Of a stretch of 47,730 nucleotides of DNA, positions 1-47,730 are shown piece by piece. Below the pieces are notes generated by a model. That model did not search any database. It saw only the letters and a program-made list of their open reading frames with translations, and was not told where the DNA came from. The stretch comes from an uncultured Gammaproteobacteria bacterium (GTDB lineage: Bacteria > Pseudomonadota > Gammaproteobacteria > Pseudomonadales > Pseudohongiellaceae): NCBI GenBank assembly GCA_913060695.1, contig CAJXUA010000024.1, forward strand, positions 1 through 47,730. Direction: 5' to 3'. Position 1 is the stretch's first letter. Every line of letters starts with the position of its first letter. The translations under genes were made by a program, and so were the position numbers.

Positions 1-97
1 TATATAAGTGAAGTCACCCGCCCAATGTGTACGCAGCTCCTTCGGTGGTCCAATAGCTTTCAACTGGTTGCCAGTAGCTGAATAAAACTCATGCTTT

Positions 98-466
98 CTA
101 GGGTTGCGCGCTGTTAGTCCAGATGTGCCCGATGGGACTGAGCATTGAGGACTTGTCCAAAGTACCCGCGTAGAGAGAAACGTACTCGCTTCGTGTCACG
201 TGGCTTCCCCATAACGCTGTTAGACAAGCTGGACACCGAAAAATGAGTTTCTTTCTGCCATCAGTTCTAGCTCTCTCAAAGGGCTCGGGATTACCAGCTA
301 CAATCTTGAGCCCATCGCTAGGTAATCTCATGATAAGAGTAAAAATCGATCCGCTAGTGGTCTGGCAATCTGTGCAATGACACGCATACAGCGTTGTAGG
401 TTCGCTAACAAGCTCATACTGCGTGCGTCCGCAAAGACAACCACCTCGGAACGACTCATACTTCAT
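98..466 (-). CDS. GFA/CENP-V domain protein, probably frameshifted near its C-terminus
   Basis: This is a small zinc-binding protein of the GFA family, whose founding member was described as glutathione-dependent formaldehyde-activating enzyme; most relatives have no proven substrate. Counted from ATG 466, cysteines lie at residues 10, 12, 29, 31, 34, 78 and 81, which is the spacing of the two zinc sites of the fold. ATG 466 is preferred because an AAGGTG ribosome site lies just upstream; the longer reading from TTG 505 has none. The frame stops right after SAQP, where family members usually continue with Trp and a short tail. A different frame stays open from there to the window edge, so a one-base indel in a CCC run is possible. 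The domain call is firm; function and intactness are not. Confidence 0.72.
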   Translation of the reverse strand: MKYESFRGGCLCGRTQYELVSEPTTLYACHCTDCQTTSGSIFTLIMRLPSDGLKIVAGNPEPFERARTDGRKKLIFRCPACLTALWGSHVTRSEYVSLYAGTLDKSSMLSPIGHIWTNSAQP

Positions 467-551
467 CGTGGCACCTTGTTTGACCCTGTATAACACTCGC
501 TTCAAGTGCGCGGCAAATCCGCGTCACTATGCAAACTCCTGAAATGCGCGC

Positions 552-1037
552 TCACCTTACTTTCTGAATAAATTCATCGACGCCCATTTCATAAACTACA
601 TATTCATTCTCGCTGATCTTATTTCCATGTATAGAATCCCCATGAATCGCCACAGACGCCTCGCCGCACACCATAAGCGGCTGGCTAAGATCATCATCTT
701 CAAGAAGGAAAAAGTGTTCGCTGCCAATAGGAAAATCTTGGCGCGTGATATAGCGCAGACAGGACATACCTGTATCGCCAAAAAATTCGAATGAAGAGTG
801 TGGAAATGAGCCTTTGATAGTGTCAGACACAGACACTTTCATGGTTTTGAAGATACCCGCATTAGTAGGCAATTCCGCCCCGTAGCTTTCAACAACACCC
901 CTTACAATTATCGGATGTTGTTTGGCATACACTTCAAATGTCCCTGCATAGAAGCAAGTACAAGCTATAGCGGTACTAACAGACAGGGCGGCAAGCGCGA
1001 GCACAATACCTTTGGTATATAGGGAAGACATCTTCAT
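552..1037 (-). CDS. small exported protein with a CTC mature N-terminus
   Basis: This is a 161-residue protein of unknown function. Residues 1-25 form a signal peptide (hydrophobic LALAALSVSTAIA) with a cleavage site after AIA, so the mature chain would begin Cys-Thr-Cys-Phe. Two further cysteines lie in GMSCLR and MVCGEA, allowing two disulphides. A mature N-terminal Cys-X-Cys followed by a beta-rich chain recalls the NTR/TIMP-like OB fold in bacterial secreted proteins, but that is a resemblance only. ATG codons at 1037 and 1031 are both possible and neither has a strong ribosome site. A short hairpin (AGCCCG/CGGGCT, 1055-1072) lies in its presumed 5' region. It is read in the same direction as tex but lies beyond the tex terminator, so it is probably a separate transcript. 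Confidence 0.7.
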   Translation of the reverse strand: MKMSSLYTKGIVLALAALSVSTAIACTCFYAGTFEVYAKQHPIIVRGVVESYGAELPTNAGIFKTMKVSVSDTIKGSFPHSSFEFFGDTGMSCLRYITRQDFPIGSEHFFLLEDDDLSQPLMVCGEASVAIHGDSIHGNKISENEYVVYEMGVDEFIQKVR

Positions 1038-1165
1038 TGTGTATAGGTACTCTGAGCCCGCTATATCGGGCTAGCATTCTTGTTGTTGTAAACTTCGCCC
1101 AATGACGGGAGTCTATGCCCTTCCCCCTAATAAATACAGCCCCTTATCCCATTTTCCGCGTGGGC

Positions 1166-1192
1166 AAAAAAAAGCCCCAAAATAGGGGCTTC
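1166..1192 (-). terminator. rho-independent terminator of tex
   Basis: Read on the minus strand this is a GC-rich stem (AGCCCC pairing with GGGGCT, six-base loop) followed by eight T residues. It begins about 30 bases after the tex stop codon. Confidence 0.88.
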
Positions 1193-1218
1193 TTCTCAAA
1201 CTAAACAATAACTAAAAC

Positions 1219-3552
1219 CTACTTCTTCTTAAGCGCCTGCTCAAACAACGCCGCCATCGTCCCCACCTGCCGCTTATTGTCCGCAGCCGCCGCAAAATCC
1301 TTCTTCTGCCTTGGCGCACTCTGGGTTTGATTACGACGATTCGAATCTCCCTGTCGCCCCTGCGTGCTGCCACCAGGCGCCGGCAGCTCGTCGTTGAGGC
1401 GCATGGTCATAGCAATACGCTTACGGTCTAGGTCTACCTCTAGCACCTTCACCTTCACGATGTCGCCCGCCTTAACCACGTCGTGCGGGGTCTTGACGAA
1501 GGTGTCGGACAGCGCGGAGATATGGACCAATCCGTCTTGATGCACGCCCACGTCGACGAAGGCGCCGAAGTTGGTGACGTTAGTCACCGTGCCCTCTAGA
1601 GTCATGCCGGGGGTTAGGTCGCTGATCTTCTCTACGCCTTCCTTCAGCGATGCGGTCTTGAACTCGGGACGCGGGTCGCGGCCGGGTTTCTCAAGTTCCT
1701 TGAGGATGTCTTGCACCGTGGGTAGGCCGAAGGCCGGGGTCACGTAGTCCTGGGCGTTGAGGCCGCGGATGAAGGTGACGTCGCCGATCATGGACTTCAG
1801 GTCGCGGCCATTCTTCTTGGCGATGGCCTCTACTACGCCATAGGACTCTGGGTGTACTGCGCTGGCGTCTAGGGGGTTGTCGCTCTCGTTGACGCGTAGG
1901 AAGCCGGCGGCTTGCTCGAAGGTCTTGTCGCCGAAGCGTGGCACCTTCTTCAGGTCGTTGCGACTCTTGAAGCTGCCGTTGGCGTCGCGGAACTCGATGA
2001 TGTTGTTCACTAGGGTCTGGTTAAGGCCAGACACGCGCTTGAGTAGTGGTACCGATGCAGAATTCACATCTACGCCCACCGCGTTCACACAGTCTTCCAC
2101 CACCGCGTCTAGACTTCTGGCGAGTTTGACCTGGCTCACGTCGTGTTGGTACTGGCCTACCCCGATTGATTTAGGGTCGATCTTCACCAGCTCTGGCAGT
2201 GGGTCTTGCAGGCGTCTTGCGATGGAGACTGCGCCGCGGATGGTCACGTCGAGGTCGGGGAATTCCAGCGCGGCCAGTTCGGAGGCGGAGTACACGGAGG
2301 CGCCGGACTCGTTCACGATGACGCGCTGGGCCTTGAGTTCTGGGTGGGCCTTAAGCAGGGTGGCCACGAACTGATCGGTCTCGCGGGATGCGGTGCCATT
2401 GCCGATACTGATGAGTTCTACGCCGTATTTCTTGCACATCTGTAATAGCGTTGCGGCAGCCTCGGCCACTTTGTTCTGTGGCTGATTGGGGAAGATGGCG
2501 CCGTGGTCTAACACTTTTCCTGTGGCGTCTACGGCGGCGAGTTTGACGCCAGTGCGCAGGCCTGGGTCTAGGCCGATGGTCACTTTCTTGCCGGCGGGTG
2601 CGGCTAGCAAGAGGTCCTTGATGTTCTTGGCGAACACTTCGATGGCGTCTGTCTCGGCGCGCTCGCGTATCTCGGTGAGGAAGTCGGTCTGCAAGTGGCT
2701 TTGCATCTTGACGCGCCAGGTCCAGCGCACTACGTCGAACAGCCAGCTGTCGGCGGCGCGGCCCTTGTCTTCGATCTTCCAGAAGCCGGCGATGAGGTTC
2801 TCGCAGGGGTGGCGTTCGCTGGCGTCGAGGTCTTTGATGTCCACGTTCAGCTGCAGGATGCCTTCCTTGCGGGCTCGGAACAGGGCCATGGCACGGTGGG
2901 AAGGAATCTTGTGCAGGGCTTCGGAGAAGTCGAAGTAATCGCGATACTTGGCGCCTTCTTGTTCCTTGCCCGGAGCCACCACGGAGATGATCTGTGCCCT
3001 GTCCCAGAAATAGGCGCGCAGTTTACCGAGCAGTGCGGCGTCTTCGCTGAACTGTTCGATGAGGATGTGCTTGGCGCCGTCGAGCACGGCCTTGGTGTCG
3101 GCGAAGCCTGCTTCTTCATTAAGGAAGGCTTGAGCTTCTGCCTCTGGATCTTTGGTGGGGTCTGCATAGAGCATGTCGGCCAGTGGCTGGATGCCGGCCT
3201 CTTTGGCGATGGTGGCCTTGGTGCGGCGCTTCTGCTTATAGGGCAGGTAAAGATCTTCCAGTTCGGTCTTGGTGCCTACGCCGCGGATCTGGCGTTCCAG
3301 TTCTGGCGTTAGTTTCTCTTGTTCCTTGATGCTCTTGAGGATGGCGTCGCGGCGGTCGTCGAGTTCGCGCAGGTAGTGTAGGCGCTCTTGCAGTTTGCGT
3401 AGTTGGGTGTCGTCTAGTCCGCCGGTGACCTCTTTACGGTAGCGGGAGATAAAGGGCACGGTGGCGCCTTCGTCTAGCAGGGCTACTGCGGCTTGAACTT
3501 GGGCGGGGTTAGCGGCGATCTCGGTGGCGATTTGGTTGAATATTATGGACAT
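1219..3552 (-). CDS. tex: Tex family RNA-binding transcription accessory protein
   Basis: Tex is a conserved cytoplasmic nucleic-acid-binding protein linked to transcription and RNA quality control; its exact job is still debated. The 777 residues match the usual length. In order they contain the helical Tex N-terminal region (about 1-200), a YqgF/RNase H-like fold starting at VTIGLDPG (324-331), helix-hairpin-helix segments with [12 protein letters not shown] and the [14 protein letters not shown] region, and a C-terminal S1 domain (about 646-716, [16 protein letters not shown]). A basic, low-complexity tail follows. The ATG at 3552 gives the canonical MSII start. It lies downstream of trmJ on the same strand, separated by a REP pair, and ends in its own terminator. 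Confidence 0.97.
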
Positions 3553-3620
3553 GCGTTTTGTAACCTTTGTAGCTAATTATAATTTGCTGGTTTATCTGTG
3601 ATCTTGTGGGTAATTGGGCC

Positions 3621-3715
3621 GATCGCCAGCAGGGCTGGCTCCTACATTCAGAATATATTTCTAGTCCAGTGGAAAACCACCGTCTGGTAGGAGCTTGCCC
3701 TGCAAGCGATTGGGC
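3621..3715. repeat. pair of inverted REP sequences (GTAGGAGC type)
   Basis: Two REP units face each other in the trmJ-tex gap. One reads GCCAGC-AGG-GCTGGC (3625-3639), followed by TCCTACA. The other reads GTAGGAGCTTGC with the stem GCTTGC-CCT-GCAAGC (3693-3707). The AT-rich spacer between them (TTTCTAG, then AAAACC) recurs at 28445-28610. The GTAGGAGC head and short GC stem are like the REPs of Pseudomonas species. Confidence 0.85.
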
Positions 3716-3804
3716 GCAATTGACACAAATCGATGGAATATAATTGCAATTCGAGGGCAATCCCCCCCTTCCGAGGGCAAGCGCTCCAACAGAGAGACGT
3801 TTGT

Positions 3805-4680
3805 TTAATCATCTTTATCTTTCGGGGTTTTTAGTAGGTTGGCTTCGCGTTTTTCTTGGCGTTGCTGTTCTACTGTGATGTTTCTGGTGGCGCGTTCGTT
3901 GAGCATGTCGATGTGCGAGAGGAAGCCGCGCAGCACGCTAATCTCCATCTGGTCTGGGCGGATGCGGCCGAACAGGCGGCGCATGCGCAGCATCAACAAG
4001 CGTGGGTTGGCTGGGTCGTGGAAGTTCAGGTCGATCATGGTTTTTTCTAAGTGGGTGTAAAAACCTTCCACTTGTTTGCCCGTGGCCTTGGGCACGTCCC
4101 AGTCCACGCCTTCTACTATCTCTTCATCCACTGGCGCTACGGGCGCTTGCTGGCCTTCGGCCTCGCGCTTGAGTAGTTCCATGCGCACTTCGTAACTAAT
4201 CACCATGACAGCGGCGGCGAGGTTGAGGGAGCTGAGCTTCTCGTCGGCGGGGATGTTGACGTGGAAGTGGCATAGCTGCAGCTCTTCGTTGGTTAGGCCG
4301 GAGTCTTCGCGGCCGAATACTAGGGCTACCTCGTTCTGGCGACTGTCATCGGCCACATGCTGGGCGCACTGCTGTGGCGAGATCAGGGGCCACGGGATGC
4401 TGCGGATGCGGGCGCTGGTGCCAATCACTAAGCCGCAACCCGCAACGGCTTCTTCCAGCGTCTTGGTCACGGTGGCCACTTCCAGGATGTTCACAGCAGA
4501 CACGGCACGGCCGTTGGCCACGGGGCTGGGGAAGTCTTCGGGGTCCACTAGGGTGAGCTTGGACAGGCCCATGTTCTTCATAGCACGAGCAGCGGCGCCA
4601 ATATTACCAGGGTGGGAGGTATTGACCAGCACGATACGGATATTGTCGAAGCAGGCCTGAAAATCTATGGGGTCGGACAA
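3805..4680 (-). CDS. trmJ: tRNA (cytidine/uridine-2'-O-)-methyltransferase TrmJ
   Basis: TrmJ uses S-adenosylmethionine to methylate the 2'-OH of position 32 in the anticodon loop of tRNAs. It is a SPOUT (trefoil-knot) enzyme acting as a dimer. Visible family blocks are IRIVLVNTSHPGNIGAAARAMK near the N-terminus, LVIGTSAR, and the knot segments VALVFGREDSGLTNEEL and SSLNLAAAVMVISYE. The open frame extends to a TTG at 4716, but AGAGG just upstream of a second TTG at 4680 favours a start there (MSDPIDFQ, 291 residues). It diverges from suhB, as in Escherichia coli and Pseudomonas. The cysE/iscR genes that often follow trmJ are absent. Confidence 0.95.
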   Translation of the reverse strand: MSDPIDFQACFDNIRIVLVNTSHPGNIGAAARAMKNMGLSKLTLVDPEDFPSPVANGRAVSAVNILEVATVTKTLEEAVAGCGLVIGTSARIRSIPWPLISPQQCAQHVADDSRQNEVALVFGREDSGLTNEELQLCHFHVNIPADEKLSSLNLAAAVMVISYEVRMELLKREAEGQQAPVAPVDEEIVEGVDWDVPKATGKQVEGFYTHLEKTMIDLNFHDPANPRLLMLRMRRLFGRIRPDQMEISVLRGFLSHIDMLNERATRNITVEQQRQEKREANLLKTPKDKDD

Positions 4681-4868
4681 AGCGGCACCTCTTGCGCAGC
4701 TAGCGAAATTACACAAGCGGACGATTATAGCAGGGAATTGAGGGCTGCCGTCTGCCCTGCCGCATCCCTAAACCGAAATTAGTCACCCATGCAGCGCGTT
4801 TATTCTGAGACTGATAGGGCTGCATTTGTTATGATTGCGCGTCTTTTACACGCTAGGTTCCCTTTCAA

Positions 4869-5660
4869 ATGCACGCAATCGTTAATATCGCCCTTAAGGC
4901 CGCTCGGGACGCATCCGAAGTGCTCGCCCATAACAGTGACCGCCTCGACAGAGTCCACGTAGTGGAAGAGTCCGAAGGCCAAGTCATCACCAATATGGAT
5001 TTGGATTCAGAGAAGACCATTCTCTACCATCTGCAGAAGGCCTACCCGGACTACAGCATCCAGTCGCGCATCTCCGGATTCACTGAGGGCAAAGACAAGA
5101 ACAATGTGTGGATCATCGACCCACTGTGCGGCAGCGCCAATTACCGCCGCGGCATCGCGAACTTCTGTGTGTCCGTTGCCCTCTCTACAAATGGCAAGGT
5201 TACTCACGGCGTGTTGATCAACCCCATGCTGCGCGAAGAGTTTACCGCCAGCCGTGGCACGGCCGCACAGGTCAACACGCAGCGCCTGCGCGTTAGCAAG
5301 AACGCCTCCCTCGACAAGGGCTTAGTGTCCCTTGGCACCGAGGCTAGCAATGCGGCCCACACCGAGAAGTTGCTCGGCATGCAGCACAAGCTCGCGGCGA
5401 TTGCCTGCGACGTGCGCCTGACGGGCTGCGCGGCATTAGACCTGGCATGGGTGGCGGCTGGCCGCACCGACGCGGGTTGGCTTGGGGAGAACGACCCATC
5501 CTCTATCGCCGCGGCGCTATTGATATTGCAAGAGTCTGGCGCGCTTATCAGCGACCTGACCGGTAGCCCAGACGTCAGCAATGCGGCGGAGCTAGTGTTC
5601 GGCAATCCGAAGTGTTTTAAGCAGATGTTGCAGCTGCGCAAGTCGGCGGTGGCTAAGTAA
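4869..5660 (+). CDS. suhB: SuhB-family protein with a degenerate inositol-monophosphatase active site
   Basis: SuhB has the inositol monophosphatase fold. In E. coli it also binds NusA and supports antitermination and 30S assembly on rRNA transcripts, a role reported not to need catalysis. The 263 residues align along their whole length with known SuhB proteins (IALKAAR at the N-terminus, EEFTASRG, LDLAWVAAGR). However, the metal site is broken. The usual GEE-G block reads SRISG, putting Arg at 67 in place of the catalytic Glu. The usual DPLDGT block reads DPLCGS, so Cys87 replaces Asp. The usual W-D of the third block is Ser211-Ser212. Asp84 is kept. It diverges from trmJ, the conserved SuhB context. 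I infer a non-catalytic SuhB kept for its RNA polymerase/Nus role; a second, active copy elsewhere cannot be excluded. Confidence 0.93.
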   Translation: MHAIVNIALKAARDASEVLAHNSDRLDRVHVVEESEGQVITNMDLDSEKTILYHLQKAYPDYSIQSRISGFTEGKDKNNVWIIDPLCGSANYRRGIANFCVSVALSTNGKVTHGVLINPMLREEFTASRGTAAQVNTQRLRVSKNASLDKGLVSLGTEASNAAHTEKLLGMQHKLAAIACDVRLTGCAALDLAWVAAGRTDAGWLGENDPSSIAAALLILQESGALISDLTGSPDVSNAAELVFGNPKCFKQMLQLRKSAVAK

Positions 5661-5794
5661 ATAGTAGAAGAGTGAGATAAAAACCAACACGGGCGGGTCT
5701 CTTAGCCAAGAAGTAGACACCGCCCCGAAGAAAAATAACATCAATAGCAAGCTCAGCCCTGTTCCACAGTGGTCGTACTTGAGCGCAGGTTTTC

Positions 5795-7174
5795 ATGGCA
5801 GAGAGTACCGCGAAGAAACGCTATAGCTTAGTCAAAGATCCTATCCCCGCGACTTTGATGCGCATGACAGGCCCGATGATCATCGGCATGTTCATGCTGT
5901 TCACCTTCAACTTAGTCGATACCCTCTTTATTAGCATGCTCGGCACCGAGCCTCTCTCCGCGATTAGCTTCACCTTCCCCGTTACCTTCATGGTACTGAG
6001 CATGGCCATCGGCCTTGGCATCGGCACCTCTGCGGTGGTGGCCAAGTATCTAGGGCGCGATGAGTTCGAGAAGGCCAAGCAGGCCTCCACCGTCACCAAC
6101 TACACCGCCATCTTAATGGCCATGGCCCTGTCCGCCGTGGGCTATGTGTTCATGGACGACACCTTTCGGTTGATGGGCGCCAACGAGAACCTACTCCCGC
6201 AGATCCGCGAATACATGACAATTTGGCTGCCCACTAGTTTCCTATTAGTGGGGATGAACTCGGCCAACAGCGTACTTCGCGCCTCAGGGGACACTAAGAC
6301 CCCCAGCCTGATCATGGCCGGTGCGGGCCTAGTGAATGCGATTCTAGACCCAGTGTTTATCTTCGGCTTCGGGCCGGTGCCTGCCATGGGCATACAAGGC
6401 GCGGCGGTGGCTACGCTGATCTCCTGGCTGGTAGCCTTCGTCTATATCTACTACTACCTCATCGTGAAGGTGGAGCTGGTATACCCCGGCATCCCCTCCC
6501 TCGCCAATTTCCGCAACTCTAGCCGCGAGATGCTGCGCATCGGCATTCCCGCCTCCGGCGCGAATATGCTAACGCCAGTGGCCGCGGGTGTGATGACTGC
6601 TATCGCGGCGACCTATGGGGAGAGCACGGTGGCGGCCTTCGGCGTGGGTTCGCGTATCGAGTCCATCGCCTGCCTGGTGGTATTAGCGCTGTCCTCTACG
6701 CTGCCACCCTTCATCAGCCAGAACCTCGGCGCCGGGCGCGCGGACCGCATCGCAGACTCCTACCGGCTGGCCATGAAGTTCATCATCGCGTGGCAATTGC
6801 TGATCTATGCTGTGATGGCGGTGAGTGCGAAGATGATCGCGAGGGTGTTTACGCGGGACGAAGAGGTAAGCCGTGCGATCGAATTGTTTATCTGGATTCT
6901 GCCGCTAGGCTATGGATTGCAGGGAGTGATTATTCTGACCAATTCCGCCTTCAATGCGCTGCACAAACCGATGATGGCGCTGTACCTGAGCATCGCGCGC
7001 TTCTTTATCTTCTATGTGCCCATCGCATGGATAGGCAGTCAGATGTTTGGCTTGCCGGGCTTCTACGCAGGCGCGATGATCGGCAATATGCTGATGGCGC
7101 TGCTGTCTTGGCGCAGCTTCGAGCGCACCCTCAAAGAGGACGCGCAGCTCGTATTAGGGGGTCAGGTTCCTTGA
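5795..7174 (+). CDS. MATE family multidrug/cation antiporter
   Basis: This is an inner-membrane exporter of the MATE family, which expels organic cations or drugs in exchange for sodium or protons. Its 459 residues carry about twelve hydrophobic segments arranged as two similar halves. The first opens with LMRMTGPMIIGMFMLFTFNLVDTLFISMLG and the second with REMLRIGIPASGANMLTPVAAGV, the typical MATE repeat starts. ATG 5795 is the first start in a 134-bp gap after suhB. The last five residues (GGQVP) and the TGA stop are encoded inside the left inverted repeat of the RAYT unit, so the natural C-terminus was probably replaced when the element arrived. Substrate cannot be told from sequence. Confidence 0.93.
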   Translation: MAESTAKKRYSLVKDPIPATLMRMTGPMIIGMFMLFTFNLVDTLFISMLGTEPLSAISFTFPVTFMVLSMAIGLGIGTSAVVAKYLGRDEFEKAKQASTVTNYTAILMAMALSAVGYVFMDDTFRLMGANENLLPQIREYMTIWLPTSFLLVGMNSANSVLRASGDTKTPSLIMAGAGLVNAILDPVFIFGFGPVPAMGIQGAAVATLISWLVAFVYIYYYLIVKVELVYPGIPSLANFRNSSREMLRIGIPASGANMLTPVAAGVMTAIAATYGESTVAAFGVGSRIESIACLVVLALSSTLPPFISQNLGAGRADRIADSYRLAMKFIIAWQLLIYAVMAVSAKMIARVFTRDEEVSRAIELFIWILPLGYGLQGVIILTNSAFNALHKPMMALYLSIARFFIFYVPIAWIGSQMFGLPGFYAGAMIGNMLMALLSWRSFERTLKEDAQLVLGGQVP

Positions 7175-7949
7175 TTTTCCTCGAATCACTTCTATCCTTG
7201 AGTCAAACTCCCTTCAATAGAGGAGCTTTCGATGGCAAGGAAGCCCAGAATTTATCTAGACGGTTGCCCGCAACATATAATCCAACGCGGAAATAATCGA
7301 GCGGCCTGCTTTTATACGGACGCTGACTATGCTTTGTATCTAAACAAGCTTAGGAAGGCTGCCGCAGTAAATGATGTTAGCGTACATGCCTATGTCTTGA
7401 TGACCAATCACGTACACCTGCTAGCGTCGGGAGCGAATGAGTTCGCAATTCCCAATATGATGCAAAATCTGGGGCTCAATTTCGTACGTTATATAAACAT
7501 CACCTATAAGCGCACCGGCACGCTCTTTGAGGGGCGCTACAAATCGTCCCTATTATCGACCGATCGCTATTTTCTCACTCTAAGCCAATACATTGAGCTT
7601 AATCCTGTACGTGCAGGAATGGTCGCCGCACCAGGTCATTACCCTTGGTCTAGCTATCGTCATAATGCTATGGGGATCCCCATAGATTTAATCACTGAAC
7701 ATGATGAGTATAGAAATCTAGGCAGGACGAGAGCAAGTCGTGTAAAGGAGTACCGACGCCTTTTTCCAGACTTTCAAGCGCACGAAACTCTGGACGAAAT
7801 TCGTGCGTGCACCAACAAAGGATGGGCTATTGGTAACGACAAGTTCCGCGCCGAAATCGCGTCGATGCTAAAAAGAAAAGTGAATGACATTCCTCATGGT
7901 GGCGACCGAAAATCACACACATACAAGGAAAATCAAGGAACCTGACCCC
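7158..7949 (+). mobile_element. RAYT unit: REP-associated tyrosine transposase with 24-bp inverted ends
   Basis: A single transposase gene is framed by a perfect 24-bp inverted repeat, 7158-7181 and 7926-7949, beginning GGGGTCAGGTTCC. The outer GGGGTCAG is shared with the three non-autonomous palindromes at 23.4, 24.8 and 27.1 kb. The left end encodes the tail of the MATE gene and the right end lies against the stop codon of the radical SAM gene. No target-site duplication is obvious, as expected of HUH (IS200/IS605-like) single-strand transposition. Confidence 0.85.
7232..7945 (+). CDS. REP-associated tyrosine transposase (TnpA-REP, Y1 HUH family)
   Basis: This protein belongs to the single-tyrosine HUH transposases that cut single-stranded DNA and are thought to spread REP sequences. 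The 237 residues begin MARKPRIYLDG and carry the His-X-His metal motif in MTNHVHLL. The YIELNPVRAGMV block supplies the likely catalytic tyrosine, and YPWSSYRHNA follows, all hallmarks of the RAYT group. An AGAGGAG ribosome site lies seven to eight bases before ATG 7232. Its stop codon is inside the right inverted end of the unit. No frameshift or stop interrupts it, so it could be active. The related palindromes in this window are its probable substrates (inference from shared ends). Confidence 0.93.
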   Translation: MARKPRIYLDGCPQHIIQRGNNRAACFYTDADYALYLNKLRKAAAVNDVSVHAYVLMTNHVHLLASGANEFAIPNMMQNLGLNFVRYINITYKRTGTLFEGRYKSSLLSTDRYFLTLSQYIELNPVRAGMVAAPGHYPWSSYRHNAMGIPIDLITEHDEYRNLGRTRASRVKEYRRLFPDFQAHETLDEIRACTNKGWAIGNDKFRAEIASMLKRKVNDIPHGGDRKSHTYKENQGT

Positions 7950-7971
7950 ATGGTTATGACCCCATGGTTAA
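7944..7971. repeat. 14-bp tandem duplication (GACCCCATGGTTA) at the right edge of the RAYT unit
   Basis: Two adjacent copies of a 14-base word contain GACCCC, the complement of the element terminus GGGGTC. The outer copy ends in the radical SAM stop codon. The same doubled-edge arrangement is seen at the other GGGGTCAG elements. Confidence 0.7.
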
Positions 7972-9626
7972 GGAGCGCGGAACAGGCTACGAATACCAGA
8001 GATGATGCCGCCGCTTTTCTCGGCAGGGGCCTGCTGCACTGGTGGCTCATACATCTCCACCGGGGCCGCCTCGTACTTAGGCTCGGCGAACGCCGCCTTC
8101 TGTTCGTCATCTATAAAGCTAAAGCTTTTGTCTTCCACCTTGGCGACCTGCTCTACCCCTGCGTCATCGGCAAAGCTCAAGCGGTTATTGCTCTCCTGGA
8201 AAGCCAACATCTCTTTACAGATCTCGTCGTACTGCGCAGCTGACAACAGCTCTGGCTGCTCTTTCATGTTAAGCGTGAACTGCTTGTCGTTGGCGGCAGA
8301 GAGATAGTGCAGGTTCTTCTTAGTCGTCAGCAACAGGCCCTCGGCCTTGGCACGGTCGTATAGTGGCGTGCCGCGTAGCGGAATATAGGGGAAGAAGAAG
8401 AAGAACTCGGGCGCGATGAGTTTGTTCAACTCCAGTGTCTGGCGCATATTCTCCGCGGTTTCCAGCGGCATGCCGACGATGTTGAAGGTCAGGCGATTAA
8501 TGCCCGCCGCCTTACAAGCCTTAGCCGCGGCAATCACCTGCTCGTTCTTCATCTTGCGGCCGAGCATGGTAGAGCGATAGGTCTCGTCGCCGCTCTCGAT
8601 GCCGAACCAAATAGTGTGACAACCGGCTTCTTTGGCCTCGGCACAGAACTTCTCGTTCATCACTTCCACGCGGGAGTTGATGGAGAATGGCAGGCCGATG
8701 CGCTCTTTATAGATGGCGAAGAAAGCACGCACGAACTTGAGGTTCGACAGGAACAGCTCGTCCCAGAACTCGAAGTAACCCACGTTGTAACGGTCGCGCA
8801 ATCGAATCAGTTCGGTGACCATGTCTTCCGGGTCATATTTGCGCAGGAACTCTTTCTTCACCTTCCAGTTGTCTAGCAACGGCGTGTTGCAGCAATAGGT
8901 ACAGCGATACGGGCAGCCGCGGCCAGTCATTACTGGTAGCACTACCTTCTCTTTAGGCCCGAAGATGGAGGTGTTCACATCGTCGAAGCTGCCGTCTTTC
9001 TCGAAAATATCGTAGTCGGGGAATGGCAGTGAGGCCAGGTCGCCGATCTGGTGTGGCTCTGTGCGGAACACTTCGCCGTCACTCAACTTCTCCCACATGC
9101 CGTCTACTGCGCCGTCTTTGCTGCCGCGCAGGAACTGCACCAGGTTGCCGATGGCGTATTCGCCGTCGCCAACACAGATGAAGTCGACGTTAGGGTTCTC
9201 GATGGTCTGATCTTGAGAGAGCATGGCCTGATAACCGCCTATGCAGATAGGCATGTCGGGCAGCATGGACTTGATGACTTCGAAATAGGGCTCCATCGGA
9301 TACCAGTGCGGGCTCATCACGGAGAACGCGATCACATCGGGCTTGAGCTCGGCGATGCTGCGGGCATAGTTCTCGGGATTGTAGGCCACCGCGTCGCGCA
9401 CGATCAGGATGGGCTTGAGGATGACCTCTACCCATGGGAAGTCGCGCTTTAAGTAGGCAGACATCGCCGCCAAGGGCATGGCGACCTCGTTACCGTCGGG
9501 GGAGTAGAAACTGAACACGAGCCGTAGCTTCTTACTGCCAGCCGCCTTTCCAAACCACTTAGACTTGGCTTGTGGGTAAGCTGGCTTATCCGAGCTTACG
9601 GCGATTAGATCTGCGGCAGTAGACAT
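7968..9626 (-). CDS. B12-binding domain radical SAM protein
   Basis: This is a cobalamin-dependent class radical SAM enzyme of unknown substrate. Residues about 60-170 have the B12-binding Rossmann-like layout (KPDVIAFSVMSPHW, ICIGGYQAMLS, FICVGDGEYAIGNLV). The iron-sulphur motif C-X3-C-X2-C is at Cys238, Cys242 and Cys245 (GCPYRCTYC), followed by radical SAM barrel blocks (FWDELFLSN, INSRVEVMNEKF, WFGIESGDE, FNIVGMPLETAENM). The last 60 residues are an acidic and Pro/Ala-rich tail. Family members act in BchE-type cyclisations, methylations of unactivated carbons and lipid or cofactor edits; nothing nearby identifies this one. It stands alone, divergent from the nitroreductase across a 195-bp gap. 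Its TAA stop abuts the repeat at the RAYT edge. Confidence 0.9.
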   Translation of the reverse strand: MSTAADLIAVSSDKPAYPQAKSKWFGKAAGSKKLRLVFSFYSPDGNEVAMPLAAMSAYLKRDFPWVEVILKPILIVRDAVAYNPENYARSIAELKPDVIAFSVMSPHWYPMEPYFEVIKSMLPDMPICIGGYQAMLSQDQTIENPNVDFICVGDGEYAIGNLVQFLRGSKDGAVDGMWEKLSDGEVFRTEPHQIGDLASLPFPDYDIFEKDGSFDDVNTSIFGPKEKVVLPVMTGRGCPYRCTYCCNTPLLDNWKVKKEFLRKYDPEDMVTELIRLRDRYNVGYFEFWDELFLSNLKFVRAFFAIYKERIGLPFSINSRVEVMNEKFCAEAKEAGCHTIWFGIESGDETYRSTMLGRKMKNEQVIAAAKACKAAGINRLTFNIVGMPLETAENMRQTLELNKLIAPEFFFFFPYIPLRGTPLYDRAKAEGLLLTTKKNLHYLSAANDKQFTLNMKEQPELLSAAQYDEICKEMLAFQESNNRLSFADDAGVEQVAKVEDKSFSFIDDEQKAAFAEPKYEAAPVEMYEPPVQQAPAEKSGGIISGIRSLFRAP

Positions 9627-9821
9627 GCATTGGCCTCGGTATTAAAAGACGGAAAACCTAGTATTTTCGTATGGTTCCGAACAGGTGAATATTCTAGTGG
9701 GAAATTGTACCACAAAGCTATACCCCACAAGGGGCCTTTCTTAACTCCCAATTTTGGGTATTTTACTCTATTGTTGCGATCATTAATGTACTAACCCACC
9801 ACAGTTTCGAACAGGCTCACA

Positions 9822-10379
9822 ATGGATGCTTTAAACGCTTTACACACCCGTGTCTCTCACCCCCGCGTCGCCGGTGCCGTGCCCAGTGAGGTCGCATTAC
9901 AGAACATGTTCCGCGCCGCCCTGCGCGCCCCTGACCATGGTCAGCTGCGCCCATGGCGCTTCCTGCGTATCCAGGGCGAGGGTCTTGAACATTTAGCAGA
10001 CCTTTTCGCCGCTGCCGCCCAGGCCGATGAACCGCAGATCAGTGCCGAGAAGCTCGAGAGCATGCGCGGCAAGGCTCTGCGCGCGCCCTTAGTCATCGTC
10101 ACCATCTCCAGCGCCGTGGAGCATCCGAAGATTCCAGTGCTAGAGCAAGACATCGCCGCGGGCTGCGCCACCCATGCCATGCTGATCGCGGCACACGCAC
10201 AGGGCATCGGGGCGGTGTGGCGCACAGGGCCAATGTCCACCCATCCGGTCGTCATGAAAGGCTTAGGCGTAAAAGAACATGAAAAAGTTTTAGCGATGCT
10301 CTATGTGGGACAAATCGAGGGCCCCGACCGCCCTATTCGCGAATTAGCAGTAGAAGACTTCGTCACACATTGGTCATAA
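9822..10379 (+). CDS. nitroreductase family protein, YdjA-like
   Basis: This is a short FMN-dependent nitroreductase-fold oxidoreductase of the YdjA subgroup (185 residues, the usual length). Diagnostic blocks are FRAALRAPDHGQLRPWRFL near residues 31-49, where the Arg and His contact FMN, then APLVIVTISS, LEQDIAAGCATHAMLIAAHAQGIGAVWRTG and VLAMLYVGQI. YdjA-type enzymes reduce nitroaromatics or quinones poorly in vitro and their physiological substrate is unknown. ATG 9822 follows a 195-bp divergent gap. The next gene starts 52 bases downstream on the same strand, so the two are probably cotranscribed. Confidence 0.9.
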   Translation: MDALNALHTRVSHPRVAGAVPSEVALQNMFRAALRAPDHGQLRPWRFLRIQGEGLEHLADLFAAAAQADEPQISAEKLESMRGKALRAPLVIVTISSAVEHPKIPVLEQDIAAGCATHAMLIAAHAQGIGAVWRTGPMSTHPVVMKGLGVKEHEKVLAMLYVGQIEGPDRPIRELAVEDFVTHWS

Positions 10380-10431
10380 TAGCGTTTCGCCATTACCTGC
10401 CCCACCACAACAATAAGAGACAAAGCTTTTG

Positions 10432-11007
10432 ATGCGACGAACCGTCTTCTCCACCCCTATCATTACCCCCTGCCTGCGGCTGCTCTCGATTCTCATCCTG
10501 AAATTGATGGGCTGGAAGGCGGTGGGCTGCCCCATCAAGAACGCGCGCTTCGTGTTGATAGGCGCGCCCCATACCAGCAATTGGGACTTCCCGCTCATGA
10601 TCATGGTGGTGCTGAAGCTGCGCCTCAAGGTGTTCTGGATGGGCAAGAACACGCTCTTCCCCTTCCCCGTCGGCTGGTTCATGAAGTGGCTCGGCGGCAT
10701 TCCGGTGGATCGCAGCCGCGCCCATAACCTAGTAGACCAGACGGTGGCCCAGTATAAGAGCGAGCCAGAGATGATCGTGCTAGTGCCGCCAGAGGGCACG
10801 CGCAGCAAGGTGAAGGAATGGAAGACGGGTTTCTATCGCATCGCGGTGGCCGCAGAGGTGCCAGTGCTGATGGGCTATGTTGACGCCTCTAAGAAAGAGG
10901 CGGGTTTAGCGGACTTCTACTACCCCACCGGCGAGCTCGAGGTGGACATGCCCGCCATTCGTGCCTTCTACGCCACTAAGGTAGGCATCAATCCAGAGAA
11001 TGCCTGA
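10432..11007 (+). CDS. small lysophospholipid acyltransferase family protein
   Basis: This 191-residue protein is a compact PlsC/LPLAT-fold acyltransferase, a family that moves acyl chains onto lysophospholipids or related acceptors at the inner membrane. It shows the catalytic H-X4-D box (His47-Asp52 in APHTSNWDFP), the acceptor-binding GGIPVDRS near residue 86, and the PPEGTRS block near 119. A hydrophobic N-terminal stretch probably anchors it. The reading frame opens at TTG 10429, immediately followed by ATG 10432, which I take as the start. It probably forms an operon with the nitroreductase gene. Its TGA lies in a 16-bp palindrome shared with the convergent tetR gene. Confidence 0.88.
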   Translation: MRRTVFSTPIITPCLRLLSILILKLMGWKAVGCPIKNARFVLIGAPHTSNWDFPLMIMVVLKLRLKVFWMGKNTLFPFPVGWFMKWLGGIPVDRSRAHNLVDQTVAQYKSEPEMIVLVPPEGTRSKVKEWKTGFYRIAVAAEVPVLMGYVDASKKEAGLADFYYPTGELEVDMPAIRAFYATKVGINPENA

Positions 11008-11017
11008 GAACTCAGGC
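11002..11017. other. perfect 16-bp palindrome holding both convergent stop codons
   Basis: The sequence GCCTGAGAACTCAGGC is self-complementary around its centre. The acyltransferase TGA occupies 11005-11007 and the tetR TGA (minus strand) is at 11012-11014. There is no T-run on either side, so a classical terminator is not assured. Confidence 0.7.
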
Positions 11018-11722
11018 GTCTTGGTAGCGTAGATTGCGCAGGGTAATGTCGAACACGAACGCGGCGTAGTCGTCGATACGAGTCGCTAATAACCCAAACT
11101 TCCAGCGCTTGAGGTACCACTGCTGCAACATCGAGGTGGTATTAGCCGCTATTAACTCTAGGCGATCTGCCGTAAACAGCCCCTGCTCTACCCCTGCCGT
11201 GAAGGTTTCTAGAATACGCTCGTCGAACTTGATCTCCATCTGCATGGCGGCCTCGCGCTGTTCACGTGACAGGCCCTTGGCCTCCAGATAACAGAAGTAA
11301 TACCACTGATGCATAATCTCGTTCATGTAGATGTCGCCATAGATGATGGCCTTGAGGCGATGCACGGGAGAGAGGTCGATCACGGCCTGGTCGGACATGA
11401 CGTCGTCGATGGTCTTGCGCAACACCTCTTCGATGGCCGCGGCAAGATCGTCTTTACTGCCGATATAAGCGTAGAGGCCGCCCATGCTGATGCCGGTCTC
11501 GCGGCTCAGGTCACGTAGGCTCATGGCCTGAAAGCCTTTGCTATTGGCGAGCTTGAATGTACAGGTGAAGATCTTCTCGAGGTTGCCTAGCGCAATCTGG
11601 GGGCTCTTAATCTGCATCTTCTCGCGATGGGTATCGAAGACACGGCGCCACAGAGGTTCACCCTCTAGGACCCAGGTATCGCGAAATGCGTCGATGCTGA
11701 TTGTTTGTGGCCATCTGTTCAT
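11012..11722 (-). CDS. TetR/AcrR family transcriptional regulator
   Basis: This is a 236-residue one-component repressor. The helix-turn-helix lies at about 68-90 (SLRDLSRETGISMGGLYAYIGSKDDL), the TetR signature. The rest is the helical ligand-binding domain. It has roughly 45 residues before the first DNA-binding helix, longer than typical TetR proteins. It diverges from an acyl-CoA dehydrogenase with 240 bp between them, the classic layout of a regulator controlling its neighbour and itself, so an acyl-CoA or fatty acid ligand is a fair guess. Tandem 15-bp repeats sit about 40 bases upstream of its ATG and are the best operator candidates. Confidence 0.92.
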   Translation of the reverse strand: MNRWPQTISIDAFRDTWVLEGEPLWRRVFDTHREKMQIKSPQIALGNLEKIFTCTFKLANSKGFQAMSLRDLSRETGISMGGLYAYIGSKDDLAAAIEEVLRKTIDDVMSDQAVIDLSPVHRLKAIIYGDIYMNEIMHQWYYFCYLEAKGLSREQREAAMQMEIKFDERILETFTAGVEQGLFTADRLELIAANTTSMLQQWYLKRWKFGLLATRIDDYAAFVFDITLRNLRYQDA

Positions 11723-11763
11723 TATTGTTATTACCCCGTCGATAAGCCCACTATTTTAAAAAC

Positions 11764-11806
11764 ACCGAGTGTGAAGCAACCGAGTGTGTAGCAATAGTGT
11801 AAAGCA
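11764..11806. promoter_or_regulatory. tandem direct repeats in the tetR/acyl-CoA dehydrogenase divergent region
   Basis: ACCGAGTGTGAAGCA (11764-11778) is followed head to tail by ACCGAGTGTGTAGCA and then by the shorter relative ATAGTGTAAAGCA. Head-to-tail repeats this close to a divergent regulator suggest a protein-binding array. Further on, CTTGC...GCAAG (11851-11869) is a second candidate site, nearer the dehydrogenase start. Confidence 0.45.
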
Positions 11807-11962
11807 AAAGTGAAATTCAAAAATTAAGCGCAATTATACCCGATTCTATCCTTGCCGCATGGCAGCAAGTAGTAATTTTTCCATGCTATGCTCTGCGAAG
11901 CGCTGCTAGGTATAGATGCAGCCTTTTTAAGACGGTACATCAATGAAAGGGGGTAATCGTCA

Positions 11963-13744
11963 ATGTCGCAGTATCGAGCACCATTACGAGATATGAAGTT
12001 TCAAATGGAGGAAGTCTTAGACTTTACTTCGCACTACGCTAGTTTTCCACAGGGGCGAGAGGCAACGCCCGACATAGTCGAGGCCATTCTACAGAGCGCC
12101 GCGCAGTTTGCCGAAGATGTACTCGCGCCAATCGATGGCATGGGTGATGAGATAGGCTGTAAATGGGAAGATGGCGAAGTTACTACGCCGCCCGGTTTCA
12201 AAGAGGCCTACAACGAATACATCGCCAATGGCTGGACTAGCCTGTCTATGCCTGTCGAATTGGGCGGCCAAGGCCTGCCTGCGTCTCTAGGCGGTTTTTG
12301 TATGGAGATTCACGCCACCGCAAACCATGCGTGGACCATGTACCCAGGCCTAAGCATGGGGGGCATTCAAACCATCGCCGCCCACGCCAGCGAAGAATTA
12401 AAAGCACGCTTTCTGCCCCGGCTTATCGAGGGACAGTGGTCCGCGACCATGTGTCTTACCGAGGCCCATTGCGGCTCCGACCTTGGCCTACTGCGCAGCA
12501 AGGCGCTGCCACAGGACGATGGCTCTTATAAGATCTCCGGCAGCAAGATCTTCATCTCCTCTGGCGAACACGACCTCACCAAGAACATCGTGCACATCGT
12601 GTTAGCGCGCCTGCCCGATGCCCCACCAGGCATCAAGGGTATCTCGCTGTTTATCGTGCCTAAGTTTAATGTCACAGACAGTGGTGAAGTGGCCGAACGC
12701 AATAATGTGCATTGTGGCTCTATCGAACACAAGATGGGCATTCACGGCAACGCCACATGCGTGATCAACTTCGACGAGGCTAAAGGCTATTTGATCAGCC
12801 CGCCCCATAAAGGCATGAGCTGCATGTTCACCTTCATCAACGAGTCGCGCATGGGTGTGGCCCAACAGGCACTGGCGCAGATCGAGGCTTCTCACCAGAG
12901 CGCCCTAGAATACGCACGTGATCGCGTGCAATTCCGTGGCACAGTGCGCAAGGATCCAGAGGCAGCAGCGGACCCTATCATCGTGCACCCCGACGTGCGC
13001 CGCATGCTGTTCACGCAGAAGGCCTTCGGCGAAGGTGGTCGTGCACTGAGCTATTTCCTCGCTATCCAGACAGACCGCGAGCGCTATAGCGAGAGCGAGA
13101 GCGAACGAGAGATGGCGGAAGCTTTGCTTTCGCTAATGACCCCCATCGCGAAGGGCTTCCTCTCTGAAGTGTGCATGGAGGCTACCAGCTACGGCATTCA
13201 GGTGTTCGGCGGCCACGGTTATATTCGCGAATGGCGCCAAGAGCAGCATTTCAGAGACGCGCGCATCACCTCGATCTACGAGGGGACTACGGGCATTCAA
13301 GGCCTAGACCTTCTGGGCCGCAAGATCCTCTCAAGTCGCGGCAAAGCCCTAGAGCCCTTCGTGAAACTGGTGTTGGGTTTCTGCAAGCAGCATCCGGAGA
13401 ACCCCTACGCGGGAACCCTGCAGACACAGATGCAAAAATGGGTGGAGCTCACTACAGAGTTGGGCATGAAGGCGATGAAGAATCCTGACGAGGTGAATGC
13501 AGCAGCCTATGACTATCTGATGTTCTCTGGTTATACCGTGTTGGCCTGGACGTGGGCGCAGTCGGCTCTTGTAGCTAGCGCAGCCCTAGAGAAAAAGCCG
13601 AGCGAGGCAGAGGCAGACTTCTATCAAGCTAAGCTAGACACTGCGCGTTTCTATTTCGAGCGTATATTGCCGCGTACGTTGGCATTAGAGGTTAGCATAC
13701 GCGCTGGCGTAGAAACCCTGCCGGAGTTTAGCGCCCCGCTTTAA
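11963..13744 (+). CDS. acyl-CoA dehydrogenase with extended C-terminal domain
   Basis: This FAD enzyme oxidises an acyl-CoA to the 2-enoyl-CoA, the first step of a beta-oxidation-like pathway. Its 593 residues match the long subgroup that carries an extra C-terminal helical domain; members are often annotated DmdC-like, but that substrate cannot be read from sequence. Blocks seen are MCLTEAHCGSDLG (FAD/substrate binding), KISGSKIFISSGEHDL, GVAQQAL, GIQVFGGHGYIRE, and IYEGTTGIQGLDLLGRK with the catalytic glutamate. A strong AAAGGGGG ribosome site precedes ATG 11963. It is presumably regulated by the divergent tetR. Its TAA overlaps the stop of the convergent TSUP gene by four bases. Confidence 0.94.
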   Translation: MSQYRAPLRDMKFQMEEVLDFTSHYASFPQGREATPDIVEAILQSAAQFAEDVLAPIDGMGDEIGCKWEDGEVTTPPGFKEAYNEYIANGWTSLSMPVELGGQGLPASLGGFCMEIHATANHAWTMYPGLSMGGIQTIAAHASEELKARFLPRLIEGQWSATMCLTEAHCGSDLGLLRSKALPQDDGSYKISGSKIFISSGEHDLTKNIVHIVLARLPDAPPGIKGISLFIVPKFNVTDSGEVAERNNVHCGSIEHKMGIHGNATCVINFDEAKGYLISPPHKGMSCMFTFINESRMGVAQQALAQIEASHQSALEYARDRVQFRGTVRKDPEAAADPIIVHPDVRRMLFTQKAFGEGGRALSYFLAIQTDRERYSESESEREMAEALLSLMTPIAKGFLSEVCMEATSYGIQVFGGHGYIREWRQEQHFRDARITSIYEGTTGIQGLDLLGRKILSSRGKALEPFVKLVLGFCKQHPENPYAGTLQTQMQKWVELTTELGMKAMKNPDEVNAAAYDYLMFSGYTVLAWTWAQSALVASAALEKKPSEAEADFYQAKLDTARFYFERILPRTLALEVSIRAGVETLPEFSAPL

Positions 13745-14448
13745 AACCAGAACGACAGTACGGCCGCCGCACCGGCAATTGAGCACAGCGTAAGAGACGC
13801 GATGCGCAATTGCCGATGTGGAACCTGGCGCATGCTGCGCCGCGCAATGAGAAAGCCCACGAAGGTGGCCGGCAATAACGGTAAGCCGAGCATGATCTGA
13901 GTCATCCCAAACTGCCCGATCGGCGCAAGCACAACCAACGACATCAAACAGCTCACTACGAAAAACGCCGCCAAGTTCGCGCGCACCAGGTTCACTTCTT
14001 GGTGCTGCCAGAGTAAGGCCATGGGCGGCCCTCCTATCGAAGAACTAGTACCCATGAAGCCTGACATGAAGCCCGCGAACATCATCCGACCCGGTGTAGG
14101 TTGCCAGCGCAAAGACGTTAGGCTTACGCCCACCGCGCCTAGCACGCTCAGCCCGATCCACAGCGCCAACCAATCCTTATCGATCCACAGCAGCAACGCC
14201 GCACCACTCAATGAGCCGGGGATTCGACCGATAATGGCGTTGCCCAAGCCACGAAACGACACGTGACCACGGTAGCTATAGACGTTGAAAACCGAGAGCA
14301 CCAAGGCACACATGGTGATGGGTGCGGGCACATAGAGGGGATCAATAAAGAAGAGAAGCGGCGCCGCGATGACTGCAAGGCCGAAGCCGATGGCAGTCTG
14401 CACGAAGGCGCCGATCACTATTACTATACAAGCTAGAAGAACTTCCAT
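13741..14448 (-). CDS. TSUP family (TauE/SafE-type) membrane permease
   Basis: This is a 235-residue integral membrane protein with seven to eight hydrophobic segments. The opening LLACIVIVIGAFVQTAIGFGLAVIAAPLL and the mid-protein MFAGFMSGFMGTSSSIGGPPMALLW are the paired TSUP motifs. The family exports sulphite, sulpho-organics or other small organic anions; substrate is unknown here. It converges with the acyl-CoA dehydrogenase, sharing four bases at the stop codons, so the two mRNAs have overlapping 3' ends. No neighbour hints at sulphur metabolism. Confidence 0.9.
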   Translation of the reverse strand: MEVLLACIVIVIGAFVQTAIGFGLAVIAAPLLFFIDPLYVPAPITMCALVLSVFNVYSYRGHVSFRGLGNAIIGRIPGSLSGAALLLWIDKDWLALWIGLSVLGAVGVSLTSLRWQPTPGRMMFAGFMSGFMGTSSSIGGPPMALLWQHQEVNLVRANLAAFFVVSCLMSLVVLAPIGQFGMTQIMLGLPLLPATFVGFLIARRSMRQVPHRQLRIASLTLCSIAGAAAVLSFWF

Positions 14449-14539
14449 CAGCGAACCGCAATCGGGGGAATTAAGAGGCCGCTGATGTTAGCAGGTCAAA
14501 CCTAGGAGCGTAAGCACACCCCTAGGCATAATCGGCAAA

Positions 14540-15307
14540 TCATTCCAGATTCGTCGATACCTGCGTCGCCGAGCGAGCAGAACGACTGCCTTGGTCGATA
14601 TTTACATCGCCCGAACCGTCCTCGAGGATGCTGACCTCTAGCTGCACATCACGCACATTGATGTCGCCAGAGCCGTCACGCACAGTAACCGCACCTGCCA
14701 CTTTCACGATGTCGATTTCGCCGGAGCCATCGTCTATATCGACGTTGCCTTGCACGTCCTCTATGGTCAGCTCGCCGGAACCGTCCTTCACTTTCACGTT
14801 GCCCGCGATTGCGAAGATATGCGCTGCGCCGGAACCATCGACAAGATTAAGATCCCCAGTGCCACTGACAGTGAGTTCACCGCTGCCATCTTTGATGTTC
14901 ACTGGCATACCCGCCGGCACTGTCACATCCAAGTGTATGAAGCGGTAGCCACTGGAAACTAAACTTCTTCTGTCGTCTTCAGGAATCTTAGTCCAAAGGT
15001 ACTGCGTATCACCTTGCACTAAGTGTTTCATGCCCATGTCCTCTAAGCCACTCTTGCGGCTAGTACATACCGTTGCGACTACGCTAATCTCACGCGCGCT
15101 CGGCGTACTAGAGACGTTCAGTGAACCAGCACCGGCGCTGACATCGACAGTGGCGATATTAGTGCTTGGCAAGGTAAACGCGATTTCTTCCTGGTAAACG
15201 CAGTTATCGGCCAGAACCACGACGGGTAACAGCAGCATGGCGAAGGAGCCCGCTAGCGTGAAAGTCTTAGTATTGAACAGGCCTTTCTTTGTTTTCGTGT
15301 TTTGCAT
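14540..15307 (-). CDS. exported protein with six DGSG repeats (putative adhesin / DUF4097-like)
   Basis: This is a 255-residue exported protein. A signal peptide (TLAGSFAMLLLPVVVLA) precedes the mature region. Six DGSG motifs recur every 17-19 residues in the C-terminal half, each followed by a short alternating hydrophobic strand (ELTV, AAHI, ELTI, EIDI, DINV, DVNI). That pattern predicts a right-handed beta-solenoid, as in DUF4097/putative auto-transporter adhesin head proteins. Two cysteines lie outside the repeats. ATG 15307 is chosen because GGAG lies 11 bases upstream; the frame could open at 15340. The 300 bp before uvrA are AT-rich and probably carry its promoter. Function is unknown. 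Confidence 0.8.
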   Translation of the reverse strand: MQNTKTKKGLFNTKTFTLAGSFAMLLLPVVVLADNCVYQEEIAFTLPSTNIATVDVSAGAGSLNVSSTPSAREISVVATVCTSRKSGLEDMGMKHLVQGDTQYLWTKIPEDDRRSLVSSGYRFIHLDVTVPAGMPVNIKDGSGELTVSGTGDLNLVDGSGAAHIFAIAGNVKVKDGSGELTIEDVQGNVDIDDGSGEIDIVKVAGAVTVRDGSGDINVRDVQLEVSILEDGSGDVNIDQGSRSARSATQVSTNLE

Positions 15308-15554
15308 TATGGTGTTTCTCCGAATGTTGTTAATGCTCAAATAATGATGATTGTCGTTAGCGAACGTGCGAAGCTCTGTGGCTTCTCCTCATATGCAGAG
15401 GATTTAGCACAAACTGCGCCAACTTTTATTTATCTTCTAAGCCATTGTTTTTAAAATCTTTAAAATTAAAACCTCAGAATTTTCTAAAAGTTAGTTCGTT
15501 CTTTTCTTCATTAGTTGGCGAATTAACGCAATTGGTTTAGAAGCGAAGCAATTA

Positions 15555-15591
15555 TTGTATGAAGTAACCGCATTACTGTATATTAATACAG
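15555..15591 (+). promoter_or_regulatory. LexA (SOS) box overlapping the uvrA promoter
   Basis: CTGTATATTAATACAG at 15576-15591 fits the gammaproteobacterial LexA consensus CTGT-N8-ACAG with an AT-rich centre. A possible -35 TTGTAT (15555-15560) and -10 TATATT (15579-15584) are 18 bp apart, so LexA would cover the -10. The box ends 24 bases before the uvrA ATG. Confidence 0.88.
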
Positions 15592-15615
15592 CACTCCACT
15601 TGAGATGAATTGCCC

Positions 15616-18600
15616 ATGACCGTCCAGAAGACCAGCCCCGCCAGCTCTAAGAAAACCGCCGCTAAGAACAGTGTTAATAACGACAGCATCGTTATCACCG
15701 GCGCGCGGCAGAATAATCTGAAGAACCTCAGCCTTAGCCTGCCCACTGGCAAGCTCATCGTGGTGACTGGGGTGAGCGGTTCGGGAAAATCGACACTGGC
15801 ATTCGACACGATCTACGCCGAGGGGCAGCGTCGCTATGTCGAGACCTTCTCCGCTTATGCACGGCAGTTCCTCGACCGCATGGACAAGCCGGCGGTAGAC
15901 AATGTGCAGGGCATACCGCCCGCCATCGCCATCGACCAGAGCAACCCCGTGCGCACCTCGCGCTCTACCGTGGGCACGATGACCGAACTGAACGACTACT
16001 TGAAGCTAGCCTTCGCTCGTCTGGCCACCCTGCACTGCCCTCATTGCGCGCGGCCCGTGCACAAAGACACGCCTCAGAGCATCGTGGCGGATCTGCAGGC
16101 TAAGCTAAGTGAGGGGCAACGCATCCATGTTTGCCTGCCTATAAAGGTGCCCCATAACTTCAAGGAAGAGGAGATCGTGCAGCTCCTAGCGCAGCAGGGT
16201 TATACCCGCATTCAGTCGCGCAATGGCGACGTGGTCGAGGCCGTGCAAGACCGCCTGCGCTTTACGCCCGAACATCGCGAACGCCTGGGAGAGGCATTGG
16301 AGATGGCGCTACACCATGGCAATGGCCGCGTCTTGGTCTACCCGATGCGCGATGCCGAGGAGGCCGACGGCCCCGCCCTGCGCTACTCCACTCATCATCA
16401 TTGCCCCGATTGCGACGTGGAATTCTCGGAGCCCGTGCCCGCGCTGTTCTCGTTCAACTCCCCTATCGGTGCCTGCGCGAATTGCCGCGGCTTCGGCCGC
16501 ATCATTGGGGTGGATTTCGGGCTGGTGATTCCCGACGAGAACAAGACACTCGGGGAAGGCGCGGTGCGGCCATGGCAGACGCCGAGCTTCAAGGAGTGCC
16601 AGGTCGATCTCGTTAAGCATGCCAAGAAGAATAAGATTCCGATCGACGTGCCGTGGCACAAACTGAAAAAAACACAGAAGGAATGGGTGCTCGAGGGCGA
16701 AGGCTCCGCACAGGATGGTCACTGGTATGGCGTGCGCGGCTACTTCAATTGGCTAGAGACTAAGGCCTATAAGATGCACATCCGCGTCTTGCTCTCCAAG
16801 TACCGGGCCTATACGGAATGCCCGGAATGCAATGGCACGCGCCTGAAGGCGGAGAGCCAGTGGTGGCGACTGCACGCGGGCAGCGGCAAGAACGCGCAGG
16901 ATCTCAATCTTCACGAGGTGATGACACTATCGCTGGAACATTGCGCCGCCTTCTTCACGGCCTTGGCAGCGGAGAAACGCAAAGAGGGTTCGGCTTTAGA
17001 TGAAGCGACGATACTATTGCTTACCGAGATTCGTTCGCGGCTGACCTTCCTGCTCGACGTGGGCCTTGGCTACCTGACACTCGATCGTCAGTCGCGCACG
17101 CTCAGTGGCGGCGAGGTGCAGCGCATCAACCTGACCACCGCTCTGGGCACCTCCCTCGTCAATACCTTGTTCGTGTTGGACGAGCCGAGCATCGGCCTGC
17201 ACTCACGCGACATGAGGCGCATGATTCAGATACTGCACCGCCTGCGCGATGCGGGAAATACCCTACTAGTAGTAGAGCACGACCCCCAGGTGATGTTGGC
17301 GGCCGACCTAGTGATCGACATCGGCCCAGGGCCAGGCAAGGACGGCGGCGAGATTCGTTTCATGGGCACGCCGGCGCAGTTGCTGCGCAAGAAAGACAAT
17401 TTGACCGCTCAGTATCTTAATGGGCAGCGCAGCGTTCTCGATCTTCTGTTACCGGAACAACGCGGCATTGCCGATGCGGCCGCTAGCTATGCTGTGAGCA
17501 AGGCTAAGGCTGCAGTGCCCGAACGCAGCATCGACATCGAAGGCGCGGCGGAGAACAATCTGCGCGATCTTAGCGTTAGCGTGCCACTCGGTAAGCTAGT
17601 GTGCCTAACGGGTGTTAGCGGGTCTGGTAAGTCCACCCTGATGCACACCGTACTCTACCGCGCGGCATGTAAACAGCTTGGCCGCGCCACTGAGGCGCCG
17701 GGTCAGCATCGTGACATTCGCGGCCTCGACCAAGTGGACGATGTGATACTGGTGGACCAGAGCCCCATCGGCAAGACCACGCGTTCCATTCCCGCCACCT
17801 ATGTCGGCGCGTTCGACGTGATCCGCCAGCGTTTCATCGCCGAGCCTTTAGCGAAGGAGCGCAGCTATACCATCGGCAGCTTTAGTTTTAATGCCGGCAA
17901 TGGCCGCTGCCCGAGTTGCTCGGGTAATGGCTTCGAACATGTGGAGATGCAGTTCCTCAGCGACGTCTATCTGCGCTGCTCGGAGTGTAATGGCAAACGC
18001 TATCGTCGCGAGATCCTCGACGTGCGCGTCTCCGGTGCTACGCCGGGACGCAAGAACATCGCCGACATCCTCGCCATGACGGTCTCCGAGGCCTTGGCAT
18101 TCTATGCCGATGACGAAGCGGTACTCACTTGTTTGCAGCCCCTACTCGATGTTGGGCTGCAATATGTGCAACTCGGTCAGGCCGTGCCCACCCTAAGTGG
18201 TGGCGAGGCGCAGCGCCTGAAACTAGCCGGCCATCTCGCGTCCGTGGCGCAAGAGCAAGTAAGCGCGGCGAAGAAGAAGCGCAAGACTGGCGTTGTGGCC
18301 AAGGGCCTGTTGTTCCTATTCGACGAGCCCACCACCGGGCTGCACTTCCACGACATCAGCGTATTGATGAAGGCCTTCCGCAAGCTCTTGGATGCGGGGC
18401 ATTCGCTGCTGATCATCGAGCATAATCTGGACGTGATTCGCGCCGCCGACTGGCTGATCGATATCGGCCCCGAGGGCGGCGACAAGGGCGGCACGCTAGT
18501 GGCCGAGGGCAGCCCCGAAGACTTCCTGCGCGATGGCAAGGGGCTCACCGCTATCGCGCTGCAGGAATATGAGGCGGAACTGACCCGCGTGCGTTCGGGC

Positions 18601-21276
18601 GCGGCACTCCCCGTCATCGCCAACAGCAGCGCCGGTCCTATCAAGAAGATGAAGCAGGCGATTCAGATTCATCATGCCCGCGAACACAATCTCAAGAACA
18701 TCGACGTGGACATCCCCTGGAATAAATTCACGGTGATTACCGGCGTGAGCGGCAGCGGCAAGAGCACGCTGGCTTTTGACATCGTCTTCGGCGAGGGGCA
18801 GCGTCGCTATCTAGAATCCCTCAACGCCTATGCACGACAATTTGTGCAACCTGCCACCCGCCCGGATGTGGACGCGATCCATGGCATCCCGCCCACTGTG
18901 GCCATCGAGCAGCGCACTAGTCGGGGCGGCCGTAAGAGCACCGTCGCCACACTGACGGAAATCTATCACTTCCTGCGCCTTCTGTTCGTGAAACTGGGCA
19001 CGCAGTATTGCCCAAGCTGCGACGAGGCCATCGCGCCGCAGACTCGCGATCAGATACTGGCGCGTATTCTTAAGGCGGCACGCGGCAAGGAAGTCCATGT
19101 GCTCGCGCCTGTGGTTGTTGGCCGTAAGGGCATCTACAAGGAGCTGGCGGCATGGGCGGCTGCCCGTGGTTATGAACAAATACGCGTAGACGGTCAATTA
19201 GTGACGAGTGCCCCCTGGCCGGTGATCGACCGCTATAAGGAACACGACATCGAGATCTTGATCGGCACCGTAAAAGTCACACCACGCAACGAGGCGGCCT
19301 TGGCGAGCCTCATGGATCAGGCGCTGGAACTCGGCAACGGATTGCTCAGCATCATGCCCACCGCGGCAGCCTCGGGCGAGCGCAGTGGCGACACACTGTT
19401 CTCCACGCGCCGCGCCTGCCCCTCCTGTGGCGACAGCTTCGACGAGCTAGACCCACGGCTGTTTTCCTACAACTCTAAACACGGCTGGTGTGGCACCTGC
19501 TTCGGCACCGGTGAGGTCATCGAGAATTTCGAGGCCGAGCAGAGCGGCGAAGAAGCCCAATGGCTGGAGACTCCAGACGCGGACGCGCCTTCTATCCCTG
19601 TACGGGTCAACTGCCCCTCTTGTTCCGGCACGCGCCTGAACCCTATCGCCCTCGCGGTGCGCCTGAATGACCGCTCCATCGCCGAGTACACGGCACTTTC
19701 CGTGGACGACGCGGAGCGCGAGTTCGGCAAGCTGCGCTTCGACAAGAAGGAACAGGCTATAGCGCGGGACGTAGTGCCGGAATTGAATTCACGACTGCGC
19801 TTCCTGAATAAAGTGGGTTTGGGCTACCTTAGCCTCGACCGCGCGGCGCCCACCTTGAGTGGCGGCGAGGCGCAGCGCATTCGTCTCGCCTCCCAGTTAG
19901 GCTCTAATCTACAAGGGGTGTGCTACATCCTCGACGAGCCCACCATCGGCCTGCATGCGCGGGACAATGACCTACTGATTAGCACGCTGCGGGAATTACA
20001 GCGCCATGGCAATACCGTTATCGTGGTCGAGCACGACGACGCCACGATGGCCGAGGCAGACCATTTGATCGATGTGGGGCCGGGTGCAGGTAGCCGCGGC
20101 GGAGAGATCATCGCGCAAGGCACACTAGCGCAGCTGAAGAAGAACAAGGCCTCGCTCACCGGCCAGTTCCTCGCGAACCCACTGCGCCACCCCATCGCGG
20201 GCATTCGCGACGAGGAGGCGCGCGCTGGCTTCGAGAAGGAAGTACTGCGCATCGAGAACGCTAGCCTGCACAATCTGCGCGGCGTAACTGTGGACATCCC
20301 TCTGCGGCGTTTAGTGGCCGTGAGTGGCGTGAGTGGCAGCGGCAAGTCCAGCCTGATTCGCGGCGTCTTACACGACAACCTCAAGGCTCTACTGCGGGTC
20401 AAGGGCACGCGTAAGAAGCTGCCGGAGATCGTCAACTGCAAGGACATCGTCGGCTGGGAATCCATCGACCGCCTCTTACAGGTAGACCAGACCCCTATAG
20501 GCAAGACGCCACGCTCCTGCCCCGCTAGCTATATCGGCATCTGGGACACCATTCGCAAACTCTTCGCCGATACCGTGGACGCGCGCCTGCGCGGCTATGG
20601 CCCCGGGCGTTTCTCATTCAATGTCTCTGGCGGCCGCTGCGATACCTGTGCGGGCAATGGCATGCAGAAGATCGAGATGAACTTTCTGCCGGATGTGCGC
20701 GTGGACTGCGAAGAATGCCACGGCTGGCGCTTCAACGAGGACACCTTATCGGTGCGCTATAAGGACAAGCATATCGGCGAGGTATTGTTGATGAGTGTCG
20801 ACGAGGCGGTGGAGTTTTTCGCGCCCGTGCCACTCTTACATCACCCCTTGAGTCTCTTGCAGGATGTCGGCCTCGGCTATCTTACTCTCGGGCAGCAGAG
20901 CCCGACGCTCAGTGGTGGCGAGGCGCAGCGCATCAAGCTTGTTACGGAGTTAGCGAAGGCCAAACCCTCGGTACAGCTGCGGCGCAACACCAAGCAACAC
21001 ACGCTGTATATTCTCGACGAGCCGACCGTTGGTTTGCACATGGCGGACGTCGAGAAATTATTGCGGGTACTGCATCGCCTGGTCGACACTGGTAACAGCG
21101 TGATGGTGATCGAGCATAATCTCGACGTGATCGCAGAGGCTGACTGGGTGTTGGACATGGGTCCGGAGGGTGGCAAGGCTGGCGGAAAAATCGTGGCCAA
21201 GTGCGCCCCAGAGAAACTGTTAGGTAAGAAGCAATCTCATACCGCAGTTCATCTAGCGCGCCTGTTCGAGGGCTAG
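15616..21276 (+). CDS. uvrA: double-length UvrA (excinuclease ABC subunit A, two UvrA units fused in tandem)
   Basis: UvrA is the damage-sensing ATPase of nucleotide excision repair and normally works as a dimer of about 940 residues per chain. This chain has about 1886 residues and four ABC modules. Counted from TTG 15610, Walker A loops (GVSGSGKS) start near residues 54, 668, 1045 and 1573. Signature motifs (LSGGE) are at 498, 862, 1416 and 1767. Zinc-type CXXC pairs recur in each half, near 262-295, 406 and 770-800, and near 1271-1298, 1336 and 1677-1710. Both halves keep a segment where UvrA binds UvrB (clearest in LAPVVVGRKGIYKELAAW). It therefore looks like a covalent UvrA dimer with all ATP sites intact. 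ATG 15616 follows the LexA box, so SOS control is likely. A normal uvrA may exist elsewhere. Confidence 0.95.
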   Translation: MTVQKTSPASSKKTAAKNSVNNDSIVITGARQNNLKNLSLSLPTGKLIVVTGVSGSGKSTLAFDTIYAEGQRRYVETFSAYARQFLDRMDKPAVDNVQGIPPAIAIDQSNPVRTSRSTVGTMTELNDYLKLAFARLATLHCPHCARPVHKDTPQSIVADLQAKLSEGQRIHVCLPIKVPHNFKEEEIVQLLAQQGYTRIQSRNGDVVEAVQDRLRFTPEHRERLGEALEMALHHGNGRVLVYPMRDAEEADGPALRYSTHHHCPDCDVEFSEPVPALFSFNSPIGACANCRGFGRIIGVDFGLVIPDENKTLGEGAVRPWQTPSFKECQVDLVKHAKKNKIPIDVPWHKLKKTQKEWVLEGEGSAQDGHWYGVRGYFNWLETKAYKMHIRVLLSKYRAYTECPECNGTRLKAESQWWRLHAGSGKNAQDLNLHEVMTLSLEHCAAFFTALAAEKRKEGSALDEATILLLTEIRSRLTFLLDVGLGYLTLDRQSRTLSGGEVQRINLTTALGTSLVNTLFVLDEPSIGLHSRDMRRMIQILHRLRDAGNTLLVVEHDPQVMLAADLVIDIGPGPGKDGGEIRFMGTPAQLLRKKDNLTAQYLNGQRSVLDLLLPEQRGIADAAASYAVSKAKAAVPERSIDIEGAAENNLRDLSVSVPLGKLVCLTGVSGSGKSTLMHTVLYRAACKQLGRATEAPGQHRDIRGLDQVDDVILVDQSPIGKTTRSIPATYVGAFDVIRQRFIAEPLAKERSYTIGSFSFNAGNGRCPSCSGNGFEHVEMQFLSDVYLRCSECNGKRYRREILDVRVSGATPGRKNIADILAMTVSEALAFYADDEAVLTCLQPLLDVGLQYVQLGQAVPTLSGGEAQRLKLAGHLASVAQEQVSAAKKKRKTGVVAKGLLFLFDEPTTGLHFHDISVLMKAFRKLLDAGHSLLIIEHNLDVIRAADWLIDIGPEGGDKGGTLVAEGSPEDFLRDGKGLTAIALQEYEAELTRVRSGAALPVIANSSAGPIKKMKQAIQIHHAREHNLKNIDVDIPWNKFTVITGVSGSGKSTLAFDIVFGEGQRRYLESLNAYARQFVQPATRPDVDAIHGIPPTVAIEQRTSRGGRKSTVATLTEIYHFLRLLFVKLGTQYCPSCDEAIAPQTRDQILARILKAARGKEVHVLAPVVVGRKGIYKELAAWAAARGYEQIRVDGQLVTSAPWPVIDRYKEHDIEILIGTVKVTPRNEAALASLMDQALELGNGLLSIMPTAAASGERSGDTLFSTRRACPSCGDSFDELDPRLFSYNSKHGWCGTCFGTGEVIENFEAEQSGEEAQWLETPDADAPSIPVRVNCPSCSGTRLNPIALAVRLNDRSIAEYTALSVDDAEREFGKLRFDKKEQAIARDVVPELNSRLRFLNKVGLGYLSLDRAAPTLSGGEAQRIRLASQLGSNLQGVCYILDEPTIGLHARDNDLLISTLRELQRHGNTVIVVEHDDATMAEADHLIDVGPGAGSRGGEIIAQGTLAQLKKNKASLTGQFLANPLRHPIAGIRDEEARAGFEKEVLRIENASLHNLRGVTVDIPLRRLVAVSGVSGSGKSSLIRGVLHDNLKALLRVKGTRKKLPEIVNCKDIVGWESIDRLLQVDQTPIGKTPRSCPASYIGIWDTIRKLFADTVDARLRGYGPGRFSFNVSGGRCDTCAGNGMQKIEMNFLPDVRVDCEECHGWRFNEDTLSVRYKDKHIGEVLLMSVDEAVEFFAPVPLLHHPLSLLQDVGLGYLTLGQQSPTLSGGEAQRIKLVTELAKAKPSVQLRRNTKQHTLYILDEPTVGLHMADVEKLLRVLHRLVDTGNSVMVIEHNLDVIAEADWVLDMGPEGGKAGGKIVAKCAPEKLLGKKQSHTAVHLARLFEG

Positions 21277-21278
21277 CC

Positions 21279-22154
21279 TTATTTGAATACCACGGTCTTG
21301 TTGCCGTTGACGATGATGCGGTGTTCGCAGTGCCATTTGACGGCGCGCGCGAATGCCGCACACTCGGCATCGCGGCCAATCTGCACTAGCTCGTTGATGT
21401 CGAAGTTATGATCGATCTTCTCTACCGCCTGCTCGATGATCGGGCCCTCGTCCAGATCCGTGGTGACATAATGTGCGGTAGCGCCGATGATCTTCACGCC
21501 ACGCATATAGGCTTGCCGATATGGGTCTGCACCCTTGAAACCGGGCAGGAAGGAGTGATGGATGTTGATCGCCCTGCCTGCCATCGCCTCACACATCTTG
21601 GGCGAGAGAATTTGCATATAGCGGGCTAGCGCCAAGAGATCCACATTATTGTCGTGGATGATCTGCAATATCGCATCTTCTTGTTCTACTTTATTGTCTG
21701 CGTTCACCGGTAGGTAGTGGTAGGGAATCTTGTACCACTCCGTAATGCCGCGCATGTGCTCATGATTCGACACTACGCCAACGATGTCGGCGGGCAACAC
21801 GCCACTGCTCCAGCGGTGCAAGATATCGTTGAGGCAATGGCCGTGGCTAGACACAGCCAATAACACTTTGGGCTTTTCCTGCAGGTCAAAGAAACTCCAC
21901 TGCATAGAAAATTGTTCAGCAAGTGGCGTGAAATCTTCGTGCAGTTGCTCGCTGCCTGGCAGGCTGGTCTCTACCTCTTCGAACTCGACCCGCATAAAGA
22001 AGCGATCGAGGATTGGGTCGCGGTGCTGTGCTGCGTCGCTGATGGTGGCACCGCGCTGGAAGAGGAAATCACTGACTGCACGCACAATGCCGTTGGCCTC
22101 GGGGCAGGATACTGTGAGCACGTATTTCTTAGGAACTTGTAGTGTCATTGGCAT
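21279..22154 (-). CDS. purU: formyltetrahydrofolate deformylase
   Basis: PurU hydrolyses 10-formyl-tetrahydrofolate to formate and tetrahydrofolate, balancing the one-carbon pool and feeding formate to PurT. The 291 residues have an N-terminal ACT domain (VLTVSCPEANGIVRAVSDFL) and a C-terminal formyltransferase fold. The latter shows AVSSHGHCLNDIL, GVVSNHEH, LARYMQIL, INIHHSFLPGFKGADPY with the catalytic His, and DLDEGPIIEQ with the catalytic Asp. ATG codons at 22154 and 22148 are both usable. It converges on uvrA with two bases between them and diverges from the formaldehyde dehydrogenase gene, a sensible pairing since both yield formate. Confidence 0.95.
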   Translation of the reverse strand: MPMTLQVPKKYVLTVSCPEANGIVRAVSDFLFQRGATISDAAQHRDPILDRFFMRVEFEEVETSLPGSEQLHEDFTPLAEQFSMQWSFFDLQEKPKVLLAVSSHGHCLNDILHRWSSGVLPADIVGVVSNHEHMRGITEWYKIPYHYLPVNADNKVEQEDAILQIIHDNNVDLLALARYMQILSPKMCEAMAGRAINIHHSFLPGFKGADPYRQAYMRGVKIIGATAHYVTTDLDEGPIIEQAVEKIDHNFDINELVQIGRDAECAAFARAVKWHCEHRIIVNGNKTVVFK

Positions 22155-22309
22155 CGTTCATCCATGTTTTATTAGGCTTAACCTTTCTCATCGGCAAGTC
22201 ATGTTGGATACATCTCATGCGCAAAATGTTAGCATTATTTGCGTACACAGACTCCTCTATTTACAATCGAGAGCTCACTCCATCACGCTGATATAAGGTT
22301 AGGTCTAAC

Positions 22310-23416
22310 ATGAAAACACGCGCCGCTGTTGCGTTTGCCGCTGGCAAGCCCTTGGAAATTGTTGAAGTCGACCTAGAGGGGCCACGTGCTGGCGAGGTAT
22401 TAATCGAGATCAAGGCCACTGGTGTGTGTCACACCGACGCATTCACGCTCTCCGGAGATGATCCCGAAGGCGCCTTCCCCGCCATCTTGGGCCATGAGGG
22501 CGCTGGCGTGGTGGTCGAGGTAGGCCCAGGCGTTAAGTCTTTGAAGGTTGGCGACACCGTAATTCCGCTGTACACCCCGGAGTGCCGCGAGTGCGAATAC
22601 TGCCTGAACCCTAAGACTAATCTCTGTCAGTCGATTCGCGCCACTCAGGGCAAGGGCGTTATGCCCGACGGCACGAGCCGCTTCTCCTTCGAGGGCAAGC
22701 CTATCCTGCACTATATGGGCTGCTCCACCTTTTCTAATTACACCGTGATGCCGGAGATCGCCGTTGCCAAGGTGCGCAGCGACGCGCCCTTCGACAAGAT
22801 CTGCTACATCGGCTGCGGGGTCACTACCGGAATCGGCGCCGTCGTATTCGACGCGAAGGTCGAGGTTGGCAGCACCGTGGCAGTATTCGGGCTAGGGGGC
22901 ATCGGCCTCAACGTCATTCAGGGTGCGCGCATGGCAGGTGCCAGTCGCATCATCGGCGTGGACCTGAACCCCGATAAGGTCGCCCTCGCCAAGCAGTTCG
23001 GCATGACCGACTTTGTGAACCCCAAGGACGTAAACGACGTGACCGGCCATATCATCGAGATGACCGGCGGTGGCGTGGATTACAGCTTCGAATGCATCGG
23101 CAATGTGAAGGTCATGCGCCAGGCCTTGGAGTGCACCCACAAGGGCTGGGGCGAATCCTTCATCATCGGCGTGGCCGGCGCGGGCCAAGAAATCTCCACA
23201 CGCCCCTTCCAACTAGTGACTGGCCGCTCCTGGCGCGGCAGCGCATTCGGCGGTGCACGAGGCCGCACTGATGTGCCCCGCATCGTAGACTGGTATATGG
23301 ACAAGAAGATCAGCATCGACCCCCTGATTACCCACACCATGCCGCTGGAAGACATCAACAAGGCCTTCGACCTGATGCACGCCGGCAAGAGCATCCGCTC
23401 CGTCATCCTTTTCTGA
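22310..23416 (+). CDS. frmA: S-(hydroxymethyl)glutathione dehydrogenase / class III alcohol dehydrogenase
   Basis: This zinc- and NAD-dependent enzyme oxidises the glutathione adduct of formaldehyde to S-formylglutathione. The 368 residues match class III alcohol dehydrogenases. The catalytic zinc ligands are Cys40 (GVCHTDAF), His62 (GHEGAG) and the Cys in [10 protein letters not shown]. The structural zinc lobe has Cys92, 95, 98 and 106. The NAD fold has [15 protein letters not shown] and a following Asp. AGGTTAGG precedes ATG 22310. The S-formylglutathione hydrolase gene that often follows frmA is not here; palindromic repeats start at its stop codon instead. An imperfect inverted repeat near 22219-22243 (CGCAAA...TTTGCG) could be an operator, which is weak evidence. 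Confidence 0.96.
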
Positions 23417-23535
23417 TCAAAGGGGTCAGAGTAATTTGATCCCAACAAAAGGCGTCGGGATCAAAGGGGTCAGAGTAACTTGATCAAAAAATGATCAAGT
23501 TACTCTGACCCCTTTGATCTCTGACCCCTTTGATC
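23417..23535. repeat. GGGGTCAG palindromic element M1 with nested half-copies
   Basis: A perfect 25-bp inverted repeat (23461-23485 and 23493-23517, seven-base A/T loop) has TCAAAGGGGTCAG at each outer end. It is preceded by another near-complete half (23417-23441) and followed by a short half (23519-23535). The first half starts immediately after the frmA TGA. The rest of the gap to 23726 holds a C/G-run hairpin (23604-23618) without a T-run and otherwise nothing I can interpret. Confidence 0.9.
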
Positions 23536-23726
23536 TCGGCCCCAATAATTCACCCTATTTTATTTCTTCTATCCCACTGAATTAACTCGCCTTTTAGCCG
23601 CAACCCCCCGAACAGGGGGTTTGCCCCCCCCGTGCCTCTTCGCTACTCTCCTGCCTACGGATCGCTCAGGCTTTTCGTGCCCTTCTTTTTCCTTATTCAG
23701 CAGTACTCGTCCGGAGAGAATATTCA

Positions 23727-24758
23727 ATGAAAGCTGCCACTAAAACCCTGAAAATAGCCGCGCGTAATTGTGCAGCACTCCTCACTGCGGGCCTGCTGAG
23801 TTCTGCGGCATTCGCACAAGACACAGCCGCTACTATCCCAACATCATTCCTAGGTACCTATAACCTGACCTATGACAATGCGCAGACTGGCTCGCCAGTT
23901 GCCAACGGCACTGCAGTCCAGGTCGTCATTGCCGCGAACAACACCTTGTGCTTGGGCGGATATACGCTCACTAATCCCGTGATTCGCAATGGCAATGGTC
24001 ATGAGGCGATTTGGACGGAAGGCAGCCTAGGGATCGAGATCTCTCTATCTAGCCTGCTAAATGGTTTCAACGAGATTAATGTTGGACCTACAGGTGGCGG
24101 CTTCTATGGTCAGTTGAAAGGCAGCAAGTCAAGCACCTCTACTACCGGTTGCGGCGCTGTCACTACCCCCGCCCCAGACATGACTAAAATCAATGAGTTG
24201 TTCGCACTGGCGCAAACAAAACTGGCGCAGTATTTCCCAGCAAGCGCGAATGCGGTAAACCAAACTCTGGACGACTATATCTACCGCTTCTACCCAAGCA
24301 CTGGCATCTACCTCGCGATCAACAATGGCGAGATCTATGTAATGGGCGGCTCTTTCGGCGACACGCCGCTCCCACAGGGCAACATCGAAACGATCCTCTC
24401 GGAACTAGCTAAGATCAACGTGGACGTAGATGTTCCTTCCGCAGCAGAAGGTGACTACAAGTTGGTGATCAGTGGTAGCGTTTCAACTAGCGTTGCGGGC
24501 GTCACGATTCCCGTAACCTTCCCCGCGATCACAATCGAGAAAATCGCTGCGCCTTCATCTTCAGACATTGATGGCATTCGTGACGCAGTAAAAGCGGCAC
24601 TCAAGGATATTAACTTCGTCGGTACGATCGACGTATCCGAAGTGTCGTCTTCTAGCAGCGCTCTGAGCTTCAGAATCAAATTCTCGGGCACTGTGACATC
24701 ACAGGGAACCACTGTCACAAGCAGCTACGACCTACTCTATACCTACACAAAGCTTTAA
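23727..24758 (+). CDS. exported protein of unknown function
   Basis: This 343-residue protein has a clear signal peptide (residues 1-30, cleavage after AFA). The mature chain is rich in Ser, Thr, Val and Ile, with alternating strand patterns (for example NGEIYVMGGSFGD and LSFRIKFSGTVTS), so it is probably a beta-rich periplasmic or surface protein. Two cysteines (LCLGG and TGCGAV) could form a disulphide. I recognise no family. GGAGAG lies nine bases before ATG 23727. It is a single-gene unit, bracketed by element M1 upstream and by its own terminator and element M2 downstream. No codon usage shift from the neighbours was noticed. Confidence 0.8.
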   Translation: MKAATKTLKIAARNCAALLTAGLLSSAAFAQDTAATIPTSFLGTYNLTYDNAQTGSPVANGTAVQVVIAANNTLCLGGYTLTNPVIRNGNGHEAIWTEGSLGIEISLSSLLNGFNEINVGPTGGGFYGQLKGSKSSTSTTGCGAVTTPAPDMTKINELFALAQTKLAQYFPASANAVNQTLDDYIYRFYPSTGIYLAINNGEIYVMGGSFGDTPLPQGNIETILSELAKINVDVDVPSAAEGDYKLVISGSVSTSVAGVTIPVTFPAITIEKIAAPSSSDIDGIRDAVKAALKDINFVGTIDVSEVSSSSSALSFRIKFSGTVTSQGTTVTSSYDLLYTYTKL

Positions 24759-24770
24759 TAGCCTAGTAGC

Positions 24771-24810
24771 AAAAAAGGGCTGCCACTCTCTCGAGTGGCG
24801 GCCCTTTTTT
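24771..24810 (+). terminator. rho-independent terminator
   Basis: A stem of GGGCTGCCACT against AGTGGCGGCCC with a six-base loop is flanked by A6 and T6, thirteen bases after the stop of the exported-protein gene. The symmetric A and T runs may let it work in both directions. Confidence 0.9.
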
Positions 24811-24820
24811 ATGCGGCGAA

Positions 24821-24890
24821 TCAAAGGGGTGACCAAAGGGGTCAGAGTAACTTGATCGTTTTTTGATCAAGTTACTCTGACCCCTTTGGT
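24821..24890. repeat. GGGGTCAG palindromic element M2
   Basis: A perfect 26-bp inverted repeat (24832-24857 and 24865-24890) flanks a seven-base loop (GTTTTTT). An extra short half-copy (TCAAAGGGGT) precedes it at 24821. The inner 20 bases of each arm match element M1. Its right arm encodes the last residues and the stop of the cupin gene. Confidence 0.9.
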
Positions 24891-25219
24891 CCGTCGGTCG
24901 GGAAGTGGATGGCCAGCCAAACTGTGTCTTGGTTTGGGTCGGACCACTCTACTCTGTGTTTCTGCTGGGCTGGGATTGCCACGTAGTCGCCTTGGTTCAG
25001 TTCGGTTTCGCTGCCATCTTCCCAGCTTATTTTCGCCGCGCCCTTTAGGAGTAAGACCCACTCGTGACGGTCTTGCTTGTACCATGTGCCGGGGGCACTG
25101 CGTTGCCCGCGGGACACGATGCGCTCGATAAGGACGCCCGACTGCTCCCACAGTGGCTGAAACACCTCTTCTGCGCTCGCATTCGGTAGTTCGCTTAGAA
25201 TATTGCCGCTTGCCTTCAT
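24872..25219 (-). CDS. cupin-fold protein
   Basis: This is a 115-residue single-domain cupin. The two cupin motifs are visible as WYKQDRHEWVLLLKGAAKISWEDG (about 46-69) and LNQGDYVAIPAQQKHRVEW (about 74-92), with His and Glu positions suited to bind one metal. Similar small cupins are annotated as polyketide cyclases, sugar isomerases or metal-binding proteins without proof; its substrate is unknown. The last residues (PKGSE) and the TAA stop come from the arm of element M2, so the original C-terminus was altered by insertion. It diverges from an exported-protein gene across about 120 bp, where TATAAT (25267-25272) is a possible -10. Confidence 0.87.
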   Translation of the reverse strand: MKASGNILSELPNASAEEVFQPLWEQSGVLIERIVSRGQRSAPGTWYKQDRHEWVLLLKGAAKISWEDGSETELNQGDYVAIPAQQKHRVEWSDPNQDTVWLAIHFPTDGPKGSE

Positions 25220-25341
25220 TCGTCGCCTCTATGATTTTTTCCTGTGCCCCTTTGGGGCCTAGGCCGTATAATACGCCCATAGGCCTCGAGCTGGAGTTAC
25301 ATCTGCTCGCTTCGGCCCGTGAATTAAAAAAGGGAGAGATT

Positions 25342-25752
25342 ATGCAACACCTACTTCGCCGTTTCGTTCGCTCGATGCCAGCCCTGCTGGCCATGGCAGT
25401 CTTCAGCTATGCCACGCTTAGCTATGCGCAAGCCCTTAATATCATTGGGGAATGGCGCGGCACCTATAATATCAACATCGGCGGCGACCGTGACATCGTC
25501 TTTACCCTAGTAGAAACAGACGGCGTAGTAACAGGTTTGTTCGACGACGTCGGTGCCGGTATCGAAGGCGTACGCATAGAGAACGTCTCCATCGAGGGGC
25601 AGGAGGTGCATTTCTCCATTCCTCGCATCACTGGCGAATACTTCGGCACTATCCACCGCGACCTAGGCGTCGATGGCCTGCCCATCCGCATAGATGGCGA
25701 CTGGAGCCGCGCGGGCGAGTTCGTCCCGATTACCCTGTACCGCACTCAGTAA
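25342..25752 (+). CDS. small exported protein with a GEWRGT beta domain
   Basis: This 136-residue protein has a signal peptide (cleaved near SYA, residue 29) and one compact beta-rich domain. The pattern GEWRGTYNINIGG...DIVFTLVETDGVVTGLFDD...VSIEGQEVHFSIP...YFGTIHRD...IDGDWSRAG resembles the small domain often found before the catalytic domain of secreted alpha/beta hydrolases; here it stands alone. AGGGAGAG before ATG 25342 fixes the start, although the frame is open back to 25153. It is followed after 12 bases by the glyoxalase gene and is probably cotranscribed with it. Function is unknown. Confidence 0.8.
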   Translation: MQHLLRRFVRSMPALLAMAVFSYATLSYAQALNIIGEWRGTYNINIGGDRDIVFTLVETDGVVTGLFDDVGAGIEGVRIENVSIEGQEVHFSIPRITGEYFGTIHRDLGVDGLPIRIDGDWSRAGEFVPITLYRTQ

Positions 25753-25764
25753 GGAGGAATATCG

Positions 25765-26184
25765 ATGAAATATCTACATACGATGATTCGCGTGAGCGAC
25801 CTAGACGCAACTCTCGATTTCTTCTGCAATAAGCTCGGCCTAAAGGAAATTCAGCGCCGCGAGGTCGAGCAAGGCCGCTTCACCCTCGTATTCCTAGCCG
25901 CGCCAGGAGACGAGGACGCACAGATCGAGCTGACCTATAACTGGGACCCAGAAGAATATGGAGAAGGCCGTAACTTCGGTCATTTGGCCTATTGCGTAAA
26001 AGACATCTACGCCACCTGCGAGCATCTGCGCAACGAAGGCGTGACGATCAATCGTCCGCCCCGCGACGGCCGCATGGCGTTTATTCGCTCGCCCGACAAC
26101 ATCTCCATAGAGCTACTGCAGGAAGGCGAGCCATTGCCACCGCAAGAGCCTTGGCTGAGCATGGCTAATACGGGCAAGTGGTAG
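25765..26184 (+). CDS. gloA: glyoxalase I-like lactoylglutathione lyase (VOC family)
   Basis: Glyoxalase I converts the hemithioacetal of methylglyoxal and glutathione into S-lactoylglutathione. The 139 residues show the expected metal ligands of a bacterial Ni/Co-type enzyme: His5 (YLHTMIRV), Glu55 ([13 protein letters not shown]), His73 (FGHLAYCV) and Glu116 (SIELLQ). The order and spacing match E. coli GloA. A strong GGAGG precedes ATG 25765. It sits between an exported-protein gene and folD with short gaps, suggesting one transcript. The specific substrate is inferred from motif similarity; other VOC thiol lyases are possible but less likely. Confidence 0.87.
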
Positions 26185-26222
26185 ACCTCGACAAATTTTA
26201 AATTAGAGTTAGGAAGCCATTC

Positions 26223-27107
26223 ATGCAATTACTAGACGGAAAAGCCACCTCGGAACAAATCAAGCTTGAGATCGCCGAGCAGGTCAAACTCATCAAGGCA
26301 GCTGGCGGTCGCGTGCCCCACCTCGCTGCCGTGCTCGTCGGCAACGATGGTGCGAGTGAGACCTATGTAAACAACAAAGTTCTGGACTGCCGCCAGGTGG
26401 GTTTCGAGTCGACTCTGATTCGTTTACCGACCGAGGTGACCGAAGAAGAACTACTCAAGCGTATCGACCATCTAAACCGCGACAAGGACATCGACGGCTT
26501 CATCGTGCAAGTACCGCTGCCTAAGCATATCGACGAGGCGCGGGTTATCCTCGCGATCGATCCACTCAAGGATGTAGACGGTTTCTCCCCTGCCAGTGTC
26601 GGGCGCATGTGCCTTGGCATGCCGACCTTCGTTTCCGCCACGCCTAATGGAATTATGGAATTGCTGCGTCGTTACGACGTAGATACAGAGGGCAAGCATT
26701 GCGTAGTCGTAGGCCGCAGCAATATCGTGGGCACCCCGATGTCGATCCTGATGTCACGCAACAGCAAGCCTGGCAACGCCACCGTTACACTAGTGCACAG
26801 CCGCACGCCCAATATGGCCGAGATATGCCGCAGTGCCGACATTCTCATCGTTGCGATCGGGAAGCCAAACTTCGTCAATAGCGACATGGTGAAAGAAGGC
26901 GCCGTAGTAGTGGACGTGGGCATCACGCGAGTGGAGGATGCAACACGTCCTTCTGGCTTCAGGCTCGTCGGCGACGTCGAGTTCGAGGCAGTGAAAGACA
27001 AATGCTCATTCATCACGCCGGTCCCCGGTGGCGTTGGCCCGATGACGCGAGCGGCTTTGTTGCTGAACACACTCAAAGCCCAGAGTATGAGTAAAGAGTT
27101 GGGATAA
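26223..27107 (+). CDS. folD: bifunctional methylenetetrahydrofolate dehydrogenase / methenyltetrahydrofolate cyclohydrolase
   Basis: FolD interconverts 5,10-methylene-THF, methenyl-THF and 10-formyl-THF with NADP. The 294 residues carry the catalytic Lys52 in ETYVNNK and the [11 protein letters not shown] block. KDVDGFSP, the Rossmann motif [12 protein letters not shown], and the closing [13 protein letters not shown] follow. AGGA lies nine bases before ATG 26223. It supplies the formyl-THF that PurU, 4 kb upstream, hydrolyses. Its TAA stop is directly followed by ATGGGGTCAGG, the edge of element M3. Confidence 0.97.
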
Positions 27108-27220
27108 ATGGGGTCAGGAATAAATGGGGTCAGTGTAATTTTATCGAGAATAAAAGCGCTGCCCCACTTATCGAAAAGATAAAGTTACACTGACCCCATT
27201 TATCCCTCTGACCCCACTTA
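27104..27220. repeat. GGGGTCAG palindromic element M3
   Basis: Outer half-copies (AAATGGGGTCAG on the left, CTGACCCCACTTA on the right) enclose an imperfect inverted repeat. Its left arm starts near 27125 and its right arm ends near 27200, around a 30-base centre. Outer termini match M1, M2 and the RAYT unit, while inner bases differ (GTGTAATTTTATC). It fills the folD-tyrB gap, and the tyrB ribosome site begins just beyond it. Confidence 0.82.
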
Positions 27221-27241
27221 CTGTTAACGATGGAGTTTCCC

Positions 27242-28435
27242 ATGTTCGAACACCTTAGCCCCTTGGCAGCCGACCCGATACTCGGCCTTATGATTGCGTT
27301 TCGTGACGATGAGAACGCCCACAAGATCGACCTTGGTGTAGGCGTCTACAAAGACGAAGCTGGCACTACTCCTGTGATGCGCGCTGTTAAAGAGGCCGAG
27401 ACGCGTCTACTCGCTAGCCAGGCGACCAAGAGCTATGTTGGCCCAGCGGGCAATGCGGTCTATAACGAAGAGATTGCCAATCTTATTCTGGGCAGTGAAC
27501 TCGCGAATAAGACCAAGGCGCTGCGCTGCACGTTTCAGACGCCAGGCGGCTGCGGCGGCTTGCGCCTAGCCGCAGAGTTCATCAACAAGAGCAAGCCCGG
27601 CGCGCGTATCTTCGTGAGCGACCCGACCTGGGCGAACCACATCCCCCTACTCGGCGATGCGGGTCTACAGATCGAGAAATACCCCTACTACGACTACGAG
27701 AGCCACAGCATTCGCTTCGACGACATGATGAGCTCGTTGCAACAAACTAAAAAGGGCGACCTGGTGCTGCTACACGGCTGCTGCCATAACCCTTGCGGCG
27801 CAGATCTCAATCACGACCAATGGCGCGACATAAGAGACCTAGCCCTCAAGAACGGCTTCACCCCCTTCATCGACCTCGCCTACCAAGGCCTTGGCGACGG
27901 TGTGGACGAAGACTGCTTCGGCGTGCGCCTACTTGCAGACGCCCTGCCAGAGCTCATCATAGTGAGTTCATGTTCCAAGAACTTTGGTTTGTACCGCGAG
28001 CGCGTTGGCGCATTAACCGTTATCTGCTCGTCGCCCGCCTCTATGAAAGCCACCTCGAGCCTGATCGCTGGCACTGCGCGTGGCATCTACTCCATGCCGC
28101 CAGACCACGGCGGCACCGTAGTAGAGATGATCCTCACCAACCCCGCCATGCGCGCCGACTGGGAACAAGAACTCACCCAGATGCGCCAGCGCATCAACGG
28201 CCTACGCACTCTTTTCGTAGATCGATTGAACGCAGCGGGCGTGGACCGTGATTTTAGTTTCATTCAGAACGAGAAAGGCATGTTCTCCTTCCTCGGCATC
28301 AGCGTGCCGCAGGTGCAGACGCTAGTGAAGGATTACAGCATCTATCTGGTGGACTCTAGCCGCATCAACGTGGCGGGGATTAACAACGCTAACATTGATT
28401 ATTTGGTGAATAGCATTAAGAAGGTGATTGGTTAG
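27242..28435 (+). CDS. tyrB: aromatic/aspartate aminotransferase (class I, AspC/TyrB type)
   Basis: This PLP enzyme transfers amino groups between 2-oxoglutarate and aspartate, tyrosine or phenylalanine. It follows the AspC/TyrB pattern closely: MFEHLSPLAADPILGLM start, GVGVYKDEAG, the CCHNPCGADL substrate and cofactor block, and the Schiff-base Lys246 in SSCSKNFGLYRERVG. ATG 27242 gives this standard start with GGAG ten bases upstream; an in-frame ATG twelve bases earlier is less likely. AspC and TyrB cannot be separated safely on sequence. The converging DAHP synthase favours an aromatic role, but that is context only. An inverted REP pair separates the two stops. Confidence 0.9.
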   Translation: MFEHLSPLAADPILGLMIAFRDDENAHKIDLGVGVYKDEAGTTPVMRAVKEAETRLLASQATKSYVGPAGNAVYNEEIANLILGSELANKTKALRCTFQTPGGCGGLRLAAEFINKSKPGARIFVSDPTWANHIPLLGDAGLQIEKYPYYDYESHSIRFDDMMSSLQQTKKGDLVLLHGCCHNPCGADLNHDQWRDIRDLALKNGFTPFIDLAYQGLGDGVDEDCFGVRLLADALPELIIVSSCSKNFGLYRERVGALTVICSSPASMKATSSLIAGTARGIYSMPPDHGGTVVEMILTNPAMRADWEQELTQMRQRINGLRTLFVDRLNAAGVDRDFSFIQNEKGMFSFLGISVPQVQTLVKDYSIYLVDSSRINVAGINNANIDYLVNSIKKVIG

Positions 28436-28444
28436 AACATTGAT

Positions 28445-28610
28445 TGTAGGAGAATTTTTCTAGACCAGATAAAAACCATTGGCTTGTAGGAGCTTGCCCT
28501 GCAAGCGATTGGGTGTGATTGGTAAATTACTGTAAAAGATTTAACCACATCGCCTGCAGGGCAGGCTCCTACAGTCAGAGCATTTTTCTAGGCTCGATAA
28601 AAACCGTTTT
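28445..28610. repeat. REP cluster between tyrB and the DAHP synthase gene
   Basis: One full REP points rightward (28485-28513; stem GCTTGC-CCT-GCAAGC at 28492-28506). One points leftward (28551-28574; stem GCCTGC-AGG-GCAGGC). The conserved AT-rich partner segment (TTTTTCTAG, then AAAAACC) follows the second and also lies before the first, next to a decayed TGTAGGAG head at 28445. Layout and spacer match 3621-3715. Confidence 0.88.
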
Positions 28611-28613
28611 ATC

Positions 28614-29678
28614 CTATCGCCTCGCCAACACCGGCTTCAACGCCGCCGCCATCTCGCGCAACGCTTTCTCGGTTGTTTCCCAATTGATACACGCATCCGT
28701 GATCGACACGCCGTATTTTATCTCTTCCAGATCATCCGGAATCGGTTGATTACCTTCGCACAAATTACTCTCTAGCATTACGCCGATAATTGACTCATTG
28801 CCCGCGACAATTTGCTGCGTAACGCTAGCCAACACATCCAGCTGCTTATTGTGGTTCTTCTGCGAATTGCCATGGCTACAATCCACCATGATGTTCACCG
28901 GCAGGTTCGCCTTCTTCAAGTCTTCCTCGCAGCGCTGCACAAACTCCGCCTCATAGTTCGGCGTTTTGCCACCGCGTAGAATCACGTGACAATGCGGATT
29001 GCCCGATGTACGGAACGCCGCCACCTTGCCCGCTTCCGTGATGCTGATGAAAGAGTTTGCCGAGGACGCCGAACGTATCGCATTCACAGCCACCGTCAGG
29101 CTGCCGTCCACGTTGTTCTTGAAACCAACAGCCGAGGATATCCCACTAGACAATTTGCGATGAGTAGGCGACTCAGTAGTGCGCGCCCCGATCGCCGTCC
29201 AAGAAACCAAATCCTGTAGATACTGTGGAGAAATCAAATCCAAAGCCTCGACCGCGATAGGCAGGCCCAGACTATTAATATCCAACATCAATTGCCGACC
29301 AGTGCGCAGCCCTTGCTCAATTCGGTGGGTATTATCCAAGTTAGGATCATAGATTAGCCCTTCCCAGCCGACGGTAGTGCGGGGCTTCTCGAAATAGACG
29401 CGCATGACCAACATGAGGGAGTCTTTCAATTCCTCTGCTAGGGGCTGAAGCAATCGCGCATAGGCCATGGCCTCTTCTACATTGTGAATCGAGCAGGGGC
29501 CGACCACGACAATAAGACGCTTGTCCTTACGATCCAAAATATTCTTAACGCCCTTATGTCCATCCAAAACGGATTGCAGGGCGGCGCCAGTAACAGGCAT
29601 GGCCTCCTTCAACTCACGGGGGCTAGGCAATTCTTCCTGCAAAACAATATGCAGATTGTCGTTCTCTCTCTGGTCCAT
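28614..29678 (-). CDS. aroG: 3-deoxy-7-phosphoheptulonate (DAHP) synthase, class I
   Basis: DAHP synthase joins phosphoenolpyruvate and erythrose-4-phosphate, the first committed step to aromatic amino acids. The 354 residues match class I AroF/G/H enzymes. Visible blocks are VVVGPCSIHN, MRVYFEKPRTTVGWEGLIYDP, EALDLISPQYL with WTAIGARTTESPTHR, GFKNNVDGS, CHVILRGG, IMVDCSHGNSQKNH and GVMLESNLCEGNQ. These include the PEP- and metal-binding Cys, His, Glu and Asp residues. Which amino acid feeds back on it cannot be told, so the aroG symbol marks the family rather than the isozyme. ATG 29678 is followed upstream by an 800-bp gap full of repeats. Confidence 0.95.
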   Translation of the reverse strand: MDQRENDNLHIVLQEELPSPRELKEAMPVTGAALQSVLDGHKGVKNILDRKDKRLIVVVGPCSIHNVEEAMAYARLLQPLAEELKDSLMLVMRVYFEKPRTTVGWEGLIYDPNLDNTHRIEQGLRTGRQLMLDINSLGLPIAVEALDLISPQYLQDLVSWTAIGARTTESPTHRKLSSGISSAVGFKNNVDGSLTVAVNAIRSASSANSFISITEAGKVAAFRTSGNPHCHVILRGGKTPNYEAEFVQRCEEDLKKANLPVNIMVDCSHGNSQKNHNKQLDVLASVTQQIVAGNESIIGVMLESNLCEGNQPIPDDLEEIKYGVSITDACINWETTEKALREMAAALKPVLARR

Positions 29679-29754
29679 AATAATTCTCTATTTACTCTAG
29701 TTTTTTTATGTGGGGCCTAATTGCCACACTTTAAATGTACTAATCGAATTCGTA

Positions 29755-29888
29755 TCAAGTTCAGTGTGGAGAGAGAAGCGAGGTATAAGGCGCCGAGACA
29801 CGCTACAAGCACATCCATGTGGGCTCTACGCCGGCCATCCTTGGCCGTCGAAGGTCTCATCGCCTTATACCCCACTCCTCTCTCTTGA
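29755..29888 (-). repeat. three-way-junction repeat element, copy A
   Basis: The outer stem 29769-29799 pairs with 29854-29884: 26 Watson-Crick pairs, four pairs that are G-U when read on the minus strand, and one mismatch. Inside lie two hairpins with conserved loops: CACA-TCCA-TGTG (29810-29821) and GGCCA-TCCT-TGGCC (29833-29846). I give the strand as minus because the G-U polarity and UGGA-type loops fall there. The 60-base core is nearly identical to copy B in opposite orientation. Confidence 0.85.
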
Positions 29889-29953
29889 TATTCTTGCCAG
29901 CGAATACACCAAGGACTTTTCACTGTCAGTGCTCACTGAGATCTGAACAACTC

Positions 29954-30195
29954 TCCCGAGCTTAGTGCCAAAGATATCCCAGTCGAATCTAAAGCAAGGA
30001 CTAAGGCGTGCTGTGTTGCCTAATATGACCTTCGTCGGCATGTAGGTAATTCGCCCCTGCATCCTCGGAACATCCATTAAACTTATCGGCGAATTATCTC
30101 AGTTGAGCAATATTCCCGAGCTTAGTGCCAAGAGTATCCCAGCCGATTCTAAAGTAAGGCCTAAGGCGTGCGGTGATGCCTGACAGGACCTTCGA
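29954..30195. repeat. diverged direct repeat of about 82 bp, 160 bp apart
   Basis: The segment 29954-30035 (from CCCGAGCTTAGTGCCA to GACCTTCG) recurs at 30114-30195 with scattered differences. The second copy runs into element copy B, and the first stops after the same arm and the first bases of a core, so it looks like the remnant of a decayed element. Confidence 0.75.
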
Positions 30196-30275
30196 CGGCC
30201 ATGGATGGCCGGCGTAGAGCCCACATGGATGTGCTTGTAGCGTGTCCTGACAGGCATTACCGTGCGGCTTAGGCC
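30158..30275 (+). repeat. three-way-junction repeat element, copy B
   Basis: The arms 30158-30186 and 30247-30275 pair over 29 positions: 24 Watson-Crick, three G-U on the plus strand, two mismatches. The core 30187-30246 is the reverse complement of the copy A core with about one difference and contains both hairpins with TGGA loops. The arms are unrelated in sequence to those of copy A. Confidence 0.87.
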
Positions 30276-30425
30276 GATGCAAGAACACTAAATCCCTAAG
30301 TCCAAACTCAAACTAATGCCAAAATAGATATCTCAATGGCACGCCTAACGAGAATTACAACGCGGCTTAGGCCGATGCAAGAACACTAAATCCCTAAGCC
30401 CAAACTCAAACCAATGCCAAAATAG
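30264..30425. repeat. 64-bp direct repeat in the aroG-murJ gap
   Basis: The segment 30264-30327 (starting GCGGCTTAGGCCGATGC) recurs at 30362-30425 with two differences. The first copy contains the right arm of element copy B, so element arm plus flank was duplicated. The remainder of the gap up to 30491 shows nothing else recognisable. Confidence 0.85.
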
Positions 30426-30491
30426 TGCCACACCAACCAAGCCCACCACCACCGCAAACTATCTATCACGATAATGCAAAATCAGAACTAC

Positions 30492-32087
30492 CTACTCCTG
30501 CCCTCGAAAATGCTGCAAGCGCATACCAGTGACGAACAGGCCGCAGCCATAGAGCAGGAAACCACCGAAACACAGGATACTCATCTCGATAATGCGCTTC
30601 CAAGTACCCCATTCTAGCCACCGCTCCCAATCACCCGCGAACAAGTACAAGAACGTGCACATCAGCACATTCGCAATTATCAACCGAGTTAGGAATAAAC
30701 CCCAGCCCGCCTGAAACTTGAACACCCCCTGCACCATCAAGCCCCGCATCAGCAGGAACGCATTCAACATCGCCGCTAGCGACGTCGCTAGCGCCAAGCC
30801 CGTGTGGGCGAAGTCGAATACGAATACGAACAGTATGTTCATCACCATGTTCGCTACCATCGCGATTATGCCGATGCGCACCGGCGTGGACGTATCCTGC
30901 CGCGAATAATAGCCCGGCGCAAAGATCTTGATCGCCATGAATGCCAGAAGTCCCAGTGTGTAGGCCTGCAGGCTGCTAGTCACCTTGCCCACATCGTCCA
31001 CGCTGAAGTTTTGACCCTGGAACAGCGTGATGATCAGCGGCTCGGAAAGCAGCACCAGCGCTAAGCTTGCAGGTACTGCGATCAGCAATACCATGCGGAA
31101 CGCCCAATCCAGCATCGCCGAGAACTCCAGCGTGGACTTGACCGCATGCTTGCGAGACAGGCTCGGCAATACCACTGTCGCGATCGCGATGCCGAATATG
31201 CCTAGTGGCAACTCCATCAAACGATCCGAGAAATAGAGCCACGACACGCTGCCCGAAACCAGCAGGGAGGCGATGAATGCGTCTAATAGCAGATTGATCT
31301 GGCTAACCGAGACCCCGAACAGCGCCGGGATCATCAGCTTCATCACCCTCTGCACGCCCTCGTGTTTGGGCTGCAGCTTAGGCAGTGGCAGTAGCCGTAG
31401 CCGCGCCAAATAGGGCAGCTGAAAGACTAGCTGGCAGACCCCCGCGATCAGCACGCCCCAGGCTAGAGCCACTTCGGGCTGCGCCATATAGGGGCTTAGG
31501 AATACTGCAGAACCGATCATCGCGATATTCAGTAACGCCGGGGTTAGGGCTGGGATCGCGAATTTATCGTAGCTATTGAGGATAGCGCTGGCGAAGGCGG
31601 TGAGGGAGATCAGGAACAGATAGGGAAAGGTTATCTGCAACATGTCCACAAATAGTGCGAACTTGGCAGGATTGTCGCGAAAACCGTAGGCAATCGGAAT
31701 TGAAATATAGGGCGCCGCTAACACCACGACAATGGTCAGCACCAGCAGCACACTGCTAAGGCTGCCTGCCACGCTGTCCACTAGCTCCTTTACCTGTGCA
31801 TGGGCGCGTTGGCTGCGGTACTCGGACAGCACCGGCACAAAGGCCTGATTGAATGCGCCTTCTGCGAATAATCTACGGAGGAAATTGGGAATCTTGAAGG
31901 CGAGGAAGAAAGCGTCCATCCCATCGCCGGGGCCAAACATGCGCGCTAACACTACATCGCGGGCTAGGCCCAACACACGGGAGACAAGGGTCATGCTGCC
32001 AGTGACGGCACTAGAACGAAGCAGGCCGCCCCGTCGCTTGGGCGGCCTGCTGTTCTCGGTCTGATTTCCCTCAGGTGTATCGCTCAT
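30492..32087 (-). CDS. murJ: lipid II flippase MurJ
   Basis: MurJ moves the lipid-linked peptidoglycan precursor lipid II across the inner membrane and is usually essential. The 531 residues have about fourteen hydrophobic segments of the MOP fold. Family blocks are SRVLGLARDVVLARMFGPGDGMDAFFLAFKIPNFLRRLFAEGAFNQAFVPVLSEY at the N-terminus and LLIALPASLALVLLSEPLI-like, YSRQDTSTPVRIG and ALATSLAAMLNAFLL segments further on. Conserved arginines of the cavity (R-D-V-V and R-R-L-F) are present. In Pseudomonas murJ follows rpsT and precedes ribF and ileS. Here neither neighbour is kept: rpsT is 15 kb away on the other strand, and the gene is followed by repeats. Confidence 0.96.
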   Translation of the reverse strand: MSDTPEGNQTENSRPPKRRGGLLRSSAVTGSMTLVSRVLGLARDVVLARMFGPGDGMDAFFLAFKIPNFLRRLFAEGAFNQAFVPVLSEYRSQRAHAQVKELVDSVAGSLSSVLLVLTIVVVLAAPYISIPIAYGFRDNPAKFALFVDMLQITFPYLFLISLTAFASAILNSYDKFAIPALTPALLNIAMIGSAVFLSPYMAQPEVALAWGVLIAGVCQLVFQLPYLARLRLLPLPKLQPKHEGVQRVMKLMIPALFGVSVSQINLLLDAFIASLLVSGSVSWLYFSDRLMELPLGIFGIAIATVVLPSLSRKHAVKSTLEFSAMLDWAFRMVLLIAVPASLALVLLSEPLIITLFQGQNFSVDDVGKVTSSLQAYTLGLLAFMAIKIFAPGYYSRQDTSTPVRIGIIAMVANMVMNILFVFVFDFAHTGLALATSLAAMLNAFLLMRGLMVQGVFKFQAGWGLFLTRLIIANVLMCTFLYLFAGDWERWLEWGTWKRIIEMSILCFGGFLLYGCGLFVTGMRLQHFRGQE

Positions 32088-32151
32088 CTTGTGAAGCTCT
32101 TTGTATATAGGCTATCCATGCGCTAAAACTTCTCAAGACGTGTTGCGAGCC

Positions 32152-32622
32152 TTACTTGTTAAGGGCGCGCAACATCCAAGCGGTTTTCTCATGGAGACGC
32201 ATACGGTCCGACACCAATGCGGCGGTAGACTCGTCATCCGCGTTCTGTGCCAGTTTGAGCACGTCGCGACAAGTCTTCACGACAGTCTCATGACCCTTGG
32301 TCAATAGATCCACCATGTCCGAATCTTTCGGCACGCCATCCACCTCTTCTATGGAGCTCAGTTTTACGAACTCTTTATAGGTGCCTGGCGCGGCTACGTC
32401 GAGCGTCCGAATACGTTCGGCAATCTCATCTACAGCCAAGGCTAATTCGGTGTAGTGCTCCTCGAACATCAGGTGCAATTCTCGGAAGCGTGGACCTGTC
32501 ACGTTCCAGTGAAAATTGTGCGTCTGCAGATACAGAGTGTAAGAATCTGCAAGCAGGTGCTTTAGACCTTCAGCAATTTTTGTGCGATCCGTTTCCTTAA
32601 TTCCGATGTCAATCTTCGTCAT
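32152..32622 (-). CDS. dps: Dps family ferritin-like DNA-binding/iron-storage protein
   Basis: Dps forms dodecamers that oxidise and store iron with hydrogen peroxide and can coat DNA in stationary phase. The chain of 156 residues keeps the inter-subunit ferroxidase ligands at E. coli spacing, counted from MTKIDIG: His38, His50, Glu54, Asp65 and Glu69 ([28 protein letters not shown]). It lacks the long lysine-rich N-terminal tail of E. coli Dps, so DNA binding is less certain. Two ATGs lie in tandem (32625 and 32622); the second has the better distance to AGGAG. The 160 bp upstream are very AT-rich and presumably hold the promoter; no convincing OxyR or Fur site was seen. Confidence 0.95.
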
Positions 32623-32783
32623 CATCTAGCTCCTTTCTTGCTGTAAGTTTCGACGAGCAGTATGGCACAATGGAGCTATCATTTCAAATTTCAATATGTT
32701 TATCGAATATTGATAGTTTTTATATATCTAATATTAATTCTAGATATATTGCTTAACTAGATGTTTTAAAAAAACTATAATCA

Positions 32784-33482
32784 CTAACTTAAAGCAACAT
32801 ATAAGGTTTGCACATCATCATCTTCATCAATCGCGTCTAAAAAGGCCTCCACCTCTTCGCGCTCGGCCTCTCCCAGTTTCACAGGGTTTTTAGGCTTATA
32901 GCCCAGCTTGGCGGAGTCAACCGTAAAGCCGAAATCGGGCAACGCCTTACAGACGGCGTCTAGGTCTGTGGGGTCAGTGAGGAACAGGGTCGCGCCGTCA
33001 TCGGCGGGCTCTAAGTCCTGCGCACCAGCCTCGATAGCCGCGAGATCTGGGTCAGCGTCGGGCGAGTTAGGGGTGGCCTCTATCATGCCGAGATAGTCGA
33101 AATCCCAAGACACGGAACCCGAGTTGCCCAGCTGCCCCTTACGGAACAACACGCGCATGCTGGAATAGGTGCGGTTGGAATTATCGGTGAGACACTCCAC
33201 GATGACGGGCACCTGATGCGGGGCAAAACCCTCGTAGGTGAGCTTCTCGAAATTCACGCCCTCGTCGAGCAAGCCTGCGCCTTTCTTGATAGCGCGCTCT
33301 AGGGTCTCGCGGGTCATGGAGGCCTTCTTGGCCTGCTCAATCGCCAAGCGTAGGCGCGGGTTCATGTCCGGGTCGGCGCCATTGCGCGCTGCAACCATGA
33401 TCTCTTTTGTCAGTTTGGTAAAAATGCGGCCCTTAGCATTAGCCGCAATCTCTTTATGTTTTACTTTCCATTGTGCGCCCAT
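32784..33482 (-). CDS. YebC/PmpR family protein
   Basis: This is a member of the YebC/TACO1 family, reported both as transcriptional regulators (PmpR) and as translation factors that help ribosomes through proline-rich stretches. The 232 residues have the three-domain layout: basic N-terminus ([28 protein letters not shown]), middle LTYEGFAP...[18 protein letters not shown], and acidic C-terminus ([22 protein letters not shown]). The frame opens at 33515, but ATG 33482 gives the conserved MG start. It differs somewhat from canonical YebC and may be the second paralogue (YeeN-like). It is probably its own unit, 100 bp downstream of the ynjD-like gene. Confidence 0.92.
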
Positions 33483-33581
33483 GACGTATCTCAAATCCCA
33501 TGCAAAATTGAACAATTAGGGTCGCTGATAATACGGGGTATTGGCAGCGACCACAAACGGCTGTAGAGGACTGCGGCGCCT

Positions 33582-34208
33582 CTAGAGCTGGATCACTCGA
33601 CCGCCTGCGGCATCCGCGTCTTCGGCGTCGTGCGTGACCATGATCGCGGGCAATCCCGCAGCCTTGAGCCCGGCGAATACAAATTCGCGCACTTCGCGGC
33701 GCAGATGGGAATCCAGTCGCGAGAAGGGCTCATCTAACAATACCGCTTTTGGTTCGGACAGCAGCAGTCGTTGCAATGCTACGCGGGAGCGCTGCCCGCC
33801 AGACAGTGTCTCCGGGTCACGCTCCGCAAAGCCCTCTAGCCCGATAGAGGCCAGTGCCTGCTCTATACGCGCCTCTTTGTCTTGGACCGTTGCCGGCAGG
33901 GCGAAGCGCAAATTGCCTCCTACCGAGAGATGGGGGAACAACAGGGCATCCTGAAACAATAGGCCTACGTTGCGCTGCTCGGCAGGTAGCTCGTTAATCA
34001 CCTCACCGTCTAGGCGGGTGAGCCCCGAGGCTTCGAAAACTGGGGCTAGGAAGCCGGCGAGATAAGCGAGCAGGCTAGACTTGCCGACCCCGGAGGGGCC
34101 CATTACGGTCAGCACTTCGCCGCCACTGATCTCCGCGTTTAGGGCGAGCAGCTGCTTGCCCTCCAAGCTGATGTGGATGTTTTCTAACTGTAAGCGGTGT
34201 ACTTTCAA
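33582..34208 (-). CDS. ynjD: ABC transporter ATPase, YnjD-like
   Basis: This is the ATP-hydrolysing subunit of an import system of the thiamine/iron/YnjBCD superfamily. The 208 residues carry Walker A at about 37-44 (GPSGVGKS), the Q-loop in LLFQDALLFPHLSV, the signature LSGGQRSRVALQR near 135, Walker B VLLDEPFSRLD near 157-167 and the H-loop VTHDAEDA. It lacks the C-terminal regulatory domain of sugar-type ATPases, as in ThiQ and YnjD. It overlaps the permease gene by four bases, so translation is coupled. Substrate is unknown. Confidence 0.9.
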   Translation of the reverse strand: MKVHRLQLENIHISLEGKQLLALNAEISGGEVLTVMGPSGVGKSSLLAYLAGFLAPVFEASGLTRLDGEVINELPAEQRNVGLLFQDALLFPHLSVGGNLRFALPATVQDKEARIEQALASIGLEGFAERDPETLSGGQRSRVALQRLLLSEPKAVLLDEPFSRLDSHLRREVREFVFAGLKAAGLPAIMVTHDAEDADAAGGRVIQL

Positions 34209-35917
34209 TTCAATCCCCTCATGCCGCGCCTATTACGCCATAGCAAGCGCGGCAAGAATAGCGCTAGTGCAAACCCCAGCATCGGGATGAGCGCCTGTAA
34301 CAGAGCCCACACCGCGATGATTCCTCGACTCCCGCCCGAGGCCAATGCGACGGCTTCGGTGGTGAGGCTAGGCACGCGCCCTGCCCCGATCAGCTGGGTG
34401 GCCAAATATTGACTGACACTCACCGCGATGGCCACTGCTGCAGCGGTCAAGCAAGGGGCGAGTAGAAGCGGCAGGCGGACTCGCCAGAAGATGCGCCAGG
34501 GCGAGGCCCCAAGTGTGGCGGCGAGCTGGCTCCAACGTGGGTCTAGTCGCCGATAGGCCTCGGCGAGCGTGAGGAAGGTATAAGGCAGCATGAAGATCAG
34601 ATGCGCGAAGATCACCAGCTTGATATCCGGTGCCCAGCGCAGGAACTCCGTGGCCACGATCAATCCAAATAGAAAAGCTATCTGCGGTACGAGCAAGGGT
34701 AGGTAGAGAAGCAGCATAGAGGGCGACAGGCGCCGACCCGCGCGCTGCTCACTCTCGAGCACCGCGAGCACCATGACTATCGCGATCGCGGTCGAGACGA
34801 GCGCGATTAGCAGTGTGTTCGCCAAGGGCTGTGCAATCTCGCCTAGCGCCCTACTCCAAGTCTGTGTCGTCCACGCACCGGGCAGATTATCCGGGAAGCG
34901 CCAGAAACCGGCGAAGGAGTTAATCAGCAATGCCAGCACACCGCCCACGGATACCAACACCGCTAAGCCAACCCCCAACTGCCCACTCACTCTAAGCAAG
35001 GCCTCGCCGCTGCGGCGCTCGCCGCGGTTGATCCAGCGCCGACCTAGCCATGCCCCTAATGATTCGATAAGCCGCCACAGTAATAGCGCACAAATTGTGA
35101 CCCCCAGCTGCAGCAAGGCGCCGGCCGCCGCCACGAAGCGATAGTTGAGATCGGGGTCATTGAACCATTGCAGCACCATCACGCTCAAGGTATAGGGCAG
35201 ATTCGGCCCGAGTATTAGGGACACATCCACGGTAGCTGAGGCGAAGGCTATCACTGCGTATACCGGCAGGCGGATGAGGGGGTAGAGCGCCGGCACCACC
35301 GTCATTAGCCAGGCCCGACAGGGCCGGTAGCCCAGCGAGCGTGCAATCGCCACGCGCTTCTCTGGCTCGATCTGTGGCAGGGCCGCCAGAGCCATTAAGA
35401 GCAGGAAGGGAATCTCTTTGATGATAAGCCCGGCGCTCATGGTCAGGCCCCAATAGTCATTCACTATCAAGACATCGGGGGGGCTACTGAGCCCGTTGAG
35501 CTCTGGGGAGATCAGGCGCATGAACAGGCCCGATGGCGCAATCAGGAAGGCTAGCCCGAAGGCCGCGGCGGCATGGGGAATAGCGAGAAGTGGCGCCACG
35601 AGTCGGCGCATCCAGCGCTCTAAACGCGTGCCCGCTGTGCCTGCTAAGAACAACAGCACTAGGCTAAGGGCAAGCAGAGGCGTTAGTAGCCCGGCCATAA
35701 GACTGACTGCCACGCTATGAGCCAAGCCAGGGGTCGCGAACAGCTGTGCGAAGTAGGTGAGCGTCAGCCGCTCTCCACCCAACACAGGTAGATAGCCGAA
35801 GGCTGGCAATAGGGTAAGTGCGAGCCCAAGAGCCACCGGCGCGATGAGCACGACCAGCACCAATACTGGCGCAAGGCCTACGCCGATGTTAGCAGGCAGC
35901 GCTTTAGCGTGCGCCAT
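34205..35917 (-). CDS. ynjC: ABC transporter permease with two fused permease domains, YnjC-like
   Basis: This inner-membrane channel subunit fuses two binding-protein-dependent permease domains in one 570-residue chain, the arrangement of ThiP, FbpB and YnjC. About twelve hydrophobic segments form two halves. Coupling-loop EAA-type motifs are visible around ALAALPQIEPEKRVAIARSLGYRPCRAWLMTVVPALYP and TLAEAYRRLDPRWSQLAATLGASPWRIFWRVRLPLLLAP, each with the Gly that docks on the ATPase. It overlaps the binding-protein gene by 14 bases and the ATPase gene by four, a tight operon. Confidence 0.92.
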   Translation of the reverse strand: MAHAKALPANIGVGLAPVLVLVVLIAPVALGLALTLLPAFGYLPVLGGERLTLTYFAQLFATPGLAHSVAVSLMAGLLTPLLALSLVLLFLAGTAGTRLERWMRRLVAPLLAIPHAAAAFGLAFLIAPSGLFMRLISPELNGLSSPPDVLIVNDYWGLTMSAGLIIKEIPFLLLMALAALPQIEPEKRVAIARSLGYRPCRAWLMTVVPALYPLIRLPVYAVIAFASATVDVSLILGPNLPYTLSVMVLQWFNDPDLNYRFVAAAGALLQLGVTICALLLWRLIESLGAWLGRRWINRGERRSGEALLRVSGQLGVGLAVLVSVGGVLALLINSFAGFWRFPDNLPGAWTTQTWSRALGEIAQPLANTLLIALVSTAIAIVMVLAVLESEQRAGRRLSPSMLLLYLPLLVPQIAFLFGLIVATEFLRWAPDIKLVIFAHLIFMLPYTFLTLAEAYRRLDPRWSQLAATLGASPWRIFWRVRLPLLLAPCLTAAAVAIAVSVSQYLATQLIGAGRVPSLTTEAVALASGGSRGIIAVWALLQALIPMLGFALALFLPRLLWRNRRGMRGLN

Positions 35918-37121
35918 AGCGCTCTACCCAGGCTCGTTCTAGGGCGTCCATCCAGTCAGGATGGGGTTCACGCAGGGTATTCCCCAATGCCTCCGGCGAT
36001 AAGGTGGCAGGCCCGGCTTCGATAGATTCGAATAAGGCGCGCTGCTGTGCAGAGAGCATTTCCATACTCAGCACCGTGGCACTGCCCATGACCTCTGGGT
36101 CGTAGGCATAGGCCTGTGCCTGAGCGGACAAGAGGAAGTTAGCCAGCACCATCGCGCCAGCCTTGGCCTGTGCATTGAAGGGAATGGCGAGAAAACTCAC
36201 ATTGCCTATGCTGCCCCCGCTGGGCACATAGCTGCGCACCGTTGGGGGCAATTCACCGGCGACTATGCCTGCGTTCGCCTCGGAGGGACTGAAGCTCAAG
36301 GCTAGGCTGATCTCGCCGTCGCCCATCATGCGACGCAGCTCCGTGCCACCTCCTGGAAAACTACGCCCGGCACGCAGTAGCTGCGGATGCAGTGCATCGA
36401 GAAACTCCCACAAGGGCGCGGTGATGCTTTCGAACTGTGCTTGGTCGACGGGGCGATACAGCGGTGCGCTATCCACTGCGAGTTCGAGCAACGCCTGCTT
36501 CAGGAAGGTGGAGCCCAGGAACACCGGCGGCCGGGGATAGGTAAACTGCCCGCGGTTACTCTGCGTCCATTGCAGTAGTTCGCGCATATTACGCGGCGGG
36601 TTCTCCACCGTGGCGCTGTCGTAATAGAACACGAGCTGGGCGCGGGTCCATGGTGACTCGTAGCCCTCGACCGCGATCGTGAAGTCTTCCCGCATCTCCG
36701 GGTGATTGTCGGCATCGACTAGCGCGAAATTTGGCAGCTGTTCCGCCCACGGCCCAAACAGCAGATCATTGCCCTTCATCGTGGCGAAGTTCTCACCGTT
36801 CACCCACAGCAGGTCTACGGTGCCCTCTTGCACATTACCCGCCAGCTTCTCGGCGAGCACGCGAGACACGCCCTCTGCGGTGTCGCTGAGCTTCACATGA
36901 GTAACTTCTACACCGTAGAGTGACTGCAGCTGCTGTGCCGCCCAGGCGATATAACTATTGATTTGCGGATCGCCGGCCCAGGCATCGAAGTAGACCGTCT
37001 GGCCCCTAGCCTCGCGCAGCACCTGCTCCCAGTCATCGGGCTCGGGTGTGGCGGCGAAGGCTGGCAGCGCCAGTAGGCAGGCCAATACAGCGGAGCTCAC
37101 GCCTGTCAGTCGTCTGTGCAT
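35904..37121 (-). CDS. ynjB: ABC transporter periplasmic substrate-binding protein, YnjB-like
   Basis: This is the periplasmic receptor of the adjoining transporter. The 405 residues start with a signal peptide (cleavage after AFA, residue 23). The binding-protein fold of the ThiB/iron-binding type follows: GQTVYFDAWAGDPQINSYIAW, VDLLWVNGENFATMK, FTIAVEGYESPWTRAQLVFYYD, GGTELRRMMGDGEISLALSFSPSEAN and SIGNVSFLAIPFNAQAKAGAMVLANFLLS. E. coli YnjB is the closest known type; its ligand has not been established. The gene starts two bases after the radical SAM stop, so the receptor and the radical SAM enzyme are made from one mRNA. Confidence 0.92.
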   Translation of the reverse strand: MHRRLTGVSSAVLACLLALPAFAATPEPDDWEQVLREARGQTVYFDAWAGDPQINSYIAWAAQQLQSLYGVEVTHVKLSDTAEGVSRVLAEKLAGNVQEGTVDLLWVNGENFATMKGNDLLFGPWAEQLPNFALVDADNHPEMREDFTIAVEGYESPWTRAQLVFYYDSATVENPPRNMRELLQWTQSNRGQFTYPRPPVFLGSTFLKQALLELAVDSAPLYRPVDQAQFESITAPLWEFLDALHPQLLRAGRSFPGGGTELRRMMGDGEISLALSFSPSEANAGIVAGELPPTVRSYVPSGGSIGNVSFLAIPFNAQAKAGAMVLANFLLSAQAQAYAYDPEVMGSATVLSMEMLSAQQRALFESIEAGPATLSPEALGNTLREPHPDWMDALERAWVERYGAR

Positions 37122-37123
37122 CC

Positions 37124-38239
37124 TTAAGAGTCCAACTTAGCGTCCGCGACGGCCAATTCCTCAGCAGGTTCGGAGCGCGCGAGTATGCCCATGCGCCTTC
37201 CGCGGCGCGCCCGAAAGCGCTCGTCCAACACCTTGCCCAAGACCTCCTGATGGAAGCGGTCGCAGCCGATGCACAGATTCTGATAAGGACGACCATCCGG
37301 ACTCTCGGTCTTGGAGGCCTCGATGAACTTAGCCTCGCTCCAGCCTGCATACTCGCCCATTTTCTCCGGCGCGCCGGCACTGATTGCGCGGATCGCGGGA
37401 TGATCTGCAAGATCGTCTAGGATACTGAGCAGCGACTCTTCGGCGAGATTGCCTAAGGGATGAGCGGTCTTGAGACAGCAAGGGTAGACATCGCCAGTGG
37501 GGTCGATAGAGACCTCCGAACCGGCCTGACCATAGTTAAGAAAGTTCAAACCGCCCGACCAGGCGTTGCAGAAATTATCCTCCAGTGTCGCCGTTGAGAG
37601 ACCGTTCTGCCATGCCCTGCCCCTTGGCCAGAGCTTGCCGATCCACACCTCTTCGGTGGCGCCAAACATATTGTAGAGCGGAGTGTTGGGGCTCATCTGC
37701 AGACGACGCTCGTCGAACAGGGCCGCATTCTCGACCCCCGCGTCGGCGAACATTGCCAGCAGCTTGTCGATCAGTTTGCGGCGCTTATCCCCCTCCATGC
37801 CCACATGATAATCATCCATGCCCGAGACGGAGATGGTCCACACGCCGAGGGCAAGCAGCTCATCGATGAGTTTGGGGGTTAACAAGTCGCCAGTGGTCTG
37901 TACCACGATCTTCACTCCGCCCACGTCGCGGTATTTGTCGCGAATCGCCTCTAGAGTGGGATATAGGACGCGCTCGCGCACGGGCTCTGTCATGACGTCG
38001 CCGCCAGAGATTATGATGCGCCCGATGCGCTCGACACTCGTCGACTTGCCATCGACCTCAACCTGCTCCCGATAACGCATGCTCTCAGGTAAATTTGCGA
38101 TAATCCGCGGCGCGTTACGCTCGGCCTCTGCGACCACCTCTTCTAACTCGTCGCGGATATAGGGGCGAAAGCGGTCCTCATAGCAATGCTTACAGCGGCG
38201 ATGACAATGCCAGCACAAAACGTAGTAAATCGACTCCAT
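37124..38239 (-). CDS. radical SAM protein with SPASM-like cysteines, linked to ynjBCD
   Basis: This 371-residue enzyme has the radical SAM cluster motif very near its start: Cys12, Cys16 and Cys19 (CHRRCKHC). The SAM-binding GGD in RIIISGGDVMT and barrel strands (KIVVQTTGDLL, WTISVSGMDDYHVG) follow. C-terminal cysteines (NFCNAW, VYPCCLKT, NLCIGCDRFH) resemble a SPASM/Twitch region that binds extra iron-sulphur clusters in peptide- or protein-modifying enzymes. ATG 38239 is preferred because AAGGA precedes it; the frame opens at GTG 38278. It directly precedes ynjB with a two-base gap. The co-transcribed transporter suggests that its product, substrate or metal is moved by YnjBCD, which is inference. 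Confidence 0.88.
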   Translation of the reverse strand: MESIYYVLCWHCHRRCKHCYEDRFRPYIRDELEEVVAEAERNAPRIIANLPESMRYREQVEVDGKSTSVERIGRIIISGGDVMTEPVRERVLYPTLEAIRDKYRDVGGVKIVVQTTGDLLTPKLIDELLALGVWTISVSGMDDYHVGMEGDKRRKLIDKLLAMFADAGVENAALFDERRLQMSPNTPLYNMFGATEEVWIGKLWPRGRAWQNGLSTATLEDNFCNAWSGGLNFLNYGQAGSEVSIDPTGDVYPCCLKTAHPLGNLAEESLLSILDDLADHPAIRAISAGAPEKMGEYAGWSEAKFIEASKTESPDGRPYQNLCIGCDRFHQEVLGKVLDERFRARRGRRMGILARSEPAEELAVADAKLDS

Positions 38240-38360
38240 GATAAATCCTTGCTTCGTTCGCGATTGTTTATGCCTCACTTGATTTGAGTGAGGCTATCGC
38301 CTGATTTTAAGCACTTAACGCAGACTAATTCAGCCGGGTTACTGACTCAAGCGCCTGTCG

Positions 38361-38663
38361 CTAGTCGGCCTGGAAGACATGCAACATGACATTGCTTTCG
38401 AGGGACCATATCTCGCCTTCGGCAAACTTTGCCTTAGCCTCGTCCACGGTGCAGGTGACGACATCGCGCGCACCAAACTCATCGACGTAGAAACCCAGAG
38501 TCCCTTCGCTAGCCTGTGCCAATGAATATGCAGCAACCCAGTCTTGCAGCTGCGCGAGCGACTCACCCTCGAATTGCCGTGACATTGCGCGGGCGATCTC
38601 CAAGACCGAGGCCTCTTCCTCCACGAATTCGTTAAACACGGCGATCTTATCTTGTTCCAGCAT
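38361..38663 (-). CDS. small acidic protein of unknown function
   Basis: This 100-residue soluble protein has no family I recognise. It is acidic, predicted helical in its first half (NEFVEEEASVLEIARAMSRQFEGESLAQLQDWVAAY) and strand-rich in the second (LGFYVDEFGARDVVTCTVDEAKAKF...SNVMLHVFQ). It has one cysteine, no signal peptide and no leader-core pattern of a typical modified peptide. It lies between the DMT permease (56 bases upstream) and the radical SAM gene (about 120 bases downstream), all on the minus strand. It is most likely part of that operon and could be a partner or carrier for the radical SAM enzyme. Confidence 0.7.
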   Translation of the reverse strand: MLEQDKIAVFNEFVEEEASVLEIARAMSRQFEGESLAQLQDWVAAYSLAQASEGTLGFYVDEFGARDVVTCTVDEAKAKFAEGEIWSLESNVMLHVFQAD

Positions 38664-38719
38664 ATTGCTTGTCTCTCTAATAGACGGGCCTTAGCCCAAT
38701 TTGTTGCAGCGGCATTGCA

Positions 38720-39658
38720 TTAAGCTTGCGGTACGACATTCGGCGCTCGCACCTTGACCACGAATGGGTAGGCAAAGACCACGGCGAGAATCAGGGCTGC
38801 ACCGGCATAGAAAGCCGTACCCAGCTCTCTTTGCTCGCCGAGGATTAGTACGGCGAGAATGATCGCATAGATCGGCTCCATATTGACGGCCAGCGCCGAG
38901 GCATAGGCAGATAAATGCCGCAGCGCGCGCAAAGACAGCACAAAGGGCAAGAGTGTGCACAGCAGTGCAAGGACCAGAAGATAGCTCAGGTCGGCACTGC
39001 TTGGCAGCGCGAACATCTGCGCAGGGTCTGGCCATAATGCACTAGAGCCAGTGTCGCTTGGCGACCACAGCACTAGAAGCAGTCCCAGGGCTGCCACGAA
39101 CAAGCCACCACTGAGCATCTCCAGTGCTGTCGCGCTTAACGCGTCAGTACGATGGATGAGGCGCTTGTTGTAGGCGCCAAAAAGCGCGGCAAACAGTGCC
39201 GATATTACGCCCACCAACACGCCCACATTCATATTCTCCGGCGTGCCACCCACGATCAAGGCGATGCCGGGCACCGCGAGTACGCCTAGCCAGAGTTCGC
39301 GCAATACGAAGGGCCGCCCCGTCACCAACGGCTCGATGATGCAAAGAAACACCGGCACCATCGCCATGCAGGTTGCCGCGACAGAGGCGTTAGCGAGTTT
39401 CACGGCACCATAGAAGCCTAGCCAGTGAATGGCGACCAAGACCCCCACGCCACTAAAGGCCAAGATGTGCCGCCGAGACAGCGCGGCTAAAGAGCGCCAA
39501 ACCCGCGGCGCGCAGAACAGAAGCACAGCGACCAATAGCATGCGCCATAGCACCAAGGGCATGGCAGCCATACTAATCAGCTTGCCGATGATCGCCGTGA
39601 AGCCCCACAGGAACACGCAGAAATGGATCTGCAGCCAGGCTTTTTGAGTTTCGGGCAT
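38720..39658 (-). CDS. DMT superfamily transporter (EamA family)
   Basis: This is a 312-residue inner-membrane protein with ten hydrophobic segments, arranged as two EamA halves (FCVFLWGFTAIIGKLISMAAMPLVLWRMLLVAVLL and ISALFAALFGAYNKRLIHRTDALSATALEMLSGGLFV). The family exports amino acids, nucleobases or other metabolites; substrate is unknown. It is the first gene of a minus-strand run that continues with the small acidic protein, the radical SAM enzyme and YnjB-C-D. It may be the promoter-proximal gene of that operon or a separate neighbour. The 190-bp gap to the oxygenase gene on the other strand is the likely divergent promoter. Confidence 0.9.
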   Translation of the reverse strand: MPETQKAWLQIHFCVFLWGFTAIIGKLISMAAMPLVLWRMLLVAVLLFCAPRVWRSLAALSRRHILAFSGVGVLVAIHWLGFYGAVKLANASVAATCMAMVPVFLCIIEPLVTGRPFVLRELWLGVLAVPGIALIVGGTPENMNVGVLVGVISALFAALFGAYNKRLIHRTDALSATALEMLSGGLFVAALGLLLVLWSPSDTGSSALWPDPAQMFALPSSADLSYLLVLALLCTLLPFVLSLRALRHLSAYASALAVNMEPIYAIILAVLILGEQRELGTAFYAGAALILAVVFAYPFVVKVRAPNVVPQA

Positions 39659-39849
39659 CGTGTAAGGCTTCTCGGTAGGCAGATTAGTACTGCGAGTTGG
39701 ACGATTCGATAAGGGTCTAGCAAAGATGAGCCCATAGGGTAAAGAAGCTCAGAACAATTACCAAGCTCAATCGTTCTTTACCGGGGTTTGTCACTACCGG
39801 GCGGAGCGGCTAGACTCCTGTTTTCTCAACGAGCACGGATGACGAGGCG

Positions 39850-40467
39850 ATGAACTACGCAGAGGCGATGCAGAAAGGGCAATTACTGAGCAGCGACCCC
39901 TTTGTCTGTGTTTTCGACGACTATATTAGCGCACTAGAGATCGAGCATATCTTGGCCGCTGGCGAAAAACTACTCGCGCCGGCCTTGGTCACAGGGCCTA
40001 ACGAAGGCGTTATCAGCCCTACCCGAACCAATCGCAATTGCTGGATTGCCCATCGTCACGATGAGGTGATCGAGGGAGTTTGCCAACGCATTAGTAAGCT
40101 CGCGGGGCTACCGCTAGAGAATGCGGAGTCACTGCAGCTAATTCACTACGATCATCGACAGGAATACGCCGCCCACTTCGATGGCTGGGATGCGGAGTCC
40201 GAGGATGGCAAGCGCTGCATGTTACGTGGCGGCCAACGCTTAGTGACCGGCCTACTCTACCTCAACGATGTGCCCGCCGGCGGAGCCACCTCCTTCCCGA
40301 AACTGCAGCTAGAGGTGCAGGCGCGCAAGGGCCGCCTGTTACTATTCCATAATTGCATGCTCGGAGGCACAATACGCCACCCTAACAGTCTGCACGGAGG
40401 CATGCCGGTACTGGAAGGCGAGAAATGGGCCTGCAATCTGTGGTTCCGCGAGCGAGTCTTTCGCTAA
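39850..40467 (+). CDS. 2-oxoglutarate/Fe(II) dioxygenase, prolyl 4-hydroxylase-like
   Basis: This 205-residue enzyme has the double-stranded beta-helix of P4H-type oxygenases, which hydroxylate prolyl or other residues using O2, 2-oxoglutarate and Fe(II). The iron triad is visible as His109-X-Asp111 (HFDGWD) and His182 (NSLHGGMPV). Lys192 (GEKWACNLWFRER) is the likely 2-oxoglutarate anchor. The SPTRTNRNCWIAH block near 56-68 is the usual substrate-side segment. The protein substrate is unknown. GACGAGGCG before ATG 39850 supplies the ribosome site. The next gene starts about 60 bases downstream on the same strand. Confidence 0.92.
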   Translation: MNYAEAMQKGQLLSSDPFVCVFDDYISALEIEHILAAGEKLLAPALVTGPNEGVISPTRTNRNCWIAHRHDEVIEGVCQRISKLAGLPLENAESLQLIHYDHRQEYAAHFDGWDAESEDGKRCMLRGGQRLVTGLLYLNDVPAGGATSFPKLQLEVQARKGRLLLFHNCMLGGTIRHPNSLHGGMPVLEGEKWACNLWFRERVFR

Positions 40468-40526
40468 ACCCCTCTAAGAAACACACGACAACACACACAA
40501 ACTCCAATAGAAGAAGAAAAGAGATT

Positions 40527-41756
40527 ATGGAAAATTCAAGAATGCAGTCCCGCCTGCGGGCGATGGGACCAGGTCTGGTAATGTCTTCGGCGGCGGTTGG
40601 CGGATCACATCTGGTGGCCTCGACTCAGGCCGGTGCGCTGTTCGGCTGGCAGTTGCTGTGGTTGATTCTTTTAGTCAACGTCCTTAAATACCCCTTCTTT
40701 CGTTTCGGGGTCCAGTACACCATCAACGAGAATGAGAGCCTAATTCACGGTTATCTGCGTAAGGGCCGCTCCTACCTCATCGGTTTCACGGCGCTTAATG
40801 TGGTGGCGGCAGTTGTGAACACCGCGGGCGTACTAATCCTTAGTGCTAGCCTGCTGCAATACTTCCTGCCGTGGAATATGTCCCTAACTACTCTGTGTTG
40901 GTTTCTTCTAGGAGTGTGTCTCACCATATTGTTAGCCGGTCACTATAAGCTGCTGGACCGGCTCTCCAAAGTGATCATGTTTGTATTAACCGTAACGACG
41001 GTGTTTGTGGTGCTAGTGGCGTGGCAGAACGGGCCGACGGCGCCAGCCGACTTCGTGAGCCCATCGCCATGGCAGCTGTCGGCGCTAGCGTTCATCGTGG
41101 CGATGATGGGCTGGATGCCAGTGCCTATCGAGATCTCGGCGATCAGTTCTTTGTGGACGCGTTCGAAGCAGAAATTAACCCAGGTCAATCTTTCGGATGC
41201 GCTATTCGATTTCAATGTGGGCTACGGGGTAGCGGTATTGTTGGCGGTAGTATTCCTATCACTCGGCTCTCTAGTACAGCATGGTTCGAATCAGGAGATC
41301 GCACTGGCGAGCGCGGCATTCGCGCAGCAGTTAGTGGCGATGTACGCAGACACAATCGGGCAATGGTCGCGCTACATAGTGGCGGGGATTGCATTCTTGT
41401 GTATGTTCGGGACAACCTTGGCAGTAATGGATGGCTATGCGCGCACGCTGGATGAGTCGTTTCACTTACTAAGAAAGAAGCCGAAGCCGGCACAGTCGTG
41501 GACACTGAATGTGTGGATTGTGGCGCAGGCGCTCTTGGGGATGGCGATCATTCTTTTCTTCCAGAGCGCCTTGGCACCGATGCTAACCTTCGCCATGACA
41601 CTAGCCTTCATAACAACTCCTTTCTTCGCATGGCTAAACTTCGACCTAGTGCGCAAGACGCACATCTCGAAGGGCATGAACATTCTCGCCTGGATAGGAA
41701 TGTTCTATCTGACCCTTTTTGCGATTGGGTACGTAGTTTGGTGGCTCGCTAGTTAG
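40527..41756 (+). CDS. divergent Nramp-family (SLC11-like) membrane transporter
   Basis: This is a 409-residue protein with eleven hydrophobic segments and the Nramp opening (MGPGLVMSSAAVGGSH). Canonical Nramp proteins bind Mn/Fe with DPGN in helix 1 and MPH in helix 6. Here the first reads GGSH (residues 25-28) and the second GWMPVPIEIS (195-204), so both metal motifs are changed. A relative of this divergent branch could carry a different cation or not be a metal transporter at all. ATG 40527 has AAAGAGA upstream; the longer frame from 40425 overlaps the oxygenase gene and is rejected. It may be cotranscribed with the oxygenase. Element copies C and D follow its stop. Confidence 0.85.
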   Translation: MENSRMQSRLRAMGPGLVMSSAAVGGSHLVASTQAGALFGWQLLWLILLVNVLKYPFFRFGVQYTINENESLIHGYLRKGRSYLIGFTALNVVAAVVNTAGVLILSASLLQYFLPWNMSLTTLCWFLLGVCLTILLAGHYKLLDRLSKVIMFVLTVTTVFVVLVAWQNGPTAPADFVSPSPWQLSALAFIVAMMGWMPVPIEISAISSLWTRSKQKLTQVNLSDALFDFNVGYGVAVLLAVVFLSLGSLVQHGSNQEIALASAAFAQQLVAMYADTIGQWSRYIVAGIAFLCMFGTTLAVMDGYARTLDESFHLLRKKPKPAQSWTLNVWIVAQALLGMAIILFFQSALAPMLTFAMTLAFITTPFFAWLNFDLVRKTHISKGMNILAWIGMFYLTLFAIGYVVWWLAS

Positions 41757-41805
41757 GCGATCCTTTGCTCTCTCTGTATTAAGTGCTCCGTAGGTCGCGC
41801 TGGCT

Positions 41806-41907
41806 GCCGGGTAAAGATTTTCTGGAAACGCCAAAAAGCGCACATCCATGTGCAGGCTCCACGTGCGCCGTCCAGGCGCCCGAGGTTCCTGAAACTCTTC
41901 ACCCGAC
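41806..41907 (-). repeat. three-way-junction repeat element, copy C
   Basis: The arms 41806-41827 and 41886-41907 pair with 18 Watson-Crick pairs, two pairs that are G-U on the minus strand, and two mismatches. The inner hairpins are GCACA-TCCA-TGTGC (41840-41853) and GCGCC-GTCCA-GGCGC (41865-41879). On the minus strand the first hairpin is followed by GC and T5. The flanking part of the 495-bp Nramp-ndvB gap holds only copy D and a terminator. Confidence 0.85.
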
Positions 41908-42037
41908 ATCCACCACTGACTTAACGCAAAACTCTAACCTTAATACTTCAGTGCCAATTTATTGAAACGTGCACTTCTGCAAGCTTAGTGCTTTTTTTCC
42001 GAACGAAGTAGTAAATTTCTCAGCACTCACGAGAAGA

Positions 42038-42157
42038 GAGCCGCGTAGCGGGAGGGGGAGTACAGGAGCCTCGGGCGCCAGGACGGCGCACGTGGAGCTT
42101 GCACATGGATGTGCGTTTTTTGGCGTCTCCAGTAATTCCCCTCCCGCTGCGTGGCTC
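42038..42157 (+). repeat. three-way-junction repeat element, copy D
   Basis: The arms 42038-42064 and 42131-42157 pair over 27 positions: 22 Watson-Crick, three G-U on the plus strand, two mismatches; four more pairs follow inward. The core 42065-42130 is the reverse complement of the copy C core with few differences. The GCACA-TGGA-TGTGC hairpin is followed by G and T6 on the plus strand, which resembles a terminator for the Nramp-like gene. Confidence 0.87.
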
Positions 42158-42195
42158 GACCAACGAAGCACTGACCTAAAACAAACTTAATCGAA

Positions 42196-42227
42196 CCAAA
42201 AAAAAGGGCCACCTAGGTAGCCCTTTC
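42196..42227 (-). terminator. rho-independent terminator of ndvB
   Basis: On the minus strand GGGCTACC pairs with GGTGGCCC across TA and is followed by a run of T residues. It begins about 25 bases after the ndvB stop codon. Confidence 0.9.
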
Positions 42228-42251
42228 AACACAAGTAGTAATGTTAGAAAT

Positions 42252-44858
42252 TTATAGATCGCTTATGTATAGGTTGCGCTTGATGCTGCCGCCTAGTAGG
42301 CGGGCTGGCCAACGGAATGAGCTTACGAATGACACTAGTACTGCCGCCGCGTATGGGATTGCCTGGATTGTCAGGACTACGCTCCAGATGCTTAGGTCTG
42401 GGCTACCGAACTCCCTCGGGACTAGGCTTAGCATTAGCACTACCGAAAGTAGGCTAATTAACATCAGCGACTCCTCTCGTACTGCGCCTAGCGCCTGTAG
42501 TAGCGCAGAAGGGCGTGCCTGCTTAGGCGTGCGTACGAACGGCATATTGTCCGTGAACAAACCCTTTAGAGTTGCCAAGCCCACTGTGTGTGACAAGGCC
42601 AGTCCTGCGATTGCCGCCGCTACTGTTTGACGCAAGTTCGCCTTCACTCGCGACCGATAGAGATACACCATCTTTGAAAGTTTAAACGCGAACAAAGACA
42701 ATGGCAGCACCGAGAACATAACCAGCGGTGCGTCAATCTGAGTTGGCGACACGATCATCGCGATCGACCACGCGATGGCCGCAAGGTTGAAGATCAAGTT
42801 AAAGCCATCCGCAACCCACGGCAACCAGCCTGCTAAGAAATGGTAGCGCTGCCCGTTTGTCAAACCCGAGGACTTAGTGCTGAATAACTCCGACGTGTGA
42901 CGACGCAGTATCTGCATCGCACCATAGGCCCAGCGCAGGCGCTGTTTCTTGTAGTCTATGAAGGTGTCGGGCATTAGCCCGCGGCCGTAGCTGTAAGAAA
43001 GATACATGGCCTCATAACCAGCCTCGAATATGCGCAGGCCTAGCTCCGCATCTTCGGTAATGCACCACTCGCCCCAGCCACCGACCTCTTCCAAGGCTGA
43101 ACGACGCACCAGTGTCATGGTGCCGTGCTGGATGATGGCGTTGCGCTCATTGCGCGTGACCATGCCGATCTCGAAGAAACCGCGATACTCGGCGAAGCAC
43201 ATGGACTTGAAGGCGTTATCATCTTGGTCGCGGTAATCCTGCGGCGACTGTACGATCGCGATGCGTGGATTCTCGAAGGCCCCTACTAGATCGCGCAGCC
43301 AATTTGGCTCGACCTGATAGTCGCTGTCGATAGCCGCGATCACCTCTGCGTCTTTATGGGTGTTTTGTAACGCGTAGTTCAGTGCACCCGCCTTGAAACC
43401 CGAAAGTGGAGACACATGGAAGAAGCGAAAGCGTGCACCTAATAATTCGCAGTGTTTCTGCACGGGCCGCCATACGGCCTCGTCGCGAGTATTATTGTCG
43501 ATCACTAGCACTTCGAAATCCGGGTAGTCGAGTGCCGCTAGTGCGTTTAAGGTCTCGATCATCATGTCTGCAGGTTCATTGTAAGCAGGCACATGAATGG
43601 AGACTTTTGGAACGCGCGAGAGATTCAAGGTCGTGGGTTTCATCTGGCGATTGCGCACCGTATACCAATGGGCCTCAGCCCACTCGTGTGCCTCGGTCAG
43701 TAGAATGGTAACCACGCCGAGCATGCCAATCACCAACAACACGCCGACAATCAGCGAGGTGACCGTTAGGTATTGCTGGGAGTAGTCATAGATGATCCAC
43801 ACCAATACCGTGGCGGTAGCCGAGGCGACCAGGGCCAACAAGCCATAGCCCTTAGTCTTCAGCGTCTTGCTGTTAATGCAGAATAGCCCCAGCATGATCA
43901 CTGAGGTGAGAATGGAGATCACTGCCAATACGTGCCAGTCGGGCACGCGCACGATGGGCTCGGCAAAGGAGAACTTCGGTTTACGATCGACATCGTAGAC
44001 GCCCCAATAGGCTCCCACGCCGCCTTCGTTCTGCGCTTTCCAAGGCTGGTCGAAGGCCTCCATCAGGAAGTACTCATAATTCTCTTGCTCTGCGCGGTGC
44101 AGGAAGCGGCGCAGGAATAGCGCTTCGTTCGCCTCGCTAGCAACAGCGCCCTCGCGTGTACGACCGTCCGAAGGCCAGCCTACCTCGCCGATCATTATCA
44201 TCTTATCGGGGAAGGCCTCTTTCAACTCATCCATCTTCTCGACGATAAAGTCGACGGCATAGTCCACGCCGATGCCTTCCCAGTACGGCAGCATGTGCAC
44301 AGTAATGAAGTCGACATGCTCCGCCAGCTCTGGGTTATGCAACCACACGTGCCAAGGCTCGGCAGTGCTAACGGGTTGCGCGATCTGAGAGCGCACGCGA
44401 TCGAGGAATGCCGCTAGGTCGGCCACACTGAACTCGCCACGAAGATGGGTCTCGTTGCCCACGATCACGTGGTTAATATTGGAATAAGCATTTGCGAGTG
44501 CGACCCCGGCCTCGATCTCCTGCTGGTTCACTTGGGCATCAGTGCCGAGCCAGATGCCTAGGGTGACATCCATATCCGCATCACGCGCGAGCGCGGGGAC
44601 GACGGCGAGACTGCTAAGGCTTGAATAGGTGCGTAATGCCCGCGCCTTGTCAGACAGCAGCTCGACGTCAGATCGAATCTGCTCTTCGGTAGGCATGACA
44701 TTGAAGATTGCGTCTTGACCACGCTGGAAAGGAGCGAAGGCGAAACCGCTGATCTCCTCTGGCCAAGGCACCACTTCGGTTGGGCGATTGACGAGTGCCC
44801 AGATTGCAAAAGTCACTACGGCGAATAATAGTGCTACGAACAGGGTCGAGATACGCAT
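42252..44858 (-). CDS. ndvB: NdvB-like protein: GH17 beta-1,3-glucan transferase fused to a family 2 glycosyltransferase
   Basis: This 868-residue inner-membrane enzyme resembles Pseudomonas NdvB, which makes periplasmic cyclic beta-1,3-glucans. A membrane anchor is followed by a GH17 domain with the acid/base Glu136 (GNETH) and nucleophile Glu225 (IGEVGWPS). Two to three membrane segments come next. Then there is a GT2 domain from about 418, with VPAYNEP, DSDYQ near 510, the TED triplet, and QRLRW near 638. Further membrane segments close the chain. Making and rearranging the glucan in one chain is the accepted model for the family. ATG 44858 gives the usual length; the frame opens at TTG 44897. 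It is a single-gene unit ending in a terminator. Confidence 0.93.
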   Translation of the reverse strand: MRISTLFVALLFAVVTFAIWALVNRPTEVVPWPEEISGFAFAPFQRGQDAIFNVMPTEEQIRSDVELLSDKARALRTYSSLSSLAVVPALARDADMDVTLGIWLGTDAQVNQQEIEAGVALANAYSNINHVIVGNETHLRGEFSVADLAAFLDRVRSQIAQPVSTAEPWHVWLHNPELAEHVDFITVHMLPYWEGIGVDYAVDFIVEKMDELKEAFPDKMIMIGEVGWPSDGRTREGAVASEANEALFLRRFLHRAEQENYEYFLMEAFDQPWKAQNEGGVGAYWGVYDVDRKPKFSFAEPIVRVPDWHVLAVISILTSVIMLGLFCINSKTLKTKGYGLLALVASATATVLVWIIYDYSQQYLTVTSLIVGVLLVIGMLGVVTILLTEAHEWAEAHWYTVRNRQMKPTTLNLSRVPKVSIHVPAYNEPADMMIETLNALAALDYPDFEVLVIDNNTRDEAVWRPVQKHCELLGARFRFFHVSPLSGFKAGALNYALQNTHKDAEVIAAIDSDYQVEPNWLRDLVGAFENPRIAIVQSPQDYRDQDDNAFKSMCFAEYRGFFEIGMVTRNERNAIIQHGTMTLVRRSALEEVGGWGEWCITEDAELGLRIFEAGYEAMYLSYSYGRGLMPDTFIDYKKQRLRWAYGAMQILRRHTSELFSTKSSGLTNGQRYHFLAGWLPWVADGFNLIFNLAAIAWSIAMIVSPTQIDAPLVMFSVLPLSLFAFKLSKMVYLYRSRVKANLRQTVAAAIAGLALSHTVGLATLKGLFTDNMPFVRTPKQARPSALLQALGAVREESLMLISLLSVVLMLSLVPREFGSPDLSIWSVVLTIQAIPYAAAVLVSFVSSFRWPARLLGGSIKRNLYISDL

Positions 44859-45111
44859 AATTTCAATGTCGATTCTATAAATGAACAAGCGGGACAAACG
44901 GCGCGCATGGTAGAGTTACGCCTGCCCATCGTCAATAGATCAGGGCACTATATATTTTATGAAGAAGCACTTGCAAACGGTTTGATTTGGCACACTTTTT
45001 TTCGGGCGGCAGAGCATCGTGAAAAGTCCCAAAAAACGCCCTAATTCGGAGCGCGAAACCACCACCGCCAACGCACGATATCTGATCGAAGCATCCAAAA
45101 GGAGACACTTC

Positions 45112-45801
45112 ATGTCAATGTTACGAACTACGTTTTGCGCAACGCTTCTCTGTTTGCTCAGCCAAGTCAGTTTCGCAGAGCGTATAGAGGTGGCACTCGA
45201 CGGCAAGCCCACCTTAGGCGTCTACCTCCTGCTTCCCTCTACAGCCGGCACTGCGCCTGCCCCCTTGTTGATCCTGATGCCTGGCGGCAGCGGCGAGGAG
45301 GCCCTCGCGCGCGACCTGCACTACTGGCTAGGAGAGGAGTTTGCGCAACGCGGCTGGGCCGTGGCTATTCCGGTCTCTCCGAATCAGCGCTCCTTTCGCG
45401 GCGCCAACAATGCCTTGGTGCCGCTACTCATCGACGCGCTGCAGCAAGACCCTCGCATCGCCACCGGCAAGGTTCTACTCGCGGGCATCTCCAATGGCGG
45501 AATGTCTGCTCTGGAGATTGCCTCTGCCGAACCCGAACGGTTTCGTGGAATTGTTGCGGTGCCAGCGCTAGTCCCGCAAGGACTCGATGTTGAAGCATTG
45601 GCGGGAATGCCGATCTACCTACGCATCGGCGACCAGGATGAGCTCACTTGGATGAATCGGTTGGATGAAACCGCGCAGACCCTCAGTGATGGGGGCGCGA
45701 TTGTGGATGCCGACCTGGTGTTCATGGCACCCCATATGTTTCAGATGGAATGGGAGACACTCGACCCGTGGCTAGAGGCGCTGCCGGGCGCTACTAAATA
45801 A
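45112..45801 (+). CDS. exported alpha/beta hydrolase
   Basis: This 229-residue protein has a signal peptide (cleaved near SFA, residue 22) and an alpha/beta hydrolase fold of the dienelactone-hydrolase/polyhydroxybutyrate-depolymerase-like type. The oxyanion region LMPGGSGEE, the nucleophile Ser127 in GISNGG, an Asp in IGDQDE (174-176) and His208 in APHMF form the triad. AAAAGGAG before ATG 45112 fixes the start; the frame is open back to 45019. It is periplasmic or secreted, with unknown substrate. It converges with fabV across 23 bases. The gap of about 250 bp from ndvB contains no recognisable element. Confidence 0.87.
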   Translation: MSMLRTTFCATLLCLLSQVSFAERIEVALDGKPTLGVYLLLPSTAGTAPAPLLILMPGGSGEEALARDLHYWLGEEFAQRGWAVAIPVSPNQRSFRGANNALVPLLIDALQQDPRIATGKVLLAGISNGGMSALEIASAEPERFRGIVAVPALVPQGLDVEALAGMPIYLRIGDQDELTWMNRLDETAQTLSDGGAIVDADLVFMAPHMFQMEWETLDPWLEALPGATK

Positions 45802-45824
45802 GTAGCACCCGCGCGGCTTGCTCT

Positions 45825-47009
45825 TTAGAAGTTGTGTGCAACGAGCGGGCTAGTCTCCGCATCGTAATCGACACCCTCGACGCCGAAGCCAAATAAGCTG
45901 AGGAAGTCGCTCTTATAACCATTGAAGTCGGTTAGCTCGAACAGATTCTCTTCGGTTACTTGCGGCCATATCGCCTCAACGCGCTCCTGCACGCCTCGGT
46001 CTAACTCTTTCTCGTCAACGCGGAAGCGGTTCATGTCGTCTAGGCGCGGCGCGTCGGTATACAGGCATTCTGTAAACAGGCGCTGCAATTGCTCGATGGG
46101 GCCCTCATTGCTGCCATCTTCCTTCATCACCTTAATCAAGATGGATAAATACAGCGGCATGACAGGTATCGCGGCGCTAGCCTGCGACACAAGAGCCTTG
46201 AGCACAGACACATGGGCGTCGCCCTTGATCGTGGCAAGGCTAGCGCTGATTGCTTTGGCTGCGCGATCGAGGTCTTCTTTCGCCTTGCCTATAGTGGCGT
46301 GACCGTAGATAGGCCACGTGAGTTTGTCACCCAAATAAGTGTAGGCGACTGTCTGGCAGCCCTCGGCTAGTAGATCGGCGTCGCGCAATGCCTTTATCCA
46401 CAGCTCCCAGTCCTCACCGCCCATCACCTTAACGGTAGCGGCGATCTCTTCCTCGCTTGCGGCCTCTACTGTGACATCGCTGACCTTGAGGCTATCGGTA
46501 TTAAGATTCTTCGCGGTATACGGAGCGCCGATAGGCTTGAGCACCGAGGAGTAAACCTCGCCCGTCACAGGGTCTGTGCGGCGCGGTGCCGCGAGGCTAT
46601 AGACCACTAGGTCTACTTTGCCGATGTCTTTTTGCAGCTGCGCAATGACCTGCTCTTTGCAGGCGGTTGAGAAGGCGTCGCCGTTAATCGTGTGGGCGTA
46701 GAGGCCAGCGGCCTCTGCCTCGGCATGGAATGCGGCAGTATTGTAGTAACCAGCGGACGCGGTCTTGGTTTCTGTCGGGGGCTTCTCGAAGCACACACCA
46801 AGAGTCTTGGCGTTGCTGCCAAAGGCCGCTGTGATGCGCGAGGCGAGCCCGTAGCCGGTAGAGCAGCCCAACACTAAGACATTCTTGGGTCCGCCTGAGA
46901 CGGGGCCCTGTGCCTTGGTAAAGTCGATTTGCGTCTTAACATTAGCGGCACAGCCCTGTGGGTGGGCATTAATACAAATGAAACCGCGAACTTTTGGCTT
47001 AATAATCAT
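45825..47009 (-). CDS. fabV: enoyl-[acyl-carrier-protein]/trans-2-enoyl-CoA reductase FabV (NADH)
   Basis: FabV performs the last reduction of each fatty acid elongation cycle and is an alternative to FabI in Vibrio, Pseudomonas and Burkholderia. The 394 residues match the family: [20 protein letters not shown] start, the NADH motif [28 protein letters not shown], and the catalytic Tyr235-X8-Lys244 ([10 protein letters not shown]) at the same numbers as characterised FabV proteins. ATG 47009 has AAGGACG upstream. It diverges from rpsT through a compact promoter region in which the two -35 elements overlap. Confidence 0.96.
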
Positions 47010-47076
47010 GAATCGTCCTTATCTACAGTATTGCTGTGAGGGTCGAAGCGAATAAGCTGCCCCGTCAAAGGCGGCC

Positions 47077-47104
47077 ATTATAGAGCCGATTGCGGTGTTG
47101 ACAA
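47077..47104 (-). promoter_or_regulatory. sigma-70-type promoter of fabV
   Basis: On the minus strand TTGTCA (47099-47104) and TATAAT (47077-47082) are 16 bp apart, 68 bases before the fabV ATG. The -35 overlaps the opposite rpsT -35 inside the palindrome GTGTTGACAACAC. Confidence 0.7.
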
Positions 47105-47126
47105 CACCCGTTTAAGTCGGCATAGT
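47098..47126 (+). promoter_or_regulatory. sigma-70-type promoter of rpsT
   Basis: TTGACA (47098-47103), a 17-bp spacer, then CATAGT (47121-47126). It leaves a leader of about 130 bases before the rpsT TTG, room for control of translation as known for S20. Confidence 0.65.
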
Positions 47127-47261
47127 GTCGCGTCTTAATTTCGGCTACTAAGAAACACTTTCTTAGGGTCTGATTCACGCGTTTGACCAACATGAACGTC
47201 TAGTCAGACACGCCATATAACGTATTCATAGTGAATTGCATAAGCATCAAAGGAGCACCAG

Positions 47262-47531
47262 TTGGCTAACACTGCACAAGCCCGAAAGCGCGCCCGCCAA
47301 GGCGAAGTACAACGTCGTCACAACGCGAGCTTTCGCTCAATGGTTCGTACTTATCTGAAGAAGGTCCTCGCGGCTATTGATTCTGGTGACTACGAGAAGG
47401 CAACAACTGCATACAATGCAGCAGTGCCAGTAATTGACCGCATGGCTGACAAGGGCATTATTCACAAGAATAAAGCCGCTCGTCATAAGAGCCGCTTGAA
47501 CACTGCAATTTTGGCGCTTAAAGCTGCCTAA
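47262..47531 (+). CDS. rpsT: 30S ribosomal protein S20
   Basis: S20 binds 16S rRNA early in 30S assembly. The 89 residues are the usual length, with the typical start [12 protein letters not shown] and the basic helices [19 protein letters not shown] and [14 protein letters not shown]. The start codon is TTG at 47262 behind AAAGGAG; E. coli rpsT also uses TTG, where the weak start allows S20 to limit its own translation. It is a single gene with a terminator 30 bases after its stop. murJ, the usual next gene in Pseudomonas, is 15 kb away on the other strand. Confidence 0.97.
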
Positions 47532-47556
47532 GACCTTCGGTCTATATTGCAGGATT

Positions 47557-47583
47557 AAAAAAACCGGCGCGAGCCGGTTTTTT
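47557..47583 (+). terminator. rho-independent terminator of rpsT
   Basis: AACCGGC-GCGA-GCCGGTT is flanked by A and T runs, 26 bases after the rpsT stop codon; it could act in both directions. Confidence 0.92.
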
Positions 47584-47640
47584 CATGCCCAAAATAAAGC
47601 TAATTTCGGGTTTGGAGGTTTGAGTTTGGTGGTATTAGTT

Positions 47641-47730
47641 CAGTGCTGGAGCGCGCTGCACGGTAGGGGCTGCTGAGAGACGCCGTGAACCCATCCATGG
47701 GGGCTTGGCGCGCGGCATCCATGCCGCTAA
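47641..47730 (-). repeat. three-way-junction repeat element, copy E (cut by the window end)
   Basis: GAGACGCC is followed by two hairpins with identical TCCA loops: CCCA-TCCA-TGGG (47690-47701) and GCGGCA-TCCA-TGCCGC (47712-47727). The stems differ from copies A-D but stay paired and the order is the same. The right arm lies beyond the window. Confidence 0.75.

Follow-up and report, generated by a model that had tools for sequence, protein, structure and literature searches.

A YPAL-type palindromic repeat with a double GGA-loop hairpin, dispersed in Gammaproteobacteria

What are the paired, strongly folding repeats that lie between genes in an uncultured member of the Pseudohongiellaceae, and do they act as RNA, as DNA or as mobile elements? 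The window, by which we mean the whole stretch of 47,730 nucleotides that was analysed (contig CAJXUA010000024.1 of assembly GCA_913060695.1), contains a structured repeat in five copies, A, B, C, D and E (Table 1), of which A and B are flanked by a gene for DAHP synthase and by murJ, each directed leftward. A preliminary description had located A and B and assigned C, D and E to the same plan, all of which we recovered. Read 5' to 3' on the strand with GGA in its loops (the GGA strand, opposite to the TCC strand), the order is left arm, hairpin 2, a joint with GAGCC, hairpin 1, a five-base bulge, GGC and right arm. The cores of A and B are 98% identical over 60 bases, while their outer arms are unrelated in sequence yet complementary, as had been claimed for A to D. 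Across the copies analysed, one conserved core (hairpin 1 with the five-base bulge, and hairpin 2) tips long complementary arms that differ between lineages and even between neighbours, and on the GGA strand this core is a double hairpin resembling the RNA motif TwoAYGGAY, with loops of CsrA/RsmA type. The repeat is very probably an element of the type of YPAL, a miniature inverted-repeat transposable element (MITE) of Yersinia, with a fold on the GGA strand.

Table 1 Repeat copies in the window, their hairpins and the duplicated pieces beside copy B.
Feature	Position	Strand	Sequence or remark
Copy A	29755..29888	GGA strand minus	
Copy A hairpin 1, CsrA-type loop	29810..29821	minus	CACATGGATGTG
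Copy A hairpin 2	29833..29846	minus	GGCCAAGGATGGCC
Copy B, convergent partner of A	30158..30275	GGA strand plus	
Copy B hairpin 2	30197..30210	plus	GGCCATGGATGGCC
Copy B hairpin 1	30222..30233	plus	CACATGGATGTG
Copy C (model coordinates)	41809..41906	GGA strand minus	
Copy D (model coordinates), convergent partner of C	42048..42145	GGA strand plus	
Copy E, truncated at window/contig end	47661..47730	minus	
Duplicated pieces of the flanks and arms of B, beside B	29944..30425		29944-30039 resembles 30104-30199; 30246-30327 resembles 30344-30425

Three other features of the window were recorded. Inverted pairs of a second repeat family, GGGGTCAGAGTAACTTGATC, occur at 23415-23543, 24831-24891 and 27116-27207 and fit the GGGGWSAS motif reported at some tyrosine transposase genes (PMC3733652). 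A Y1 transposase match lies at 7265-7597, and a single 1888-aa ORF at 15610-21276 has doubled UvrA domains, as in a fused tandem UvrA-like protein.

On the GGA strand, copies A and B have folding energies of -69.6 and -73.6 kcal/mol (z = -6.8 and -8.1), with 0 of 200 shuffles as good, and their opposite strands fold more weakly (-58.0 and -61.5 kcal/mol; z = -5.0 and -6.2). Covariation was assessed in a seed alignment of 28 sequences, 23 from relatives and 5 from the genome that holds the window (the home genome); a strict hairpin-2 filter had dropped 74 of 123 pattern matches from this seed, near-duplicates above 92% were also dropped, and three pattern matches in Mesorhizobium, Agrobacterium and Luteimonas records (L071, L078, L117) were left out as chance. 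The stems of the repeat family covary strongly. Paired cells amounted to 89.6%, compared to 67.0% in shuffles and 33-39% when the alignment was slid, and 26 of the 37 pairs had changed on both sides, including all 19 outer pairs, so that the proposed family with an outer stem, two hairpins and compensatory changes stands. One of five covariation measures, the number of further pair types, did not go beyond shuffles (79 of 500 reached the observed value). In six elements for which the home genome could be compared with an orthologous copy in UBA5078, there were 246 unchanged pairs, one pair that was not aligned, and 49 changed pairs, of which 33 still pair (26 with one change, 7 with two) and 16 break. 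Unpaired core bases are conserved across the class, as is the bulge. Because single-stranded DNA would give the same signal, we gave up covariation as proof of RNA; the fold by itself cannot tell the two apart.

Mismatches within the outer stem showed on which strand the fold is kept. The model search, which took in 97 of 225 loci and the window, yielded 143 copies, whose outer stems read on the TCC strand contain 166 A.C mismatches versus 23 G.U. Among 81 representatives clustered at 75% identity the counts were 62 A.C versus 14 G.U (p = 2e-8; 37 versus 8 clusters). Since an A.C mismatch corresponds to G.U on the complementary strand, it is the GGA strand that keeps the fold, and since the covariance model was built on the TCC strand, search bias runs against this result. 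Counted by clusters, hairpin 1 alone (3 A.C, 7 G.U) and hairpin 2 (16, 11) had no clear strand bias, and at the two loop-closing positions the asymmetry was reversed (0 A.C versus 39 G.U on the TCC strand), which we read as a sign that the six-base loop is open on the GGA strand. Near-identical cores with unrelated, nearly perfect arms would also be expected if template-switch correction of palindromes during replication kept the stems complementary in the absence of selection; this explanation predicts neither the strand asymmetry nor the class-wide conservation of unpaired core bases, and we regard it as highly improbable.

The same asymmetry bears on the four natures initially suggested for the repeat, of which a structured RNA and a non-autonomous mobile element fit our results. 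A DNA cruciform alone does not, as it would not yield strand asymmetry, whereas a single-stranded DNA hairpin would. A transcription end signal is likewise not supported: of 78 representatives, 11 have a T-run of at least four within 40 nt after the GGA strand, compared to 19 for the TCC strand. The promoter signal upstream of the GGA strand was not enriched either (7.8 matches versus 7.5-7.7 in controls), and with neither T-runs nor promoters enriched on that strand, an intrinsic terminator or an own promoter was rejected.

The main rival explanation holds that the GGA strand folds as single-stranded DNA and in this form is the hairpin on which a strand-specific transposase or recombinase acts, in the way that RAYTs use REP hairpins, with no RNA function needed. 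It gives the same asymmetry in the outer stem, but gives no reason for CsrA-type loops, and replication-strand bias was not significant among the matches listed (60:41, p = 0.07, from 101 of at least 150 positions in Methylotuvimicrobium buryatense 5G, and 21:17 from 38 of 132 in Methylomicrobium sp. wino1). Its best candidate enzyme, Y1/RAYT, was lacking in 4 of the 30 carriers searched (29 different genomes, as one was included twice); one of these four is 99% complete and has at least 15 copies of the repeat. Only 1 of 34 Y1 loci examined (30 of the 115 found, plus four in the home genome) had a weak copy nearby (E = 0.0037). A RAYT/Y1 partner is therefore not supported, and the single-stranded DNA explanation as a whole seems to us rather unlikely, although the gene orientation, inserted modules and reported YPAL target sites described below agree with it.

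The repeat extends well beyond the window. The 60-base core found further copies in the home genome, and a degenerate pattern found at least 116 stretches, including many in unnamed Gammaproteobacteria and others in Methylotuvimicrobium, Methylomicrobium, Methylomonas, Shewanella, Marinobacter, Idiomarina, Alcanivorax, Haliea, Parahaliea and Agaribacterium. A covariance model built from 28 copies, R1, gave 41 matches in the home genome at E ≤ 1e-3 and 49 at E ≤ 1 (150 of 1300 candidates scored). Gammaproteobacterial genomes were searched with this model, as the preliminary description had envisaged, and 54 of 274 had matches at E ≤ 1e-3 (43 of 236 good genomes). In a phylum-wide draw, 17 of 299 genomes had matches at E ≤ 1e-4, every one in Gammaproteobacteria. 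Searches over more than 40 genomes used stricter filters and scored few candidates per genome, such that these counts are lower bounds. Copy numbers were high in methanotrophs; at E ≤ 1e-5 there were at least 150 copies in M. buryatense 5G, where 150 were scored, and 132 in Methylomicrobium sp. wino1. A single 92-nt copy had no blastn match at E ≤ 1e-3 in plasmids and phages.

Neighbouring copies are often arranged in pairs. Among 13 neighbour pairs starting less than 500 bp apart in the home genome (E ≤ 1e-3), 12 were convergent, with TCC strands inward, and one was tandem, while 19 such neighbours in the other genomes examined comprised 8 convergent, 8 tandem and 3 divergent cases. The convergent pair is thus the rule at home, but not everywhere. 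Convergent pairs elsewhere include those in Marinobacter (L038), Haliea (L076) and Parahaliea (L136), and near neighbours among the methanotroph matches listed were tandem. Partner copies often had unrelated arms although their cores were nearly alike. One locus (L290, genome G468) consists of six tandem copies with a period of about 227 bp, each joined to a REP-like palindrome, GTAGGAGCGGCTTCAGCCGCG.

Copies were enriched between convergent genes (44, versus 13 between divergent genes) among the 117 copies that remained after leaving out 26 of 143 without a usable gene on both sides. This enrichment is what an ordinary MITE would show if its transcribed hairpin merely shielded or destabilised the 3' ends of neighbouring mRNAs without a CsrA partner, and YPAL is reported to be co-produced with upstream genes, perhaps affecting their RNA stability (PMC2229807). 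Such a MITE fails to explain the near-invariant GGA loops, the conserved bulge and the one-strand fold, and we consider it improbable. Among single copies between co-directional genes, the GGA strand was antisense in 20 and sense in 9, based on crude long-ORF gene calls and leaving out 13 copies inside ORFs and others without near genes. We rejected a preference for the sense orientation in mRNA, as the tendency is if anything the reverse; a single-stranded DNA substrate agrees with the lack of a sense-strand bias near genes.

Evidence for mobility came from the ends of the copies. In a Chromatiales metagenome-assembled genome (MAG), copies end in inverted repeats of CAGGG type, with both ends found by rule in 7 of 11, and 10-bp target duplications (at least 8 of 10 positions matching) were present in 6 of the 7 testable copies versus 0 of 42 cross pairs, indicating that the repeat is a mobile element in that lineage. 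Copies in another MAG have the ends AATGGCACTTACTTAA, with duplications of 11-12 bp seen by eye in two copies, and the 19 copies analysed from M. buryatense have sharp ends, TAACGTTCATG and CACAGTAA, and lack terminal inverted repeats. As the ends differ among these three, the same core travels with different ends. UBA5078 was checked for an empty site at one locus, which was filled in both genomes. We rejected an autonomous element whose paired copies enclose a transposase gene, since seven ORFs from five wider pairs included no transposase; they comprised a rhomboid, a TPP enzyme, a poly(A) polymerase-like protein, an oxidoreductase, a HEPN match below cut-off and two without family. In the home genome (C5; L216, 2037-4066), two near-identical inverted copies about 1.9 kb apart flank a rhomboid-family gene, as if captured.

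Hairpin tips also receive other sequences. A 51-nt hairpin module interrupts hairpin 2 at its tip, immediately before GGA, in the four single home-genome insertions with both flanks read (L009, L010, L014, L016); seven copies of this module were found in all. UBA5078 carries it in the hairpin-2 tip at the locus where window copy B has none. The elements may grow by insertion into hairpin tips. Modules at these positions would also suit a single-stranded DNA substrate, as would the reported YPAL targets in or beside dyad symmetry (PMC2229807), a preference with which the tip insertions of the module agree. Two further kinds of rearrangement were observed: in L009 and L006 of the home genome, another hairpin (CCCTTTACCCTCG.AAGGGG) is inserted in the hairpin-1 loop, adjoining GGA, and in methanotroph chimeras (L037, L042, L069, L097 and others) the left arm is swapped for a palindrome, CCAGCACCTAAATT...AATTTAGGTGCTGG, after which the core continues.

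Among 119 copies outside the model, which include close kin of model members, the GGA-strand loop C-ANGGAN-G was present in hairpin 1 of 117, whereas hairpin 2 had it in exact form in 69 and both hairpins in 68. The initial claim that the loop stays constant while the stem changes therefore applies to hairpin 1, with hairpin 2 being less constant. The SELEX consensus reported for CsrA is RUACARGGAUGU, mostly in six-base loops, and one CsrA dimer is reported to bridge sites 10-63 nt apart (PMC7652899). In the 88 of 143 copies with both loops exact, the distance from GGA to GGA was 20-21 nt, in agreement with the rule of GGA in six-base hairpin loops paired 10-63 nt apart. Based on this match, the GGA-strand RNA is a predicted CsrA site, and we propose binding tentatively, with somewhat less than even confidence. 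Several observations count against it. The exact loop of hairpin 2 is confined to the 69 copies given above, and module insertions in that hairpin disrupt its loop and introduce GGA loops of their own on the opposite strand. The antisense tendency of single copies, the lack of promoter enrichment, the absence of a clear strand bias in hairpins 1 and 2, the reversed asymmetry at the loop-closing positions and the lack of TwoAYGGAY matches at E ≤ 0.01 in the home genome and the two richest carriers also weigh against the explanation. Further, csrA was found in 50 of 54 element-bearing genomes versus 235 of 274 overall, and one carrier that is 98% complete (G196) had no csrA match.

Taken as a whole, the explanation we favour, a non-autonomous palindromic mobile element of YPAL type whose GGA strand would dock CsrA/RsmA, has in our judgement an even chance of being correct. 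According to this explanation, transposases would disperse the element by acting on its ends, which vary from lineage to lineage, and the core would be carried along as structured cargo. The GGA strand would be transcribed, by read-through or otherwise, and its RNA could dock a CsrA/RsmA dimer across both loops, which may protect the transcript or titrate CsrA/RsmA. The double CsrA/RsmA-type site would be useful only when the GGA strand is transcribed. A broader and more speculative proposal, which we think has a low probability, unites YPAL, Ysr224 and TwoAYGGAY in a single mobile family that spans the class. This family would distribute preformed sites for CsrA/RsmA dimers, up to 150 or more in a genome, and would grow as further GGA-loop hairpin modules insert into its own hairpin tips, such that a transposon-like element would tune a global regulator.

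What is added here is the joining of the three names, the class-wide spread, the convergent pairs and the strand evidence, with the role of CsrA as a testable proposal. One family, carried by about one fifth of the genomes sampled in the class, takes in a MITE and an sRNA family of Yersinia together with an orphan RNA motif, and matches annotated as Ysr224 or TwoAYGGAY may be copies of a mobile element rather than separate genes. If the CsrA step is true, mobile elements would supply regulator sponges. In the literature searched (main texts, using queries that did not combine all three names), we found no paper linking YPAL, Ysr224 and TwoAYGGAY.

The preliminary description had recognised no named family, which our comparisons revise: the core is that of YPAL/RU-2, and there are matches to Ysr224 and TwoAYGGAY, mostly below gathering scores, so that the family had in part been described already. 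Comparison with Rfam, which had also been suggested, found nothing that reached a gathering score, either in the window or in the 11 related loci compared, but with looser settings copy B matched TwoAYGGAY (RF01731) at 30.8 bits over 30150-30283, below the gathering score of 43 bits. Locus L072 matched TwoAYGGAY at 38.2 bits on the GGA strand and Ysr224 at 37.2 bits on the TCC strand. In 38 chosen genomes, TwoAYGGAY matches at E ≤ 0.01 occurred in 8 of the 23 that have R1 copies and in 2 of the 15 that lack them (5 of 38 above cut-off), and at this threshold there was no match in the whole home genome or in the two richest carriers, both methanotrophs. Among the matches listed, five TwoAYGGAY matches (four in G370, one in G205) overlap R1 copies on the opposite strand. 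Genome G009 has 26 TwoAYGGAY matches and no R1 match at E ≤ 1e-3, pointing to a sister family of the same plan. TwoAYGGAY and the R1 family share the GGA strand, two hairpins with AYGGAY-like loops and a weakly conserved outer stem, and differ in hairpin 1, which in R1 is short and has a bulge. TwoAYGGAY has been listed from human gut, gamma-Proteobacteria and Clostridiales (PMC2864571), and CsrA binding was earlier proposed for it (PMC4333381).

Ysr224 (RF02770) was detected at E ≤ 1e-3 in 27 of 274 genomes of the class, 26 of which also had R1 copies; its gathering score of 70 bits was reached in 0 of 274. Its consensus contains the R1 core on the TCC strand, and in Rfam it is an sRNA with a different structure on the strand opposite to GGA, which we counted against a GGA-strand RNA. 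Several copies of Ysr224 are reported to be transcribed in Y. ruckeri (PMC12112432). REP/REPIN sequences with RAYTs are, like the R1 family, dispersed strand-specific hairpins, often in inverted pairs (PMC3733652), but R1 elements are much longer and were not found beside Y1 genes. Integron attC sites were weighed on anatomy alone and set aside. The resemblance to sponge RNAs of CsrB/RsmZ type is one of possible working, in that both have paired GGA hairpin loops at bridging distance, whereas R1 is mobile, occurs in many copies, has two sites and lacks a promoter signal, and its binding is predicted.

A close counterpart is YPAL/RU-2 of Yersinia (about 168 bp). Alignment scores to RU-2 were 25 for A, 23 for B, 17 for C, 33 for L136 and 37 for L072, compared to shuffle maxima of 12-17, and the score of L136 compares with at most 13 in 300 shuffles. 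YPAL is reported to have been recently mobile, with target duplications of 3-26 bp (PMC2229807), compared to 10 bp in one R1 lineage. The R1 family differs in its arms and ends, in the convergent pairs observed here and in its distribution far outside Yersinia and Erwinia. Common to both are a core consisting of a GGA-loop hairpin, GAGCC, TACATGGATGTA, the bulge and GGCGT, long palindromic complementary arms, mobility and an intergenic location.
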